NCBI RefSeq assembly: GCF_012720115.1
Contig: NZ_VNWN01000002.1
Location: forward strand, 248,001-312,000
From: Sneathiella chinensis
Lineage (GTDB): Bacteria; Pseudomonadota; Alphaproteobacteria; Sneathiellales; Sneathiellaceae
Length of the DNA: 64,000 nt
Direction: 5' to 3'
Part shown: positions 1 to 64,000 of the stretch, piece after piece
Numbering within the stretch: position 1 is the first letter of the stretch
Layout: each line of letters begins with the position of its first letter
The notes under the pieces: model-generated
Seen by the model: only the letters and a program-made list of their open reading frames with translations
Database searches by the model: none
What the model was told of the DNA's origin: nothing
Program-made: the position numbers and the translations under genes

Positions 1-755
1 ATACGGGTGCCGTTCAGGGTTGCGCCGCGAAGATCGGCAGGGGCGGTCCCGGCCAGTATGGCGGTGATCATGTTGGCATCGGCCACATCCCGGGTCAGGG
101 GGCCGACCGTATCCTGTGACGGAGACAGGGGAACGGTTCCCTCCAGCGAAATCAGGCCATGGGTTGTCTTCAGGCCTGTCAGGCCGCACCATGCGGACGG
201 GATGCGGACCGATCCTGCCGTATCCGACCCGATGCCTGCCGCCGCAAGGCCATGGACCACGGACAGCGCCGCCCCGGAAGAAGACCCACCCGGAACCCGC
301 TTCACGGTCTTGTCAAACGGGTTGGCGCCGGTGCCGGTCCAGGCATTGTTACCAAGGCCGGAAAAGGCCACATCGGGCATGTTCGTTTTGCCAAGGCAGA
401 CCAGTCCGGCGCGGGTCGCCCGTTTCAGGCATTCGGCGTCATCCTCGGGGATGCGGCCTTCCAGTATTTTGGCGCCCGCCTCGGTGGCGATGCCTTTTGT
501 ATCAAACAGGTCCTTCCACGAGATGGGAACCCCGTCCAGCGGGCTGCGGCGGGTGCCGTTTCTGGCACGTAGGGCCGCGGCCTGTGCCTCTCCCAAGGCG
601 CGTTCACCGGTGGTACGGACATAGATTTCACCGTCCGGGTCATGGTCGGCGATGCGCTCCAGAAAGGCGGTTGTCAGCTCGACAGGGTCGATCTCCCCCC
701 GCTCGATTTGGCTGCCAAGGTCAAGGGCGGTCATTTCATGCCAGATATTTGTCAT
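1..755 (-). CDS. Amidase signature family protein (3' end lies outside the window)
   Basis: Hydrolyses an amide bond with a Ser-cisSer-Lys triad; the substrate is unknown. Read on the minus strand from the ATG at 753-755, the frame stays open to the window edge (about 251 residues of a family that usually has 450-500). Visible motifs are the catalytic Lys in VPISWKDLFDTKG (about residue 81), the Gly/Ser-rich PGGSSSGAALS (about 155-165) with the cis-Ser, and GSDTAGSVRIPSAWCG (about 176-191) carrying the nucleophile Ser. It is divergent from the UbiH-family gene, with 59 bp between the two starts. A second, different amidase lies at 47003-48298. GatA is unlikely because no gatB or gatC is visible, but the 3' side cannot be seen. 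Confidence 0.9.
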   Translation of the reverse strand, partial: MTNIWHEMTALDLGSQIERGEIDPVELTTAFLERIADHDPDGEIYVRTTGERALGEAQAAALRARNGTRRSPLDGVPISWKDLFDTKGIATEAGAKILEGRIPEDDAECLKRATRAGLVCLGKTNMPDVAFSGLGNNAWTGTGANPFDKTVKRVPGGSSSGAALSVVHGLAAAGIGSDTAGSVRIPSAWCGLTGLKTTHGLISLEGTVPLSPSQDTVGPLTRDVADANMITAILAGTAPADLRGATLNGTR

Positions 756-783
756 TGGATAATGCTCGCTTTATTCTTATAAG
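755..783 (+). promoter_or_regulatory. Sigma70-like promoter for the UbiH-family gene
   Basis: The -35 hexamer TTGGAT (755-760) and -10 hexamer TATAAG (778-783) are separated by exactly 17 bp, ending 31 bp before the ATG at 815. The position in a short divergent spacer fits. The -35 overlaps the start codon of the opposing amidase gene. Confidence 0.45.
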
Positions 784-814
784 GTGACAACAGGATCAGA
801 ATAATGGAACCGGC

Positions 815-2044
815 ATGGTTGACCAGAACAAAAGCAAACTCATGAATGCGGATATTCTCGTTGTCGGCGGTGGCCTGAACGGATTGCCCCTTGCCATTGC
901 CGTCGCATCGGCGGGCCTGAAGGTGGTGGTGTTGGAGCGGGATACGCCCGAGGCCGTCACCGCGAACACCTTTGACGGCCGGGTCTCGGCGATTGCCCAT
1001 GCGTCCCGGAACCTGCTGAAAAGCATCGGTGTGTGGGACCATGTGGCGGAAAAACAGCCCATGCTGGATATCCGTATCACCGACGGGCCGTCGAAATTCT
1101 TCCTGCATTATGATCATCGCCAACTGGGGGACGAGCCGTTCGGCCATATGGTTGAGAACCGCCATATGCGCGTGGCCCTTCTCAAGCGGGCGGCGGAAAT
1201 CGATACCCTGACCCTGCTGGCCCCGGCGACCTATACCCGCATTGACCGGGATCAGGATGGCGTGACCGCCCTGTTGGAAGATGGCACGGAAATCCTCGCC
1301 CGTCTGGTGGTGGCCGCGGATGGCCGGGGGTCGCGCTTGCGGGAGATGGCCGGGATTGGCAAGGTTGGCTGGTCGTATGATCAGGCCGGGATTGTCTGTA
1401 CCGTTGAACATGAGCGCCCCCATAACGGCGTGGCGCAGGAACGCTTCCTCAATCCGGGGCCGTTTGCCATTCTGCCCATGACGGGCAACCGGTCTTCGCT
1501 TGTCTGGACGGAACAGACGGATATGGCCCGTCACCTGATGGGGCTGGATGATGACAGCTTCCTTGAGGAAATGGCACTGCGTTTCGGGGATTATCTGGGG
1601 GCGTTGAAAATCGTCGGTCCGCGCTGGAGCTATCCGTTGGCGCTGCATCAGGCGGACAGCTATATCGGGGAGCGGCTGGCCCTGATCGGGGATTCCGCCC
1701 ATGGCATGCACCCGATCGCGGGGCAGGGCCTTAATCTGGGGCTGCGCGATGTGGCGGCACTGGCCGAGGTGATTATGGATGCGGCCCGTCTGGGACAGGA
1801 TCCGGGATCACAGACAGCCCTGCTGCGCTATCAGCAGTGGCGGCGCTTTGACAGCGTGGTTCTGCTGACCATTACCGACTTGCTCAACCGGCTGTTCACA
1901 ACCGATATTTCCGTTGTCCGTCTGGCTCGGGATCTGGGGATGGCGGCGGTCAACCGGATGCCAAGCCTGAAGGGGTTCTTCATGGAACATGCCCGCGGCA
2001 CCACGGGGGAACTGCCCCGCCTTCTGGCCGGCAAGCGGCTGTAG
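815..2044 (+). CDS. FAD-dependent ubiquinone-biosynthesis hydroxylase, UbiH/UbiF/VisC/COQ6 family
   Basis: Probable aromatic-ring hydroxylase of ubiquinone synthesis that uses FAD and O2. The 409 residues match the family length of about 400. The N-terminal Rossmann motif GGGLNG lies at about 18-23 (ILVVGGGLNGLPLAIAV), followed by an acidic VVLERD. A central DG motif (VAADGRGSRLR) and the C-terminal FAD-binding GDSAHGMHPIAGQGLNLGLRD (about 292-313) are clear. Which ring position is hydroxylated cannot be read from sequence, because alphaproteobacteria carry different sets of these paralogues. An internal ATG at 842 is an alternative start and loses only a polar nonamer. It is convergent with the DUF971 operon, with 55 bp between. 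Confidence 0.9.
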   Translation: MVDQNKSKLMNADILVVGGGLNGLPLAIAVASAGLKVVVLERDTPEAVTANTFDGRVSAIAHASRNLLKSIGVWDHVAEKQPMLDIRITDGPSKFFLHYDHRQLGDEPFGHMVENRHMRVALLKRAAEIDTLTLLAPATYTRIDRDQDGVTALLEDGTEILARLVVAADGRGSRLREMAGIGKVGWSYDQAGIVCTVEHERPHNGVAQERFLNPGPFAILPMTGNRSSLVWTEQTDMARHLMGLDDDSFLEEMALRFGDYLGALKIVGPRWSYPLALHQADSYIGERLALIGDSAHGMHPIAGQGLNLGLRDVAALAEVIMDAARLGQDPGSQTALLRYQQWRRFDSVVLLTITDLLNRLFTTDISVVRLARDLGMAAVNRMPSLKGFFMEHARGTTGELPRLLAGKRL

Positions 2045-2099
2045 CCGCACCGGCCGCAGCGGCGGCCCGCTTCTGGGGTCTCGTTTCCGAGATCGCGGC

Positions 2100-2483
2100 T
2101 CAGGGGTCGCGGCTCAGGCCTGCCTTTGCAAGATTGTCCAGATACTGTTCCCAGACCGCGTCCTGGGTCAGCCCCAGTTCATAAAGATAACTCCACGAGA
2201 ACAGGCCCGTGTCGTGCAGGTCGTCAAAGGACAGCCGCACCGCATAATGGCCGACCGGTTCCATGGACATGATGCCCACATGGCGCCGTCCGGCAATGAT
2301 CTGTTTCTGGGCGGGGTTGTGGCCCTGCACCTCGGCAGAGGGGCTTTCCACCCGTAACAGTTCAGCAGGAAAGCGGAAGCTGTGACCATCGGCAAAACGG
2401 ATGGCCAGCGTTTTTTCCGCCTTGATCAGCCGGACTTCCGTGGGTTTGGGGCGTCCGGCCTTGTCGTAAAGATCCCGCGTCAT
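2100..2483 (-). CDS. DUF971 domain protein
   Basis: The 127-residue protein matches the DUF971 / gamma-butyrobetaine-hydroxylase N-terminal-like fold: a Lys/Arg-rich start ([21 protein letters not shown]), then [20 protein letters not shown] and a C-terminal [20 protein letters not shown]. Homologues are small stand-alone proteins often linked to iron-sulphur metabolism, but the molecular role is not established. Its ATG overlaps the stop of the Trm112-like gene by 4 bp, so the two are translationally coupled. It is the last gene of a four-gene minus-strand operon that starts with the thioredoxin/TPR protein. Confidence 0.88.
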
Positions 2484-2686
2484 GATCCGGCCGGGGTATC
2501 GTCCAACTGGCGGGCTTCATCCACCAGCATGATGGGAATGCCGTTGCGGATCGGAAAGGCCAGTCCGGCCTTGCGGCTGATCAGCTCCCCGTTCTCCCGA
2601 TCATAGTCGAGCGGTTCCTTGGTCAGCGGACAAACAAGGATTTCCAGAAGTTTCGGGTCAACGGATGTTGCATGGGTGTCTGACAA
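2480..2686 (-). CDS. Trm112-like small protein (UPF0434/YcaR family)
   Basis: This 68-residue protein has the core [42 protein letters not shown], cut here into its diagnostic parts: LEILVCP, a middle [13 protein letters not shown] and the end GIPIML. Trm112 relatives activate or stabilise methyltransferases; the bacterial short forms are poorly characterised. Only one Cys of the zinc-finger pairs is present (VCPLTKEP), as is common in bacterial members, so zinc binding is doubtful. It lies 21 bp downstream of the LON-domain gene and overlaps the DUF971 gene by 4 bp. Confidence 0.85.
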
Positions 2687-2707
2687 CGGAGGTCTCCTGA
2701 CACTGGG

Positions 2708-3367
2708 TTATTGAAGGGTTCTGTGGGGCTGGCCTTGCTGCATCATCATTCTGAGCAGGCAGATCAGCAATTCGGAGCGGGCGGGGACATCTTCTGCTTC
2801 CAGAAGGGCCTGTTTCTCCGCCGGGGCAAAGGGGCAGATCATGGACAGGGAATTGACCAGATTGTCATCGGCCAGATTGTTGAGGGCTTCCCAGTCGGCT
2901 TCCTCGCTTTCCAGTTCAAGGAAATGACGCAATACGCCCTGCAGGGCCTCCCGGTCAACGCTGCCGTCCTGCGGCGGGGTCAGATCGTGATGGAAGGGGG
3001 CATAATCGGCGACCACCTGCCGGTACCGGGTTGTGCACTCGACTTCCTTCTGTATCCGGAACCGGCACAGCCCTTCCAAGGTGATATGGAATGTCTCGTT
3101 GGGCTGTTCATGGAGTTCGCAGATTTTCCCGGCGCACCCGATGGTATAAAGAGGGGGCGTCGCGGAGGGGTGTTCCGGATCGCGGGGCTGAACAATGCCA
3201 ATGACCCGATGGCTGGTCATGCAATCCCGGACCATGTCCAGATAGCGCGGCTCGAACACATTGAGCGGCAGATGTCCTGTGGTGAGGAGCAGGGCACCGG
3301 TCAGCGGAAAGACCGGCAGAATGGCCGGCAGTTCTTCCAGTCCTGACGTGGTGCCCAGATCGGTCAT
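2708..3367 (-). CDS. LON N-terminal (substrate-binding) domain protein
   Basis: A 219-residue stand-alone LON N-domain protein with no AAA or protease domain. Characteristic pieces are ILPVFPLTGALLLTTGHLPLNVFEPRYLDMV near the N-terminus (shown by the FPL...LPLNVFEPRY pattern) and IGCAGKICEL later. Family members are annotated as ATP-dependent protease substrate-binding proteins, but they lack catalytic parts, so a chaperone or adaptor role is only inferred. It overlaps the upstream thioredoxin gene by 4 bp (ATGA). Linkage to a thioredoxin with TPRs is common in alphaproteobacteria and suggests a protein quality-control operon. Confidence 0.88.
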   Translation of the reverse strand: MTDLGTTSGLEELPAILPVFPLTGALLLTTGHLPLNVFEPRYLDMVRDCMTSHRVIGIVQPRDPEHPSATPPLYTIGCAGKICELHEQPNETFHITLEGLCRFRIQKEVECTTRYRQVVADYAPFHHDLTPPQDGSVDREALQGVLRHFLELESEEADWEALNNLADDNLVNSLSMICPFAPAEKQALLEAEDVPARSELLICLLRMMMQQGQPHRTLQ

Positions 3368-4272
3368 GAAAACAGGATGGCAGACAGCTTGCTGCGATAT
3401 TCCTGCGAAATCTCGTGCATGGGGCCCAGGGCCTCGAACATTTTCAGCAGTTCCGTCCGGCCGGCTGCCTCGTTCCAGTCCCGGTCCTGCCGGATGATCT
3501 CGATCAGGTGGTCCCCGCCTTCCGCATGGGCACCGCTGCCGATCAGGGCGCGGGCCAGTTCAAGACGGCTTTGCAGGTTATCGGGTTCCGCGGCCACCTT
3601 CTGTTTCAGCGGTTCCAGTTCGCTGTCATCGACGGCGTTTTCTGCAAGGTCCAGTGCGGCCAGCGCGGCCGAGATGGCAGGGTGGGCGCGGTCCGCATCG
3701 GGCAGGGAGCCCAACAGGTCGCGGGCGGCTTCTGTCTCGCCCAGTTTGATATAGAGCCGGGACAGGTGGCCCTTGGCCTCCACATTGTCGGGTTCCAGAT
3801 CCAGAATCTGGGCAAAAGAGGCAATAGCCACTTCCATATTGTCTTCTTCCAGCCCCGCCAGCCCCTGTTCCATCAGTTGCTCAACCGGGGAGGGGCCGAT
3901 GCTGATACCGGCGTTTTTCTCGACAAATTCCTTAAGCTGGCTTTCCGGCAGGGCGCCCATGAAGCCGTCAACCGGCTGGCCGTTCTTGAAGGCAAAAACA
4001 GCAGGGATGGACTGGACCCGCAGGGCCTGCGCAATTTCCGGGTTCTGGTCGATATCGATTTTTACCAGTTCCACGGCGCCTTTTGCGTCATTGACGACTT
4101 TTTCAATGACCGGTCCCAGTTGTTTGCAGGGGCCGCACCACGGGGCCCACAGGTCCACCAGAATTGTTTTCTCGGCGCTTTTGTCGATGACATCCGCCTG
4201 AAAACTCATGGTTGTGCCGTCCTTGACCCAGTTCATCTCTCCGCCTGGAGTGCCTTCAATTACCGTTTCCAT
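3364..4272 (-). CDS. Thioredoxin-TPR co-chaperone, YbbN/CnoX-like
   Basis: The 302-residue protein has an N-terminal thioredoxin fold (about 20-125) with the active site WAPWCGPCKQLGP and cis-Pro region QSIPAVFAFKNGQ, then TPR-like helices (about 140-300; EQGLAGLEEDNMEVAIASF, ALAALDLAENA, ELARALIGSGAHAEGGDHL). This is the architecture of YbbN/CnoX, a holdase that protects proteins under oxidative stress. Unlike E. coli YbbN (SxxC), it keeps both active-site cysteines, as in the Caulobacter protein, so it may also be a disulphide reductase. It is the first gene of the operon and is followed by the overlapping LON-domain gene. Confidence 0.92.
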   Translation of the reverse strand: METVIEGTPGGEMNWVKDGTTMSFQADVIDKSAEKTILVDLWAPWCGPCKQLGPVIEKVVNDAKGAVELVKIDIDQNPEIAQALRVQSIPAVFAFKNGQPVDGFMGALPESQLKEFVEKNAGISIGPSPVEQLMEQGLAGLEEDNMEVAIASFAQILDLEPDNVEAKGHLSRLYIKLGETEAARDLLGSLPDADRAHPAISAALAALDLAENAVDDSELEPLKQKVAAEPDNLQSRLELARALIGSGAHAEGGDHLIEIIRQDRDWNEAAGRTELLKMFEALGPMHEISQEYRSKLSAILFS

Positions 4273-4378
4273 AATCTCACTATACCGTCAAATTGCCAGA
4301 TCACCCGATGGTCCCCGCCGGGAATTCAATGTCCGGAATACCAGTTTCCTTGCCCTTTGTTAAGTCTTCGCCCGGGGG

Positions 4379-4876
4379 TCAGGGCGCATCAAGGGGCACA
4401 ATCGTGAAATTGTGACCGCAACTTTCGATAAACCGGACAAGGTCTTCACTAGATACTTGCGTTGTTTTGTCATTAATCAAGGGGTGAAAGTTCAAAAATT
4501 TCTCTTCCATCATGCGGGAATCCAGCAGCACCTTGACCACGGCCTCGCCATCGTTGATCAGCGAGAAGGGCGTAACCGAGCCCGGCTCCACCCCCAGCGT
4601 GTCGATCAACAGCTCCGGTTTTCCAAAACTGAGATTTTTGGCGCCGATCTTTTTCTTCAGCTCCTTCAGGTTCACCGGGGTGTCTTCCAGACAGACCAGC
4701 AGGTACAGATCGCCGGTCTTGTCTTTGAGGAACAGGTTCTTGCTGTGACCGCCCTCCAGATCGCGGGAAACGGCCTGCGCTTCCTCGACAGTGAATACCG
4801 GATCATGATGGTGGGTTTGATGGGTGATTCCCAGTTGATCCAGTCGGGCGAACAGGTCTTCAGGGCTTGCAGGCAT
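4379..4876 (-). CDS. YbaK/ProX-type aminoacyl-tRNA deacylase (prolyl-tRNA synthetase associated domain)
   Basis: Single-domain trans-editing protein of the ProXp/YbaK superfamily, expected to hydrolyse mischarged tRNA (for example Ala-tRNAPro). I start it at the ATG at 4874-4876 (MPASPEDLFARLDQLGI), giving 165 residues, the usual length; an upstream in-frame ATG at 4942 adds 22 atypical residues. Recognisable features are HHDPVFTVEEAQ, GGHSKNLFLKDKTGDLYLLVCLED (K in HSKNLFL is the conserved functional Lys), LSFGKPELL, and VTPFSLIND. The gene stands alone, upstream of and opposite to tRNA-Gly. Confidence 0.88.
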   Translation of the reverse strand: MPASPEDLFARLDQLGITHQTHHHDPVFTVEEAQAVSRDLEGGHSKNLFLKDKTGDLYLLVCLEDTPVNLKELKKKIGAKNLSFGKPELLIDTLGVEPGSVTPFSLINDGEAVVKVLLDSRMMEEKFLNFHPLINDKTTQVSSEDLVRFIESCGHNFTIVPLDAP

Positions 4877-4979
4877 GAAATCAATTCTCCGGGAAAGCAA
4901 AAAACAGCGGAAAAGATAGCGGTCTGACAGGGTTTTCGCCAACCGGAAAATAAAAAATCAAATTTTTTCAAAAAGGCTA

Positions 4980-5007
4980 TTGCATTCAGTTCGAAGATGG
5001 ATATTAT
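4980..5007 (+). promoter_or_regulatory. Promoter of tRNA-Gly
   Basis: TTGCAT (4980-4985) and TATTAT (5002-5007) are separated by 16 bp and lie 30 bp before the mature 5' end of the tRNA. An A/T-rich tract (4947-4975) lies immediately upstream, like an UP element. Confidence 0.5.
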
Positions 5008-5037
5008 CCCGCCTCGCAGCACACAGTTGCACGCCGA

Positions 5038-5112
5038 GCGGGCGTAGCTCAGGGGTAGAGCATAACCTTGCCAAGGTTAGGGTCGTGAGTTCGAATCTCA
5101 TCGCCCGCTCCA
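5038..5112 (+). tRNA. tRNA-Gly (anticodon GCC)
   Basis: A complete cloverleaf is readable. The acceptor arm GCGGGCG (5038-5044) pairs with CGCCCGC (5102-5108), followed by discriminator T and an encoded CCA (5110-5112). The D arm contains GCTCAGGGGTAGAGC. The anticodon stem TAACC/GGTTA encloses the loop TTGCCAA with anticodon GCC. The T arm contains GTTCGAATC. It has its own promoter and an intrinsic terminator, so it is a single-gene unit. Confidence 0.97.
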
Positions 5113-5124
5113 AATTTTCAAAAG

Positions 5125-5154
5125 GCCCTGCCATTCAGTTGGCGGGGCTTTTTT
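5125..5154 (+). terminator. Intrinsic terminator after tRNA-Gly
   Basis: GCCCTGCC (5125-5132) pairs with GGCGGGGC (5141-5148; one G-U pair) around an 8-nt loop, followed by six T (5149-5154). Confidence 0.8.
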
Positions 5155-5291
5155 GCGTTCAGGCCCCTTCCTTTCGTCTTTCTTGTCGATTTGCCGTCAG
5201 AAATCTGGCTCTTTCCCTGTTTTTTTGCAAATATCGGAACAGAAGAACCAAATTTGTTTCACTGATTGCGTGCGGCGCAAGGGAGGACGGC

Positions 5292-6239
5292 ATGGATAAT
5301 CTGGGTGCCATGCGATTGCTGATCGATATCGTCAAAACCGGCAGCTTTTCCGAAACGGCCCGTCATTTCGGGTTGGCCCCGTCGTCGGTGACCCGCCAGA
5401 TGAACGCGCTGGAGGAAATGCTGGGGGTGCGGTTGCTGACCCGGACGACCCGGCATGTCAGCCTGACCGAGGCGGGGCGGATCTATCATGAGCGGGCGAA
5501 GGTGGCGGTTGCCGATATCGACGACATGAACCGGGCGGTTGCGGAACTGGATGCCACCCCGCGGGGCGTGCTCAGGGTCAGTGCGCCTGTCGTGCTGGGC
5601 CGGGTCCAACTGGCGCCCTATCTGTCCCGTTTTCTGTCCCAGTATCCGGATGTCTCGGTGGAACTGTCCCTGTCCGACCAGTTGGTCGATCTGGTGCAGG
5701 AGGGGATGGACCTTGCCATTCGGGTGGCCTCGCGCCTGCCGGATTCGACCCTGATTTCCCGGCGCATTCATACGGTGCAACGGGTGATTTGTGCTTCGCC
5801 CTGTTATCTTGAAAAAAGGGGCGTCCCCGCAAAGCCCACGGATTTGATCGATCATGAATGCCTGACATTCCGCGTTCAGGGGAACAGCGAGTTATGGGGC
5901 ATTGGGGCGCGGAACTGGCGGTTCTGCCAGAACGGCGCGGTGCAGGATGTGGCCGTGTCCGGGCGACTGGAATCCAACAATGGGGATGTGCTGGTCGAGG
6001 CGGCGCTGAGCGGCCTTGGGCTGGTGCATCTTCCGCGCTGGATCGTGGGGGAGTATATCGAGCAGGGTAAGCTGGTTGAGGTGCTGGGGGACTATGAGAT
6101 CGGCCCCTATATCACGGACAGCAATATCTTTCTGGTCTATCCGTCCAACCGCTATCTGTCGCCCAAGGTGCGGGCCTTTGCGGATTTTGCCGCCGAACTG
6201 TTCAAGTCGAACCAGAATTATCAGGAGCGCCGGGGATAA
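5292..6239 (+). CDS. LysR-family transcriptional regulator
   Basis: The 315-residue DNA-binding regulator starts at the ATG at 5292 (MDNLGAMRLLIDIV). The longer open frame back to 4980 runs across the tRNA and is not coding. The N-terminal winged helix-turn-helix (about 5-65) includes GSFSETARHFGLAPSSVTRQMNALE in shortened form GSFSETARH...SVTRQ, then LLTRTTRHVSLTEAG. The C-terminal part (about 95-300) is the periplasmic-binding-like effector domain (LRVSAPVVLGRVQLAP, FLSQYPDVSVELSLSD, GLGLVHLPRWIV). This subgroup resembles CrgA/DsdC-like regulators. The effector is unknown; the neighbouring M20 amidohydrolase is convergent, not divergent, so it is not an obvious target. Confidence 0.92.
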   Translation: MDNLGAMRLLIDIVKTGSFSETARHFGLAPSSVTRQMNALEEMLGVRLLTRTTRHVSLTEAGRIYHERAKVAVADIDDMNRAVAELDATPRGVLRVSAPVVLGRVQLAPYLSRFLSQYPDVSVELSLSDQLVDLVQEGMDLAIRVASRLPDSTLISRRIHTVQRVICASPCYLEKRGVPAKPTDLIDHECLTFRVQGNSELWGIGARNWRFCQNGAVQDVAVSGRLESNNGDVLVEAALSGLGLVHLPRWIVGEYIEQGKLVEVLGDYEIGPYITDSNIFLVYPSNRYLSPKVRAFADFAAELFKSNQNYQERRG

Positions 6240-6318
6240 TCCGCCGAGGGGCAGACGCTCCCCGGCGCTCCGGGTTGGTTTTGTCAGAAACGGGTGTTTC
6301 CGATACCGGTCCTCTCTA

Positions 6319-7491
6319 TCAGGACCGGGGCATTTCCTGTTCTACCAGCTTGGCCCACAGGCTGGCCCCCAGCCCCAGAACCTCGTCATTGAAGTCGAAC
6401 TTCGGATGGTGGACAGAATAGTTGTGATCCTCGTCGTTGGTGCCAAGGAAGATATAGGCGCCCGGACAGGCTTCCAGCATGAAGGAGAAATCCTCGCTGC
6501 CCATGCGGACCGGTGTGTTGGTATCGACCCGGTCTTCTCCGACGACGGCAATGGCGGCGCGGGACAGGATTTCCGTTTCCTTCTCGTGGTTGACGGTGCA
6601 GGGATAGAAGCGCTGGTAATTGACGGTGATCTCGGCCCCAAAGGTGGCCCCGACGCCTGCCGCAATTTCCTTGATGCGTTTTTCAACAAAGTCGCGCACT
6701 TCCGGTGTGGTGGTGCGGACAGAGGCGGTCAGTTTGGCGTCATGGGGGATGATGTTCTGGGCGGTTCCGGCCTCGAACATGGTGACACTGATGACGGCGC
6801 TGTCAACGGGGCTGACATTGCGCGAGACAATGGTTTGCAGGGCAATGTGAAGCTGCACGCCCACCTTGATCGGGTCCACGGTGAACTGGGGATGGGCCGC
6901 GTGGCCGCCCTTGCCGCAGATCATGAATTCGACCGCATCGGCCGACGCCATCAGCGGGCCTGACTTGATGTTGAAGGTACCCTTCGGCATCATGGGCTGG
7001 TTATGCAGGCCATAGACCCCGTCGCAGGGGAACCGTTCGAACAGGCCGTCCTTGACCATGGCATCACCGCCGCCGCCACCTTCTTCGGCGGGCTGGAAGA
7101 TGAAGTTGACGGTGCCATCAAAATTCCGGGTTTCAGACAGGTATTTTGCGGCGCCTAGCAGAATGGCCGTATGACCGTCGTGACCACAGGCGTGCATCTT
7201 CCCTTCATGAACGGACTGATAGGGAACACCGGTCATTTCCTGCATGGGAAGGGCGTCCATATCGGCCCGAATGCCGATTGCGCGGTTGCTGTTGCCCTGA
7301 CCCTTCAGGACGCCGACAACACCGGTCACACCAATGCCTTCATGAACCTCAAGCCCCCATTCGCGCAGCTTGTCCGCGACGATCTTTGCGGTGCGGACTT
7401 CCTCATAGCAAAGTTCCGGGTGCTTGTGGATATCCTGACGCCATTGCTTCATGTCGTCCTGTAATTCGGCAATCCTGTTATATGGGGGCAT
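6319..7491 (-). CDS. M20-family metal-dependent amidohydrolase (hippurate hydrolase/IAA-amino acid hydrolase type)
   Basis: Cleaves N-acyl amino acids or related amides with a two-metal centre. The 390 residues match the family. Signature stretches are IGIRADMDALPMQE (metal ligand region), HACGHDGHTAILLGAAKYL (metal-binding Cys/His), FQPAEEGGGGGDAM (catalytic Glu-Glu) and the late GSEDFSFMLEACPGAYIFLG. The dimerisation domain sits between about 185 and 295 (GGHAAHP). The gene is monocistronic, convergent with the upstream LysR gene, and its own promoter region faces the nap operon. The exact substrate cannot be inferred. Confidence 0.92.
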   Translation of the reverse strand: MPPYNRIAELQDDMKQWRQDIHKHPELCYEEVRTAKIVADKLREWGLEVHEGIGVTGVVGVLKGQGNSNRAIGIRADMDALPMQEMTGVPYQSVHEGKMHACGHDGHTAILLGAAKYLSETRNFDGTVNFIFQPAEEGGGGGDAMVKDGLFERFPCDGVYGLHNQPMMPKGTFNIKSGPLMASADAVEFMICGKGGHAAHPQFTVDPIKVGVQLHIALQTIVSRNVSPVDSAVISVTMFEAGTAQNIIPHDAKLTASVRTTTPEVRDFVEKRIKEIAAGVGATFGAEITVNYQRFYPCTVNHEKETEILSRAAIAVVGEDRVDTNTPVRMGSEDFSFMLEACPGAYIFLGTNDEDHNYSVHHPKFDFNDEVLGLGASLWAKLVEQEMPRS

Positions 7492-7607
7492 ACGCTTACT
7501 CTCCTCCTCAGGGGGTTTTTTCGGGTTTTACGCCGGGTGGGCCTCGTATTAGTGCTGCGATGCCAGGGGAAGGTCAAGGAAAACAATATTTGATGTCTGG
7601 ATTATAT

Positions 7608-7630
7608 ATGAATAACCGGGTACTATTCAT
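7608..7630. promoter_or_regulatory. Inverted repeat in the spacer between the M20 gene and the nap operon
   Basis: ATGAATA (7608-7614) and TATTCAT (7624-7630) form a perfect 7-bp inverted repeat with a 9-bp spacer, inside the AT-rich part of the divergent spacer 7492-7780. It could be an operator for either gene set. It does not match the FNR consensus TTGAT-N4-ATCAA, and I found no convincing FNR or NarL box nearby. Confidence 0.3.
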
Positions 7631-7780
7631 TTAGATAAAAATTAATTAGCAGATAGTTGTTTTCTTCTTGTGCCTTCAGGGTAATACTGGCGTGATCTGT
7701 CTTTCGGGGGGAAAGAATCCCGCAAAGTACCGCCGCCAATATCGAAGGTGAAATTCACAAGATTTCGGAGGGAGCTGGCC

Positions 7781-7951
7781 ATGCTGGAGAGGGGACTGGA
7801 TCGGGAGACGCAATCCAGAAAATCGGAAATCCTGCTGTTTCTGTTTCTGACATTCATTCTGATACCCGGGGCAACCGTTGGGTTTATTGGTGCGTATGGC
7901 TTTGTGATCTGGATTTACCAGATGCTGGTCGGCGGACCGCCGGCGGGTTAG
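7781..7951 (+). CDS. napE: Periplasmic nitrate reductase, NapE subunit
   Basis: Small inner-membrane protein of unknown precise role that accompanies Nap. I start it at ATG 7781 (MLERGLDRETQSRKSEILLF) because a strong GGAGGGAG Shine-Dalgarno lies just upstream; the longer frame from GTG 7748 is less likely. It has 56 residues, with a polar N-terminus followed by one hydrophobic helix (LLFLFLTFILIPGATVGFIG) and the family ending GAYGFVIWIYQMLVGGPP. It is the first gene of napEFDABC. Confidence 0.88.
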   Translation: MLERGLDRETQSRKSEILLFLFLTFILIPGATVGFIGAYGFVIWIYQMLVGGPPAG

Positions 7952-7955
7952 GGGC

Positions 7956-8516
7956 ATGGGTATGAGGGGCCTTGAAAAAGGGGTTTCCCGCCGCGATCTG
8001 CTCCGCGGGCGGGGATTGCGCCAAGCACCGGAAGACGTGGGGCCGTCTGGCCCCGTCCTGCCTTGGGCTTCGTCCACATCCGTATTGAGCCACTGTACAC
8101 AATGTGGTCGCTGCGAGACAGCATGCGGCGAGACCATCATTCGAAAAGACGCTGACGGCTTTCCCACAGTGGACTTCACGATCGGCCCCTGTGTGTTTTG
8201 CGGGGCCTGCCGGGATGCCTGTCCCGAACCGGTGTTTGATACGGCTGAGAGCGAGGATCAAAGGCCTTGGGCGCTGACGGCGCAGATCGGAGAGGATTGC
8301 CTGCCTTTCAGGGGGGTGCAGTGCCAGACCTGTCAGGATCATTGCGATCCGCGGGCGATCCGGTTTCGCTATACCATCGGGTCTTTTCCCCGCCCTGAAA
8401 TCGTGACGGAGGATTGTACGGGATGCGGCGCCTGTATCGCCGTTTGTCCCGTGCGCTGCATTTCCATGACCGACGGGCGCGTTTCAGTAACGTCAGAGAG
8501 CGGAGGGCCGGGATGA
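7956..8516 (+). CDS. napF: Ferredoxin-type protein NapF
   Basis: Cytoplasmic iron-sulphur protein thought to help assemble or mature NapA before Tat export. The 186 residues contain an N-terminal SRRDLLRGR stretch and Cys clusters typical of 4Fe-4S ferredoxins: HCTQCGRCETAC (about 47-58), CVFCGACRDACPEP (about 76-89), a shorter CQTCQDHC (about 122-129) and CTGCGACIAVCPV (about 155-167). It begins 4 bp after napE and overlaps napD in an ATGA motif, so the genes are translationally coupled. Confidence 0.93.
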   Translation: MGMRGLEKGVSRRDLLRGRGLRQAPEDVGPSGPVLPWASSTSVLSHCTQCGRCETACGETIIRKDADGFPTVDFTIGPCVFCGACRDACPEPVFDTAESEDQRPWALTAQIGEDCLPFRGVQCQTCQDHCDPRAIRFRYTIGSFPRPEIVTEDCTGCGACIAVCPVRCISMTDGRVSVTSESGGPG

Positions 8517-8788
8517 GCAAGTATCTGTCCATTTCCAGTTTGGTGGCGCAGGTCGCACCGGAGAAGCGGGAGCAGGTCCGGGCCGCGATGGAGGCTGTTC
8601 CGTATGTGGAGGTTCCCATTGTGGGCGAGAACGGGAAGCTGGTTGTTCTGATCGATGCGCCCCATACCCGGATAATTGTTGAGACATTGGACATTCTGAA
8701 AAACCTACCGGGGGTGATTTCCCTGCTGCCTGTGTACCAGCACGAGGAGCAGGAAACCGCGTCCCTTTTGGCGGAGGAGAGGCAATGA
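8513..8788 (+). CDS. napD: NapD chaperone for NapA
   Basis: Binds the Tat signal peptide of NapA and delays export until cofactor loading. The start is the ATG at 8513 ([18 protein letters not shown]), which overlaps the napF stop by 4 bp; 91 residues is the family size. The ferredoxin-like fold is indicated by [37 protein letters not shown] and [20 protein letters not shown]. Its stop overlaps the napA start in the same ATGA fashion. Confidence 0.93.
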
Positions 8789-11289
8789 AACTGACCAGAC
8801 GTGATTATATCAAGGCCAATGCGGTCGCAGTTGCGGCAGGAGCGGCGGGTCTTGGCAAGGAGGCCGAAGCCGCCAATCTTGTAACGGACCGATCCCGGAC
8901 CAACCTGACCTGGTCCAAGGCGGCCTGCCGGTTTTGCGGGACCGGGTGCAGTGTCATGGTCGGTACCAAGGACGGCAAGGTGGTTGCCTCCCACGGGGAT
9001 GTGAAGGCAGAGGTCAACCGGGGCCTGAACTGTGTCAAAGGCTACTTTTTGTCAAAAATCCTGTATGGCGAGGACCGTCTGAAAACGCCGTTGCTACGGA
9101 TGAAGGACGGCCAGTATGACAAGAACGGGGACTTCGCGCCGGTGTCGTGGGAGACGGCCTTTGACGTCATGGCGGAAAAATTCAAGGAAGCGATCCGCAA
9201 GAACGGCCCCACCGCCATTGGCATGTTCGGATCGGGGCAATGGACCGTATGGGAGGGATATGCCGCTTCCAAGCTGATGAAAGCCGGGTTCGGGTCCAAC
9301 AATATCGAACCCAATGCCCGCCACTGCATGGCCTCGGCGGTGGCCGGTTTCATGCGGACCTTTGGCATTGATGAGCCCATGGGCTGTTATGATGATATCG
9401 AGGCCACCGATGCGTTTGTCCTGTGGGGCTCCAACATGGCGGAAATGCATCCGATCCTGTGGACGCGGCTGACGGACCGGCGCCTCAGTGCCCCGGATAC
9501 CCGCGTGGCGGTGCTGTCCACCTATGAGCATCGCTGTTTCGATCTGGCGGACATTCCCATGGTGTTCACCCCGCAGACCGATCTGGCCATTCTCAATTTT
9601 ATTGCCAATTATATTATCCAGAATGACAGGGTGAATTGGGATTTTGTTGACCAGCATGTGAATTTCCGGCGCGGCAATACGGATATCGGCTATGGCCTGC
9701 GCCCGGAACACCCGCTGGAACAGAAGGCCGCCAATGCGGACAAGGCCGGCGGGTCCCAGGAAATGACCTTTGAGGAATTCCGGGAGTTCGTCGCGGAGTA
9801 CAGCCTTGAAAAAGTGTCCGAATTGTCCGGCGTCCCTGAACAGCAGCTTGTGGAACTGGCCGAGCTTTATGCGGACCCGGATCGCAAGGTCGTGTCTTTC
9901 TGGACCATGGGGTTCAACCAGCATACCCGCGGTGTGTGGTGCAACAACCTGATCTATAACATTCATCTTCTGGTGGGCAAGATTGCAACCCCCGGAAATT
10001 CGCCCTTTTCGCTGACCGGGCAGCCGTCTGCCTGCGGAACCGCGCGCGAGGTCGGAACCTTTTCGCACCGGCTGCCGGCCGATATGGTGGTGACGAACCC
10101 CAAACACCGGGCCTTTGCCGAGAAGGTCTGGAACATTCCGGCGGGGGTCATTCCGCCCAAGCCCGGCTTTCATGCGGCCCAGCATAACCGCATGCTGAAG
10201 GACGGCAAGATCAACGCCTATTGGGTCCAGTGCAATAACAACATGCAGGCCGCCGCCAACCTGAATGAGGAAACATGGCCCGGATATCGCAACCCCGAGG
10301 CCTTCATTGTGGTGTCCGATCCGTATCCCACGGTAACCGCCGGGGCCGCAGACCTGATCCTTCCAACGGCCATGTGGGTCGAGAAGGAAGGGGCGTATGG
10401 GAATGCGGAACGGCGTACCCAGTTCTGGCACCAACTGGTCAAGGCACCGGGGGAAAGCCGGTCTGACCTTTGGCAATTGGTGGAATTTTCCAAGCGTTTC
10501 ACAACGGACGAGGTCTGGCCGAAAGAGGTGCTTTCCGCCAATCCAGCCTTCAAGGGCAAGACCTTGTATGAGGTCCTGTTCCGCAACGGTTCCGTGGACC
10601 GGTTTCCGCTGTCTGAAACCAGCCCGGATTATGACAATGATGAATCCGCTGACTTCGGCTTTTACCTTCAGAAGGGCCTGTTCGAGGAATATGCCATCTT
10701 TGGTCGGGATCATGGGCATGATCTGGCGCCGTTTGAACGCTACCACGAGGAACGGGGCCTGCGCTGGCCGGTTGTGGATGGAAAGGAAACCCGCTGGCGG
10801 TTCCGCGAAGGATCGGACCCGTATGTGGGGAAAGGCAAGGGGTATGAATTTTACGGCAAGCCTGACGGGCGAGCGGTGATCTTTGCCTTGCCCTATGAAC
10901 CCCCTGCGGAAAGCCCGGATGAGGAATATGATCTGTGGCTGTGTACGGGGCGGGTGCTGGAGCACTGGCATTCCGGTTCCATGACCCAGCGGGTCCCGGA
11001 ACTCTATAAATCCTTCCCGGATGCGGTTGTCTACATGCATCCCAAGGATGCGGAAAGCCGCGGATTGCGGCGGGGGCAGGAAATCCGGGTGGTGTCCCGG
11101 CGGGGCGAGATTGTCAGCCGGGTCGAGACACGGGGCCGCAACAAGCCACCGGAGGGGCTGGTCTATGTGCCGTGGTTTGACGCCAGCCAGTTGATCAACA
11201 AGGTCACGCTGGATGCCACCGACCCCATTTCCAAACAGACCGATTACAAGAAATGCGCGGTCAAGATTGTCGCAACGGGGAGGGCATGA
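8785..11289 (+). CDS. napA: Periplasmic nitrate reductase, catalytic subunit NapA
   Basis: Reduces nitrate to nitrite in the periplasm with a bis-MGD molybdenum centre and one 4Fe-4S cluster. The 834 residues match known NapA. The N-terminus is a Tat signal ([20 protein letters not shown]). The cluster ligands are CRFCGTGC plus the later Cys in [12 protein letters not shown]. The Mo-ligand Cys lies in [18 protein letters not shown] (about residue 177). A molydopterin dinucleotide-binding C-terminal domain follows ([40 protein letters not shown] region). It sits between napD and napB with 4-bp overlaps on both sides. Electrons are expected from quinol through NapC and NapB. Confidence 0.98.
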
Positions 11290-11756
11290 TCATGAGAATC
11301 TCCAGCTTTTGTGCCGTGATTGCCGCCGTGGGGGTGTTGCTGGCAGGCGGGGCCAGCCTGTCCGAGGAACTGATCACCCTCAGGAACGGGCTTTCGATTG
11401 ATCAGGAGGCCGCGGCGCCCCCTTTGCCGAAGGTGGAAAATCACGACAAGAGGCGGGTTCGGAATTTTGCCGAACAGCCCCCGACCATCCCTCATACCAT
11501 CCGGGGATACGAAGTGACCCGCAATGCCAACAAGTGTCTGTCCTGTCATTCCCGTATCCAGACCGGGGAATCCCAGGCCCCCATGGTCAGCGTGACCCAT
11601 TTCATGGACCGGGATAATCAGGTTCTGGCAACGGTCTCGCCGCGGCGGTATTTCTGTAACCAGTGCCATGTGGTGCAGGAAGATGTGAAGCCACTGGTCA
11701 ACAATGACTTTGTCGATGTGGAATTGATGTTGCGCAATAGTGAGGCGCCGCAATGA
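11286..11756 (+). CDS. napB: Periplasmic nitrate reductase, diheme cytochrome c subunit NapB
   Basis: Small periplasmic electron donor to NapA. The ATG at 11286 overlaps the napA stop (ATGA); another ATG at 11292 is equally usable. From 11286 the protein has 156 residues: a Sec signal peptide ([20 protein letters not shown]), then two heme motifs, CLSCHSR (about residue 84) and CNQCHVV (about residue 127). NapB-typical stretches include [20 protein letters not shown] and [13 protein letters not shown]. The stop overlaps napC. Confidence 0.95.
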
Positions 11757-12364
11757 TGGGCCTGATCAGGAAAGCGTGGGGGCTGGTGGTCTGGATCTGG
11801 TCCACCGCCAGTCGCCCGGCCCGGCATCTGTCTATCGGGTTTCTTGCATTGGGCGGGTTTTTTGCGGGGGTGATGTTCTGGGGGGGCTTCAATACGGCGC
11901 TGGAAGCCACCAACACGGAGGCGTTCTGCATCAGTTGTCACGAGATGGAGAACAACGTTTTTCAGGAGTTGAAGACCACGGTTCATTACAGCAACCGGTC
12001 CGGGGTGCGGGCAAGCTGTCCGGATTGCCATGTTCCCCATGACTGGACCGACAAGATCGCCCGCAAGATGCAGGCCTCGAAAGAGGTCTGGGGGACCCTG
12101 TTCGGGACCATTGATACCCGGGAAAAGTTTCTGGCCAACCGGCGCAAGCTGGCGGGGCATGAATGGGAACGCCTGAAAGCCAATAATTCACTGGAATGCC
12201 GCAATTGCCACAGCCCGGAGGGGATGGATATTACGGTGCAGAGCGTTCGGGCCTCCACGGCCCACCAGACCTATCTGTTTACCGGCGAGAAAACCTGTAT
12301 CGATTGTCACAAGGGTATTGCCCATGAACTGCCGGACATGACCGGGGTTCCCGGTTGGCAATAG
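11753..12364 (+). CDS. napC: Tetraheme cytochrome c NapC (quinol dehydrogenase)
   Basis: Membrane-anchored cytochrome of the NapC/NirT family that oxidises quinol and passes electrons to NapB. The 203 residues comprise an N-terminal anchor ([20 protein letters not shown], about 24-43) and four heme motifs: CISCHEM, CPDCHVP, CRNCHSP and CIDCHKG. The final [11 protein letters not shown] is family-typical. No napG/napH quinol-oxidising module is present, so NapC should be the sole electron entry. The gene ends the operon and is convergent with a small hypothetical gene one base away. Confidence 0.96.
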
Positions 12365-12365
12365 G

Positions 12366-12671
12366 TCAGGGTTGAAGGGGCGGCGGCACCTGTCCCGGGT
12401 CGTCGGCGGGGAATGGGTCGATCCCGTCTCCGATCCGGTTCCGCTTGTCCATGGCGGCGACAAGTTTGAGAAGAAAAGCCTTCACCGATGCGTCGTCGGG
12501 GCCAAGCTCAAGGTTTTCCATGGCGTTCAGCAGGGTGCCCATCAGCCGCAGGGTCTCCTCCGGGGGCAGCAGGATCGACAGCATCCTGTTGGGGTCGGCC
12601 GTGTCCTGAAGGGCCAGACCGACTTTCTGAAGGACGTGGTCGGTGGCGACGATAACTCGGGTTTCAGGCAT
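12366..12671 (-). CDS. Hypothetical protein, 101 residues
   Basis: I start it at the ATG at 12669-12671 (MPETRVIVATDHVLQKVGLAL), which has GGAAA just upstream; the frame upstream of that is low-complexity and improbable. The protein is soluble and mostly helical, with a pattern of Leu/Ile heptads (RMLSILLPPEETLRLMGTLL, LKLVAAMDKRNRIG) and a Pro-rich tail. I do not recognise a family. It is convergent with napC (stops 1 bp apart) and is divergent from the gdhB leader. It may be an alphaproteobacterial accessory protein; no function can be given. Confidence 0.6.
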   Translation of the reverse strand: MPETRVIVATDHVLQKVGLALQDTADPNRMLSILLPPEETLRLMGTLLNAMENLELGPDDASVKAFLLKLVAAMDKRNRIGDGIDPFPADDPGQVPPPLQP

Positions 12672-13098
12672 GAAGGTTTCCTTTGATCGCGTCGAGAGAG
12701 TACCCCAGTTTGCGGGAATGTTGGCATATTTCAATAACCTTTTTAACGGGGGTCGTGACGACCAATACATAACCTAACGTTTGTTCGGTAACTTCATGGT
12801 TTTATTTTGGAATTTGCCGTTTTTTGGGGTTGCGGGCGGTGCGTACAGGGAATAAGAATGAAAGACACAATGCGTTGTCTCCGTGAAAGTTGAAAGAAAT
12901 GGAGCGCTGATTACTGATACATTGTGGGACACTGGTTCCGGTTTATTTCTTCCATCAGAATAGTTTGAAAATTTGGTCAGTAATACTGACTGAAAATATC
13001 TGATTTTATTTGGCTTTGAGAAATATTCAGGTTTCCGGTTCTTTTTTAATTTACCAATTGTTTAAATACGTTGCTTTAAAGGAAATGGGGATCCGATC
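12672..13098. other. 427-bp AT-rich intergenic region upstream of the NAD-glutamate dehydrogenase gene
   Basis: No plausible ORF is present. The stretch is much richer in A/T than its flanks, especially 12930-13080, and probably contains the gdhB promoter(s) and a long 5' untranslated region. The only ordered element I see is the 15-bp palindrome at 12976-12990. A ribosome-binding AAAGGAAA lies at 13077-13084 before ATG 13099. Confidence 0.5.
12976..12990. promoter_or_regulatory. 15-bp perfect palindrome upstream of gdhB
   Basis: GTCAGTA (12976-12982) and TACTGAC (12984-12990) form a perfect inverted repeat around a single A, 108 bp before the gdhB start codon. It is a candidate operator for a dimeric regulator of glutamate catabolism. 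No matching regulator is identifiable in the window. Confidence 0.4.
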
Positions 13099-16000
13099 AT
13101 GGCGAACAAGCAACAGGAACTGAAGGCGGAGAAGATCTCCGAGATCCTGGCTATGGTCGACAGTCGTCTTGAAAAAGAGGCGGCCGCCGATATCAAAATT
13201 CTTGTTGAAAAATTCTATGAACGACTGGCGCCGGAAGATGTTCTGAACATCCAGTCTGAAAATCTGTATGGGGCGGTGCTGTCGCACTACAAGTTCGCCA
13301 GGAACCGGCCCCCGCAAACCGCCAAGGTTCGGGTTTTCAGTCCGACTCTGGACGAACATGGCTGGAAAACTCCCCATACGGTCATCGAGGTTGTCAATGA
13401 TGACATGCCGTTCCTTGTGGACAGTGTTACGGCGGCCCTCAACCAGCGGAACCTGAACGTTCATCTGGTCATTCACCCGATCCTGCGGGTGGAGCGCGAC
13501 GACAAGGGCGCCCACAAGGCGTTCCATGCCGGCGGCAAGAAGGGCTTGGAAGAATCCTTCATGCATCTTGAAGTGGACGAGGTGAGCGACCCGGAAATTC
13601 TGGCCGAGATTGAGCGGGAACTGGAATTTGTCCTGAAGGATGTGCGGGCCGCGGTGTCCGACTGGAAGCCGATCCTGAAACAGGTGACTGACCTTGTGGC
13701 GTCCCTGAAGAAAAACCCGCCCCCCCTTGAGGCCGGAGAAATCGACGAAGCCCGGGCCCTGCTGGAATGGATGGCGGACAACCATTTCACCTTCCTTGGA
13801 TATCGGGAATATAATTTCACGGTTTCCGACCAGAAAAGTTCTGAAAACTGGGAACAGGTGGCAGAATCCGGTCTTGGCATTCTGCGGGACCCCATGCGCC
13901 GGATCATGACCGGCAAGGCAGAGGTCTCACCGGAGGTTCGGGACTTCCTGCATCGTCCGGAACTGGTGATTATCACCAAGGCCAACGCCAAGTCCACGGT
14001 GCATCGGGCGGTCTATCTGGATTATGTGGGGGTCAAGAAATTCAACGATAAGGGCGAGGTTGTCGGTGAATGCCGCTTTACCGGCCTGTTCACCTCGGCG
14101 GCCTATAACCGCATTCCGCGGGATATCCCCTACCTGCGGCGGAAAGTTGAAAACACGCTGAAAATGTCCGGTCTGGCAAAAAGCAGCCATGACCAGAAAG
14201 CCCTCGCCCATATCCTTGAAACCTATCCCCGTGATGAGCTGTTTCAGATTTCGGTCGAGGAACTGTTTGAAATCTCCTCCAAGATCCTGACCCTGCAGGA
14301 ACGCCCGAAAATCAGTGCCTTCCTGCGGCGCGACCGGTTTGAACGTTTTGTCTCGGCGCTGGTTTATGTCCCGCGTGAGAAATTCAATACCGACCTTCGG
14401 CGGCGGTTCGGCGAGATTCTGGCCGAAATGCATCATGGTGAAATCTCTGCCCACTATTCACAGGTGGGCGACGACGCCATGGCCCGGATTCACTTCATCG
14501 TGACCCTGAGCAGCAAGGACAAGCCGGTTGTTGATGAGCGCGAACTGGACAGCCGTCTGGTCAATGCGGCCCGGGAATGGGGCGATGATCTCAGCGATGC
14601 GTTGCTGGAACGCTGGGGCGAGGAAAAGGCCCTGCGTCTCAAGGCGCGCTATGGGGAGGCCTTCCCGGTGGGCTACAAGGACCGCTTCAATGCGGAACTG
14701 GCCCTGCATGATATCGAGAAACTGGAAGAAGTCTGTGCCGCCGGTGAAATGGGCCTGAACCTGTACCGGTGGGTGGAAGACCCGGATCACAAGGTCCGCT
14801 TCAAGGTTTACAGCCCGTCCACACCGCTGACCCTGTCCGATTGTCTGCCCATGATCGAGAATATGGGCCTGAAGGTGCTGGCAGAAAATCCCTACCTGAT
14901 CGGCCATGGCAACATGGACCAGCCGGTCTGGATTCATGATTTTGAACTGATCGAACCGACCGAGATGGAACTGGACCTGAAAGCCTTGAAGGTCAAGTTC
15001 GAGGATACCTTCCGGCGGGTCTGGCAGGGCACCAGTGAAAGCGACGGGTTCAACCGTCTGGTCATGCGGGCCGGCCTTAGCTGGTTTGATGTGGCGATCC
15101 TGCGGGCCTATGCCAAATATCTGCGCCAGACGGGCATTGCCTTCTCGCAAAGCTATATGGCCAACACCCTGTCCGAAAACCCGGCAATCTCCGTGATGCT
15201 GGTGGCCCTGTTCAAGACCCGGTTCGACCCGGACCTGACCGAAGACCGGGACGCGGCTTTCCGGGGCTGGCTGGATGAAATCCATACGGCGCTGGACGGT
15301 GTGGACAGTCTGGACGATGACCGTATCCTGCGCCGTTTCATGAACCTGATCGAGAATACCCTTCGGACCAACGTCTATCAGGAAGGGGCCGGTGATGCGG
15401 CCAAGCCGTACTTCTCGTTCAAGCTGGACAGCCAGAATATTGATGATCTGCCGCTGCCCCGTCCCCATGTGGAGATTTTCGTCTACAGCCCGCGGGTTGA
15501 AGGGGTTCACCTGCGGGGCGGCAAGGTGGCCCGTGGCGGTCTGCGCTGGTCCGACCGCCGGGAAGACTTCCGAACCGAGGTTCTGGGCCTTCTGAAAGCG
15601 CAGATCGTCAAGAATACGGTCATTGTGCCCGTCGGCTCCAAGGGCGGGTTTGTTCCGAAGCGTATTCCGCTTGGTGCCAGCCGCGAGGATATCCAGAAGG
15701 AAGGCATTGCCTGTTACAAGCTGTTTATCTCAGGCCTGCTGGACCTGACCGACAACATGGTCGGGACGGACGTGGTGCCGCCGGCGCGGGTGGTCCGTCA
15801 CGATGATGATGACCCGTATCTGGTGGTGGCCGCCGACAAGGGGACGGCAACCTTCTCGGATATCGCCAACGAGGTGGCCATTTCCTACGGTTTCTGGCTG
15901 GGGGATGCGTTTGCCTCTGGCGGGGCGGCCGGGTATGACCACAAGAAAATGGGGATTACCGCCCGCGGTGCCTGGGAATCCGTCAAGCGTCACTTCCGCG

Positions 16001-17922
16001 AAACGGGCAAGGATATCCAGTCCGAGGACTTCACGGTGGCCGGGATCGGCGACATGTCCGGGGACGTGTTCGGGAACGGCATGTTGCTGTCCCGTCATAT
16101 CCGTCTGGTAGCGGCGTTTGATCACCGCAATATCTTTATCGACCCCGACCCGGATGCCGCGGCCAGTTTTGCAGAACGGGAACGCCTGTTCAAACTGCCT
16201 CGCTCATCATGGGAGGATTATGATCCCAAACTGATTTCCGACGGCGGCGGCGTTTTCGACCGCAAGGCGAAATCGGTCAAGCTGACGCCACAAATCCAGA
16301 AACTTCTGGGCTTGAAAGTGCCCAGCCTGACCCCGAACGAGCTGATCTCGGCGGTTCTGAAATCCGAGGTTGACCTTCTGTGGTTCGGCGGGATCGGAAC
16401 CTATATCAAGGGATCGCAGGAAGGCCACGGGGACGTGGGCGACCGCGCCAATGATGCCATTCGTGTCAACGGGGCGGATGTCCGGGCCAAGGTCATTGGT
16501 GAGGGCGGCAACCTTGGCGTGACACAGCGCGGCCGGATTGAATATTCCCTGAAGGGCGGTCGCCTGAACACGGACGCCATCGACAACTCTGCCGGTGTGG
16601 ACTGTTCCGACCATGAGGTGAATATCAAGATCTTGCTGCGGGCAATCCTCGATGACGGGGAAATGACCGGCAAGCAGCGGGACCGCCTGCTGGAGGAAAT
16701 GACCGACGAAGTGGCGCGCCTTGTGCTGCGGGACAACTACCTTCAGACACAGGCCCTGACCACGGCGGAACGCCAGCGCATCGCCAATTTCGAGGAGCAA
16801 ACCCGCTTCATCCATGAACTGGAACGTCAGGGGCGTCTCAACCGCGCCGTTGAATTCCTGCCGGATGAAGAGGAACTGGTCCGCCGTCAGACCTCAGGAC
16901 AGGGTCTGGCCCGTCCCGAAATGTGTGTGTTGCTGGCCTATGCCAAGATGACGCTTTATACGGATATTCTGGAAACATCGTTGCCGGATGATCCGTTCTT
17001 CGAAGCATGGCTGATGAACTACTTCCCGCAGCAGATCAAGGATCAGTATCCGGATTATGTGCGGACCCATCGCCTGCGCCGGGAAATCATCACCACCATC
17101 ATTGTGAACAGTCTGGTCAACCGGGTTGGCACGACCTTTGTCATGCAGATGGTCGAGGAACTGGGTGTGGGCGTGGATGATGTGGCACGAGCCTATGCGG
17201 TGGCGCTGGAAGTGTTCGACCTGCGCGCCCTGTGGGGCCAGATCGAGGCGCTGGACAACAAGGTGAAAACCGATGTTCAGGGTCGCATGATCGATATCAC
17301 GCAGAAACTGGTTCGCCGGGCCACATTGTGGTGTCTGCGTCACTTGCGCTCGCCGCTGGATATTGCGGGCGAGGTGGCAGCACTGGCACCGGATATGCGG
17401 CTTCTGGAAACCAACCTTGAGGACCTGCTGAGTGAGGCCGGTCGTCAGTCCTTCCAGGATCGGGTGGCCTATTTCAAGGATCGGCATGTGCCGGAAACCC
17501 TGGCCCGCCGTATTTCCGCGCTGGCGCCGTTGCGCTCCTCGCTGGATGTGGTTCAGGTGGGCAAGGTGTCGTCCCGGCCCATCGACGAGGTGGCCGAGGT
17601 CTATTTCGCAGTGGGGGCGGATCTCGATCTGGACTGGCTGCGTTATGCCGCCGAGGCGATCGAGCCGGAAAACCACTGGGAACGGCTTGCCGTCACGGCC
17701 ATCATTGATGACCTGTATGGTCAGCAGCGGGCGTTGACAAGTTCTGTCTTCTCCCATGCCGATGGCCATCAAGGCCGGGCAGCCCTGGAATTCTGGGGCA
17801 AGCTGAACGACAATTCGATCCAGCGGTCCCGTGACCTGATGGAGGAATTCCGGGCAACCGGCGGTGTGGATATTGCAAAGCTGGCCTTTGCCAATCGCCA
17901 CTTCCGTTCCATGATCGGTTAG
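13099..17922 (+). CDS. gdhB: NAD-specific glutamate dehydrogenase, large (180-kDa class) type
   Basis: Catabolic enzyme that oxidatively deaminates L-glutamate to 2-oxoglutarate with NAD. The 1607 residues match the large bacterial class known from Caulobacter, Pseudomonas and Streptomyces. The N-terminal half holds ACT-like regulatory segments (HTVIEVVNDDMPFLVDSVTAALN in part; IVTLSSKDKPVVDERELDSR region). The catalytic domain starts near residue 800 with GLRWSDRREDFRTEVLGL, then the substrate-binding VPVGSKGGFVPKR (about 844-856), and the NAD-domain GEGGNLGVTQRGRIEY (about 1134). The long C-terminal helical domain (LARPEMCVLLAYAKMTLY) is also typical. The gene is monocistronic, with a long leader and an intrinsic terminator. 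Confidence 0.98.
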   Translation: MANKQQELKAEKISEILAMVDSRLEKEAAADIKILVEKFYERLAPEDVLNIQSENLYGAVLSHYKFARNRPPQTAKVRVFSPTLDEHGWKTPHTVIEVVNDDMPFLVDSVTAALNQRNLNVHLVIHPILRVERDDKGAHKAFHAGGKKGLEESFMHLEVDEVSDPEILAEIERELEFVLKDVRAAVSDWKPILKQVTDLVASLKKNPPPLEAGEIDEARALLEWMADNHFTFLGYREYNFTVSDQKSSENWEQVAESGLGILRDPMRRIMTGKAEVSPEVRDFLHRPELVIITKANAKSTVHRAVYLDYVGVKKFNDKGEVVGECRFTGLFTSAAYNRIPRDIPYLRRKVENTLKMSGLAKSSHDQKALAHILETYPRDELFQISVEELFEISSKILTLQERPKISAFLRRDRFERFVSALVYVPREKFNTDLRRRFGEILAEMHHGEISAHYSQVGDDAMARIHFIVTLSSKDKPVVDERELDSRLVNAAREWGDDLSDALLERWGEEKALRLKARYGEAFPVGYKDRFNAELALHDIEKLEEVCAAGEMGLNLYRWVEDPDHKVRFKVYSPSTPLTLSDCLPMIENMGLKVLAENPYLIGHGNMDQPVWIHDFELIEPTEMELDLKALKVKFEDTFRRVWQGTSESDGFNRLVMRAGLSWFDVAILRAYAKYLRQTGIAFSQSYMANTLSENPAISVMLVALFKTRFDPDLTEDRDAAFRGWLDEIHTALDGVDSLDDDRILRRFMNLIENTLRTNVYQEGAGDAAKPYFSFKLDSQNIDDLPLPRPHVEIFVYSPRVEGVHLRGGKVARGGLRWSDRREDFRTEVLGLLKAQIVKNTVIVPVGSKGGFVPKRIPLGASREDIQKEGIACYKLFISGLLDLTDNMVGTDVVPPARVVRHDDDDPYLVVAADKGTATFSDIANEVAISYGFWLGDAFASGGAAGYDHKKMGITARGAWESVKRHFRETGKDIQSEDFTVAGIGDMSGDVFGNGMLLSRHIRLVAAFDHRNIFIDPDPDAAASFAERERLFKLPRSSWEDYDPKLISDGGGVFDRKAKSVKLTPQIQKLLGLKVPSLTPNELISAVLKSEVDLLWFGGIGTYIKGSQEGHGDVGDRANDAIRVNGADVRAKVIGEGGNLGVTQRGRIEYSLKGGRLNTDAIDNSAGVDCSDHEVNIKILLRAILDDGEMTGKQRDRLLEEMTDEVARLVLRDNYLQTQALTTAERQRIANFEEQTRFIHELERQGRLNRAVEFLPDEEELVRRQTSGQGLARPEMCVLLAYAKMTLYTDILETSLPDDPFFEAWLMNYFPQQIKDQYPDYVRTHRLRREIITTIIVNSLVNRVGTTFVMQMVEELGVGVDDVARAYAVALEVFDLRALWGQIEALDNKVKTDVQGRMIDITQKLVRRATLWCLRHLRSPLDIAGEVAALAPDMRLLETNLEDLLSEAGRQSFQDRVAYFKDRHVPETLARRISALAPLRSSLDVVQVGKVSSRPIDEVAEVYFAVGADLDLDWLRYAAEAIEPENHWERLAVTAIIDDLYGQQRALTSSVFSHADGHQGRAALEFWGKLNDNSIQRSRDLMEEFRATGGVDIAKLAFANRHFRSMIG

Positions 17923-17949
17923 GCGGCATCTGCCTTGTCATCGAAACAG

Positions 17950-17982
17950 AACCCCCGCCGGTATCGCTGGCGGGGGTTTTTT
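17950..17982 (+). terminator. Intrinsic terminator of gdhB
   Basis: AACCCCCGCC (17950-17959) pairs with GGCGGGGGTT (17969-17978) around a 9-nt loop and runs into T residues to 17982. Confidence 0.88.
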
Positions 17983-18006
17983 AGTGCAGGCGGGGCAGAG
18001 CCGTCT

Positions 18007-18441
18007 TCAGCCAAGGGCAACCAGAAGGGATCCGGCTGCGATCAACCCGACCCCGGTCCATGCCGGACCGGACAGGTGCTCCCCCAGAAGAAATACCCCG
18101 ATCAGCGCGACAAGGACAACGCTCAGCTTGTCGACCGGTGCCACCTGTGAGGCATTCCCAAGCTTCAGGGCGCGGAAATAACACAGCCACGAGGCCCCCG
18201 TGGCAAGGCCGGACAGGATCAGGAACAGCAGGCTTTTCCCGGACAGTTGGTCAAGCGGCTGAAACTGGCCGGTAAAATACAGGATGATCCCCAGCGACAG
18301 AATGACCACAAGGGTCCGCAGAAAAGTGGCATAGTCGGCATTGATATTTTCCACGCCGACCTTGGCGAAGATGGCGGTAAGGGCGGCAAATAACGCGGCG
18401 AGAAAGGCCCAGAACGCCCATGAATTGATCAATTGAGTCAT
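18007..18441 (-). CDS. Single-domain EamA-family membrane transporter
   Basis: The 144-residue membrane protein has about five hydrophobic helices: FWAFLAALFAALTAIFAKVG, TLVVILSLGIILYF, LLFLILSGLATGASWLCYF, VDKLSVVLVALIGVFLLGE and TGVGLIAAGSLLVALG. This is one EamA repeat (the DMT superfamily usually has two), so it probably acts as a dimer, as half-size members do. The motif YFRALKLGNASQVAPVDKLS is family-typical. Substrate unknown. It is convergent with gdhB and divergent from the UMF1-type transporter. Confidence 0.85.
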   Translation of the reverse strand: MTQLINSWAFWAFLAALFAALTAIFAKVGVENINADYATFLRTLVVILSLGIILYFTGQFQPLDQLSGKSLLFLILSGLATGASWLCYFRALKLGNASQVAPVDKLSVVLVALIGVFLLGEHLSGPAWTGVGLIAAGSLLVALG

Positions 18442-18622
18442 GTAAATCTCCCGATTGCCTCATGGATACAGGCGGGACGTTTGTATCCGGTGAAGTCTGA
18501 TACAGTCTTCCGCCCTGTTAATATTCTCGCGCTTTTGTTTTTTCCCATAGGGATCACGTCTTTTTTCTGTTCACCGTCATGATTTAGACTAGACTTCGAA
18601 AATCGATTGGGGGGATAGACAT

Positions 18623-19963
18623 TTGACCGGCACTCACGAGGCATCCCGGCTCGGGAAATTTTCCTGGGCCCTGTTTGACTGGGCGAACCAGCCTTATTTC
18701 ACGGTTGTAACCACGTTTATTTTCGCGCCTTACTTTACGTCTTTTGTGGTCGGCGACCCGGTGACGGGGCAGGCCTATTGGGGATATACGCAGGCGGCGG
18801 CGGGCATTCTGGTGGCTTTGCTCAGTCCTGTATTCGGGTCCATCGCGGATGCGGGCGGCCCCAGAAAGCCGTGGATTGTGCTGTTTGCGGGTCTGTGTGT
18901 CATCGGTACCTTTTCCCTGTGGTGGGCCATGCCGGATCACGGGCCAGGCCTGATCTGGATATTGGTGGCGATTGTCATTGGCACCATCGGGGTGGAATTC
19001 AGTGTGGTGTTCAACAATGCCATGCTGCCGTCCCTGACCTCCCGGTCCTCCATGGGACGGTTGAGTGGCTTCGGGTGGGGGCTTGGCTATCTGGGGGGGC
19101 TGATTGCGCTGTTTATCGTGCTGCTGGGCTTCTCCCTGCCGGAGGAACCCCTGTTCGGCATCGACAAGACCCTGCACGAACAGGATCGCCTGACCGGTCC
19201 CCTGTCGGCGGTCTGGTTTCTGGTTTTTATCATTCCCATGATGCTGTTTACCCCGGATGGAAAACCGACAGGCAAAAGCCGGGCGGAAGCGGTGAGGGGT
19301 GGCCTCAAACAACTGGGGGGCACGCTTCGCTCCCTCGGGCAGCACCGGAACATGGTCTATTTCCTGATTGCCCGCATGTTCTATAACGACGGCATTCTGG
19401 CGGTTATCGGCTTTTCGGGCATCTATGCGGCGGGGTTGTTCGGGTGGAGTACCACGTCCCTTGGGGTGTTTGGTATCCTGATCAATGTGTTCGCCATTGC
19501 CGGATCGTTCGCTGGCGGCTGGCTGGATGACAAGCTGGGATCAAAACCGACCATTGTCATTTCCGTTCTGGGCCTGTCATTTGCGGCGGTTGGTATTCTG
19601 TCCATCAGTGATGGCGAGGTGCTGTTCGGCCTGCCAGCGGCCATGCCGACCCCGGAAAGCGGACTGTTCGGAAGCCCGGCGGAACAGGTTTTCATGGTGT
19701 TCGGGTTTGTGATGGGGTTCTTTTTCGGCCCGGCGCAGGCCGCCAGCCGCACATTGGTGGCGCGGTTGTCCCCGCCTGACAAGGTGGGCGAGTTCTTTGG
19801 CCTGTTCGCCCTGTCCGGCAAGGCAACGGCCTTTGTGGCGCCGCTGGCCATCGGGGTTGCCACAGACCTGACAGGTCAGCAACGTCCGGCCATGATCGTT
19901 ATTCTGGTGCTGTTGATGACGGGCGCGGCCCTGATGAGTTTTGTCCGCGAACCGGAACGATAG
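18623..19963 (+). CDS. UMF1/Atg22-type MFS transporter
   Basis: The 446-residue polytopic protein begins with the hallmark KFSWALFDWANQPYFTVV and has about 12 hydrophobic segments. The MFS loop 2-3 signature appears as SPVFGSIADAGGPRKPW. The start is TTG at 18623, preceded by a GGGGGGA purine run; no nearby ATG keeps the N-terminal motif. The UMF1 family is related to fungal vacuolar amino-acid effluxer Atg22, and bacterial members are presumed amino-acid or metabolite exporters. A bidirectional terminator follows. Confidence 0.88.
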   Translation: MTGTHEASRLGKFSWALFDWANQPYFTVVTTFIFAPYFTSFVVGDPVTGQAYWGYTQAAAGILVALLSPVFGSIADAGGPRKPWIVLFAGLCVIGTFSLWWAMPDHGPGLIWILVAIVIGTIGVEFSVVFNNAMLPSLTSRSSMGRLSGFGWGLGYLGGLIALFIVLLGFSLPEEPLFGIDKTLHEQDRLTGPLSAVWFLVFIIPMMLFTPDGKPTGKSRAEAVRGGLKQLGGTLRSLGQHRNMVYFLIARMFYNDGILAVIGFSGIYAAGLFGWSTTSLGVFGILINVFAIAGSFAGGWLDDKLGSKPTIVISVLGLSFAAVGILSISDGEVLFGLPAAMPTPESGLFGSPAEQVFMVFGFVMGFFFGPAQAASRTLVARLSPPDKVGEFFGLFALSGKATAFVAPLAIGVATDLTGQQRPAMIVILVLLMTGAALMSFVREPER

Positions 19964-19980
19964 GGCCGGAACCCCATAAA

Positions 19981-20008
19981 AAAAGGGGCACATCCAGTGC
20001 CCCTTTTT
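19981..20008. terminator. Bidirectional intrinsic terminator
   Basis: GGGGCAC (19985-19991) and GTGCCCC (19997-20003) form a perfect stem with a 5-nt loop. It has an A run on one side and a T run on the other, so it can serve both the UMF1 gene and the convergent UPF0145 gene. Confidence 0.88.
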
Positions 20009-20037
20009 CGTATCGGTTTTTTTGCGGGTGCAGGGTG

Positions 20038-20352
20038 TTACTCGACCGTAACGGCGGTGCCGGACGCCACAACCATCAACATGCTTTCGCCCATGATTTC
20101 GGTGTCAAGATTGACGCCGACAACGGCATTGGCACCGATTTCCGCCGCTTCTTCCATCAGCTCTTCAAGGGCGATGGCGCGGGCCTTGCGCAGTTCCTTC
20201 TGGTAAGCGCCGGAGCGCCCGCCAACGATATCGGTCACGCGGGCGAAAAAGTCCCGCACAAAGTTGGCACCCATGACGGCCTCGCCGCCGACAATGCCGT
20301 GATAGGCGACGATCCGCTTGCCCTCAACCGAGCCGGTCGTTGTTGTAATCAT
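20038..20352 (-). CDS. UPF0145 (YbjQ-like) protein
   Basis: The 104-residue protein matches Ybj[22 protein letters not shown] at the N-terminus, [24 protein letters not shown] in the middle, and a C-terminal [21 protein letters not shown]. The family was once called heavy-metal-binding and forms pentamers; its function is not settled. It lies 19 bp downstream of purH on the same strand and is probably cotranscribed. Confidence 0.92.
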
Positions 20353-20371
20353 GCTGCTATTCCCTGTTCTA

Positions 20372-21976
20372 TCAATGACGGAAATGTCGCATGCCTGTCA
20401 TGACCATGGCAAGACCTGCTTCATCGGCAGCGGCGATTACTTCGTCATCGCGCATGGACCCGCCCGGCTGGATAACCGCGGTTGCCCCGGCTTCTGCCGC
20501 GGCAAGCAGGCCATCGGCGAACGGGAAGAACGCGTCAGAGGCAACAACGGAGCCCTTGGCCCAGGCTTCTGTTTCGCCGGCGTTCTGGGCGGCTTCAAGG
20601 GATTTCGCGGCGGCAATCTTGGAGCTGTCCACGCGGCTCATCTGTCCGGCGCCGACACCAACGGTGGCCCCGTTCCGGGCATAGACGATGGCGTTTGATT
20701 TCACATGCTTGGCGACGGTGAAGGCAAATTTCAGATCGGCCAGTTCCTGTTCGGTCGGGGCCCGCTTGGTGACAACCTTTAGTTCCGGTTCTGCGGTCAG
20801 GGCATTGTCGCGGCCCTGAATGAGGTATCCACCGGCCAGTGACTTGACCAGACGTCCGCCGGCGCTTGGGTCGGGAAGACCGCCGGTCAGCAGCAGGCGC
20901 AGGTTCTTCTTCGCCGCAATGATGGCTTTCGCCGCGTCATCCGCATCGGGGGCAATGATGACCTCGGTGAAGATCTTGACGATTTCCTCGGCGGTGGCGG
21001 CGTCCAGTGTCTGGTTCAGGGCGATGATCCCCCCAAAGGCAGACGTGGTGTCGCAGGCAAATGCGGTCCGGTAGGCATCGGCCAGCGTGGCGCCGGTGGC
21101 CACACCGCACGGGTTGGCGTGCTTGATGATCGCACAGGCGGGGCCGGCTGTTTTCGGGTCAAACTCGGCGACCAGCTCGAACGCGGCATCGGTGTCGTTA
21201 TAGTTGTTGTAGGACAGTTCCTTGCCCTGGATCTGGGTTGCCGTGGCGATCCCGATCCGGGATTCAGAATTGGCATAGAAGGCGGCGGACTGGTGCGGGT
21301 TCTCGCCATAGCGCAGGCCCTGCTGCTTGGTGCCGGCAAATACCAGACGTTCCGGGAATTCCTGACCCAGTTGTTCGGCATACCAGTTGGAAATGGCGGC
21401 ATCATAGGCGCCGGTGCGGGCATAGGCCTTGGCGGCCAGCCGCTTGCGGGTCTCGATGCTTGTCTTGCCGCCGTGGGTGTTCAGTTCATCAATGACGGTC
21501 TGGTAATCGGCGCTGTCGACGACCACGTTGACGAAGCCGTAATTCTTGGCCGCAGACCGGATCATGGCCGGGCCGCCGATGTCGATATTCTCAATGCAGG
21601 TGTGGAAGTCGGCGCCCTTGGCGACGGTTTCCTCGAACGGGTACAGGTTGACAACAACCAGATCGATCGGGCCAATGCTGTGATCGGACATTGCCTTCAC
21701 ATGGTCCGGGTTGTCGCGCAGGGCCAGAATGCCCCCGTGGATCATCGGGTGCAGCGTCTTGACGCGTCCGTCCATCATTTCCGGGAACTGGGTATGTTCG
21801 GCGACCTCTTTCACAGGAATACCGGCATCGGCCAGCATTTTGGCGCTGCCGCCGGTGGAGAGGATTTCGATATTGTGGAGAGCGAGCGCCTGACCAAGCG
21901 TGATCAGGTCGGTCTTGTCGGAAACGGAGATAAGGGCGCGGGTAACGGGTTGCAGGTCGGAAGCAGACATCGACAT
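20372..21976 (-). CDS. purH: Bifunctional AICAR formyltransferase / IMP cyclohydrolase
   Basis: Catalyses the last two steps of de novo IMP synthesis. The 534 residues cover the N-terminal MGS-like cyclohydrolase domain ([41 protein letters not shown]) and the C-terminal transformylase domain ([54 protein letters not shown]). It ends with the usual RHFRH. In related genomes purH follows a heparinase-type gene; here a UDP-sugar dehydrogenase gene on the other strand stands between them. Confidence 0.98.
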
Positions 21977-22208
21977 TTCATCCTATTTGCCAAAAATGGG
22001 CCGGGGGTCACGCGGGCGCTATAGCACGAGATCCTGATTTTCGGAACCGCTTTTCAGGAAAAAACGGGGCAATTGCTCAGCTTTCTACCATTCGTTGTTG
22101 ATGGCGGGCGGGATTGGCACATATTCCTTGTGGTAGCCCACGGGTCCGGTTGACAAAATCCCGACTTCAAGGCTACCTAGGCCCATACAGAAATGACGCG
22201 GAGTCCTC

Positions 22209-23519
22209 ATGACCAGATCAGTCCCGGAAGCCCTCAAGGGCGGTGACAAGGTGAGCAGCAAAACAACAATCTCCATTGTGGGTCTTGGATATGTGGGCTT
22301 GCCGCTGGCAGTGGCGCTGGCCCGGCATTTCGATGTGATCGGTTTTGATATCAGCGAGGACCGGGTTCAGGAATTGCGGGACGGATATGACCGCACCTTC
22401 GAGATCGAGACGCCTGTCCTTCGCGCCAGCAGCATGCGGTTCACCACCGAAATCGAACAGACAGCCAATGCGGATATTCATATCATCACCGTTCCAACGC
22501 CGGTGGATGACGACAACAAGCCGGACCTGGGCCCCTTGCGGGCGGCCTGTAATTCTGTTGGCCCGATCCTGAAAAAAGGCGCGATCGTGGTGGTGGAAAG
22601 CACCGTTTATCCCGGCGTGACCGAGGATGTCTGCGGCCCCCTTCTGGAAGAGAAATCGGGCCTGCTGGCCGGTGAGGATTTCTATCTTGGCTATTCACCG
22701 GAGCGGATCAATCCCGGCGACAAGGTGCATACGGTTGACCGGATCGTGAAAGTGGTGGCCGGCCAGAACGAACAGGTCACCGATATTCTGGCCGATGTGT
22801 ATGGATCGGCCACAACGGGAGGAACGTTCCGGGCCCGAAACATCAAGACCGCCGAGGCCGCCAAGGTGATCGAAAACGCCCAGCGGGATATCAATATCGC
22901 CTTCATCAACGAGGCGACCATGATCTTCCAGAAACTGGGCTTGTCGGCCTATGACGTGCTGGAAACAGCGGGAACCAAGTGGAATTTCCTGAACTTCACC
23001 CCCGGACTTGTGGGCGGGCACTGCATTGGCATTGACCCCTTCTATCTGGCCCACCGGGCGACCCAGCTTGGACATGCGCCGGACCTGATCCTGACCGGGC
23101 GCCGGATTAACGAGTCCATGGGCAAGTTCATTGCCGATACGGTGGACGGCCTTGTGTCGGGGGGTAGCCGGATTCTGGTGTTGGGCCTGACCTTCAAGGA
23201 AAATGTGCCCGACCTGCGCAACACCAAGGTCAAGGATATCGTCTCTGGCCTGCAGGAACTGGGGCATCAGGTGGATGTTCATGACCCCATGGCGGACAAG
23301 GACGAGGCCCATCAGTTCTTTGATATCGACCTGAAGGAAAACCTCAATAACCTGCATGGCTATGACGCGGTTGTCGGGGCGGTGGCGCACACGGTTTACA
23401 AGGACCTGTCGCCGCTGGCGCTGGAATCCATGCTGAAGGAAGGTGGATTGGTGGCGGATATCAAGGCGATCTGGCGCGACCGGGAATTTCCGGCCCACAT
23501 CAAGCGCTGGCAGCTTTAG
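22209..23519 (+). CDS. tviB: UDP-N-acetylhexosamine dehydrogenase (TviB/WbpA-like nucleotide-sugar dehydrogenase)
   Basis: NAD-dependent oxidation of a UDP-HexNAc to the corresponding uronate, used for capsule or O-antigen sugars. The 436 residues show the Rossmann motif IVGLGYVGLPLAVALA (about 22-37), the segment IVVVESTVYPGVTED, YSPERINPGDK, the catalytic Cys in VGGHCIGIDPFYLAH (about residue 265), and the C-terminal UDP-binding domain (ILVLGLTFKENVPDLRNTK). The VI-polysaccharide TviB/Pseudomonas WbpA subclass is suggested by TVDRIVKVV and NAQRDINIAFINE. It is alone here, with no glycosyltransferases nearby. The first 14 residues are poorly conserved; a GTG at 22251 is an alternative start. 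Confidence 0.9.
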   Translation: MTRSVPEALKGGDKVSSKTTISIVGLGYVGLPLAVALARHFDVIGFDISEDRVQELRDGYDRTFEIETPVLRASSMRFTTEIEQTANADIHIITVPTPVDDDNKPDLGPLRAACNSVGPILKKGAIVVVESTVYPGVTEDVCGPLLEEKSGLLAGEDFYLGYSPERINPGDKVHTVDRIVKVVAGQNEQVTDILADVYGSATTGGTFRARNIKTAEAAKVIENAQRDINIAFINEATMIFQKLGLSAYDVLETAGTKWNFLNFTPGLVGGHCIGIDPFYLAHRATQLGHAPDLILTGRRINESMGKFIADTVDGLVSGGSRILVLGLTFKENVPDLRNTKVKDIVSGLQELGHQVDVHDPMADKDEAHQFFDIDLKENLNNLHGYDAVVGAVAHTVYKDLSPLALESMLKEGGLVADIKAIWRDREFPAHIKRWQL

Positions 23520-23564
23520 GCACAGCGGCGCGGTGCAGAGCATGGCAGAGTAGAGCAGAGCAGG

Positions 23565-25238
23565 TTATTCCTGCTCGTCCCCCAATTGGCTGAAGGCCCA
23601 TTTCAGGGACAGGGGTTCTGTTCCGTTCAGGCGTCCTTTCAGGACGATCTGGTAATTCTTCCGGGGCCGTCCGGGCTGCTCACAATAGACGCTTTCTTCC
23701 AGCGACAGTTCAGACAGGCTGCTGACAAACCGCCAGCCAGCGCCTGACGGGGTGCGTATCAACAGGCTGTTGCCGCCGTGATTTCGGGACAGGCTAAGAT
23801 CGGGATGCAGGTGAAAGCGCAGGCAGAAATCGGTGGTTTCATCCCCGCTTTCAGGACGGCGCACCGTATCTTCCCCGCGCAGGTTCTGGCCGCTGGCATC
23901 CAGATAAAGGCGGCGTTGGTGGGTAACGCCAAGACGGCTTTCATACCCCGTATTCTCAAAGTCCAGCCACAGGCTGCCCCCTTCCTCGATGACGGTCACC
24001 TGTGTGGGATCGTCTTCGCGGCTTTGGGTGGGGGCGGGGAAGGCGGCATTGATCTCGCCGATGGACAGGGTTGAATGGGCGGCGGTCGCAGCAAGGGCTT
24101 TTCCCCACGCAGAGGTCCGCACCGGGTGAGAGCCGCAATTGACAACCAGACGTTCCCGGCCCACGCTGAATTCAAATCCGCCAATTCCGGCATGGAAGGC
24201 CCGGTTGGCCGGCCGCCCCCCTTTTCCCGTTTCCAGCAGCAGCAGGGCCCGTCCGGCCTTCAGCCGTTCAAAACCGCCGTAAGGCAGGTGATGGGGCGGG
24301 CGTCCGGGGGCGTTGGAGACGGCCAGAAGCTGGTCCGCCATCCCCGGATCACCGACAACGCTGCCATTGAACAGGGCGGAAGCCCCATCGCCATGCTGGA
24401 AAAAGCGGACAACCGGGGCCGACCGGTCGATGGCATTGTTCAGGGCGACCGGAATGCTCATGTCCCGTTCCAGCAGGGTCTGCCGCAGACTGACCAGATC
24501 GGCCAGCATGGTGATCTGTTTGCCGGGATTGCGGGAAATATGGCACCCATCCGGCAGGATGTCTGAATTGACCAGCGTCATCATGCGGGCAAGGTGACGC
24601 TTTCCCTGCGACAGGCTGTCGGGGAAGGAAATGGCCACCTGAAACAGGGCCATATGCAGGGTGAACAGGGACTGCCGTGCCCCCGGCAGACGCCGCACCC
24701 GCATCAGGTGCTTGTATTGTCTGCGGATGCTTTTCAGGAACAGGTAGTTGAAGTCACTGCCCCCGTTATCCATCAGGAAGGTGGTATGGCAGGTCCAGTT
24801 GATCAGGCGTCGGGCCAGCGTCTCCGCATCCCAGATATAGGGGCTGTATTCGCTGAAATGCTGCAGCCATGACCGAACCAGTGCCCGGCTATGGCGTTTT
24901 GCCGCGTCGGAGCCATTGGCGGAAAAATCCCGGAGCCAGCCGAAGGAATGCAGTTCCTGATGCCAGTAGACGGGCATGTCCGGCGCGAACCAGGGTTCCT
25001 GATTTGTTGAAACCAGTTCATGGCCGGCAAACTCGAAATGCCCCTGAAACAGGGCATCGGCCCGCAGGCTGCGGCCGGGCAGCATGTCGGCGGGCGGTGG
25101 TAATGGTTTTTTGGGCGTCCGACTTTTCAGTGTCGAGGCATAGAGCCGCGAGCAAAAGATAAAGTCGGACAGCAGGCGGCGTGGCGGCAGAAAGCCGGGG
25201 GTCCGGTTTTTACGTCCCGCCACAACCATGTCATTCAT
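23565..25238 (-). CDS. Heparinase II/III family protein
   Basis: The 557-residue polysaccharide-lyase-like protein has an N-terminal alpha-toroid region ([45 protein letters not shown]) and a C-terminal beta-sandwich ([41 protein letters not shown]). No signal peptide is visible, which argues for a cytoplasmic or unusual location. In many alphaproteobacteria this gene sits between rsmB/rpe and purH, although its substrate is unknown. It overlaps rpe by 4 bp at its start. Confidence 0.88.
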
Positions 25239-25900
25239 GAGCGGCCCAGAATCCGGTTGATGTTGGCCGCATACTGTTCCGGCCCGCCCTTGAAGGCGGC
25301 ACTGCCCGCGACCAGCAGGTCGGCACCAGCCTCAATGACCAGCGGGGCGGTTGTCTCGTTGATGCCGCCATCGACTTCAAGGTCGATATCCCGACCGGTT
25401 TCATCAATCATGGCACGCAGGGTGCGGATCTTGTCAAGCTGGCTGGAAATGAAGGTCTGACCGCCAAAGCCGGGGTTCACGCTCATCACTAGAACGAGGT
25501 CGATTTCGTCCATCACATGTTCAAGGGTCGAAGCCGGGGTCGCCGGGTTGAGGGACACGCCGACTTTCTTGCCGTGGGATTTCACCAGTTGGATGCTGCG
25601 GTGCAGATGGGCACCCGCTTCCTGATGAAGGGTGATGATGTCAGCGCCTGCATCGACAAATTCCGGGATGAAGGGATCTACCGGGGAAATCATCAGATGG
25701 CAGTCGAACGGCTTGTCCGTGTAGGAGCGAAGGGATTTCGTTACGGCCGGACCGAAACTGATATTGGGGACAAAATGTCCGTCCATGATATCCACGTGGA
25801 TATAGTCGGCACCTGCCTTGTCAATGGCGGCCACTTCTGCACCGAGAGTGGCGAAATCCGCTGCCAGGATCGAGGGGGCTATTCTTACCGGTTTACGCAT
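25235..25900 (-). CDS. rpe: Ribulose-phosphate 3-epimerase
   Basis: Interconverts ribulose-5-phosphate and xylulose-5-phosphate in the pentose phosphate pathway. The 221 residues form a TIM barrel with the metal- and substrate-binding motifs [54 protein letters not shown] and [12 protein letters not shown]. Its stop overlaps the start of the heparinase-type gene (ATGA), so the two are cotranscribed. rsmB is 48 bp upstream on the same strand. Confidence 0.97.
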
Positions 25901-25948
25901 AACATTCCTTACTGTCTCTTGGGCGGAAGGGGCATTCCGGTGCCTTCC

Positions 25949-27250
25949 TTACCCGGGGCTTTTAACAAGGCGGCAGGCATAAAAGCCGTCCATGCCGCCA
26001 AGGGATTCATTTTCCTGGTTCGCCAGATGATAAGGCAGGCAACGGATGTCTCCATCCTTCGTTACAATCTCGGACAGGCCTCCCACCTCATCTGGGGTAA
26101 CAGGCAGTCTTTTCAAGTCGCCATGACGCTCAAGAAGACGGCGGATCTGGTGTTCGCCTTCCTCGGGTTGCAACGAACAGGTGCTATAAACAAGAATTCC
26201 GTCTTTTTTAAGGCTGCCAACCGCCGCATCCAGCAACCGCTCCTGCAGTTTTGCCAGCTTTTCAATATCGTCCGGTGTCTTCAGCCATGCCACATCGGGG
26301 TGGCGGCGCAGGGTGCCGGTGCTGGAGCAGGGCGCATCCAGCAAAATACCGTCGGCCGGGGTTTCAGGAACAAAATTGACAGCATCGGATACGGCTGTTT
26401 CCACCTCAAGGGCGAGGCGGGTCATGTTCTCATCCAGACGCTTCAACCGGGCGGAGGATTTATCGACCGCCGTCACACGGGCACCGGCAAAGGCAAGCTG
26501 GGCGGCCTTACCGCCGGGGGCGGCGCACAAATCGACAATATGCTTGCCCTGGACATCGCCAAACAGGCGGGCGGGCAGACTGGCAGAGGTGTCCTGTACC
26601 CACCATTGGCCGTCGTCAAAACCGGGCAGGGCACTGACCGCGCCGCCAGCGGTGCGGCGCACCGACCCGGTCGGCAGGCAAATGGCGTCCAGCTTTTCCG
26701 CCCAGCCTTCCGCATCGGATTTGACGGTAATATCCAGCGGGGCCTCGTGGCGGTGGGCCTCGGCGATGCGGCGGGCGGCTTCTTCACCATAGAAAGCGAT
26801 CCAGCTTTCCCAAAGCCATGCCGGGGTGTTGGTGCGGGGCAGGTCCATGCGGGACAGCAGCTTCTGCCCCTGCCGTCCGGTCCGCCGCAGCAGGGCGTTG
26901 ACCAGTCCCTTGAACTTGCTTTTCGAGGGGATCAGTTCCACGGTGTCATGAACGGCGGCGTGGGACGCCACATTCATGAACAGGACCTGGGCAATCCCGA
27001 TCCGGATGACGTTGCGGATATTGGCCGCCGCCTGGGGAAGCGGGCGATCCATCATCTTGTCGATCAGGGCGTCAATGATGCCAAGATGGCGCAGGGTGGT
27101 GGAGGCGATGGCACGGGCCAGACTTCTGTCCAGATCGGAAAGTCCGTGTAGGTTGGCCGGCAGGGCGTCCTCCAGCAACTGGTTCTTGGCAAGAACACGG
27201 GTCAGGATTTGTACGGCGCGCGCACGGGGATTGCGGTTTTCCTCTTTCAT
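25949..27250 (-). CDS. rsmB: 16S rRNA (cytosine-C5)-methyltransferase RsmB/Sun family
   Basis: SAM-dependent m5C methyltransferase of 16S rRNA. I start it at the ATG at 27248-27250 (MKEENRNPRARAVQIL), giving 433 residues as usual; the longer frame up to 27430 runs through the promoter of the opposite gene. The N-terminal NusB-like RNA-binding domain spans about 5-135. The catalytic domain has the SAM motif VDLCAAPGGKAAQLA, the motif ILLDAPCSSTGTLRRHPDV with one catalytic Cys, and LVYSTCSLQPEEGE with the second. It heads the rsmB-rpe-heparinase block. Confidence 0.95.
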   Translation of the reverse strand: MKEENRNPRARAVQILTRVLAKNQLLEDALPANLHGLSDLDRSLARAIASTTLRHLGIIDALIDKMMDRPLPQAAANIRNVIRIGIAQVLFMNVASHAAVHDTVELIPSKSKFKGLVNALLRRTGRQGQKLLSRMDLPRTNTPAWLWESWIAFYGEEAARRIAEAHRHEAPLDITVKSDAEGWAEKLDAICLPTGSVRRTAGGAVSALPGFDDGQWWVQDTSASLPARLFGDVQGKHIVDLCAAPGGKAAQLAFAGARVTAVDKSSARLKRLDENMTRLALEVETAVSDAVNFVPETPADGILLDAPCSSTGTLRRHPDVAWLKTPDDIEKLAKLQERLLDAAVGSLKKDGILVYSTCSLQPEEGEHQIRRLLERHGDLKRLPVTPDEVGGLSEIVTKDGDIRCLPYHLANQENESLGGMDGFYACRLVKSPG

Positions 27251-27344
27251 ACTGGCTATGTACGGTAAATTGGCGGGCGGGTCTATAGTCAGCTTGTACA
27301 GGATATGATAGGGTCGCCCCTTCTTGCGGTTACAGGTAGTGAAG

Positions 27345-27527
27345 ATGTCTGACAAGGAAACAGAAAACAGCGCGAAAACCGAGGTTTCTTCAGAACAGAA
27401 ATCCGGTGCAGAGAAAAAGCCGGCCCACAAGCTGGCTCAGGCAGAAGGTGAGATTGGCGGTCCGTCCGGTCTGGAACCCACCCGGTACGGGGATTGGGAA
27501 CGCAAGGGCATCATCAGCGACTTCTAA
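27345..27527 (+). CDS. DUF1674 protein (SDHAF4-like succinate dehydrogenase assembly factor)
   Basis: The 60-residue protein has the diagnostic C-terminus GGPSGLEPTRYGDWERKG followed by a final SDF. The family is the bacterial relative of mitochondrial SDHAF4/Sdh8, which binds flavinylated SdhA during complex II assembly. The N-terminal half is charged and disordered. The start is the ATG at 27345 (MSDKETENSA); the ORF extends 7 codons further upstream. It is divergent from rsmB and convergent with the DMT transporter gene. Confidence 0.9.
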   Translation: MSDKETENSAKTEVSSEQKSGAEKKPAHKLAQAEGEIGGPSGLEPTRYGDWERKGIISDF

Positions 27528-27593
27528 CGGCGCGGGGACTTATGTCTCGTTCCCATTCCTTTTTGGGATGACCTTGAGGGACAGAAGGCCGGA

Positions 27594-28502
27594 TCAGGCC
27601 TTCTTCCGACGCTCTGCCAGCCAGATTCCCCCCAGCACAAAGGCCAGCGATACAGCGTGGAACATTTCGAACGGTTCGTTCAGGAACAGGACCGCCAGAA
27701 TGGATGCGAACACGGGAACCAGATTGACGAAAATCCCGGCCCGGCCCGGCCCGATCAGGCCCACCCCGTTGATGAAGGCGATCTGCGCCAGAAATGACGG
27801 CAGAATGACGATGGCGGCCATCACCACCCAGCCTTTCGGGGTTGGCATCTGCAAATCCCCGGACAGCCATTCAATGGTGACCAGTGGCAGGGACGTGACA
27901 AAGGCGGCAAGGGCCATGATGGTAAAGAAGCCGAGCGCGGACGCCTGCGGTTTGCGGCGCAGCGCAATGGTATAGAGGGCATAGAACAGGCAGGCGATCA
28001 TCATCAGCAGGTCGCCGTGATTGAACGCGAGGGAGGCAAGCCGTTCAAGACTGCCGCCAGAGGCCACAATGATCACGCCAACAAGGGTGACCAGAACCCC
28101 CAGAATTTGCGCGCCCGTGACCGGTGTCTTGAACACCGCGAAGGTTCCCAGCAGGACAAAGACGGGAATGGAGCCCTGCAAAATACCGAGATTGACCGCG
28201 GTGGTGCTGTGGGCGGCCACATAGAACAGGGCGTTGAACCCGGTAAAGCCGATGGTTCCCATGGCCAGAATAAGCCAGATTTTTGTTTTCAGGACGGGCC
28301 AGTCCTTGCGGAATTGCTTGCGCGCGATCAGCAACAACAGGATCAGCACACCGGTCCAGCGTAATGTTACCAGAAGCAGCGGGGACAACTCACCAACAGC
28401 AAGGCGGCTGAAGACCGCGTTGCATCCCCAACAGAGTGTGGTGAAGATCAACAGGATGTAGGCGCGGGGCGTATCCCCAAACTGAAACTTGCTGGCTGTC
28501 AT
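27594..28502 (-). CDS. EamA/DMT-superfamily transporter
   Basis: The 302-residue protein consists of two EamA repeats with about 10 transmembrane segments, beginning AYILLIFTTLCWGCNAVFSRL and ending FEMFHAVSLAFVLGGIWLAERRKKA. Typical positions are WTGVLILLLLI and GVIIVASGG. This family includes amino-acid and metabolite exporters, but substrate cannot be predicted. It stands alone on the minus strand between the DUF1674 gene and the EVE gene. Confidence 0.9.
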   Translation of the reverse strand: MTASKFQFGDTPRAYILLIFTTLCWGCNAVFSRLAVGELSPLLLVTLRWTGVLILLLLIARKQFRKDWPVLKTKIWLILAMGTIGFTGFNALFYVAAHSTTAVNLGILQGSIPVFVLLGTFAVFKTPVTGAQILGVLVTLVGVIIVASGGSLERLASLAFNHGDLLMMIACLFYALYTIALRRKPQASALGFFTIMALAAFVTSLPLVTIEWLSGDLQMPTPKGWVVMAAIVILPSFLAQIAFINGVGLIGPGRAGIFVNLVPVFASILAVLFLNEPFEMFHAVSLAFVLGGIWLAERRKKA

Positions 28503-28573
28503 GTCGGTATCATTTTCAGGCTGAGAGGGTGGTCACGGTCGGTCGGGTGGGGTGATCGGCTGTTTCGGGAGGG

Positions 28574-28987
28574 TTAAACCCCTCCCATCCGGCAGATCAG
28601 GGCCCAGCTTTCTTCGTCAATCGGGACAACCGAAAGGCGACTCTGACGGAGAAGGGCAAGCTCTGCCAGGCGGGGTTCCGCCTTGATATCCGCCAGCGTG
28701 ACCGGCGATGGCAGGGCCTTGACGGCCTTCACATCGACCATGCCGAACCGCCCCTTGGCATCCGACGGGTCGGGATAATATTCGCGGATGACCTCGGCGA
28801 TGCCGACAATGCTCTTTTCCTTGACCGAATGATAGAAAAAGCACTGGTCACCCGTTTCCATGGCCTTCAGGTTGTTGGACGCCTGATAGTTGCGCACACC
28901 ATCCCAGCAGGTCCCCGCCTCGCCAGCGTCCAGCTGATCCTGCCAGGACCAGGAACCCGGTTCGGTCTTGATCAGCCAGTAGCGCAT
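28574..28987 (-). CDS. EVE-domain protein
   Basis: The 137-residue PUA-like domain begins MRYWLIKTEPGSWSWQDQLD and includes WDGVRNYQASNNLKAMETGDQCFFYHS, with the aromatic cage residues typical of EVE domains that bind modified bases (W and Y in WDGVRNYQA). The middle carries VGIAEVIREYYPDP. Known members recognise modified cytosine or tRNA nucleosides. It starts 3 bp after the YciI-like gene, so gpsA-yciI-EVE form one operon. Confidence 0.95.
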   Translation of the reverse strand: MRYWLIKTEPGSWSWQDQLDAGEAGTCWDGVRNYQASNNLKAMETGDQCFFYHSVKEKSIVGIAEVIREYYPDPSDAKGRFGMVDVKAVKALPSPVTLADIKAEPRLAELALLRQSRLSVVPIDEESWALICRMGGV

Positions 28988-28990
28988 GGT

Positions 28991-29278
28991 TTAGAGGCCT
29001 TCGCCAACCACATGTTTCCAGGGCGTGACGGTCACGGACTGGAACAGTCCGGCTTTGGCATAGGGGTCTTCTGCGATCCAGGCGCGGGCGGCGGCAAGGT
29101 CGGTATCTTCAAAGATGATCATGCTGCCAATCGGGGTTTCCCCGTCGTCAGCCAGTGCCGGCCCCCCCAGCTTGACCGCATCGCCCTTGATTTTCATGAA
29201 TTCAAGATGGTCGGGGCGGGTCTCCATCCGGACTTCAAGATGGTTTTCCTTGTCCACGCAATAGGCAACAAACAACAT
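28991..29278 (-). CDS. YciI-family protein
   Basis: The 95-residue ferredoxin-like fold protein contains the family markers FVAYCVDKENHLEVRMETRPDHLEFM (the His in RPDHLEFM is the conserved putative catalytic residue), GGPALADDGETPIGSMIIFE and a C-terminal DPYAKAGLFQSVTVTPWK. The biochemical role of YciI proteins is largely unknown. It sits between gpsA (60 bp upstream) and the EVE gene (3 bp downstream), an arrangement seen in other alphaproteobacteria. Confidence 0.93.
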   Translation of the reverse strand: MLFVAYCVDKENHLEVRMETRPDHLEFMKIKGDAVKLGGPALADDGETPIGSMIIFEDTDLAAARAWIAEDPYAKAGLFQSVTVTPWKHVVGEGL

Positions 29279-29338
29279 GACGTGATCCTTTTGTTCTTTA
29301 AAATACAGACAGGAGGCGGCGAGGCGATCCTCCGGATA

Positions 29339-30343
29339 CTAGTGAAATCCAGCCAGCTTTTCATCCCGGAAGGGACGGGACAGCAGGTGTTCGGCGGCTT
29401 GCCGAACGGATTCCCTGCCGGTAAGGACCGCATGAACGGCCTGACAGATCGGCATTTCAATGTCCAGTGTTTTGGCAAGGCCGTCAAGGGCGGCGGCAGT
29501 GTACACCCCTTCGGTTACACTGTGGCGGCTGGACAGGATTTCCTCAAGCGTTTTTCCCTCGCCAAGGGCGAAGCCCAGCGAATAGTTGCGGGACGCGACC
29601 GATGAACAGGTCAGAACCAGATCGCCAAACCCGGACAGGCCCATCAGGGTTTCGGCGCGGGCACCGAGCCGATCCCCAAGCCGGAGAATTTCCGCCATGC
29701 CGCGGGTAATCAGCGCGGCGCGGGCATTTTCCCCCAGTTTGGCCCCGGCGACAATGCCGCAGGCGATGGCAAGGACATTCTTGGTGGCGCCGCCAAGCTG
29801 GGCCCCGATCACATCATCGGTCAGGTAGGGCCGGAAGGTGGCATGCCCGATGGCCTTGACGATGCGGGTGCCCCATTTCTGATCCTGAATGGCGAGGGTG
29901 GTGGCAGCGGGTAGTCCTTTTGCCACTTCATGGGCGAAATTGGGGCCGGACAGGATGCCATAAGGCTGGCCCGGCAGGACTTCCTCGACCATTTCGCTGA
30001 GAAGTTTTCCCGTGCTTTGCTCGATCCCCTTGGCGCAAAGGACAAGGGCGGTGTCCTTTGAAAGAAAACCGGCCATGCTTTCAAGCACGGTGCGTAAATG
30101 CTGGGCCGGAATGACCGCCAGAATGATGTCGGCACGGCAGACCGCTTCAAGATCGGAAGTGGGGTCCAGAGTGTCGGGTAACGGGATATCGGGAAGGTAT
30201 TTGCTGTTCTGACGCAGGCGCCGAATGTCGGCGGCCAGGGCCGGGTCCCGACACCAGAGCTGGACCGAGGGGGCGGTCTGGGCCACGGATGCGGCAAGAG
30301 CGGTTCCCCACGCACCGGCCCCTATTACACTCACTTTATCCAT
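29339..30343 (-). CDS. gpsA: NAD(P)H-dependent glycerol-3-phosphate dehydrogenase
   Basis: Makes sn-glycerol-3-phosphate from dihydroxyacetone phosphate for phospholipid synthesis. The 334 residues begin with the Rossmann motif VIGAGAWGTALAASVA and contain SGPNFAHEVAKGLPAA (substrate pocket), the catalytic Lys in GGATKNVLAIACGIVAGAK and the domain end MEMPICQAVHAVL-like stretch. A C-terminal AAEHLLSRP is family-typical. Upstream lies the candidate sRNA, whose terminator separates gpsA from rpiA transcription. In many alphaproteobacteria gpsA follows tsaD directly; here rpiA and the sRNA intervene. Confidence 0.97.
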   Translation of the reverse strand: MDKVSVIGAGAWGTALAASVAQTAPSVQLWCRDPALAADIRRLRQNSKYLPDIPLPDTLDPTSDLEAVCRADIILAVIPAQHLRTVLESMAGFLSKDTALVLCAKGIEQSTGKLLSEMVEEVLPGQPYGILSGPNFAHEVAKGLPAATTLAIQDQKWGTRIVKAIGHATFRPYLTDDVIGAQLGGATKNVLAIACGIVAGAKLGENARAALITRGMAEILRLGDRLGARAETLMGLSGFGDLVLTCSSVASRNYSLGFALGEGKTLEEILSSRHSVTEGVYTAAALDGLAKTLDIEMPICQAVHAVLTGRESVRQAAEHLLSRPFRDEKLAGFH

Positions 30344-30441
30344 AAAGACCCTGTTTCCAGTGTGTTGAGATCATCGGCAGGTTCAGTATCAGGTCCTTCC
30401 CTATCATGAACCATATGCTGCAAGAAAGGGCCTAAAGAAAG

Positions 30442-30472
30442 AAAAAAGGCCCCCTGTGGGATGCAGGGGGCC
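30442..30472 (-). terminator. Strong intrinsic terminator, end of the candidate sRNA
   Basis: On the minus strand GGCCCCCTG pairs perfectly with CAGGGGGCC (30464-30472 with 30448-30456), a 9-bp stem with a 7-nt loop, followed by six T (30447-30442). It does not belong to rpiA, which has its own terminator at 30587-30612. Confidence 0.88.
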
Positions 30473-30512
30473 AGAAGTCTGAGCTAGAGAGGATAAGCAT
30501 GGCTTATTCTCA
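30442..30512 (-). ncRNA. Candidate small regulatory RNA, about 70 nt
   Basis: A self-contained transcription unit lies in the gpsA-rpiA spacer. A promoter at 30519-30546 would start RNA near 30512. The RNA begins with a hairpin (ATAAGC/GCTTAT with loop CAT, at 30493-30507), continues with a single-stranded CU-rich stretch (CCTCTCTAGCTCAGACTTCT, about 30492-30473), and ends in the terminator stem at 30472-30448 with six U. No ORF is present. The layout (5' hairpin, pyrimidine-rich anti-Shine-Dalgarno-like seed, Hfq-type terminator) is that of a trans-acting sRNA. It is inferred only from sequence; a leader of gpsA is the alternative, but the strong terminator would then be an attenuator. Confidence 0.5.
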
Positions 30513-30518
30513 TCGCCG

Positions 30519-30563
30519 ATTATAGGCAGGTATTTCTTAATTGCAAATGATTATTAATTGCGA
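30519..30563 (-). promoter_or_regulatory. sRNA promoter with overlapping Fur-like dyad
   Basis: On the minus strand the -35 TTGCAA (30546-30541) and the consensus -10 TATAAT (30524-30519) are separated by 16 bp. Covering the -35 and extending upstream, 30541-30563 is an AT-rich imperfect dyad that contains AATGATTATTAATTGC, resembling Fur-type sites of repeated NAT(A/T)AT units. Repression by an iron regulator at this place would be sterically simple. The -10/-35 pair is solid; the Fur assignment is inference. Confidence 0.5.
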
Positions 30564-30586
30564 AGTGAATTTTTTCAGGCAGGCAC

Positions 30587-30612
30587 AAAAAAAGCCCCGG
30601 CGAACCGGGGCT
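30587..30612 (-). terminator. Intrinsic terminator of the tsaD-rpiA transcript
   Basis: On the minus strand AGCCCCGG (30612-30605) pairs with CCGGGGCT (30600-30593) around a 4-nt loop and is followed by seven T (30593-30587). It lies 58 bp after the rpiA stop. Confidence 0.9.
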
Positions 30613-30669
30613 TCCTTGATGTACAGACGGGGGTTGGGCTGTCCGTCTGGTGTTCCGGGATTTCGGGGA

Positions 30670-31344
30670 TCAACCTCCGAAGGTCTTGACCCCGTCATCG
30701 GTACCAATCAGGACCAGATCGGCATAATCGATGAACAGGCCATGCTCGACCACACCGGGGGTGGTGCTGAGGGTCAGGGCCAGTTCTTCCGGGTCGTCAA
30801 TTTCGCCAAAGGCACAGTCAATGATCTGGTTGCCTTCATCGGTCAGGAACGGCTGCCCGTCTTTCATGCGGATTTCCGGGGTGGAGCCAAGGGCTTCCAT
30901 CTTGGGCAGCAGGGCCCCGGCGGCGAAGGGAATAACCTCGACCGGCAGTTTGAAGGCGCCAAGCTTGCCGACCATCTTCTTGTTTTCCGCGATGACGATC
31001 ATGCGATCCGAGAGGGAGGCAACGATCTTTTCCCGAAGGTGGGCACCGCCGCCGCCCTTGATCAGGCGCTTTTCCGGGTCCACTTCGTCGGTGCCGTCAA
31101 TGGTCAGGTCGATGACGGAAACCTCATCCAGTCCGACAACGCGGATACCAAGGGCCTCTGCCTGCCGGGCTGTCGCCTCAGAGGTTGGAACAGCAATAAT
31201 ATCCAGTCCGTTCTTGACCCGCTCGCCAACAAGGTCGACCATCTTGGCGGCAGTAGAGCCGGTTCCAAGGCCGACGACCATGCCGTCCTTGATATGCTCA
31301 ACGGCGGCTTTGGCGGCTGCCAGTTTCTGTTCATCTTCTGTCAT
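30670..31344 (-). CDS. rpiA: Ribose-5-phosphate isomerase A
   Basis: Interconverts ribose-5-phosphate and ribulose-5-phosphate. I start it at the ATG at 31342-31344 (MTEDEQKLAAAKAAVEHI), giving 224 residues; the frame upstream overlaps tsaD and is not conserved-looking. Motifs include MVVGLGTGSTAAKMV (phosphate loop), DLTIDGTDEVDP (catalytic Asp), LIKGGGGAHLREKIV and a C-terminal GVVEHGLFI. It follows tsaD by 16 bp and ends at its own terminator. With rpe it gives the window both pentose-phosphate isomerisation enzymes. Confidence 0.97.
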   Translation of the reverse strand: MTEDEQKLAAAKAAVEHIKDGMVVGLGTGSTAAKMVDLVGERVKNGLDIIAVPTSEATARQAEALGIRVVGLDEVSVIDLTIDGTDEVDPEKRLIKGGGGAHLREKIVASLSDRMIVIAENKKMVGKLGAFKLPVEVIPFAAGALLPKMEALGSTPEIRMKDGQPFLTDEGNQIIDCAFGEIDDPEELALTLSTTPGVVEHGLFIDYADLVLIGTDDGVKTFGG

Positions 31345-31360
31345 GTCGTTTCCGTTCGGT

Positions 31361-32416
31361 TCAGGCTTTATATCCGGCAAAAGGGGCCGGTTCTGCATCG
31401 GGATCAAGGGGCCAGCGGGCCTTTGCCGCCAGGTCCAGTTCATCCGTTAATCCAAGGCGCAGGCGTTCAATCCCGGCCCAGGCAATCATGGCACCGTTAT
31501 CTGTGCACAGTTTTGGCGGCGGGACCACAAGGGTGTAGCCCTTTTTATGGCTAAGTTCGTCCAGCTTTTCCCGCAGGTATCGGTTGGCGGCCACACCACC
31601 GGCAATGACCAGTGACGTGCCGTCAGGATACTCATCCCTGTAGGTCTTGAGGGCCTGCTTCAACCGGTTGAGCAGACTGTCAACGGCGGCTTTCTGGAAA
31701 CTGGCGGCCAGATCGCATTTGTCCTGCTCGGTGACGGTATCCCCGAGATTTTCCAGGGCTTGCCGCACGGCTGTTTTCAGGCCGGAAAATGAAAAATCGC
31801 AGCCCGGCCGGCCGGACATGGGGCGGGGCAGGGAAAACCGGTCCGCATCGCCTTTGGCGGCGGCCTTTTCCACGGCGGGCCCACCGGGAAAGCCGAGGCC
31901 CAGCATCTTGGCGGTTTTGTCAAAGGCCTCGCCGACCGCATCGTCAATGGTGGTGCCAAGGCGGCGAAACTTGCCGACGCCTTCCACGACCAGTATCTGG
32001 GAATGCCCGCCGGACACCAGCAGCAGCAGATAGGGGAATGTGATGCCGTCCGTCATACGTACGGTCAGGGCATGACCTTCCAGATGGTTGACGCCGATCA
32101 GCGGAATATCGGCTACGGTGGCAATGGCCTTGGCGGTCATCAGGCCCACAAGGACGCCGCCGATCAGGCCGGGGCCTGCGGTTGCGGCCACACCGTCCAG
32201 ATCGGAAAAGGTGATGTTGGCCTCGCGCATGGCCTGATCCACAAGCCGGTCCATCTGGGTGATATGGGCGCGGGCCGCAATCTCGGGCACCACGCCGCCA
32301 AAGGGGGCATGTTCTTCCACTTGCGACAACACGACATTTGACAATATCGTACCATCTGCCGTAACGACGGCAGCAGCAGTTTCGTCGCAACTACTTTCCA
32401 GACCGAGGACAATCAT
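31361..32416 (-). CDS. tsaD: tRNA N6-adenosine threonylcarbamoyltransferase TsaD
   Basis: Transfers the threonylcarbamoyl group to A37 of ANN-decoding tRNAs. The 351 residues belong to the ASKHA fold: [18 protein letters not shown] at the N-terminus, the metal-binding [14 protein letters not shown] (two His), [33 protein letters not shown] and [14 protein letters not shown]. The start is divergent from hemC (66 bp between), an arrangement common in alphaproteobacteria. Confidence 0.98.
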
Positions 32417-32482
32417 TTGTTTTCTGTTACAAAGCGGTGCAAATTGGTAATGGCTCTATCACTGAACAGGTAATCTCGCAAC

Positions 32483-33424
32483 ATGACGACGCAGAAAAAG
32501 TTGGTAATCGGAACAAGAGGCAGCCCGTTGGCCCTCGCCCAGGCCTATGAAACCCGGGACCGGTTGCTGGCCGCGCACCCTGACCGCCTTAACAAAGATG
32601 ATCTTGAAATCCGGACGATCAAGACCACCGGGGACCAGATTCAGGATCGTGCGTTGAGCGAGGCGGGCGGCAAGGGGCTGTTCGTCAAGGAGATCGAGGA
32701 AGCCATGATGCAGGGCGAGATCGATATTGCCGTCCATTCCATGAAGGATATGGAAACCACCCTGCCGGACGGTCTTGTGATCAACTGCATTCTGCCGCGG
32801 GAAGATACGCGGGATGCCTTTATCTCTCGCGATGGCAAGGGGCTTGCCGATTTGCCGCCGGGGGCGATGGTTGGAACGTCAAGCCTGCGCCGGCAATCCC
32901 AGATTTTGAACCGCCGCCCGGATTTGCAGGTCTGTATTTTCCGCGGCAATGTGCAGACCCGGCTTCGCAAGCTGGATGAAGGGGTGGCCGATGCCACCCT
33001 GCTGGCCATGGCCGGGTTGAAACGGCTGGATCGGGAGGATGTGATTACCCATCCACTGTCCCATGAGGATATGCTGCCCGCCGTGGCGCAGGGCGCCATT
33101 GGCATTCAGCACCGGGAGGATGACACCCGGATCGGCGAGCTTCTGGCCGCGATCGATCATGAGGACAGCCGCATCCGGATCACCTGCGAGCGGGCCATGC
33201 TGGCCGAACTGGACGGCTCCTGCCGCACGCCGATTGCAGGTCATGCGGTTCTTGTCGGAGAGGATGAGATTGAATTGTGGGCCAGCCTGCTGAGCCCGGA
33301 CGGGACGCAGCGGTTTGATACCCGCGGCACCGCCTTGCGAAAAGATGCTGTCGCCCTTGGAACCCGTCTTGGGCGGGAATTGCGGGACATGGCAGGGGAT
33401 GATTTTCCGTCCTTTCAGATTTGA
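32483..33424 (+). CDS. hemC: Hydroxymethylbilane synthase (porphobilinogen deaminase)
   Basis: Polymerises four porphobilinogens into hydroxymethylbilane for heme and related tetrapyrroles. The 313 residues carry IGTRGSPLALAQAYETRD, GKGLFVKEIEEAM, DIAVHSMKDMETTLP (catalytic Asp region), GTSSLRRQSQI and RGNVQTRLRKLDEG. The dipyrromethane-attachment Cys is in LDGSCRTPIAGHA. The next gene of the pathway, hemD, follows after 23 bp. Confidence 0.98.
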   Translation: MTTQKKLVIGTRGSPLALAQAYETRDRLLAAHPDRLNKDDLEIRTIKTTGDQIQDRALSEAGGKGLFVKEIEEAMMQGEIDIAVHSMKDMETTLPDGLVINCILPREDTRDAFISRDGKGLADLPPGAMVGTSSLRRQSQILNRRPDLQVCIFRGNVQTRLRKLDEGVADATLLAMAGLKRLDREDVITHPLSHEDMLPAVAQGAIGIQHREDDTRIGELLAAIDHEDSRIRITCERAMLAELDGSCRTPIAGHAVLVGEDEIELWASLLSPDGTQRFDTRGTALRKDAVALGTRLGRELRDMAGDDFPSFQI

Positions 33425-33447
33425 ATGAAACAGGGATACCAAGTCCG

Positions 33448-35628
33448 ATGAAATTGCTTGTCACCCGACCGGAAGAGGCGTCTGACAGTCTGGGAAAAGT
33501 TCTGGGAATGATGCGGCACGAGGTTATCCGGTCGCCCCTGATCAGGATTGTTTTCCGGGATCACGAGCCGCTGAAACTGGACGGGGTGCAGGGGTTGATC
33601 GTAACCAGTGCCAACGGAGCGGATGCCCTGTCCCGGTTAACCGAGGTGCGAGACCTGCCGGTTTATGCGGTCGGTGACAAGTCGGCCGAAACCCTGCGGG
33701 GTCACGGTTTTGATCCTGTCTATTCCGCCAATGGGGATGTGCATTCACTGGCGGCGCTGATCCGGGACAAGGTCGATCCGTCCAAGGGCGACCTGTTACA
33801 TGCGGGCGGCGCCCGTCTTGCCGGGGACCTGAAAGGGATGCTGGACCCGCAGGGTATCGGCTATCGCCGGGAAATCCTGTATGATGCGCTGGATGTGCAG
33901 GATCTGTCCCCGGACGCCCGAACGGCGATTGAGGATGGCAGTCTGGACGGGGTCCTGCTATTTTCGCCCTATACGGCGAAAGTCTTCATGCAAGTGGTTG
34001 AAAAACAGGGTTTAATGCCACACTTGAAGACTGTAACCGCCTGGTGTCTGAGCGACAATGTCAGGCAGGAATTGAGAGGGGCGCCTTTCCGACAGGTGTT
34101 TGTGTCGGAACAGCCGACACAGGCCAGTCTGCTGGAGACGCTCTCCTCAGGGGACAAGAGTACCGGATCAAAACCATCCCGCAAACAACCGGCGCATGGA
34201 GAGAAGAACGTGGCAGGGAACGATAAAGGCACTGACGGGAAGGGCGTAAAGCCTGATCAGGAAACAGGAACCGGCAAACCGGCCCCGAAGGCAGGGCGCG
34301 AGGGTGCGGCCGTACCGGAAACCGGACCTGCGAAAACTGCGAAAAAAGACATGCCGGGGCAAAAGCCACTGCCAGAGTCCCTGATGGCGGACCGAAGCCC
34401 GGACGAACAGGCCGATGCGCCCCGATCCTCGTCATGGGGCTTGCGTCTGGCGCTGGTGGTGATTGTCTTCCTGCTGGGCCTTGCCGCCTGGCCGCTGGCC
34501 TTGCCGAAACTGGCCCCTTATCTTCCGGAACAGACCCGCGCCCTGATCAGTGGATACTGGAATACCGCGCCGGATGGGCCGGGGGATGATCTGGCGGGCC
34601 GCATTGCCGCCCTTGAGCAACAGGTCACTTCCGCACCTGCCGCCGTGGATACGGCGGCGCTGACTGATCGGCTCGGCGCGATGGACGAGGCCATGGTCGC
34701 CCTGCGTCAGTCCATCGGGGACATGCACGGGGATCTGGATCAGCGATTGACCGCCCTGTCTGGCCGGTTCGAGGAAAAAGAGACTGAATTATCCGCACTG
34801 GCGGCCTCCGTCACTGAGCTGAAAGAGGCCACGGGCGAGGCTGCCCGGATGGCGCAGGCCCCGGCGCAGGAAGGCGAGGCCGGTCAGACCGTGGCGGCAG
34901 AGGAACTGGCCCGGCTGGAAGCGGCATACGCGACCTTGCAGGAAAAGCTGGTCGCCCTTGAAACACTGGTCAGCGAAACGGGAACCGCCGTCGCGACGGC
35001 CCGGAGCGATCTGGATGTCCAGAAGCAGCAGGTGGATAGCCTGACCGGGACGGTCGCCAGCGAGGTTGCCCGCAACCGGGATTTGGATGCCAATGCGGAA
35101 GAGGCGCTGGTGCTGCTGGCCCTGTCCCAGATGCAGCGTCAAAGCCGCGAGGACCAACCGTTCGAAACGGCCTTTACCCAGTTGATAGCGGTCGCGCCGG
35201 AAGCATTGCAGCAGGATTTGGCGCCGCTGGCCGGGATTGCCAAAACCGGTGCCCGGACCCAGCGGGACCTGACCAAGGAATTTGCGGATATCGCCACGGA
35301 TATCACACAGGCCGCCCGCCTGCCGTCCAGCGATACATGGTACGGGAAAACCCTGCATCGGGTGGCCTCGGCGGTCAAGTTCCGCCGGGTCGATGATCTG
35401 GAGGGAACGGCGGTGGATGCCATTGTTGCCCGCGCCGAGGAAAAACTGAAAGCCAATGATCTGGCCGGTGCGACGGCGGAAATCCGCGCTCTTGACGGGG
35501 AAGCCGCCAAGGTGGCCGCAAGCTGGCTGGAACAGGCCTCACAGCGGGTGACGCTGGATCAGGCCATTGACCAAATGCTGGTGAAAACGGCCAATGCTGC
35601 CGTGACTGACAAGACCGGCGCGAACTGA
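33448..35628 (+). CDS. hemD: Fusion of uroporphyrinogen-III synthase (HemD) with a mitofilin/Mic60-like membrane protein
   Basis: I start it at ATG 33448 (MKLLVTRPEEASDSLGKVLG); the frame also has a TTG at 33421 overlapping the hemC stop. Of 726 residues, 1 to about 235 form a HemD domain (LIVTSANGADALSRL, VYAVGDKSAETLRGHGF, DLLHAGGARLAGDLKGML, DGVLLFSPYTAKVFM), which cyclises hydroxymethylbilane. About 236-331 is a Lys/Pro/Gly-rich linker. About 332-353 is one transmembrane helix (ALVVIVFLLGLAAWPLAL). Then follow a coiled coil (about 385-560) and a C-terminal mitofilin-type region (ALSQMQRQSREDQPFETAF, WYGKTLHRVASAVKFRRVDD). In other alphaproteobacteria these are normally separate adjacent genes. 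No stop, frameshift or internal RBS is obvious between them. Confidence 0.85.
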   Translation: MKLLVTRPEEASDSLGKVLGMMRHEVIRSPLIRIVFRDHEPLKLDGVQGLIVTSANGADALSRLTEVRDLPVYAVGDKSAETLRGHGFDPVYSANGDVHSLAALIRDKVDPSKGDLLHAGGARLAGDLKGMLDPQGIGYRREILYDALDVQDLSPDARTAIEDGSLDGVLLFSPYTAKVFMQVVEKQGLMPHLKTVTAWCLSDNVRQELRGAPFRQVFVSEQPTQASLLETLSSGDKSTGSKPSRKQPAHGEKNVAGNDKGTDGKGVKPDQETGTGKPAPKAGREGAAVPETGPAKTAKKDMPGQKPLPESLMADRSPDEQADAPRSSSWGLRLALVVIVFLLGLAAWPLALPKLAPYLPEQTRALISGYWNTAPDGPGDDLAGRIAALEQQVTSAPAAVDTAALTDRLGAMDEAMVALRQSIGDMHGDLDQRLTALSGRFEEKETELSALAASVTELKEATGEAARMAQAPAQEGEAGQTVAAEELARLEAAYATLQEKLVALETLVSETGTAVATARSDLDVQKQQVDSLTGTVASEVARNRDLDANAEEALVLLALSQMQRQSREDQPFETAFTQLIAVAPEALQQDLAPLAGIAKTGARTQRDLTKEFADIATDITQAARLPSSDTWYGKTLHRVASAVKFRRVDDLEGTAVDAIVARAEEKLKANDLAGATAEIRALDGEAAKVAASWLEQASQRVTLDQAIDQMLVKTANAAVTDKTGAN

Positions 35629-35639
35629 AGGGGGCGGGG

Positions 35640-36989
35640 ATGACACGATCAATCTATCTGTTCCTGCTGATTGCCCTTTTGGCCATCGGCGCCGTCTGGC
35701 TGGCCACCAACCCCGGAACCGTTGAGGTCGCCTGGGGGGGCTATGTGGTGGAAACCAGTCTGGTGACGCTGGCGTTTTTTACCCTGATCCTTGGGGCGAT
35801 CATTGCCATTTTGTACCGGGTGTTCGTGTGGCTTAAAACCGGGCCGGGCCGGCTGGGCGGGGCGTTGTCATCGCGCCGCCGCAACCGCGGGCTGGAGGCC
35901 CTCAGCAATGGCATGGTGGCCATTGCCGCAGGGGATGCCGATGAGGCCCGGCGGGCCGCCATTGAGGCGGAAAAATACCTCAAGGGTGAGCCCATGACCC
36001 TGTTGTTGGCAGCACAGGCTGCAGAATTGAACGAGGATGAGCGGGCAACGCGGATTTACTATGACCGTATGGCCGAACGGCCGGATACGGAATTCATGGG
36101 GCTGCGGGGCCTGATCGCCCGGGCCCGGACCGAAGGGAACCTTGAGGCGGCCATCGACCTTGCCAATCGCGCCGATGAACTGAAGCCGGGAACACCGTGG
36201 GTGGTCAAGGAACTGTTTGATCTGCATCTCAAGCTGCGTCACTGGGACGAGGCCGAGACTGTGTTGGCCCGGATGGCCCGGGGCAAGGCGGCCAAATCGG
36301 CCAGTGTGAAGCGGACCCGGTCCGTGATTGCGCTGGAGCGGGCAAGGCAGGCCCTGAAACGGGACGAGAAGGCCGCCGCCTTTGATCTGGCCTTGAGCGC
36401 CCATCAACTGGACCCGGCCTTTGTTCCGGCATCGGTGCTGGCCATTCGTCTGTCCGTGCCCAGCCGGAAACGGGACAAGTTGATTGCGGAAGCCTGGAAA
36501 ACCAACCCGCATCCCGACCTGATTGCCGCCATTCGCGAGGCAAAGGCCTTTGAGGATGAGGCCGCGTGGCTGGACTATGTGCGGACCATGCTGGCCCCGA
36601 ATACCCCGGATAACCGCGAAACCCTGATGGAGGAGGCGCGAGCCGCCCTTGCGGCCCAGAAATGGGGCGAGGCGAGGAAATACCTGAACCGGGTGGCCGA
36701 GATTGATCCGTCTTCCAGCGTCTACCGGTTGCTGGCGGAACTGGATGAAAAGGCCAATGCCGATGTGGTGGCCGCCCGCGAATGGATCCTGAAAAGCGTG
36801 GATGCCCCGCCAGACCCGATCTGGATTTGCAAGGCCTGCGGCCGTCAGGAAGAAAGCTGGTCGGCCCATTGTCCGTCCTGCGACGGGTTTGACACCCTTG
36901 ACTGGAAAAAACCGGAACGGGGTCATGCGTCCAAAGCGGATGAAATCGAGGCGGAAATCGTCCAGGAACTTCCCGCCCCGGCCCCATAG
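35640..36989 (+). CDS. HemY-like TPR membrane protein with C-terminal zinc-ribbon motif
   Basis: The 449-residue protein is not protoporphyrinogen oxidase despite the hemY name used for its family. It has two N-terminal transmembrane helices (YLFLLIALLAIGAVWLA and TLAFFTLILGAIIAILYRVFVW), a cytoplasmic or periplasmic TPR array (about 80-370; AIEAEKYLKGEPMTLLLAAQAAELN, ANRADELKPGTPWVVKELFDLHLKL) and a C-terminal CKACGRQEESWSAHCPSC (about 398-415), a four-Cys ribbon like that of LapB. It starts 11 bp after the HemD-Mic60 gene. Linkage suggests a role in tetrapyrrole supply or membrane organisation; exact role unknown. Confidence 0.88.
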   Translation: MTRSIYLFLLIALLAIGAVWLATNPGTVEVAWGGYVVETSLVTLAFFTLILGAIIAILYRVFVWLKTGPGRLGGALSSRRRNRGLEALSNGMVAIAAGDADEARRAAIEAEKYLKGEPMTLLLAAQAAELNEDERATRIYYDRMAERPDTEFMGLRGLIARARTEGNLEAAIDLANRADELKPGTPWVVKELFDLHLKLRHWDEAETVLARMARGKAAKSASVKRTRSVIALERARQALKRDEKAAAFDLALSAHQLDPAFVPASVLAIRLSVPSRKRDKLIAEAWKTNPHPDLIAAIREAKAFEDEAAWLDYVRTMLAPNTPDNRETLMEEARAALAAQKWGEARKYLNRVAEIDPSSSVYRLLAELDEKANADVVAAREWILKSVDAPPDPIWICKACGRQEESWSAHCPSCDGFDTLDWKKPERGHASKADEIEAEIVQELPAPAP

Positions 36990-37051
36990 ACGGGGGCTGG
37001 CGGCGGGGCCGGGGGGCGCCTAAAGAAATGCACGGGCAGGGCGACAAACAC

Positions 37052-37080
37052 TTGCCCCGCCGGAAAAATGAAATTATTGT
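37052..37080 (+). promoter_or_regulatory. Promoter of tRNA-Thr
   Basis: TTGCCC (37052-37057) and TATTGT (37075-37080) are separated by 17 bp and lie 15 bp before the mature tRNA 5' end. The match is moderate. Confidence 0.4.
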
Positions 37081-37095
37081 GCAGCCATCTTCTGC

Positions 37096-37171
37096 GCCGC
37101 TTTAGCTCAGTTGGTAGAGCACATCATTCGTAATGATGGGGTCACGTGTTCGAGTCACGTAAGCGGCACCA
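37096..37171 (+). tRNA. tRNA-Thr (anticodon CGT)
   Basis: The acceptor arm GCCGCTT (37096-37102) pairs with AAGCGGC (37161-37167), followed by discriminator A and encoded CCA (37169-37171). The D arm contains GCTCAGTTGGTAGAGC. The anticodon loop TTCGTAA with stem ATCA/TGAT gives CGT. The T loop is GTTCGAGTC. No clear intrinsic terminator follows. Confidence 0.97.
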
Positions 37172-37393
37172 CCTTTTCCCGAAAACCTGATCCTTCCCGA
37201 AAGCCGATGGCGAAATCCGTTCCCTGCGTCGGGTCCGTCCGTCTGGATGCCGCTTTTTTTGCGGAAAACGGCGGCGTTGATGAGCAAGCCGGTTGAATGG
37301 CAGCCCTGTTCAGTGTTATTTCCTTTTCCAGAGTAGCCGTGCGTCTTCAGGAATGGCTTGTCTCTGGCTCAACGGATAATAAAGGAAAAAAGA

Positions 37394-38605
37394 ATGCTTC
37401 AGGACGTTGTGATTTGCGAACCGGTTCGGACCCCCGTCGGACGGTTTGGCGGACAATTCAAGGATTTGCAGGCTCATGAACTGGGCCGGACCGTTATCTC
37501 CGGGTTGATGGACCGCTGCGAAGGTCTGGCCGGACGGGTCGATGACGTTATTTTCGCCCAGTGTTACCCCAGCATGGATGCCCCGGCCGTTGGCCGCGTT
37601 GTGGCGCTGGATGCGGGGTTGCCGGTTGAAACCGGTGGATATCAGCTGGACCGCCGTTGTGGCTCTGGTCTTCAGGCTGTGATCAATGCCGTGATGCAGG
37701 TCGCCACGGGTGGCTCATCCGTTGTGATTGCGGGCGGTGCCGAATCCATGTCCAACGCACCGTTCTATTCCACGGCGGGCCGTTGGGGTGTCAAGGGAAC
37801 GGCCATGACCTTCCATGATGCACTGGCCCGCGGACGGGTAACCGCCGGTGGCCTGAACTTCCCGGTTCCGGGAGGCATGCTGGAAACCGCTGAAAACCTG
37901 CGCAGAAGTCATTCTGTGCCCCGTCAGGAACAGGACGAATTTGCGGTTGAATCTCACCGCCGCGCCGTCGCCGCACAGGAAAATGGCCTGTTTGACGATG
38001 AAATCATTCCCGTTACCGTATCCAGCCGCAAGGGCGATACCGTGTTCACCAAGGACGAGCATCCCCGCCCGGAAGCCAATGTGGAAGGTCTTGCGAAACT
38101 GCGCCCGATCCTGCTGGGGTCTGACCCGGAATCTACTGTGACCGCCGGCAACGCCAGCGGCCAGAATGATGGTGCCTCTGCCTGCGTGGTGACAACACGG
38201 GCCATGGCCGAAGAACTGGGCCTGAAAGCCTATGGCCGGATGGTTAGCTGGGCCGTTGCCGGTGTGGGCCCGGAAATCATGGGGATCGGTCCGGTTCCGG
38301 CCACCAACAAGGCGCTGGAACGGGCGGGCCTGTCCCTGAAGGATCTGGACCTGATCGAACTGAACGAGGCCTTTGCGGCGCAGGTTCTGGCCTGTACGCG
38401 GGACCTTGGCTTTGACGCGGCCGATTTCGAACGCCTGAACGTGAACGGTTCCGGTATTTCCCTCGGCCATCCGGTCGGGGCAACTGGCGGCCGTATTCTG
38501 GCTGGCCTGCTTCGGGAAATGGGTCGCCGCGAGGCCCGCTACGGGCTGGAAACCATGTGCATTGGCGGTGGTCAGGGTCTGGCCGCCATTTTCGAGCGCG
38601 TCTGA
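37394..38605 (+). CDS. Thiolase (acetyl-CoA C-acyltransferase family)
   Basis: Condenses or cleaves acyl-CoA plus acetyl-CoA. I start it at ATG 37394 (MLQDVVICEPVRTPVGRFGG), giving 403 residues. The acylated active-site Cys is in LDRRCGSGLQAVINAV (about residue 90). The C-terminal motifs are NVNGSGISLGHPVGATGGRIL (general-base His in GHP) and the final CIGGGQGLAAIFE (second Cys). The 3-oxoacyl-CoA thiolase and acetoacetyl-CoA types cannot be separated by eye. It stands alone with its own terminator, so it does not form a beta-oxidation operon here. Confidence 0.95.
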   Translation: MLQDVVICEPVRTPVGRFGGQFKDLQAHELGRTVISGLMDRCEGLAGRVDDVIFAQCYPSMDAPAVGRVVALDAGLPVETGGYQLDRRCGSGLQAVINAVMQVATGGSSVVIAGGAESMSNAPFYSTAGRWGVKGTAMTFHDALARGRVTAGGLNFPVPGGMLETAENLRRSHSVPRQEQDEFAVESHRRAVAAQENGLFDDEIIPVTVSSRKGDTVFTKDEHPRPEANVEGLAKLRPILLGSDPESTVTAGNASGQNDGASACVVTTRAMAEELGLKAYGRMVSWAVAGVGPEIMGIGPVPATNKALERAGLSLKDLDLIELNEAFAAQVLACTRDLGFDAADFERLNVNGSGISLGHPVGATGGRILAGLLREMGRREARYGLETMCIGGGQGLAAIFERV

Positions 38606-38681
38606 TCCTCAAGTCCAACCCTGTCGGCCCGGCGTTTGCGTTGGGCCGGGGCAGGGTCGGACCCGAACAGAGATCGGATCA

Positions 38682-38713
38682 GGGCAGGGGGTTTCTCCTG
38701 CCCTTTTCTTTTG
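38682..38713 (+). terminator. Intrinsic terminator after the thiolase gene
   Basis: GGGCAGG (38682-38688) pairs with CCTGCCC (38697-38703), followed by a T-rich tail (TTTTCTTTT). Confidence 0.8.
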
Positions 38714-38724
38714 GGAAAACCCGC

Positions 38725-40110
38725 TTACGAAGCAGAGGAGCGGACACTGTCCGGGTTTTCTGCTTCCGGGTGTGTTTTCGCCGGGGTTTCGTGCGCCTCA
38801 TCCTGCATGATCCGGTTGAGGACGATGCTGGCCGACATGTCGCCGATCACGTTGACCGAGGTGCGGCACATGTCGAGAATGCGGTCCACCCCAAGGATCA
38901 GCGCAATGCCGGAGGCGGGGATCCCGGCGCTTTCCAGAATGGTGGCCAGAATGACGATGCCAACGCCGGGCGTGCCGGGGGAGCCGATGGAGGCCCCCGT
39001 CGCCATGATGACAATCAGGATCATGCCGGACAGGCCGATTTCAATCTGGAAAACCTGGGCCAGAAAGATGGTCGCCACCCCCTGATAGAGGGCGGTGCCC
39101 CCCATGTTGATGGTGGTGCCAAGGGGAATGACAAAGCGGGCGATCCCGGAACGGACCCTGAGTTTCCGTTCCGTGGTGCTGAGGGTCAGGGGCATGACCG
39201 CCGCAGAACTGGAAGTGGACAGGGCCAGCAGGATCACTTCGCGGGATTGTTTCAGGAAGGTGATCGGGTTGGTCCGACCGAGAATGGCAATAATCAGCAG
39301 GTTTATCGCCAGCAGCGCCAGCAATCCGATCAGGACCGTGGCCACATAGGTGGCCGTGGCCAGCAGGGTGGAGATGCCGACCCGGGCACTGATGCTGGCC
39401 AGCAGGCCGAAAACGGCAAAGGGCACAAATTTCAGGACCCAACCGACGATCACCATGCAAACGGTCTGGATGGCCCCCAGCAGGTCGAGGATGGGTTTGC
39501 GCTGATCCTGCGACATGGCGACAAGGGCGACCCCGATGATGATGGCGCTGAGCACAATCTGCAGCATGTTACCGCTGACAAAGGTGGCAAGGGGGTCCTT
39601 GGGGAACAGCCCGGTCAACAGGTTGGGGAATTCTTTTAAGGTTGGCATTTCGGCCGGGGTGACCCCGTTCAGTGCGGCGGCATTTTCCGGTTCGGCAAGG
39701 GACAGCAGGGAACTGTCGATATAGCTGCCGGGGTTGATCAGGACAGCGGCCACAATGCCGATCACCACGGCCAGCAGGGTGATGGCCACAAAGAACAGCA
39801 TGGAATAAAGCCCGAGACGGCCCAGATTCTCACTGGATTCGCCCGCTGCAATGCCGCGAATGACCGACGCCACCACAAGCGGGATGATGACGAACTGGAT
39901 GCCCATCAGGAACAGGTTGCCGGGCAGGGCAACCCAGCCGGCGATCAGTTCCGATGTGTCCCGGTCCACAAGATTGGTGGTCGGGCCGATCAGGATGCCG
40001 AAGGACACCCCCAGAAACATGGCAATAATCACCTGCAGCCACAAGCGGCCCTGCACAAGGTCGGTCAGGCTGAAGCGCAGGTTGATCAGGGATCGGGGAA
40101 TATTCATCAT
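38725..40110 (-). CDS. Dicarboxylate/amino acid:cation symporter (DAACS, GltP/DctA family)
   Basis: Sodium- or proton-coupled uptake of C4-dicarboxylates or acidic amino acids. The 461 residues include about eight helices and the two re-entrant loops, with the serine-rich hairpin STSSSAAVMPLTL and the NMGGTALYQGVATIFLAQ motif of helix 7, plus VDRILDMCRTSVNVIGD near the C-terminus. The last arginine motif resembles glutamate/aspartate carriers (DRxxDMxRTxxNV), so an acidic amino-acid substrate is possible. It is convergent with the thiolase gene. A glutamate role would match the NAD-GDH, but that is only an inference. Confidence 0.92.
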   Translation of the reverse strand: MMNIPRSLINLRFSLTDLVQGRLWLQVIIAMFLGVSFGILIGPTTNLVDRDTSELIAGWVALPGNLFLMGIQFVIIPLVVASVIRGIAAGESSENLGRLGLYSMLFFVAITLLAVVIGIVAAVLINPGSYIDSSLLSLAEPENAAALNGVTPAEMPTLKEFPNLLTGLFPKDPLATFVSGNMLQIVLSAIIIGVALVAMSQDQRKPILDLLGAIQTVCMVIVGWVLKFVPFAVFGLLASISARVGISTLLATATYVATVLIGLLALLAINLLIIAILGRTNPITFLKQSREVILLALSTSSSAAVMPLTLSTTERKLRVRSGIARFVIPLGTTINMGGTALYQGVATIFLAQVFQIEIGLSGMILIVIMATGASIGSPGTPGVGIVILATILESAGIPASGIALILGVDRILDMCRTSVNVIGDMSASIVLNRIMQDEAHETPAKTHPEAENPDSVRSSAS

Positions 40111-40249
40111 TGCGGCACAATCCTGTTCCTGTCCTGTAACAAAGGATATGTGCCAGCTTTGGAGAGGTGGGGGCCGATTGTCAAGGCGTTGGATGCCCGG
40201 ACGGAACGGCCCCGCCCTTGCTGTAAGCCGGATTTACCGGCCATACGGC

Positions 40250-41440
40250 CTATTCCTTGACTTCAAGGGTAACGTTGCGGCCCAGAAGGTCATCGATATC
40301 ATCCGGTGTGAAGCCCAACTCACCCAGAATATCGCGGGTATCCTCGCCCAGTTTCGGGGCCGGGGTGAAGGGCGCGGTCGGGGTGCCGGAAAATTCTGCG
40401 GCAGGCTTTGCCTGACGGACTTCGCCGAAGCCTTCAAGGGTAATGCGCTGGATGCTGTCATTGGCAAGAATCTGTTCGTGATCCAGCAATTCGTCCCGTG
40501 TCAGGGCCGGGGCACAGGGAACGCCTTCCGCGTCCATGCGGGCCATCAGTTCCTCCGACGACCATTTGGCGATTTCCTCGGCCATCAGGTCACGCCGTTC
40601 CTCGGCATTCTCGTAGCGGGCCAAGGTGGTGCGGAAGCGGTCATCCTCGGCCAGTTCCGGACGACCCAGTGCCCGGCACAGGCCCTGCCATTCCACATCG
40701 GCAACGGCGCAGGCGGTGATCCAGCGGTCGCGGGTCTTGAAGATGGGGTCCATGGCCGCAAGGCTGCGATTGGGATCCACATCCATTTGCTCATAGGTCA
40801 GGCCGGACATGGCTTCCGGCCAGAACAGCGACAACAGGCAATCCAGCATGGAAATCTTGATATGCTGGCCCTTGCCGTTTTTCTCGCGGGCATAAAGGGC
40901 GGTTGAAATGGCCTGTGCCGTGGTGACGGAGGTGATCTTGTCGGCAATGATCAGGCGGAACATGCGCGGCTCGCCGGTCTCCCGGATGGACTGGATATCT
41001 GCCGCACCGGACAGGGCCTGAATGACCGGGTCATAAACCCGCTTCTGGGCGTAGGGGCCCTTGTCGCCGAAGCCACTGATGGAGACATAGATCAGCTTTT
41101 CGTTCAGCTTCATCATGGCCTCTTCCGAGAAGCCCATGCGATCCATGGCGCCGGGCCGGAAATTCTGGATCAGCACATCGGCCTGCTCGATCAGTTTCCA
41201 CAGAATATCCCGGCCTTCCTGTGCCTTCAGGTCCAGCGGCAGGGATCGCTTGCCCCGGTTGCAGGAGAAGAACATGGGGTTGACCCCGTTGAGCGGGGGG
41301 CGGACATGGCGCATGGTCTCGCCCTTCAGGGGCTCGATCTTGATCACTTCGGCGCCTTGATCGGCCAGCATCATTCCGGCAACCGGGCCGGATACCATGG
41401 TTGTCAGGTCAATGACTTTCAGTCCTTCAAGGGGGGGCAT
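40250..41440 (-). CDS. CaiB/BaiF (class III) CoA-transferase
   Basis: Transfers CoA between carboxylic acids through an aspartyl intermediate. The 396 residues open with LEGLKVIDLTTMVSGPVAGMMLADQGAEVIKIE, carry DVLIQNFRPGAMDRMGF and the catalytic Asp in VYDPVIQALSGAADIQ (about residue 168). The C-terminal region (LMARMDAEGVPCAPALTRDELL) is also typical. It lies 107 bp downstream of the LysR gene on the same strand, so it may be controlled by that regulator and belong to the same catabolic regulon as the TRAP operon. The acid substrate is unknown. Confidence 0.93.
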   Translation of the reverse strand: MPPLEGLKVIDLTTMVSGPVAGMMLADQGAEVIKIEPLKGETMRHVRPPLNGVNPMFFSCNRGKRSLPLDLKAQEGRDILWKLIEQADVLIQNFRPGAMDRMGFSEEAMMKLNEKLIYVSISGFGDKGPYAQKRVYDPVIQALSGAADIQSIRETGEPRMFRLIIADKITSVTTAQAISTALYAREKNGKGQHIKISMLDCLLSLFWPEAMSGLTYEQMDVDPNRSLAAMDPIFKTRDRWITACAVADVEWQGLCRALGRPELAEDDRFRTTLARYENAEERRDLMAEEIAKWSSEELMARMDAEGVPCAPALTRDELLDHEQILANDSIQRITLEGFGEVRQAKPAAEFSGTPTAPFTPAPKLGEDTRDILGELGFTPDDIDDLLGRNVTLEVKE

Positions 41441-41547
41441 TCTGTACTCCTTGGTTTTTATTGTTTTGTAAATCTTACCCCCTGCCGGGATTTGGTCAAA
41501 GAAAAATCCCGGCGGTGGGTCTCCGCCTTGGAATGGGTGTGAGGCGG

Positions 41548-42438
41548 TCAGTCGGGGGATATTTCAGACAGGCGCCGGGCATGTTCGGTGCCGATTTCCC
41601 GCGCAATCAGGGCGGCCTGCGCAATCTGTTCGTCGCGGGGGTCGCCGATATAGGACGCGGTGAAGTGAAGCGGCCTTGGAAGCCATCCGGGATTAAAGGT
41701 GGCAATCCGTTTTTCCTGCACCATTTTCTGGCCAAGGGCAGCGGGCAGAATGCCGACACCGATTCCGGCGGCCACCATTTCCACGCCGGTTGACAGGGAA
41801 TTGGTCGGGAAAATCTGTGCGGTGCTGCCATAGCGCGCCTGAAGTTCCCGTGTCAGTTCCCGGTGGGGCCGGGAATTGCGGTTATAGGTAATAACCGGGG
41901 TTTTGGTCAGATCAGGTTGTTCCATGTCCAGCGGCCGGTACCAGTCCAGCTTGAACGGAGGCATATCGATATTGTCCACAGTGAATTCCGAGACCGGCCC
42001 CATCAGGATGGCCAGATCAAGGGAGCGGTCGAGAAGCTGTTCGCGCAGATGCAGCGAGATATCGACCGAGACCTCGATCTTCAGCTTGGGGTATATCTGG
42101 TGAAGCCGGGTCAGGAAATCCGGCAGCCAGGTCTGGGCCACGGTTTCCGCGACGCCCAGCCGCAACAGGCGGCTGACACTGTCGGCGGCCATGACATCGG
42201 CCTTGATCCGTTCAACCAGCCCGGCGATCTGGTCGGCATGGTTGCGCAGCAGCACGCCTTTCTTGGTCAGGGTCACCCCGGTTGCCCCGCGGGCAAACAG
42301 CTTGGTGCCAAGATACTCTTCAAGGCTGGCGATCCGGCTGGAGACAGCCGGTTGCGAGATGTTCATCTGTTCTGCGGCCCGGCGCACACCGCCAAGGCGG
42401 GCGACCCATAGAAAGGTGCGGAGTTGTTCCAGTGTCAT
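41548..42438 (-). CDS. LysR-family regulator, divergent from the TRAP/amidase operon
   Basis: Probable activator of the divergent catabolic operon. I start it at the ATG at 42436-42438 (MTLEQLRTFLWVARLGGVRR), giving 296 residues; 14 extra codons upstream would cover the operator. The winged helix-turn-helix (about 1-60) includes VRRAAEQMNISQPAVSSRI, then LFARGATGVTLTKKG. The effector domain (about 90-295) contains LRLGVAETVAQTWLP and GIGVGILPAALGQKMV. The usual LysR layout (divergent target, palindromic operator in between) is present. Confidence 0.93.
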   Translation of the reverse strand: MTLEQLRTFLWVARLGGVRRAAEQMNISQPAVSSRIASLEEYLGTKLFARGATGVTLTKKGVLLRNHADQIAGLVERIKADVMAADSVSRLLRLGVAETVAQTWLPDFLTRLHQIYPKLKIEVSVDISLHLREQLLDRSLDLAILMGPVSEFTVDNIDMPPFKLDWYRPLDMEQPDLTKTPVITYNRNSRPHRELTRELQARYGSTAQIFPTNSLSTGVEMVAAGIGVGILPAALGQKMVQEKRIATFNPGWLPRPLHFTASYIGDPRDEQIAQAALIAREIGTEHARRLSEISPD

Positions 42439-42459
42439 GACAGTGGTTACCTGAATGGA

Positions 42460-42480
42460 GTGATCACCAAAGTTGATCAC
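42460..42480. promoter_or_regulatory. LysR-type operator, 7-7-7 perfect inverted repeat
   Basis: GTGATCA (42460-42466), a 7-bp spacer, and TGATCAC (42474-42480) form a perfect dyad between the divergent LysR and UPF0317 genes. A further related half-site, TGATCAT, is at 42517-42523. A -35-like TTGACT starts at 42501, so the dyad lies where LysR recognition sites normally do, upstream of the target -35. Confidence 0.6.
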
Positions 42481-42554
42481 AATGTACAGAAAATCGAAAT
42501 TTGACTTTATACGTGATGATCATAAAAATTACAAAAATTTGTAACGAGTGTGAA

Positions 42555-43382
42555 ATGGACACAGATATTAGGTTCTCCGATCTGACTGAACAGAGCGTCG
42601 AAAGCGTTCGTGAGCATATCCGCGCCGGGCGGTATGGTGGCCATACAGCGGGCCTTTCAAAGGGACAACTCCAGTGTAATCTGGCGATTCTCCCCGCTGA
42701 TCTTGCAGAAGATTTCCTTGAATTCTGCCGTTTGAATCCGAAACCCTGTCCGCTTGCCGGCTATTCCAAGCCGGGCCAGCCCTTTATCGAGCGTATTGGC
42801 GCATCGGTTGATATCCGGACAGACACTCCGCTTTATTTCATCTATCGGAACGGTGAGCTTGCTGGCGAAACCCGCGATTTGACGGATTTGTGGCAGGACG
42901 ATTTTGTGGCCTTTGCCATCGGTTGCTCGTTCACCTTCGAGAATGCGTTGGTCAAGGCCGGGTTCTCCCTGCCGCATATCGAACAGAACCTGACCGTTCC
43001 CATGTTCAAGTCTTCCATCCAGACAGTGCCGAGCAAACATTTCGGCGGGTCGATGGTGGTGTCCATGCGGCCGATCCCGAAAGATCGGATTGACGAGGTT
43101 CGGACGATCAGTCAGGGCTATCCGCTGGCGCATGGACGGCCGGTCCATGTGGGTGATCCGGCCGAAATTGGTATCAAGGATGTGCATTCCCCGGATTGGG
43201 GGGATGCTGTAAACATTCGTGATGGAGAGGTTCCTGTATTCTGGGCTTGTGGTGTGACGCCGCAGGTGGCCATCATGCAGGCGAAACCGGAAATTTCCAT
43301 TACGCATGCACCGGGAGCGATGCTCATTGCCGATGTTGATGAGCAGACTTTACCGCTTTTCCCGTATGACGATTCAGAATAA
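42555..43382 (+). CDS. UPF0317/DUF1445 protein (putative hydro-lyase; D-glutamate cyclase-like family)
   Basis: I start it at ATG 42555 (MDTDIRFSDLTEQSVESVRE), giving 275 residues. Family pieces are RAGRYGGHTAGLSKGQLQCNLAILPADLAEDFLEFC, CPLAGYSKPGQPFI, DFVAFAIGCSFTFENAL, VSMRPIPKDRIDE, VHVGDPAEIGI and the final HAPGAMLIADVDE. Members are annotated as hydro-lyases; the related mitochondrial protein C14orf159 converts D-glutamate to 5-oxo-D-proline, so a lactam or dehydration reaction is conceivable. It is the first gene of the operon with the TRAP system and amidase, which suggests it handles the imported substrate. Confidence 0.88.
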   Translation: MDTDIRFSDLTEQSVESVREHIRAGRYGGHTAGLSKGQLQCNLAILPADLAEDFLEFCRLNPKPCPLAGYSKPGQPFIERIGASVDIRTDTPLYFIYRNGELAGETRDLTDLWQDDFVAFAIGCSFTFENALVKAGFSLPHIEQNLTVPMFKSSIQTVPSKHFGGSMVVSMRPIPKDRIDEVRTISQGYPLAHGRPVHVGDPAEIGIKDVHSPDWGDAVNIRDGEVPVFWACGVTPQVAIMQAKPEISITHAPGAMLIADVDEQTLPLFPYDDSE

Positions 43383-43418
43383 ATGGTTTTAAACCCTTCT
43401 AATGCTTGGGAGCAATAA

Positions 43419-44459
43419 ATGAAGAAATTACTGACAGTAACGACCCTGACCCTTGCGGCAATGACTGCCGGAACAGCGGCACAGGCCGAAGAATTTTCCG
43501 TTGTGGGCAGCTGGAGCAGCCTGCCGTTGCACAAGCAGTTCGAAACCCCGTTCTGGACCAAGACCCTGTCCGAGGTTTCCGGCGGCGACATGACCGCAAA
43601 CCTGACCACCCATGACCAGATGGGCGTTGCCAGCGGTGACGTTTTCCGTCTTCTGGGTCAGGGCGTCTATGACGTTGCCATGACCGTTGGCGACTACGCT
43701 GTTGCCGACAGTGCGCCGCTGGAAGGTCTGGACGTGCCGCTGATCGCGACCGACGCCGACACCGCCCGCAAGATGGTTGAGGCTGCCCGCCCGATGGTTG
43801 ACGACATCTTCCGCGATGTTTTCAACTCCAAGGTTCTGGCCATTGCTCCTTACCCGCCGCAGGTGGTTTTCTGTAACGCCGAAGTGGCGTCACTGGATGA
43901 CCTGAAAGGCAAGAAAATCCGTGCTTCCGGCCGGATGACTGCAAAATTCCTCGAAGCTCTGGGTGCCGAAGGCGTCAATATCAGCTTCGGTGAGGTTCCG
44001 GGCTCCCTGCAGCGCGGTGTGATCGATTGTGCGGTTACCGGTGCCGGTTCCGGGTACAACGCTGGTTGGTGGGAAGTCAGCACCCACCTGATGACCCTGC
44101 CGCTCGGTGGCTGGGATCCGGTTGTAACCGCCATCAACATGGACAAGTGGAACTCCCTCTCCGACGCCCAGAAAACCACTCTGGAAACCGCTGTTAAGGA
44201 AAAGTTCGAAGAGCCGGCTTGGGCCACCGCACAGGACGCGCTTGAAAACGACATCGCCTGCCTGACAGGTGAAGGCGAATGTACTTACGGCGAAGCCCGC
44301 AATCTGGTTCTGGTCCGCGCAAGCGAAGCCGATTCTCAGAAAGCGCGTGAAGTTCTGATCTCCAAGGTTCTGCCGGACTGGGCAGAGCGTGCCGGTGCCG
44401 AGTGGACCAAGCGCTGGAGCGAAACTGTCGGTCAGGTGACCGGCGTCGAAATTAAATAA
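43419..44459 (+). CDS. TRAP transporter substrate-binding protein (DctP family)
   Basis: Periplasmic receptor delivering the substrate to DctQM. The 346 residues begin with a Sec signal peptide (KKLLTVTTLTLAAMTAGTAAQA; cleavage before EEFSV). Visible are VASGDVFRLLGQGVYDVAMTVGD and the DctP arginine region DLKGKKIRASGRMTAKFLEALGAE, whose Arg normally contacts the substrate carboxylate. An unusual disulphide-capable pair of Cys lies in DIACLTGEGECTY. A carboxylate substrate is therefore likely, identity unknown. It follows the UPF0317 gene by 36 bp. Confidence 0.95.
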   Translation: MKKLLTVTTLTLAAMTAGTAAQAEEFSVVGSWSSLPLHKQFETPFWTKTLSEVSGGDMTANLTTHDQMGVASGDVFRLLGQGVYDVAMTVGDYAVADSAPLEGLDVPLIATDADTARKMVEAARPMVDDIFRDVFNSKVLAIAPYPPQVVFCNAEVASLDDLKGKKIRASGRMTAKFLEALGAEGVNISFGEVPGSLQRGVIDCAVTGAGSGYNAGWWEVSTHLMTLPLGGWDPVVTAINMDKWNSLSDAQKTTLETAVKEKFEEPAWATAQDALENDIACLTGEGECTYGEARNLVLVRASEADSQKAREVLISKVLPDWAERAGAEWTKRWSETVGQVTGVEIK

Positions 44460-44484
44460 TCGACACGACTAAGGGCCGGATATC

Positions 44485-45018
44485 ATGACTTCGCTTATTG
44501 CACTGCTCAGAAAGATCAATCACTGGGTGGCTCTCACTGTGGGATTTATCCTGTTGGCGTGCGTCGCTTTCACACTTGTTGAAATCGTTGTGCGTCGGGT
44601 CGGATTGTCCCTGGGCGGGGTCGACGAGATATCCGGTTACGTCATGGCCATTGTCACCAGTTGGGGCGTCAGTTACGCCCTGACTGAAATGGCGCATGTT
44701 CGAATTGACCTGCTTCGCAATCGTCTTATTCCGCTGTTTCGGTCTGTATTTGACATGATTGCGATCCTCAGCCTTGCCGCAACCGGTCTTGTGGTTGCGT
44801 GGCGGGGCTGGGGGGTCGTTTCCAAGACGCTGTCCACCGGGGCCCGTGCGAACACCCCGCTTGAGACACCGCTCTGGATTCCCCAGATTTTCTGGTGGGC
44901 GGGCTGGACATGGTTCGCCGTGACCGCCTGCATTCTTGTATTAAGTACCCTTTATTTCATTGTCAGAGGTGATCATGACCGTCTCGACAACACCGTTGGC
45001 GCGAGGGCTGAAGTATGA
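44485..45018 (+). CDS. TRAP transporter small permease subunit (DctQ family)
   Basis: The 177-residue membrane protein has four helices: WVALTVGFILLACVAFTLVEIVVRR, GYVMAIVTSWGVSYALTEMAHVR, MIAILSLAATGLVVAWRGWG and IFWWAGWTWFAVTACILVLS. The family sequence EMAHVRIDLLRNRL (positively charged loop) is present. The stop overlaps the dctM start by 4 bp, as usual for dctQM pairs. Confidence 0.95.
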   Translation: MTSLIALLRKINHWVALTVGFILLACVAFTLVEIVVRRVGLSLGGVDEISGYVMAIVTSWGVSYALTEMAHVRIDLLRNRLIPLFRSVFDMIAILSLAATGLVVAWRGWGVVSKTLSTGARANTPLETPLWIPQIFWWAGWTWFAVTACILVLSTLYFIVRGDHDRLDNTVGARAEV

Positions 45019-46295
45019 TTCCTTTTACAACATTCGGATTGCTGGGCCTGTTGGCCCTTTCCATTCCGGTTGGCGTGGTTCTGTTTCTCCTTGCCTTCGG
45101 TATTGATTTCTTTTTCAGCCCCTTCCCCCTGATGCGCGGACTGGGCCAGGTTGTCTGGTCCTCTTCCAACAGCGGTACCCTGATCGCCATTCCGCTGTTT
45201 GTGCTGCTGGGTGAGGTGCTGGTGCGAAGCGGCGTTGCGGGCCGGACCTATTCGGCGCTGGACAAGTGGGTGTCCTGGCTGCCGGGCGGACTGGTGCACG
45301 CCAATATCGCCACCTCAACCATGTTTTCGGCCACGTCCGGCTCGTCCGTTGCGACGGCGGCGACGGTGGCCACGGTGGCCATGCCGCAAGCGCGGGCGCT
45401 TGGCTATAACGAGAAGCTGTTCTCCGGTGCGATTGCCGCCGGGGGGACGCTGGGCATCATGATCCCGCCGTCCATCAACCTGATTGTCTATGGCTTCCTG
45501 ACGGAAAGCTCCATCCCGCAGCTGTTTCTGGCCGGTCTTCTGCCGGGTCTTTTGCTGGCGGTGATGTTCATGGCCATGACGGCCTTCCTGTGCAGCGCCA
45601 AGCCGGAACTGGGCGGCCCGCGGCGATCCAGCACATGGGGCGAGAAATTCCGCAGCCTGTCCGATCTGTTGCCGGTTTTCGGCCTGTTCGGTGTGATTGT
45701 CGGCTCCATCTATGCCGGTTGGGCAACCCCGACCGAGGCGGCGGCCATCGGTGTGGCCATTTCCCTGCTGATTGCGTTCCAGCAGAAGGCGGTGAATTGG
45801 AACATGATTTCCAGCGCCCTGCTTGGCGCCATCAAGACAACGGCCATGATCATGCTGGTTGTGATCGGTGCCTATGTCCTGAACTTTGTCCTGACCGCGT
45901 CGGGCGTCAGCCGCACCCTGCAGGCCCTGCTGGAAGGGCTGGGCATGGGGCCGCTGGCCACCCTGCTGGTCATCGTGCTGATCTATATTGTGCTTGGGTT
46001 CTTCATCGAGACCCTGTCCCTGATGGTGGCGACCATTCCGATTGTCGTGCCGATCATTCTCCAGCTTGGCTATGACAAGATCTGGTTCGGGATTCTGCTG
46101 ATCATCATGGTGGAAATGGCCCTGATCACCCCGCCGGTGGGATTGAACCTCTATGTGGTGCAATCGGCCCGGAAAGGGAAACCGTTCTCGGACGTGATGA
46201 TCGGCTGTATCCCTTATGTATTGACCATGCTGATGATGGTGGGGCTGCTTATTCTGGCTCCGCAGATCGCACTGTTCTTGCCTTCAACCCTTTAA
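45015..46295 (+). CDS. TRAP transporter large permease subunit (DctM family)
   Basis: Sodium-coupled transport subunit. The 426 residues form about 12 helices and two re-entrant hairpins. Family signature pieces include IPLFVLLGEVLVRSGVAGR, TSTMFSATSGSSVATAATVATVAMPQ, GTLGIMIPPSINLIVYGFLTE and ALITPPVGLNLYVVQ. It shares a 4-bp overlap with dctQ and is followed after 15 bp by the DUF2848 gene. Confidence 0.96.
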   Translation: MIPFTTFGLLGLLALSIPVGVVLFLLAFGIDFFFSPFPLMRGLGQVVWSSSNSGTLIAIPLFVLLGEVLVRSGVAGRTYSALDKWVSWLPGGLVHANIATSTMFSATSGSSVATAATVATVAMPQARALGYNEKLFSGAIAAGGTLGIMIPPSINLIVYGFLTESSIPQLFLAGLLPGLLLAVMFMAMTAFLCSAKPELGGPRRSSTWGEKFRSLSDLLPVFGLFGVIVGSIYAGWATPTEAAAIGVAISLLIAFQQKAVNWNMISSALLGAIKTTAMIMLVVIGAYVLNFVLTASGVSRTLQALLEGLGMGPLATLLVIVLIYIVLGFFIETLSLMVATIPIVVPIILQLGYDKIWFGILLIIMVEMALITPPVGLNLYVVQSARKGKPFSDVMIGCIPYVLTMLMMVGLLILAPQIALFLPSTL

Positions 46296-46310
46296 TCAGG
46301 ATTTCGTATC

Positions 46311-46964
46311 ATGCAGTTCAAGACCCCTGAAGGCGCACTGGAATGCGCCCCGGTGAAACTTGTTGTCGCGGGCTGGACCGGTCGGGACCGGGCGGCTGTT
46401 GACCACCATATCGAGGAACTGGCCGCCATTGGCGTGCCTGCGCCGTCCTCCGTACCGCTGTACTACCAGTGTTCCGCAGCCCTGCTGACACAGGAGCCGC
46501 AGATTCAGGCACTGGCAGAAGGTAGCTCCGGCGAGGCCGAACCGTTCATCCTGAAAAGTGATGGCAAGGTCTGGCTGGGTCTGGCATCCGATCACACGGA
46601 CCGGTCACTGGAAACCTATTCCGTTGCCCATTCCAAGCAGATCTGCGCCAAGCCGGTGGCTGACACCCTGTGGCTGTTTGACGATGTAAAGGACCGTCTG
46701 GACCAGTTGGAACTGCGGTCATGGATCCGTGAAAACGGCGACTGGGTCGCCTATCAGGACGGGATGCTGGCCTCCATCCTGCCGCTGGCCGACCTGATGG
46801 CCGGTGCGGACCTGCCTGACAATGCAGCCATGCTGTGCGGAACCCTGCCTGCCATTGGCGGTGTGCGTCCGGCAACCGATTTCCGGATGCAGTTGCACGA
46901 TCCGGCCACCGGCAACACCATCGAGTGGAGCTATACCACCGAGTGTCTGGCAGTGGTCGCCTGA
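46311..46964 (+). CDS. DUF2848 protein
   Basis: The 217-residue protein carries DUF2848 features: LVVAGWTGRDRAAVDHHIEELAAIGV near the start, PSSVPLYYQCSAALLTQ, WLGLASDHTDRSLETYSVAHSKQICAKP in the middle, and MLCGTLPAIGGVRPATDFRMQLHDPATG near the end. The domain resembles the fumarylacetoacetate hydrolase fold (the GLASDHTDR His/Asp/Arg cluster could be catalytic), but no activity is known to me. DUF2848 genes often sit beside TRAP and amidase genes, which supports a role in degrading the imported compound. Confidence 0.88.
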   Translation: MQFKTPEGALECAPVKLVVAGWTGRDRAAVDHHIEELAAIGVPAPSSVPLYYQCSAALLTQEPQIQALAEGSSGEAEPFILKSDGKVWLGLASDHTDRSLETYSVAHSKQICAKPVADTLWLFDDVKDRLDQLELRSWIRENGDWVAYQDGMLASILPLADLMAGADLPDNAAMLCGTLPAIGGVRPATDFRMQLHDPATGNTIEWSYTTECLAVVA

Positions 46965-47002
46965 TCCTGCCCGTCTCGCGTCGTTTTTTTTTGAGGTTTG
47001 TC

Positions 47003-48298
47003 ATGATGGATGATGCTGTCACTTTTCCCTGGGATTCGGCCACGGTTTCTGACCGGCTGGATCAGGTTCTGGACCGGCTGGTAAACCGGGGGGAGGCCCC
47101 CTCGGCCTTTACCGCGGTTCTGGAAAAACGAAGCCGGGACATGGCCGCCGCGATCAAGGCGGGCGATGCCCGCCCGCTTGCCGGGGCGCTGGTCAGCATC
47201 AAGGCCCTGCTGGATGTGCGGGACGAGGTGACCCATGCGGGAACCGATGTCCTTGCCGGGAACGCGCCTGCAACGGCCGATGCCCCGTGCCTGCAACGCC
47301 TTGAGGACGCGGGTGCGGTGTTCGTCGGAATCACCAACATGTCGGAATTTGCCTATTCCGGCGTCGGCCTGAACCCCCATTACGGTACCCCGGATAACCC
47401 GGTCTTTCCGGGCTGTATTCCGGGCGGCTCTTCCAGCGGCGCGGCGGTTTCCGTGGCGCTGGGCCTCTGTGATATTGCCATCGGCAGTGACACCGGCGGG
47501 TCCCTGCGCATTCCGGCGGCCTTTTGCGGTATTGTCGGTTTCAAGCCCACACAGGCGACCGTCTCGCTTGCGGGGGGCAAGGCGCTGTCGGACAGTCTGG
47601 ACAGCTTTGGTCCCATGGCCACCAGTGTGGCCGCGTGTGAGCGGGCCTGGCAGGTATTGGCTGGCCGGGAAACAACCCCGGTGGCAGCAGGCCGCCGCCG
47701 TCTGGTGGTGCCGCTCAACTTCGGGTTTGATGACATGGACCCGGTCGTGGCGGAAGGTTTCAAGGCGCAGGTCGAACGGGCCCGCGCTGCCGGACTGGAG
47801 GTGGTGGAACGGTCCCTGTCCTGCATGGAGCCCTATGGCCAAATCCCCACATGGCACCTGACATCCGTGGAATCCCGTGCCCATTACGAGCACTGGTTCC
47901 AGAACGACCGGGACCGGTTTGACCCACGGGTCAGCGCCCGGATGGGTCGCGCCGATGAAATTTCTGCGGTGGAATACCGTCAGACCCTGAACCGGCGGAC
48001 CGATTTTATTGATCTGTTCCGGGACGAACTGGGCGACGACCTTCTGTTCCTGCCGACCACCCCCATGCTGCCGCCCAAGGTATCCGAGCTGGAGGATGAT
48101 GCGGAATTTGGCCGCCTGAACCTTCTGGCCCTCCGCAATCCGTCTCTTGCCAATGTGGCCGACGGGTGCGGTCTGGCCCTGCCATATCGCCATGAAGGCA
48201 CCACCTTGAGCGCCATGCTGATCGGTGCCAATGGTCAGGATGACGCGCTGCTGGCCACGGGCAAGACACTGGAAGCCCTGTTCGGCCCCAACGACTGA
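47003..48298 (+). CDS. Amidase signature family protein
   Basis: Second amidase of the window, last gene of the TRAP operon. I start it at ATG 47003 (MMDDAVTFPWDSATVSDRL), giving 431 residues. The triad is readable: Lys in GALVSIKALLDVRDE, the Gly/Ser-rich PGGSSSGAAVSVALG with the cis-Ser, and nucleophile Ser in IGSDTGGSLRIPAAFCGI. The middle QNDRDRFDPRVSARM is typical of bacterial aryl- and aliphatic amidases related to AtzF/allophanate hydrolase-type enzymes. It starts 38 bp after the DUF2848 stop; the likely product is a carboxylate plus ammonia. Which amide it cleaves is unknown. Confidence 0.93.
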   Translation: MMDDAVTFPWDSATVSDRLDQVLDRLVNRGEAPSAFTAVLEKRSRDMAAAIKAGDARPLAGALVSIKALLDVRDEVTHAGTDVLAGNAPATADAPCLQRLEDAGAVFVGITNMSEFAYSGVGLNPHYGTPDNPVFPGCIPGGSSSGAAVSVALGLCDIAIGSDTGGSLRIPAAFCGIVGFKPTQATVSLAGGKALSDSLDSFGPMATSVAACERAWQVLAGRETTPVAAGRRRLVVPLNFGFDDMDPVVAEGFKAQVERARAAGLEVVERSLSCMEPYGQIPTWHLTSVESRAHYEHWFQNDRDRFDPRVSARMGRADEISAVEYRQTLNRRTDFIDLFRDELGDDLLFLPTTPMLPPKVSELEDDAEFGRLNLLALRNPSLANVADGCGLALPYRHEGTTLSAMLIGANGQDDALLATGKTLEALFGPND

Positions 48299-48424
48299 TA
48301 CTGTTGATTGCAGCGGATCGGTCTTGCCGGTCGATCCGCCGCAGACAGGCTTGACCTTGGGGCGGTTCCGGTATCAAAAGAAAGGCACGGCCTGCAACGG
48401 CCTGCCTCATTTCAGGAGACCCCC

Positions 48425-49513
48425 GTGACCCAGACCCCCTTGATCGCAGACAGCCTTCCCCGCGCCGTGACGTGGCAGGATGGTAATCTGTACCTGCTGG
48501 ACCAGACCCGGTTGCCACAGGAAACCCTTATCGAGAAACAGGAAACGGTGGAGCAGGTCTTTGAGGCCATCCGCATGTTGAAGGTGCGCGGTGCCCCTGC
48601 CATCGGCGTTGCCGGGGCTTATGGGCTGTGTGTGGCCCTGCGGGACAAGACCGCCCTGCCCACCGATGCCTTCATGGCGGAACTTGAAAAACACGCGGCC
48701 TATCTGGATAGTGCGCGGCCGACGGCGGTTAATCTGTCCTGGGCCTTGCAGCGCATGAGGCAGCGGGCCGAGGCGGCCTTGACGTCAGGAGAGGCGGAGA
48801 CGGCGGTCCGCCTCTATGACATTCTGGTGCGGGAGGCGGTTTCCATCCATGAAGAGGATAAGGGCCTTTGCCGGGGGATGGGCGAGAACGGCGCCCCCCT
48901 GATTACCGAGGGGATGGGCATCCTGACCCACTGCAATGCCGGCTCGCTCGCCACGTCTGAGCTTGGGACGGCGACGGCCCCGCTTTATGTGGCGCACAGC
49001 CGCGGGGTGTCCTTCCGGGTCTATGCCGATGAAACCCGGCCCTTGTTGCAAGGGGCGCGTCTGACCGCATGGGAACTTCAGCAGGCCGGGATCGATGTCA
49101 CCCTGATCACCGACAACATGGCCGCCCACATGATGGCGGAGGGGCTGGTGGATATGGTCATTGTGGGTACCGACCGGGTGGCGGCCAACGGTGATGTGGC
49201 CAACAAGATCGGGACGCTGGGGGTGGCTATTCTGGCCCGCCATTTCGGCATTCCCTTTTACGTGGCCTGTCCGTCGTCCACCATTGATATGGCCATGGAA
49301 AGCGGCAAAGGCATTCCGATCGAGGAGCGGGACGCGGCAGAAGTCACCCGGTTTGGCGCCCGCCCCACCGCGCCGGATGGAATTCAGGTCCGCAACCCGG
49401 CCTTTGATGTAACGCCGCATGACCTTGTTACCGGGCTGATCACGGAAAAGGGGATCATTACCGCGCCCTATGATCGGACCCTGAAAACCCTGTTCGGAGG
49501 CAAGGATGACTGA
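48425..49513 (+). CDS. mtnA: 5-methylthioribose-1-phosphate isomerase
   Basis: Converts 5-methylthioribose-1-phosphate to methylthioribulose-1-phosphate. The start is GTG 48425 (MTQTPLIADSLPRAVTW), preceded by AGGAG. The 362 residues include RMLKVRGAPAIGVAGAYGL-type sequence (RGAPAIGV), the catalytic Cys in GILTHCNAGSLATSELGTA, TDNMAAHMM with the catalytic Asp, GTDRVAANGDVANKIGT and APYDRTL. The aldolase gene overlaps it by 8 bp. No mtnK, mtnP, mtnB/C/D or E is visible, so the pair alone fits the DHAP shunt rather than the complete methionine salvage pathway. Confidence 0.95.
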   Translation: MTQTPLIADSLPRAVTWQDGNLYLLDQTRLPQETLIEKQETVEQVFEAIRMLKVRGAPAIGVAGAYGLCVALRDKTALPTDAFMAELEKHAAYLDSARPTAVNLSWALQRMRQRAEAALTSGEAETAVRLYDILVREAVSIHEEDKGLCRGMGENGAPLITEGMGILTHCNAGSLATSELGTATAPLYVAHSRGVSFRVYADETRPLLQGARLTAWELQQAGIDVTLITDNMAAHMMAEGLVDMVIVGTDRVAANGDVANKIGTLGVAILARHFGIPFYVACPSSTIDMAMESGKGIPIEERDAAEVTRFGARPTAPDGIQVRNPAFDVTPHDLVTGLITEKGIITAPYDRTLKTLFGGKDD

Positions 49514-50156
49514 TCACGCGATGCGGGACAGCCTGCTGGAAACCGCCCGGCGCATGAATGACATCGGCCTCAATCAGGGCACATCGGGCAATGTCAGCGT
49601 GCGGACCGAAACGGGCTATCTGATCACCCCGACCGGCATGCCCTATGACGATTGCCAGCCCGCCGATATGGTCCCCATGACGCTGGAGGGGGGGACCACC
49701 GGACCGCGCAAGCCGTCCAGTGAATGGCGTTTTCATCAGGACCTGTATCGGGATCGTTCTGACATCGGGGCCATCGTGCATGTGCATTCCACCTTTGCCA
49801 CCACGCTGGCCTGTCTGGGGGTTGAGGTTCCGGCCTTTCATTACATGGTGGCGGTGGCCGGCGGCGATAATATCCGCTGCGCCCCCTATGAGACCTTTGG
49901 CACCGCGGCCTTGTCAGACGGGGTTGTTACCGCCATGCAGGATCGTCAGGCCTGCCTGATGGCCAACCACGGGATGCTGGCCGCCGGGCCGACCCTTGAA
50001 AAGGCCCTTGCCATGGCAGTCGAGGTCGAAAAATTGTGTGAAATATACTGGCGCGTTCTTCAGGCCGGGGGCGGCCCCCTTCTGAACAATGCGGAAATGA
50101 CGGTTATCCTGGAAAAATTCAAGGGATACGGACAGTTTGCAGAACCGGCGTCCTGA
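49506..50156 (+). CDS. Class II aldolase (Ald2-like, MTRu-1-P aldolase candidate)
   Basis: The 216-residue zinc aldolase of the fuculose/rhamnulose-phosphate family is translationally coupled to mtnA (8-bp overlap). Zinc ligands sit in IGAIVHVHSTFATTLACLG and LMANHGMLAAGPTLE, and the phosphate-binding NQGTSGNVSVRTETGYLITPTGM near the N-terminus. In Rhodospirillum rubrum and some E. coli, MtnA plus such an aldolase cleaves methylthioribulose-1-phosphate (or the 5'-deoxy analogue) to DHAP and an aldehyde. That role is strongly suggested by the gene pair; MtnB dehydratase, of the same superfamily, is the alternative. Confidence 0.85.
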   Translation: MTDHAMRDSLLETARRMNDIGLNQGTSGNVSVRTETGYLITPTGMPYDDCQPADMVPMTLEGGTTGPRKPSSEWRFHQDLYRDRSDIGAIVHVHSTFATTLACLGVEVPAFHYMVAVAGGDNIRCAPYETFGTAALSDGVVTAMQDRQACLMANHGMLAAGPTLEKALAMAVEVEKLCEIYWRVLQAGGGPLLNNAEMTVILEKFKGYGQFAEPAS

Positions 50157-50883
50157 TCCGTGTCCCGGTGGTGGCCGGATCGCCGCCTGATGGGGGCGGC
50201 ATTGCCTCCCTCAAAAAAGGGAGGGATTCGAAACCTGAATTTTTCCTGTTTTCCTTATACGGGAATAACGCGGCGCCCTATTTTGTCTTCCTGCCCGAAA
50301 ATAGAATATTCGAAATCGTGAATGATTCGTGAATGACCCGGTGCGGCGACGGAAAAGCCTGAACCCGGTCGGTTTTCGGTGCGAATCATATATTTGGGTG
50401 AGCGCCCAAAAATTTTCCTTATATTATAACACCTTGTTAACCATATCCGTACCTTTTCGGCACCAAATAATTGATATGCTAATATAACAAAACCATTGTA
50501 TACCTCATATGAGGGATGTAAAATACGACTTTAAATACAATTTTATCCAATTTCGCGCAAAAAATGTTGGCAGTGTAAGCTAAATTAGGGATGAATTGTG
50601 TAGCGTGTGGGAGTACGGTGAGAAAAGCTCCAATTCTCACTATCCGGGGGTTTTCAAGGCCCCGCCGATAGAAACAGTTTTGGTTTGAAGGCTGCCAGAC
50701 ACCGGGCATGGTGTCGAATAAGGTTTAATTTAAGGTTGTATGAAATAGTTTTCTACATACTTAAAGTTGTGTTCTGTATTGAAGGTCCAGTTTTATGTGC
50801 GTACCAAGAAGGGGATCGGGCCGCTAGCGAACTGCTTTGCCGACTTCCCCGATTTCTGAACTCTAGGGGAAAAGGAACCTGAA
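50157..50883. other. 727-bp AT-rich intergenic region before the Tad pilus locus
   Basis: No convincing gene. The first 70 bp hold two hairpins, GCCGCC/GGCGGC at about 50182-50199 and CCTCCCT/AGGGAGG at 50205-50224, with no following U run; they may end mtnA-ald2 transcription weakly. From 50260 to 50610 the DNA is AT-rich with short runs, and 50618-50765 is a set of four hairpins described separately. The locus probably contains the promoter and leader of flp. Confidence 0.5.
50618..50765 (+). ncRNA. Structured leader RNA candidate upstream of flp
   Basis: Four consecutive hairpins can be drawn: GTGAGAA/TTCTCAC (50618-50640, 9-nt loop), TATC-CGGGG / CCCCG-CC-GATA (50641-50670), GACACC/GGTGTC (50698-50715, loop GGGCAT) and TTTAAG-TGTA / TACA-CTTAAG-like (50729-50765, with internal loop). 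It ends about 118 bp before the pilin start. It does not match the c-di-GMP-I consensus or any riboswitch I know. Could be a 5' untranslated regulatory element or chance; the region also carries TTAA-N7-TGAA (50730-50744), near the CtrA box TTAA-N7-TTAA. Confidence 0.35.
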
Positions 50884-51087
50884 ATGATTAAGATGCTCAA
50901 CAAATTCCGCAAGAACGAATCCGGTGCCACCATGGTCGAATACGGCCTGATTGTTGCTGTGATTGCCATGGTTGTTGTCACCGCTGCCCTGTATCTGGGT
51001 GGGAACGTACAGGGTACGTTTGGTGACGCAGGTGAGTGCGCTTTGAATAAAAATACTGCGGATTGCGGTACCTTTACTCCAGGTTAA
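50884..51087 (+). CDS. flp: Flp-type pilin (first)
   Basis: Main subunit of the Tad pilus. The 67-residue prepilin has a short basic leader, MIKMLNKFRKNESG, the prepilin peptidase site after G14, and the Flp hydrophobic helix ATMVEYGLIVAVIAMVVVTAAL with the conserved Glu5-Tyr6. The C-terminal tail holds two Cys (ECALNKNTADC), possibly a disulphide. It has a purine-rich GGGGAAAAGGAA before its ATG. The prepilin peptidase (CpaA/TadV) is not in the window. Confidence 0.96.
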   Translation: MIKMLNKFRKNESGATMVEYGLIVAVIAMVVVTAALYLGGNVQGTFGDAGECALNKNTADCGTFTPG

Positions 51088-51105
51088 TTCGTTGATTTAA
51101 CCTTT

Positions 51106-51137
51106 GAAGGCCGGAGCCTTTTCGGTTTCCGGCCTTC
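51106..51137 (+). promoter_or_regulatory. Stable intercistronic hairpin between the two pilin genes
   Basis: GAAGGCCGGA (51106-51115) and TCCGGCCTTC (51128-51137) form a perfect 10-bp stem with a 12-nt loop, 18 bp after the flp stop and 53 bp before the second pilin start. No U run follows, so a partial terminator, or a hairpin that stabilises the 3' end of the first-pilin mRNA, is more likely than a full terminator. Confidence 0.6.
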
Positions 51138-51190
51138 CATCGCTTCAAAATCCGGTGACACACCGCCCCCTGACCCGGGGCCGTCCAAGG

Positions 51191-51406
51191 ATGAAACCCA
51201 TGTATGCTCCAATCTCTTTCCTGATTTCAAAATGCATCGATTTCAAGGCCTGTGACCGCGGGGCCACGATGGTCGAGTATGGGTTGCTTATTGCCGTAAT
51301 TGCCATGGTCGTCGTCGGGGCCGCTTTGGTGCTTGGCGATTCCATCGGTACCAGCTTCTGCGACATGGCGACCGATCTGGATGCAGCAGCAAACTGTGGC
51401 GGCTAG
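51191..51406 (+). CDS. Flp-type pilin (second, divergent paralogue)
   Basis: I start it at ATG 51191 (MKPMYAPISFLISKCIDFKA), giving 71 residues; the frame further upstream overlaps the hairpin. The cleavage region CDRG|ATMVEYGLLIAVIAMVVVGAALVLGDSI matches the first pilin across the helix, but the leader and tail differ and end DAAANCGG with a Cys pair (SFCDMATDLDAAANC). The longer, less basic leader and position downstream of the hairpin suggest a minor pilin. The two genes are probably a tandem duplication. Confidence 0.93.
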   Translation: MKPMYAPISFLISKCIDFKACDRGATMVEYGLLIAVIAMVVVGAALVLGDSIGTSFCDMATDLDAAANCGG

Positions 51407-51460
51407 ACCGCCGACCCGCCGTTCAGGGGCGGGGTCACATCACGTTAGTGGAGATGAACA

Positions 51461-52489
51461 ATGAAGGGCCGCGCAATATTCATGCTGGTTGTTGCCCTGT
51501 TGATCGCCGGGGGGGCCGTCTGGCTTGCCCGTGGTTGGCTGGACAGCCAGGTCAGAACCGTCGTCGTGACCGAAAAACCGGAAGCACCGCAGGCAACCAT
51601 TGTTGTTGCGGCGGAACCGCTTCGGTTTGGCATGCGGCTGAACGCCAACTACCTGAAGGAAATTCCGTGGCCGGCGGGGGACCTGCCTGACGGGGCTTTT
51701 TCGACCGTTGATGACCTGGTCTCCGGCGAGGATGAGCGGGTGGTCCTTCAGGCGATCCAGCAGAACGAGCCGGTCCTGGTCTCGAAGGTGTCCGATCCGG
51801 GCGGCCGGGCCACCCTGTCGGCGCTGATCGATGAAACCATGCGGGCCGTCACCATCCGCGTCAATGACGTGTTTGGGGTGGCCGGTTTTGTCCTGCCGAG
51901 CGACCGGGTCGATATCCTGTTGACCCGCACTGTCAATGAACAGCCCATGACCAATATCCTGATCCAGAATGTCCGGGTTCTGGCCATTGATCAGACGGCG
52001 TCCGATGACAAGGAAAAGCCGACCGTGGTCAAGGCCGTCACACTGGAAGTGTCACCGCCGCAGGCCCAGAAACTGGCCTTGAGTGCCAGTGTGGGAACCT
52101 TGAGCCTGGCCCTTCGCAACCGGACCAACACAAATCTTGCCAGCAGCCGGACCATGGGCCTTGGCGATCTTACAGCGGGAGAGGGGAATGATGTGATGAC
52201 GGCGACGACCCAACCGGAACAGGGGAAAACCCCGGTTGAGAAAGTGTCGCCGGCCCCGCGCAAGGTTGTCACCGTTCGGCCAAAACGGGACAGCCTTGCA
52301 GATGTCCGGGTTGTCCGGGCACTGGACCCGGAAACCGTCAAGGTGATCGAGGAAAACGAGCCGCAGGCCGGACGGGCCCCGGCCGGGGCGCCCAGAAGCC
52401 TGACGCCGGGGGCGACCCTGCCGACGGCCAAACCCATACCCGGAAGCTCACTGGCCCCTGCGGGCAGGGGACCGGAAAAACAGATCTAG
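51461..52489 (+). CDS. cpaB: Tad pilus assembly protein CpaB/RcpC
   Basis: Periplasmic SAF-domain protein of the outer-membrane Tad channel. The 342 residues have an N-terminal signal anchor (FMLVVALLIAGGAVWLARGW), then two SAF-like segments: ATIVVAAEPLRFGMRLNANYLKEIPWP and the VTIRVNDVFGVAGFVLPSDRVDILLTR motif. The C-terminal 90 residues are Pro/Arg-rich and low-complexity (SLADVRVVRALDPETVKVIEE and a Pro/Gly tail). It begins 54 bp after the second pilin gene and precedes the secretin gene by 50 bp. Confidence 0.94.
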   Translation: MKGRAIFMLVVALLIAGGAVWLARGWLDSQVRTVVVTEKPEAPQATIVVAAEPLRFGMRLNANYLKEIPWPAGDLPDGAFSTVDDLVSGEDERVVLQAIQQNEPVLVSKVSDPGGRATLSALIDETMRAVTIRVNDVFGVAGFVLPSDRVDILLTRTVNEQPMTNILIQNVRVLAIDQTASDDKEKPTVVKAVTLEVSPPQAQKLALSASVGTLSLALRNRTNTNLASSRTMGLGDLTAGEGNDVMTATTQPEQGKTPVEKVSPAPRKVVTVRPKRDSLADVRVVRALDPETVKVIEENEPQAGRAPAGAPRSLTPGATLPTAKPIPGSSLAPAGRGPEKQI

Positions 52490-52539
52490 TCGTACAATCG
52501 TAACGGACAGGCGTTTCAGAACAAGTCGAGGGGATTGCG

Positions 52540-54042
52540 ATGATTAACACAGCGTATCAGCACAGGCAGCCGGGGGGCATGTCATTGAAAAGAGCCGGCA
52601 AGGCCGTGGGAAAGGCGTTCCGACCCATCATGGGGGGATTGGCGACGATCGGCATGGGGCTGGCCCTGTTGGTTCAATTGTCTGGCCCGGCTGAGGCCGC
52701 GCAGGCCTCCCGCGTTAATCTGAGCCTGTCTGATCTGGGGCAGGGGGACAACAGCACCGCCATCAGTGTCCCGGCCAACAAGTCCCGCATCCTGAAAGTG
52801 GATGTGCCGTTTGCGGACCTGCTGGTGGGCAATCCTGAAATTGCCGATGTGCTGCCCCTGACGGACCGGACGGTTTATATCCTCGGCAAATCCCTCGGGA
52901 CCACAAGTCTGGCCGTCTATGACAAGAAGAAACAGCTTCTCGGGATCGTCAATATCGACGTGACCTATGATATCGACGGGCTGAAGGCCAAGCTGAACCG
53001 GCTGGTCCCCGGCGAGGTGATCGAGGTGCACAGCGCCAACGCCGCCGTTGTGTTGAAGGGGGTTGTGTCCAGCCTGTCCCAGCAGGACAAGGTTCTGGCC
53101 GTGGCCGAACAATATGCGCCCGGCAAGGTGACCAACCTGATGGCCGTCGCCGATGCCCAGCAGGTTCTGCTCAAGGTGAAATTCGCCGAAGTGTCCCGCA
53201 GTACCTTCAAGGGGATCAGTACCAACACGGCGGTGTCGTTCAATGGGCAGGATTCCGATGGCAGCCTGATTACGGGCCTGACCTCCATCGGGGCCGGGTT
53301 CCTGACCGGGACCATCGGCTTTACCATCGGCAACACGCTTCTGGACCTGTTTCTGGATGCGGGCGAGGAAAAGGGCATTGTGAAAACACTGGCCGAACCG
53401 AACCTGATTGCCCTGTCCGGGGATACGGCGGAATTTCTGGCCGGGGGGGAATTCCCGGTACCGGTGGCCCAGGACAGCAGTGCAAGCGGCACGGCGATCA
53501 CGGTCGAGTTCAAGGAATTTGGCGTGCGGCTGGCCTTTACCCCGACCGTTCTGGACAAGGAACTGATCAATCTGGTGGTGGCACCGGAAGTCAGCTCCCT
53601 TGCAAACTCCATCACCCAGATCAGCGGGTTCAATATCCCGTCCCTGACCACCCGCCGCGCCAGAACCACGGTTGAATTGCGGGCCGGGCAATCCTTTGCC
53701 ATTGCCGGGCTTCTGCAATCCAATTTCAAGGATACGGTGGATCAGGTGCCGGGCCTTGGCGATGTTCCCATTCTGGGGGCACTGGCCCGCAGCAGTGAAT
53801 TTACCCAGGAAGAAACCGAACTGGTGATCATTATCACCCCCTATCTGGTGCAACCGGCCCTTGCCGGGACACTGGCTGCGCCAACCGACTATTTCGTGCC
53901 GCCGTCCGATTTCGACATTTTCCTGTTCGGCCAAACCGAGGGTGACAAGGCCCCCGGCGGTCCGGCAACCGATGGGCGGCAGATCCTGTCCCAACGGGGG
54001 GATGGCGGTATCGACGGCAAATATGGCTACGTGATCAAGTGA
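52540..54042 (+). CDS. cpaC: Tad pilus secretin CpaC/RcpA
   Basis: Outer-membrane channel of the pilus. The 500 residues comprise a signal region (GLALLVQLSGPAEAAQA), an N-terminal BON-like domain with SRILKVDVPFADLLVGNPEIADVLPLTDRTVYILGKS in short form (KSRILKV, NPEIADV, TVYILGKS), and the secretin domain (about 230-450) with VLLKVKFAEVSRSTFK, KTLAEPNLIALSGDTAEFLAGGEFPVP and VDQVPGLGDVPILGALARS. An internal ATG at 52579 is an alternative start. Located between cpaB and the small lipoprotein. Confidence 0.95.
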   Translation: MINTAYQHRQPGGMSLKRAGKAVGKAFRPIMGGLATIGMGLALLVQLSGPAEAAQASRVNLSLSDLGQGDNSTAISVPANKSRILKVDVPFADLLVGNPEIADVLPLTDRTVYILGKSLGTTSLAVYDKKKQLLGIVNIDVTYDIDGLKAKLNRLVPGEVIEVHSANAAVVLKGVVSSLSQQDKVLAVAEQYAPGKVTNLMAVADAQQVLLKVKFAEVSRSTFKGISTNTAVSFNGQDSDGSLITGLTSIGAGFLTGTIGFTIGNTLLDLFLDAGEEKGIVKTLAEPNLIALSGDTAEFLAGGEFPVPVAQDSSASGTAITVEFKEFGVRLAFTPTVLDKELINLVVAPEVSSLANSITQISGFNIPSLTTRRARTTVELRAGQSFAIAGLLQSNFKDTVDQVPGLGDVPILGALARSSEFTQEETELVIIITPYLVQPALAGTLAAPTDYFVPPSDFDIFLFGQTEGDKAPGGPATDGRQILSQRGDGGIDGKYGYVIK

Positions 54043-54058
54043 GCGGGAGGGACAGACC

Positions 54059-54346
54059 ATGAGAATAGTATCAATTTCAGCAGTGATCCTGACCGGCCTG
54101 ACGCTGACGGCCTGCGAAAAATACAGCAACAAGGGCCTGAGTGAGGATCACGGAAACGCCGTCTACCAGAACGAGGCCGTTCATATCCTGCCGCCGAAAT
54201 ATGCGGACATGAAGGAACCCACCATGGATGGCAATCGCGGCAGTCTGGCGTTTGAACGCTACAAGACCGGCACCACGATCAAGCCTTCCTCCTCCAGTAT
54301 CAGTGGCCTTGGTGGGGGAAGCGGCGCCGGAGGGGGGGGCGACTAG
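54059..54346 (+). CDS. Small Tad-locus lipoprotein
   Basis: The 95-residue protein has a lipoprotein signal peptide with a lipobox-like LTAC (ISAVILTGLTLTACEKYSN), lipidated at Cys 20. The mature part contains HGNAVYQNEAVHILPPKYADMK and LAFERYKTGTT, then a Ser/Gly tail. It sits at the position where other Tad loci have CpaD/TadG-assembly lipoproteins but is shorter than the 200-plus residues of CpaD. It may be the pilotin-like partner of the secretin. Confident as a gene, not by name. Confidence 0.8.
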   Translation: MRIVSISAVILTGLTLTACEKYSNKGLSEDHGNAVYQNEAVHILPPKYADMKEPTMDGNRGSLAFERYKTGTTIKPSSSSISGLGGGSGAGGGGD

Positions 54347-54358
54347 GCTCTACCTTTT

Positions 54359-55879
54359 ATGGGAGTGTTGCACATGTGGACAGACCGAAACGGGAAAGGA
54401 ACGATCCGAAATCATCTCTGGCGGCGGTTTTGCCGGGATGAATCCGGTGCGATTGTGGTGTATGTGGGTCTGATTGCCATTGTATTGGTCGGGATCGGGG
54501 CCTTGACCCTTGATCTGGGCCGGTTGTTTGTGACGGGAACGGAAACCCAATCCTATGTGGATGCGGCGGCTCTGGCCGGTGCGTATCAACTGGACGGGCA
54601 GGACGGCGCCCGCGCCCGCGCCACGGCGGTGATCAATGACAAGCTGTTCACCAATCGCCAGACCGTGGGCGCCCTTGACAGCAACGATGCCATGCACCCC
54701 ATTACCGTTGATACCATCACGTTCTACAGTTCGCTGGATGGGAATGTTGTGGCCACCGGGGACCGGGATGCCCGCTTTGTCGAGGTCAACGCCTTTTCCA
54801 CGTCCGTGGAAAACAGCCTGATCGGGTTTGTTGGCGGCCCTGCCAACAGCCGGGCCGTGCGTGCGGCCACGGCGGGCAACAAGCAGGTGCTATGTGATAT
54901 TCCCCCGTTGATGATGTGCAATCCGCAGGAAACAGCCAGTTTCAAGGGGTTTACCATTGGTAAGGGGCAGCAGTATATTGCCAAATATTCCGGTCCCGGC
55001 GCGGGCATGGCCCCCGGCACGTTCGGTTTGCTGGACAGTCCCAATTGCGGGCAGGGATCGAAATGTATTGCGGAACTGTTGGCCCATGCCAGCCCGGCCA
55101 GTGGTTGTTACGCCAATACGGTCGATCTTCGCCCCGGACAGGCCAACGGCATTCGGCAGGCCCTGAACACCCGCTTTGATATTTACGAGCAACCCTATTT
55201 TGGTTCCAAGAAGAACGATTCCAATTATCACGCGGCGCTGAACGTGACCAAGGGATATGTCAAGGACGGGCCGGGAAATTCCAAATGCGGCAATATCCGC
55301 CCCTATGATCCGGCGGTGGACCCCACACCGGCCATGAAGATGCCACGCGACAATTGCCTGATGGACGGCACTTGTGAGCGGGTGGGCGATGGCACCTGGA
55401 ACCGGGATTTGTACTGGTCCGTGAACCATCCGGGGCAATCCAAGCCCGCCGATTACGCCAGCATGTCCCGCTATGACATTTACCGCTATGAGCTGGATAA
55501 CAGCATGGTGCCGGACAATGGCCCTTCCGGCGAGAAAGGCGCGCCCACCTGCAATGTGCCTGCCGCTGATCCGTCAGATCGCCGGACCTTCATCATGGCC
55601 GTGGTCAATTGCCTTGAACAGGAAGTCAACGGGAATGAGGAGGATGTGGAAGTTCTCACCTATATGGAGGTGTTCCTGACCGAACCGGTCTCCCTGCCGA
55701 GCGATTCAGGAACCTGCACCAATTCCAATCCCAACGCCGATCCGGACGACGATCCGATTTACACGGAATGCGCCACGGAACTGAACAAGAAGATGGAGTT
55801 TGTGGTCGAGATGATCCGTGAGGTGTCACCGGGCGATCAGGACGGGGTTCTGCACGATATGGTGCAGCTCTATCGATGA
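54359..55879 (+). CDS. tadG: TadG-like pilus assembly protein
   Basis: The 506-residue protein has the TadG N-terminal region: WRRFCRDESGAIVVYVGLIAIVLVGIGALTLDLGRLFV (one membrane helix, about 35-58) followed by TQSYVDAAALAGAYQLDG. The rest is a large exported Cys-rich domain with VLCDIPPLMMCNPQ and GCYANTVDLRPGQANGIRQALNTRFDIYE, typical for alphaproteobacterial TadG. Its stop overlaps the next tadE-like gene by 4 bp. The function is inferred as minor-pilin/adhesion assembly. Confidence 0.88.
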   Translation: MGVLHMWTDRNGKGTIRNHLWRRFCRDESGAIVVYVGLIAIVLVGIGALTLDLGRLFVTGTETQSYVDAAALAGAYQLDGQDGARARATAVINDKLFTNRQTVGALDSNDAMHPITVDTITFYSSLDGNVVATGDRDARFVEVNAFSTSVENSLIGFVGGPANSRAVRAATAGNKQVLCDIPPLMMCNPQETASFKGFTIGKGQQYIAKYSGPGAGMAPGTFGLLDSPNCGQGSKCIAELLAHASPASGCYANTVDLRPGQANGIRQALNTRFDIYEQPYFGSKKNDSNYHAALNVTKGYVKDGPGNSKCGNIRPYDPAVDPTPAMKMPRDNCLMDGTCERVGDGTWNRDLYWSVNHPGQSKPADYASMSRYDIYRYELDNSMVPDNGPSGEKGAPTCNVPAADPSDRRTFIMAVVNCLEQEVNGNEEDVEVLTYMEVFLTEPVSLPSDSGTCTNSNPNADPDDDPIYTECATELNKKMEFVVEMIREVSPGDQDGVLHDMVQLYR

Positions 55880-56439
55880 GGTGGATCATGAAACACAGGC
55901 TGCATAGGGGGATCAACCGGCTTATCCGGTCCACCCGCGGGGTGGCGGCGGTGGAACTGGCCTTGCTGGCCCCGCTTCTACTGATCCTCACTTTCGGGTC
56001 CATTGATGTGGTCCGGGCGCTCCGGGATTATAATATTGTCTCCAAGTCCTTGCGGGACAGCGGGCGTTTTCTGGCCCGTGTTCCCATTGACTGCAGTCAG
56101 GCCGCTGGGTCCCGTATTCCGGCGGGCCTGCAAACCATGGCCCGGCAGATGGCCCTGACCGGAAAGGTGGGGGCCTCGCCTGCGCAGGCGGCAAATCGGC
56201 TGGTGGAATACTGGACCGATGAAAACAGCGTCGCCATTCAGGTGAGTTGTGTGACCAACAGCGATGCCAACAACCTGTGCGGCGGGGTGGGCGAAACCAC
56301 CGCCTGCCGGGGGGATGACCAGATTCCCGTGGTGCAGGTTTCCGCCGATTTTGCCTATGTGGGGACGGGGATATCCCTGCTGCAACTGACCAACATGCGG
56401 ATCCGGGCCAGCCATTCCCAGATGGGGATCAAGGAATGA
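55876..56439 (+). CDS. tadE: TadE-like pseudopilin (first)
   Basis: The 187-residue protein starts at ATG 55876 in the ATGA overlap with tadG (an internal ATG at 55888 is possible). It has the TadE signature RGVAAVELALLAPLLLILTFGSIDVVRAL in the first 50 residues, cleaved by a prepilin peptidase in related proteins. The exported remainder contains four Cys (CSQAAG, SCVTNSDANNLC, TACRG). It overlaps the following tadE gene by 4 bp. Confidence 0.92.
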   Translation: MRWIMKHRLHRGINRLIRSTRGVAAVELALLAPLLLILTFGSIDVVRALRDYNIVSKSLRDSGRFLARVPIDCSQAAGSRIPAGLQTMARQMALTGKVGASPAQAANRLVEYWTDENSVAIQVSCVTNSDANNLCGGVGETTACRGDDQIPVVQVSADFAYVGTGISLLQLTNMRIRASHSQMGIKE

Positions 56440-57068
56440 GGGGGCCGCATCGTCATATCACCGGGTTGCTGCGGGATACGGGCGGGGCTGTGGCCCTTGA
56501 ATTTGCCGTGGTGTTCCTGATCTGTCTGGCCCTGACCCTCGGGATGCTGGACGGGGCGTTGGCCTATTTCCAGTGGATGCGTACGGACAAGGCCCTGCAG
56601 GAAGGCATTCGGACCGCCGTTGTGTCCGATTATGTGCTGACGGACCTTGGGACCTTTGACTGTCATGACAGCAGCACGGCGGATTGGGGGGCGTCCTGTT
56701 CTGGCTCTACCGTCAAGGTGCCGACATCCGTCTGTGTTTCCGATGCGGGGGCCGTCACCTGTACCTGCACCGCCAATTGCGGCGGTGGTGTGGACTTTAG
56801 CAATGTCAACAACGCCGCCTTTGGCGCCATCGTCACCCGGATGCAGGTCTATAACCCGAACCTGACCGCCGATAACCTGACGGTGACCTATACGGATGTG
56901 GGATTGGGGTTTGCCGGGCGGCCGGGAGGGGCGGTTCCGGCGGTCACGCTCAGTATTCGCAATTTTCCCTACGATTTTTACGTGTTGAACGGACTGTTCA
57001 ACCTGCCTCAACTGAATATGCCTGCCATGTCGACCACATTGACGGGTGAAGATCAATCCAGCGGTTAG
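56436..57068 (+). CDS. TadE/TadF-like pseudopilin (second)
   Basis: The 210-residue protein begins with RDTGGAVALEFAVVFLICLALTLGMLDGALAYF, the TadE/TadF transmembrane pseudopilin motif, followed by an exported domain with several Cys pairs (TFDCHDS, GASCSGS, SVCVSDAGAVTCTCTANC). The two tadE-type genes and tadG form a translationally coupled trio between the secretin block and the cytoplasmic ATPases, as in the Caulobacter and Aggregatibacter Tad loci. Confidence 0.9.
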   Translation: MRGPHRHITGLLRDTGGAVALEFAVVFLICLALTLGMLDGALAYFQWMRTDKALQEGIRTAVVSDYVLTDLGTFDCHDSSTADWGASCSGSTVKVPTSVCVSDAGAVTCTCTANCGGGVDFSNVNNAAFGAIVTRMQVYNPNLTADNLTVTYTDVGLGFAGRPGGAVPAVTLSIRNFPYDFYVLNGLFNLPQLNMPAMSTTLTGEDQSSG

Positions 57069-57080
57069 GAGTCTTTTGGA

Positions 57081-58271
57081 ATGGGTAACAGATATACAGT
57101 CAACTCATTGGTGAAATCCCATGATCTCAGCACCGAAATCCTGGGGCATCTTCAACATACCAAGAAATACCGTTGTATCAGCACGGTGGGGGTTCTCGGC
57201 AATCACGTGGCCGACCTTCTGCAGGGGACGGAACGTCAGATCCTGTTGGTGGAAATTGACTTTGACAACGCCCAGGAAATTGATTCGCTGGCCCAGATCA
57301 TCAGTCAGCGGGGCGACAGCCTGTCTGTTGTGGTCACATCGGCAGAGGCCACACTGGAGCGGATCAGGATGCTGATGCGGATCGGCGTTGCCGATTTCCT
57401 GCCGCAGCCGATCACGCAGGAAGAATTGCTGAATGTGGTGGATAATGCGGCCACCCGCCTTGGCCCCAACACCACCTCTCACAGCGGGGATGGCTCTGTC
57501 TTTACCTTCATGAAGGCGGGCGGCGGGTCCGGGGCGACCACGGTCGCCCTGCAAACGGCCTATAGCCTGATGGGGCCGCATCGCAAGAACGGACAAAAAC
57601 GGGTCTGTTATCTGGATTTTGACCTGCAATTCGGGAATGCGACACTGTTTCTGGACCTGCAACAGAAGCATTCCGTGCGGGATGCCATCGAGAATGCGGA
57701 CCGGATGGATGGCGAGTTTCTGAAAGGCATCATGGCCAAGCATTCGTCCGGGCTGTATGTGCTGCCGTCCCCCAACGATATTATCCCGCTGGAGGCCATG
57801 ACACCGCAAATCGCCGAGTTGATCATCAATATTGCCACCGAGGAATTTGATCATGTGGTGGTGGACCTGCCCATGTCGTGGACCATGTGGACGAACACGG
57901 TTCTGGTCAATTCGGACAAGGTTTACCTGATCATGCAATTGTCGGTGAAGGCCATTCGCCAGACCCGGCGCATTCTGGACATGATGGCCGGTCAGGGGCT
58001 GGATGAACAGGCCGTTAGCATCATCGCCAACCGGTTCCAGAAAACGTTCGGCAGCGGCAAGCTGGTCCGGCGCACCGAGGATGCGCTCAATCACCGGATC
58101 GACCATTTCATTGCCAATGATTATGCCATCGTCAGCAAGTCGCAGGACCTTGGCGAACTTATTCCCATGGTCAAGCGCCGCACCGCCATTGAAAAGCAGG
58201 TGGAAAAACTGACCAGATCGGGACTGGACGAGTTGCAAATCCGGATGTCCGCCGCCGTTGGCCCGGCATGA
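57081..58271 (+). CDS. cpaE: TadZ/CpaE-family MinD-like protein
   Basis: Positions the Tad apparatus at the pole. The 396 residues contain an N-terminal receiver-like domain (about 30-125; LLVEIDFDNAQEIDSLA, LMRIGVADFLPQPITQEEL) and a C-terminal MinD/ParA-like ATPase domain (about 140-380) with the deviant Walker A FMKAGGGSGATTVALQTAYSL, DFDLQFGNATLFLDL and VVVDLPMSWTMWT. The TadZ subfamily often lacks a canonical Walker lysine, as seen here. It starts 12 bp after tadE and ends before cpaF. Confidence 0.92.
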   Translation: MGNRYTVNSLVKSHDLSTEILGHLQHTKKYRCISTVGVLGNHVADLLQGTERQILLVEIDFDNAQEIDSLAQIISQRGDSLSVVVTSAEATLERIRMLMRIGVADFLPQPITQEELLNVVDNAATRLGPNTTSHSGDGSVFTFMKAGGGSGATTVALQTAYSLMGPHRKNGQKRVCYLDFDLQFGNATLFLDLQQKHSVRDAIENADRMDGEFLKGIMAKHSSGLYVLPSPNDIIPLEAMTPQIAELIINIATEEFDHVVVDLPMSWTMWTNTVLVNSDKVYLIMQLSVKAIRQTRRILDMMAGQGLDEQAVSIIANRFQKTFGSGKLVRRTEDALNHRIDHFIANDYAIVSKSQDLGELIPMVKRRTAIEKQVEKLTRSGLDELQIRMSAAVGPA

Positions 58272-58320
58272 GACGGAACGGGATGGCAAGGATCTGGATG
58301 GTAAGGAACGGGGTGAAACC

Positions 58321-59745
58321 ATGAATATCTTCAATACGCAAAATCCCGCAGCGGGAGCCGGGACCTTCAGTTTCGAACCGGTGCACAGCGCCCGGCCACT
58401 GGCCCCGAAGCAGAAAAGCGACAAGAAAACCGTCTCGAAAGTGGAGGCCATTGCCCGGAAAAGCACATTTGGCAGCCGGTTTCTGGAAACCAAGGTTCAT
58501 CTGCATCAGCGGCTTCTGGAAATCATGAACCTGAGCGTGATCGACAAGATCCCGGAGGAACAGTTCAAGACCGAGGTGGGGACACTGGTCCGGGAGCTTC
58601 TCAATGAGGAGGAAATCGCCATCAGTTCGCTGGAACGGGAGCAACTGATCGAGGAAATCCTTCATGAGGTGTTGGGGTTGGGACCGCTGGAGCCCTTGCT
58701 TCAGGATGACACCATCGCCGATATTCTGGTGAATACCCACGAGAATGTGTTCGTGGAACGCTATGGCCGGCTGGAACGCACCCCGGTTCGTTTCAAGGAT
58801 GAACGGCATCTGATGCGGATCATTGAAAAAATCGTCATGGGGGTGGGCCGCCGTGTGGATGAATCCCAGCCCATGGTGGATGCGCGCCTTCCCGACGGGT
58901 CCCGCGTCAACGCCATTATTCCCCCCCTGGCCGTGGATGGGCCGTTGCTGTCCATTCGTAAATTCGCCCGCGAGCCGCTGGGGATCGACAAGCTGATCGA
59001 TATCGGGGCCATGACCCGCGAAATGGCCGACCTGGTCTCGGCGGTGGTGAAATGCAAGCTGAACATCATCATTTCCGGCGGTACGGGCAGTGGTAAGACC
59101 ACCATGCTGAATGCCATGTCGTCCTTTATCAGCGACAAGGAACGGATTTTGACCATCGAGGATGCGGCGGAACTGCAACTGCAGCAAACCCATGTGGGCC
59201 GCCTTGAAACCCGCCCCGCCAACGTGGAGGGGAAGGGCGAAATTCGCCAGCGTGAGTTGGTGAAAAACGCTCTGCGTATGCGCCCGGACCGGATTATTGT
59301 CGGCGAGGTGCGCGGCGGGGAGGCCTTTGACATGCTGCAGGCCATGAATACGGGCCATGAAGGCTCCATGACCACCATTCACGCCAACTCGCCCCGGGAT
59401 GCGCTGTCCCGGTTGGAAAATATGGTCAGCATGGCGGAAATGAACCTGCCCCTGCATGTGGTGCGGGCGCAGGTGGCTTCGGCCATTGATGTGGTGGTGC
59501 AGTTGTCCCGCCTTAGCGATGGTAGTCGGCGGATCACAAGCCTGCAGGAAATCACCGGTATGGAAGGGGATGTGATCAGCATGCACGAGATTTTCCGTTT
59601 CCACCGGGTTTCCACGGACGAGGACGGGAATATTCACGGATATTATGTGGCGACCGGTATTCGCCCCAAATTCTGCGAAAATCTGGATGCCATGGGCATC
59701 AACCTGTCCACCGACATCTTCAAACCGAACAAGCGACTGGAATAG
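58321..59745 (+). CDS. cpaF: Tad pilus assembly ATPase TadA/CpaF
   Basis: Hexameric type II/IV secretion ATPase that powers pilus extension (and retraction). I start it at ATG 58321 (MNIFNTQNPAAGAGTFSFEP), giving 474 residues; the frame upstream overlaps cpaE by 14 bp. Visible are the N-terminal DDTIADILVNTHENVFVERYG motif, Walker A GGTGSGKTTMLN (about residue 261), the Asp box ILTIEDAAELQLQQTH, Walker B-like RPDRIIVGEVRGGEAFDML and the His box GHEGSMTTIHANSPRD. A single stop follows within 10 bp of tadB. Confidence 0.97.
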   Translation: MNIFNTQNPAAGAGTFSFEPVHSARPLAPKQKSDKKTVSKVEAIARKSTFGSRFLETKVHLHQRLLEIMNLSVIDKIPEEQFKTEVGTLVRELLNEEEIAISSLEREQLIEEILHEVLGLGPLEPLLQDDTIADILVNTHENVFVERYGRLERTPVRFKDERHLMRIIEKIVMGVGRRVDESQPMVDARLPDGSRVNAIIPPLAVDGPLLSIRKFAREPLGIDKLIDIGAMTREMADLVSAVVKCKLNIIISGGTGSGKTTMLNAMSSFISDKERILTIEDAAELQLQQTHVGRLETRPANVEGKGEIRQRELVKNALRMRPDRIIVGEVRGGEAFDMLQAMNTGHEGSMTTIHANSPRDALSRLENMVSMAEMNLPLHVVRAQVASAIDVVVQLSRLSDGSRRITSLQEITGMEGDVISMHEIFRFHRVSTDEDGNIHGYYVATGIRPKFCENLDAMGINLSTDIFKPNKRLE

Positions 59746-59754
59746 GAGGCTGGC

Positions 59755-60717
59755 ATGGATACCCGATTTCTTATCTTGCTGGGCCTGTTTGTCAGCACGC
59801 TCCTGCTGGTGCAGGGGGGCTATTACTTCTATCTGTCAGTCAAGGGCATACCAGACCAGAAGGTCAACCGCCGCCTGAGCATGAACCGCAGTACCTATTC
59901 CAATGAACAGGTCATGAGCATTCTCAAGCGCGAGCAGGACAGCGGCCTTGCCAGTTTCATCAAGTCCCTGCTGCCCCGGCTTGATGCCCTGATCACTCAT
60001 ACGGGCATGACCATTTCCACCTATCAGATGGTTATGGTCATGATCCTGATCGGGTTTGTCGCGCTGGTCTTGTTTTATGGGTTGCTGGGGGTCAATCTGT
60101 ACGGGACGCTTCTTCTGGCGTTGATAGCGGGGATCGGCGGGCCGATCCTTTACTTGAAATACAGAATGGGCAAGCGGATGCGGAAATTCTCTGACCAGTT
60201 GCCCGATGCGCTGGACCTGATTGTCCGAAGCCTGAAAGCCGGGCATCCCATCAATTCCGCCATGGGGCTGGTGGCCGAGGAAATGGCGGACCCCATTGGC
60301 AGCGAGTTCGGCCTGACCGTGGACGAGATGACCTATGGTAACGACCTTCGGGAGGCCTTGGCCAACCTTGCGGAACGGGTGCCCCATCCGGACCTGAAAT
60401 ATATGGTTGTGACCATTGAAATCCAGCATGCCACCGGGGGTAACCTGGCCGAGGTTCTGACCGGTTTGTCAAAGGTGATGCGGGGCCGGGTGCATATGTT
60501 CAAGCGGATCCGCTCCCTGTCGGCTGAGGGGCGGTTTTCGGCCTATATCGTGACGGTGCTGCCGTTTCTGGTGTTTGGCGGATTGTCCATTCTCAGCCCC
60601 GGGTATTTCTCTGAGGTTCAGGATGATGTGTTGTACTGGCCCATGCTGCTGGGGTCGCTTGGCTTCCTGATGCTGGGGAATTTCATCATGTTCAGGATGG
60701 TCAACTTCAAGGTTTAG
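59755..60717 (+). CDS. tadB: Tad pilus inner-membrane platform protein TadB
   Basis: GspF-like platform subunit, 320 residues, with N-terminal helix FLILLGLFVSTLLLVQGGYYFYL, a cytoplasmic T2SF-type domain (about 150-275; MRKFSDQLPDALDLIVRSLKAGH, VVTIEIQHATGGNLAEVLTGLSKVM) and two C-terminal helices (FSAYIVTVLPFLVFGGL, MLLGSLGFLMLGNFIMFRM). Starts 9 bp after cpaF, with tadC 10 bp downstream. Confidence 0.95.
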   Translation: MDTRFLILLGLFVSTLLLVQGGYYFYLSVKGIPDQKVNRRLSMNRSTYSNEQVMSILKREQDSGLASFIKSLLPRLDALITHTGMTISTYQMVMVMILIGFVALVLFYGLLGVNLYGTLLLALIAGIGGPILYLKYRMGKRMRKFSDQLPDALDLIVRSLKAGHPINSAMGLVAEEMADPIGSEFGLTVDEMTYGNDLREALANLAERVPHPDLKYMVVTIEIQHATGGNLAEVLTGLSKVMRGRVHMFKRIRSLSAEGRFSAYIVTVLPFLVFGGLSILSPGYFSEVQDDVLYWPMLLGSLGFLMLGNFIMFRMVNFKV

Positions 60718-60727
60718 GGGAAGGCCC

Positions 60728-61663
60728 ATGCAATTGCTTACGGACGTGCAGGAACTGATCGGTGCCCATCTGGACATTGTTTTGCTGGTGCTTGTATTTG
60801 TGGTTGTGGCGCTGATCGTGTTCTCGTTAGGGTCCCTGTTCACGGGGGTCGATACGATCGACAAACGGATCCACGGCAAGACGGTGCATGGCGGCCGGTC
60901 CTCGGATTTGGGGTTTTCCAGTCAGGATCATGACAAGATCACCCAGAAGCTGAAAATCGAGGAAAAGGGTGGTTTGCGTCATTCACTGGCCGATGCGGGC
61001 TTCACGGCGGGATATGCGCCGGCGGTGTATAATGTCTCCCAGATTGCCTGTGCCTTTTTGTTCGGCGGGGGGACTTATATTCTTCTCACCATCGCGGCGC
61101 CTGAATTGAAACTGGAACTGATTTTGGCCCTCTGTGCAGGGAATGCGCTGATCGGTTTCATGCTGCCCAATGTGTTTTTGTCCCGGCGCAAGGCCGCCCG
61201 CCTTGTTGAGGTGGAACACAGCTTCCCGGATGCGCTGGACATGCTGCTTGTTAGCATGGAGGCCGGCGCCAGTCTGGACAGTGCGCTGGACCGGGTCGGG
61301 CGTGAAATTGCCCGTGCCCATCCCCTGTTGTCGGAGCATCTTCGGGCCATTGGTCAGGAATTGCGGGCCGGAACCAGCCGCGAGGCCGCGTTCCGCCGGT
61401 TTGCCCAGCGTATCCCGACCGATGATGTACGGTCCTTTGTGGCCCTGTTTGTCCAGACCGACCGTCTGGGAACCAGTGTGGCGCAGGCCCTTCGGGTCCA
61501 TGCCGAGGAAATGCGGGTGAAGCGGGTTCTGCGGGCCGAGGAGAAGGCCCATCAGCTTCCTGTCAAGCTGGCGATCCCGCTGGTGCTGTGTATTTTGCCG
61601 GCCTTGATCGCGGTGATCATGACCCCGGCGATTATTCGTATTGTGCGCAACTTTCTTTTCTGA
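60728..61663 (+). CDS. tadC: Tad pilus inner-membrane platform protein TadC
   Basis: Second GspF-like platform subunit, 311 residues. N-terminal helix DIVLLVLVFVVVALIVFSLGS, then a T2SF domain (about 130-260; VEHSFPDALDMLLVSMEAGASLDSALDRV, FRRFAQRIPTDDVRSFVALFVQ) and a terminal pair of helices including AIPLVLCILPALIAVIMTPAIIRIV. It follows tadB and precedes tadD by 7 bp. Confidence 0.95.
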   Translation: MQLLTDVQELIGAHLDIVLLVLVFVVVALIVFSLGSLFTGVDTIDKRIHGKTVHGGRSSDLGFSSQDHDKITQKLKIEEKGGLRHSLADAGFTAGYAPAVYNVSQIACAFLFGGGTYILLTIAAPELKLELILALCAGNALIGFMLPNVFLSRRKAARLVEVEHSFPDALDMLLVSMEAGASLDSALDRVGREIARAHPLLSEHLRAIGQELRAGTSREAAFRRFAQRIPTDDVRSFVALFVQTDRLGTSVAQALRVHAEEMRVKRVLRAEEKAHQLPVKLAIPLVLCILPALIAVIMTPAIIRIVRNFLF

Positions 61664-61670
61664 GCAGGAG

Positions 61671-62345
61671 ATGAACATGCTGGAACTGAAACTGATGCTG
61701 AGAACCATAGGCTGCCTTGGGCTGCTCGGGCTTGCGGCCTGTGCGGGCCTTCCCACCGAGAGAGAGGCCAGTTTGGATCAGGGGGAGGAGCCGTCGGGCT
61801 ATTACGAGCGGGGGAAATATTATCTTGGCAAAGGCTATAACGGACTGGCCCTGAACCAGTTCACGCTGGCCTTGCGGGAAAATCCCGGCCATATCCCGAT
61901 CCTGAATGCGGCGGCCATTACCTATCAGCGCCTGCAACGACCGGACATGGCAGAGGAGATTTTCCGAAAAGCCCTGTTGCTGGATCCAACCTCGGCCCAG
62001 ACCCTGAATAATGTGGGCTATTTCCACCTGACGGAGGGGGACCCCCGCGAGGCCCTGAAGTTCTTCGAGGCCGCCAGCGAGCATGAGGGCTATGGCGATA
62101 TTGCCCGGTCAAACATGGCGCGGGCCACGCTTGCCCTTGAAAATGAGGCAAGGGTCATGCAAGCTTCCTTAAGCAGTGTCGAAGCGGTGCCCGTTGAGGC
62201 CCGGTTTCTGGAGAATGTCAGTCTGGAGCGGATGTCGCATTCCGTTTACATGCTGAATACCAAACGGAACCCGGTTTTCGAGAATGCAGTGGTCCATCTG
62301 AAGCTGGACCCCCGCCTGATCGTACGGAGCGCCTATATGGAGTAA
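61671..62345 (+). CDS. tadD: TPR lipoprotein TadD
   Basis: Outer-membrane-associated lipoprotein of the Tad system. I start it at ATG 61671 (MNMLELKLMLRTIGCLG), preceded by GCAGGAG; 224 residues. The lipobox is LLGLAAC (Cys at about 24). TPR repeats follow (YYLGKGYNGLALNQFTLALRENPGHIPILNAAAITYQRL, EEIFRKALLLDPTSAQTLNNVGYFHLTEGDPREALKFFE). TadD is required for secretin stability in related systems. Confidence 0.92.
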   Translation: MNMLELKLMLRTIGCLGLLGLAACAGLPTEREASLDQGEEPSGYYERGKYYLGKGYNGLALNQFTLALRENPGHIPILNAAAITYQRLQRPDMAEEIFRKALLLDPTSAQTLNNVGYFHLTEGDPREALKFFEAASEHEGYGDIARSNMARATLALENEARVMQASLSSVEAVPVEARFLENVSLERMSHSVYMLNTKRNPVFENAVVHLKLDPRLIVRSAYME

Positions 62346-62388
62346 CGGCGTGATCATGTCTGATGGCCGTCATTAAAAGGGATTGCGT

Positions 62389-63360
62389 ATGTTGTTGAAT
62401 ATCCTGAACAAAACATCTTTTGTCCCCGTTGTTGTCCTGACCGGTTCCCTGTTGAGCGGTTGCGCTTCATTGGGGGGAGGCAATAGCGCGAGTGATCCGG
62501 AAGGAACACTGGCCGCCCGCCTGATCCAGCCCGAACGGGCGCAAAAGGAAACCCAGCAGGCGTTGCAAACCGGTGATCTTGCGCTTCAGGCGGAACGGTA
62601 TCTGGAAGCGGAAACCCTGTATCGGCGCGCATTGGAATTGCAACCGGATAATGTCCATGCCCGCTTTGGCATGGGCGAGGTGTTTTTGGCAACGGATCGG
62701 GCCAGCAAGGCCTTGGGAGTGTTCAACGGCCTGATCCCGGACGAGGAATTGGGGGCCCGCGCCCTGCAGGGAAGTGGTTTGGCCTCCCTTGCCATCCGGG
62801 ATCTGGAACAGGCAAGGGTGCAACTGGAAAAGGCCACGGCCATGGATGCAAATCTGTGGCGGGCGTGGAACGGGCTTGGGATTGTGTATGACGCGGCGCA
62901 GGAATTTGCGATGGCTGGCAAGGCCTATGAAATGGCCATCGCCGTCAATCCGGGCAACGGCGTACTGCATAACAATTTCGGCATGTCCCTGATGTCGCAG
63001 GGGGAGTATGTGCAGGCGGAGCAGCAGTTTATTATGGCCTTGCGGCAGAATTCCGGTCTTCAGATTGCCGAGACCAATTTACGATTTGCGTTGGCATGGC
63101 AGGGCCGGTATCTGGATGCGCTGTCCGGCCTGAAAGAGGAGCAATGGCCGGAGGCCCTCAACAATGTGGGCTTTATCGCCTTGCAGCGGGAAGATCTGGT
63201 ACAGGCGGAAGCCTATCTGATCAGGGCCATTGAACTCAGCCCGAGTTTTCATACGGCAGCCCACCGAAATTTGCGCACCCTGCATGAAACCTATCCCGAT
63301 TTCCGGGGCGGAAGTGACCGGGCCATGGTGTACCCCGCGACCCAGCCCCGCCCGCAATAG
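62389..63360 (+). CDS. Second TadD-like TPR lipoprotein
   Basis: I start it at ATG 62389 (MLLNILNKTSFVPVVVLTG), with an AAAAGGGA ribosome-binding site; the TTG at 62383 is also possible. The 323 residues carry a lipoprotein signal with lipobox LLSGC (Cys at about 25), a short Gly/Ser linker and about seven TPR units (LETLYRRALELQPDNVHARFGMGEVFLATDRASKALGVF, AYEMAIAVNPGNGVLHNNFGMSLM). It is 43 bp downstream of tadD. It looks like a duplicate of the TadD function; possibly a scaffold for the secretin pair. Confidence 0.88.
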   Translation: MLLNILNKTSFVPVVVLTGSLLSGCASLGGGNSASDPEGTLAARLIQPERAQKETQQALQTGDLALQAERYLEAETLYRRALELQPDNVHARFGMGEVFLATDRASKALGVFNGLIPDEELGARALQGSGLASLAIRDLEQARVQLEKATAMDANLWRAWNGLGIVYDAAQEFAMAGKAYEMAIAVNPGNGVLHNNFGMSLMSQGEYVQAEQQFIMALRQNSGLQIAETNLRFALAWQGRYLDALSGLKEEQWPEALNNVGFIALQREDLVQAEAYLIRAIELSPSFHTAAHRNLRTLHETYPDFRGGSDRAMVYPATQPRPQ

Positions 63361-63577
63361 AAACACGGCCGGGTTGCTTGCCGGTTGTGGTGGGATGAAA
63401 AGCCGTCCTATACTGTTCGGGAGGGCATGAGCAGGCCTGCCAAAGCGCTGGTTTCAACCGGAACCGGGTTTATCCAGACGGACATTTTCCCTGGGTCTAT
63501 GGACCCACGCTGTCCCGCGGCGGGAAGGCTCCCCCTGTTTGCTGTGACCGATAAAAAACAACAAGAAAGGCCAGAAA

Positions 63578-64000
63578 ATGGAAACAGTCGGACTCGGATT
63601 TTATTTTGAGGAACTGCCGCTTGGGCGTCAGTTCAAGACCATTGGCAGAACCGTGACCGAGGCGGATATTGTCACCTTCATCAATGCGACCGGGATGCAG
63701 GAAGTCCTGTTCATGAATATGGAATTTCTCAAGAACCATTCCGATATCAAGGGGCGGGTGGCGCCGGGGGCGCTGGTCTATTCCTTTGCCGAAGGGCTGC
63801 TGGTGCAATCCACCATGCAGCATACGGGATATGCTTTCCTGAATATGGAACTGAATGTTGAAGGCCCGGTTTTCGCCGGGGATACCATTCATGTGGAATG
63901 CGAGGTGATCGAAGCGCGCCTCACATCAAAGGGAAACCGGGGGCTGGTTCGGACCCGGAACCGGATTGTCAAACAGGACGGCACGGTGGCGATCACCTAT
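63578..64000 (+). CDS. MaoC-fold (hotdog) protein with altered active-site motif, truncated by the window end
   Basis: The frame starts at ATG 63578 (METVGLGFYFEELPLGRQFK), preceded by AGAAAGGCCAG, and stays open to the edge (141 residues visible). It begins like MaoC-type dehydratases (YFEELPLGRQFKTIGRTVTEADIVTFINATG), then VAPGALVYSFAEGLLVQS and VFAGDTIHVECEVIEARLT. In the usual hydratase motif TGDxNPLH, the catalytic Asp and His are replaced here: TGMQEVLFMN. It may therefore lack enoyl-CoA hydratase activity or act on something else. Downstream neighbours are outside the window. Confidence 0.85.
   Translation, partial: METVGLGFYFEELPLGRQFKTIGRTVTEADIVTFINATGMQEVLFMNMEFLKNHSDIKGRVAPGALVYSFAEGLLVQSTMQHTGYAFLNMELNVEGPVFAGDTIHVECEVIEARLTSKGNRGLVRTRNRIVKQDGTVAITY

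Follow-up and report, generated by a model that had tools for sequence, protein, structure and literature searches.

A conserved small RNA gene between rpiA and gpsA in Sneathiella, probably Fur-repressed and iron-sparing

On the minus strand of the gap between rpiA and gpsA, in a 64,000-nt window of the Sneathiella chinensis genome (the whole stretch of DNA analysed), lies a compact sRNA gene composed of a promoter, an RNA of about 72 nt and a terminator. Read along that strand, the terminator hairpin of rpiA is followed by a 23-bp dyad, the promoter, a 5' hairpin, a CU-rich stretch and an intrinsic terminator, with the following coordinates.

30670..31344, minus strand: rpiA, the upstream neighbour, synteny kept
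30588..30617 (approximate), minus strand: rpiA's own terminator hairpin (fold, z -3.84)
30542..30564, minus strand: Fur-box-like operator TTCGCAATTAATAATCATTTGCA, 23 bp, over the -35 (conservation; pattern and matrix scans)
30541..30546, minus strand: -35 hexamer TTGCAA
30519..30524, minus strand: -10 hexamer TATAAT
30442..30513, minus strand: sRNA gene of ~72 nt, its 5' end deduced from the promoter (covariance model without the window copy; fold)
30489..30511, minus strand: 5' hairpin GAG.AUAAGC/GCUUAU.CUC (fold, alignment)
30481..30492, minus strand: seed CCUCUCUAGCUC (invariant in 10 aligned copies; complement at the sdhC, ctaD and gltD starts)
30442..30472, minus strand: intrinsic terminator, 9-bp stem plus six T (scan, fold, paired changes)
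29339..30343, minus strand: gpsA, the downstream neighbour, synteny kept

The first-pass annotation had read a promoter TTGCAA-N16-TATAAT, a hairpin, a CU-rich stretch and a 9-bp terminator from the letters, and all four were found as read. The promoter, with its 16-nt spacer and 10 of 12 matches, is the best within a 4-kb region, in which the scan returned 5 promoter-like rows against 1.7 in shuffles; the start site at about 30513-30511 was derived solely from the -10 spacing. Within the 5' hairpin, the ATAAGC/GCTTAT part occupies 30507-30493 and the GAG/CUC pairs are added by the minimum free energy (MFE) fold, while the terminator consists of a stem at 30472-30448 and TTTTTT at 30447-30442. 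The whole RNA folds with an MFE of -28.3 (z -3.7), and none of 200 dinucleotide shuffles was as stable. The separate terminator claimed for rpiA was confirmed by folding as the hairpin at about 30617-30588, which is missing from a simple terminator scan. A dyad had also been placed over the -35 at 30541-30563; its position over the -35 holds, but the conserved 23 bp run from 30564 to 30542, one base off. At gathering level, Rfam matched two tRNAs only in the whole window and left the sRNA locus unmatched.

To follow the gene beyond the window, we combined blastn with covariance models. Among 60 relatives, blastn found copies in eight other Sneathiella genomes, and a covariance model built from nine relatives, with the window sequence left out, recognised the window copy with a score of 69 bits (E 5.5e-15). 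Strong matches to the model occurred at 10 loci in 9 of 24 Sneathiella genomes. A class-wide draw of 387 genomes gave strong matches in four, all Sneathiella; 15 genomes had any match, 11 of them outside Sneathiella, the best of these at 35.7 bits. Because the class search was run with Infernal's stricter filters, weak relatives may be missed. We inspected weak matches in 6 of the 11 non-Sneathiella genomes and three within the genus, and none had the core or the operator. The plasmid collection yielded no sRNA match. A pattern scan of named genomes recovered six stretches, including Sneathiella glossodoripedis (L050) and Sneathiella or Sneathiellales MAGs, two of them with tandem copies.

The 22-nt core GCTTATCCTCTCTAGCTCAGAC is invariant in ten aligned copies, whereas the loop that precedes it varies by one base. 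Across nine relatives, five predicted pairs of the terminator stem are changed on both sides and hence covary; the pairs of the 5' hairpin are invariant in the 9 aligned relatives, so that covariation has nothing to test there. The earlier proposal of an independent sRNA unit is borne out by its conservation as a unit in the same place in nine genomes (rpiA being off the contig in one), and conservation extends beyond the terminator to the promoter, operator, hairpin and seed. Judged by these comparisons, the sRNA is a real conserved gene. Tandem duplicates occur in G004 (L002, 25-302) and in Sneathiellales MAG.259 (L049, ~4088-4279); both L049 copies and the second G004 copy have an operator of their own, and for the first G004 copy the contig stops short of the upstream DNA.

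The first-pass annotation had further proposed that an exact CCUCUCU seed blocks Shine-Dalgarno (SD) sites. This exact seed fared poorly: TAGAGAGGA near a start codon gave 16 matches in nine genomes, compared with 24 for the reversed-pattern control. We instead place the working seed at CUCUCUAGCUC, slightly 3' of CCUCUCU, and let it extend 3' past the anti-SD run because the conserved candidate sites pair with CUCUCUAGCU or CUCUAGCUC. The predicted fold leaves little of this run's CUC unpaired. The more general claim, that the RNA acts at Shine-Dalgarno regions in the manner of RyhB and NrrF, gains support from conserved complementarity at the starts of three iron-enzyme mRNAs, those of sdhC, ctaD and gltD.

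Classical RyhB-type targets were examined first, and the clearest of the predicted sites belongs to sdhC, where AGCTAGAGAG, the exact complement of CUCUCUAGCU (30491-30482), stands directly before the start codon. The match is 10 nt long in 7 of the 9 genomes that carry the sRNA, 9 nt in G011 and 11 nt with one G-U pair in G004. All 11 sister leaders lack it and have GCGAGAAAGA or GCGAGGAAGA, or a close variant, at this position; in one of them, that of G015, 8 nt located further upstream match the hairpin arm. Predicted duplexes with the long sdhC leader range from -24.6 to -27.8 kcal/mol in sRNA-carrying genomes and from -9.9 to -24.0 in sister genomes, and the start region alone gives -19.0 in the window genome versus -6.5 in two sister genomes. 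Within the clade, the site forms a conserved block with variable flanks.

We then searched ten genomes for RGYTAGAGAG N2-12 ATG, a pattern derived from the sdhC site, and obtained 36 rows versus 18 for the reversed pattern. These 36 comprise 10 sdhC rows (9 genomes), 7 ctaD rows, 2 from the sRNA's own antisense and 17 others, 6 of which, all in G005, were left unassigned to a locus. As the pattern came from the sdhC site, the ctaD matches alone are new. The ctaD site reads GGCTAGAGAG or GGTTAGAGAG in 7 of the 9 sRNA-carrying genomes, its leader not being located in G011 and G004. At gltD, 5 of 5 genomes examined show an unbroken run of about 10-12 pairs (a hand count that includes G-U), and the pairing is kept through substitutions that swap Watson-Crick for wobble pairs. 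In G004 only, a TonB-receptor gene (L178, G004:C59) has GGTTAGAGAG 4 nt before its start.

Three further candidates were compared between genomes with and without the sRNA. A rubrerythrin gene shows 6-9 nt of complementarity before its start in G000, G005, G009 and G014 and none in G011, G004 and G023 (present in 4 of 7 sRNA-carrying genomes), while none of 11 genomes lacking the sRNA has 6 nt or more. For leuC, the match is 7 nt in eight sRNA-carrying genomes and 10 nt in G005; we regard it as only suggestive, because the three sister genomes compared likewise carry 7 complementary nt (GAGGATA), in another register. Upstream of the acnA start, CTGAGC or TCTGAGC occurs in 5 of 6 genomes with the sRNA and in 0 of 3 without. 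The contrast with the sister clade is carried by sdhC, for which 11 leaders were compared; the data for rubrerythrin (11), leuC (3) and acnA (3) are scarcer or less strong. One acnA-type gene (G009:C12:121946-123408) lies in two pieces in separate frames, perhaps through a sequencing error or a break.

Seed pairing was also ranked over 435 non-overlapping ortholog pairs from ~0.8 Mb each of the window genome (G000) and G005, of which 337 had a common start codon; the scan covers about a fifth of the two genomes. Contig C18 had been chosen partly because of its sdh, leuC and acnA genes. The ctaD stretch was included deliberately, once the pattern search had pointed to this gene; gltD and rubrerythrin were not preselected. 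Ranked by contiguous seed pairing, sdhC came first, followed by leuC, gltD, ctaD, a solute-binding protein, rubrerythrin and sdhB, with sdhC and sdhB counting as one operon. Since 2 of 30 shuffled seeds equalled the real best score, we place weight on which genes rank high. Iron-cofactor proteins make up 6 of the top 10, versus 3 (gltD, leuC and acnA) in a random draw of 30 from the 337, in which ferrochelatase was not counted as an iron-cofactor protein; 26 of the 30 were scanned afresh (two without a Pfam match) and four were already known. The fifth-ranked gene, an extracellular solute-binding protein with AGAGAGGA at its ribosome-binding site (G000:C12:389311, G005:C1:403665), is no iron enzyme. 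A ranking by duplex energy, topped by atpG and then gltD, missed sdhC, leuC and ctaD because of poor gene calling and was replaced by the contiguous-pairing scan.

An alternative is that the RNA is a paralogue of alphaR8 (suhB/MmgR/Sis), an anti-SD sRNA of the type common in Alphaproteobacteria, whose targets range broadly over carbon and transport functions, and that it stands under an iron promoter by chance. With alphaR8, suhB, MmgR and SisA-D (RF00519) it shares a 5' hairpin, an anti-SD-like CU stretch (UCCUCnCU), an ACUU motif and a strong terminator; the RF00519 model gives a full-length alignment with a score of 28.4 bits; and alphaR8 RNAs can exist as several differently regulated copies, according to a passage in PMC12559287. 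However, the RF00519 cut-off of 41 is reached neither by the window copy (28.4) nor by the two relatives listed among eight (31.6 and 27.7), and a proper RF00519 copy lies elsewhere in the genome (47.4 bits, C12:686610). Furthermore, the 10-mer UUUCCUCCCU, described as the alphaR8 core in the same passage (PMC12559287), is absent and the sRNA has UUAUCCUCUCU instead, while the conserved target sites use the UAGCUC part of the seed, which alphaR8 lacks. We consider this alternative unlikely. Together with its Fur-type promoter, these differences make a sequence family of its own, with an alphaR8-like layout and scores below the RF00519 cut-off, the best reading of the sRNA; given the layout and the weak full-length alignment, it may share ancestry with alphaR8.

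A TTGCWRTTAAKAATGANTTGCA-like sequence covers the -35 of every copy for which upstream DNA is available. Scanning the whole genome of the window with an IUPAC pattern of this operator (up to 3 mismatches) gave 3 matches, compared with 0 for the reversed control. The first is the sRNA promoter. The second is ~300 bp upstream of a TonB-receptor gene with a Plug domain; a divergent AMP-ligase-type gene is closer to it (~85 bp). The third lies 60 bp before a BPD_transp_1 permease, which we read as one of the iron type. In other Sneathiella, operator-like sequences precede Plug-domain receptors (L014, L017), a multicopper oxidase / DUF2061 pair (L018) and a gene without a Pfam match (L016). Several repeated Fur-like dyads are found upstream of the TonB-receptor gene in L017 (~1470-1560, G004:C185).

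A weight matrix was trained on sRNA promoters with those of G000 and G005 left out and was run over 1.58 Mb of these two genomes, overlaps being counted twice. Its top two sites were both sRNA promoters (36.3 and 30.1 bits), followed by a fecI-like sigma gene (24.9), the G000 TonB-receptor site (22.2), a further site within the window promoter that overlaps the first, and a fecA-like receptor (19.1); the last adjoins the sigma gene and scores level with two unremarkable sites. The names fecI and fecA were assigned by eye. In the G005 locus L235 (~16390-18130; G005:C1:410892-412609), Fur-like boxes stand before both genes of the fecI/fecA-like pair.

Three proteins of the Fur superfamily are encoded in the window genome, and the NCBIfam models that fit them best are those for Fur, IrrA and Zur; IrrA alone passes its curated cut-off, the scan having covered domain stretches only. 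Fur is described as the main iron regulator of basal alphaproteobacterial orders in a section of PMC3751524. Based on the motif sites, the Fur-type protein and this published role, we read the dyad over the -35 as a putative Fur box. The Fur-type operator of the first-pass annotation is thereby supported at the sequence level, and the sRNA promoter lies under it. The operator could instead belong to Irr, Zur or a manganese regulator, and the RNA would then answer another signal; Irr-type and Zur-type proteins are indeed also encoded in the genome. We judge this quite unlikely, as the same motif precedes TonB receptors, the fecI-like sigma gene and the iron-ABC-type permease, and the predicted targets of the sRNA are iron enzymes. 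The Irr box (ICE) has a different sequence, which would likewise speak against this alternative.

In eight genomes rpiA and gpsA flank the sRNA and all three point the same way; the contig of the ninth, G004, includes gpsA but does not extend to rpiA. A GNAT-type gene intervenes between rpiA and the sRNA in 4 of the 9 genomes, and a tetR-type gene on the opposite strand intervenes between the sRNA and gpsA in 6 of the 9, these labels being Pfam-checked in G005 only. In those six genomes the tetR-type gene (L068 4416-5045, L071 3801-4463, and others) runs towards the sRNA, and in G005 and G014 its open frame overlaps the 3' part of the sRNA. Given its position between rpiA and gpsA on their strand, the sequence might be no separate sRNA gene at all: it could belong to rpiA as its 3' end or an attenuator, serve as a gpsA leader or be a small coding gene. 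This is very improbable in view of its own promoter and operator, the separate rpiA terminator hairpin, the intervening genes in relatives and the tandem copies, and a coding gene is rejected since the 22-nt core is fixed at every position, unlike coding sequence.

We found rpiA in 13 genomes without a strong sRNA match. In 9 of these, 17 to 147 nt separate the rpiA stop from the gpsA motif; in the other 4, another gene comes next or the gpsA motif was not found in the piece examined. In a quick tree of sdhC-D-A (built without G012, G016 and G020, which gave no sdhC match), the 9 genomes with the sRNA are split from 11 without it by one branch with full SH-aLRT support. No sRNA was found in G006, an assembly that is 66% complete and gave no rpiA match; this genome falls within the sRNA-carrying clade, and its sdhC start has GAGCTAGAGAG. 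The distribution fits a single gain or a single loss of the sRNA. Because the sRNA-carrying genomes form one clade, the presence of the sRNA and of the sdhC site count as one joint event rather than many.

Taken together, we interpret the gene as a Fur-repressed, RyhB-like iron-sparing sRNA, a reading to which we assign a probability of roughly 0.8. When iron is plentiful, iron-loaded Fur would occupy the dyad over the -35 and keep the gene off; when iron is scarce, the promoter would fire and a terminator-ended RNA of ~72 nt would accumulate. The segment CUCUCUAGCU(C) is predicted to pair with the ribosome-binding sites of the sdhC, ctaD and gltD mRNAs and, less certainly, with those of leuC, acnA and rubrerythrin. 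Here, sdhC encodes a part of succinate dehydrogenase, ctaD subunit I of the aa3 oxidase, and gltD the Fe-S subunit of glutamate synthase. Such pairing would block translation and probably promote decay of the mRNAs, Hfq dependence being assumed, and less iron would then be spent on dispensable haem and Fe-S enzymes. The sRNA is thus probably switched on under iron scarcity to block iron-hungry respiratory enzymes.

Comparable Fur- or iron-regulated iron-sparing sRNAs are RyhB of E. coli, NrrF of Neisseria, PrrF1/2 of Pseudomonas, FsrA of Bacillus and IsrR of Staphylococcus. RyhB, NrrF, PrrF and FsrA appear as models of Fur-regulated sRNAs in sections of PMC11005374 and PMC3751524. The Sneathiella sRNA resembles all five in its Fur-type operator and in predicted pairing at iron-enzyme starts that include sdhC, and it resembles PrrF1/2 in its tandem copies, here in two genomes. 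It differs from the RyhB-type models in its seed, in the prominence of its ctaD and gltD sites and in the bacterial class that carries it, and it is known here from sequence alone. The Rfam RyhB model matched the window neither at its gathering score nor among 14 low-threshold matches. An alphaproteobacterial sRNA tied to iron starvation, RusT of Caulobacter crescentus, is described in part of PMC11005374 as NtrYX-controlled, with no Fur consensus in its promoter and with many targets among outer-membrane transporters. A passage of PMC3751524 speculates that a Fur-repressed region near CC0681-CC0682 may yield two sRNAs, which is the nearest prior claim we found. In the open-licence literature, at the heads of long result lists, we found no Fur-repressed iron-sparing sRNA in Alphaproteobacteria and no paper that combines Sneathiella with small RNA. 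As far as found in the literature of this kind, an iron-sparing Fur sRNA would be new for the Alphaproteobacteria.

If this reading is correct, at least one alphaproteobacterial lineage has its own Fur-sRNA arm for iron sparing. The two sister clades contrast not only in having or lacking the sRNA but also on the mRNA side, at sdhC, and since the genus has cultivated strains, the independent evolution of RyhB-like control becomes directly testable. It is possible, though doubtful, that the gene arose by duplication of a housekeeping alphaR8-type sRNA in the ancestor of one Sneathiella clade, and that it gained a Fur operator and the new UAGCUC seed extension while the sdhC leader changed to match; an iron-sparing circuit would then have been made from a non-iron sRNA.

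The proper suhB/alphaR8 sRNA of the window genome (L076, G000:C12:686610-686686, minus strand) has an inverted repeat upstream; the same genome has two further RF00519 matches with lower scores, at C14:148500 and C14:215232. In G016:C9, G004:C24, G007:C146 and G021:C2, two or three RF00519-like matches lie ~200-320 bp apart; these clusters are possibly tandem alphaR8-type sRNAs.
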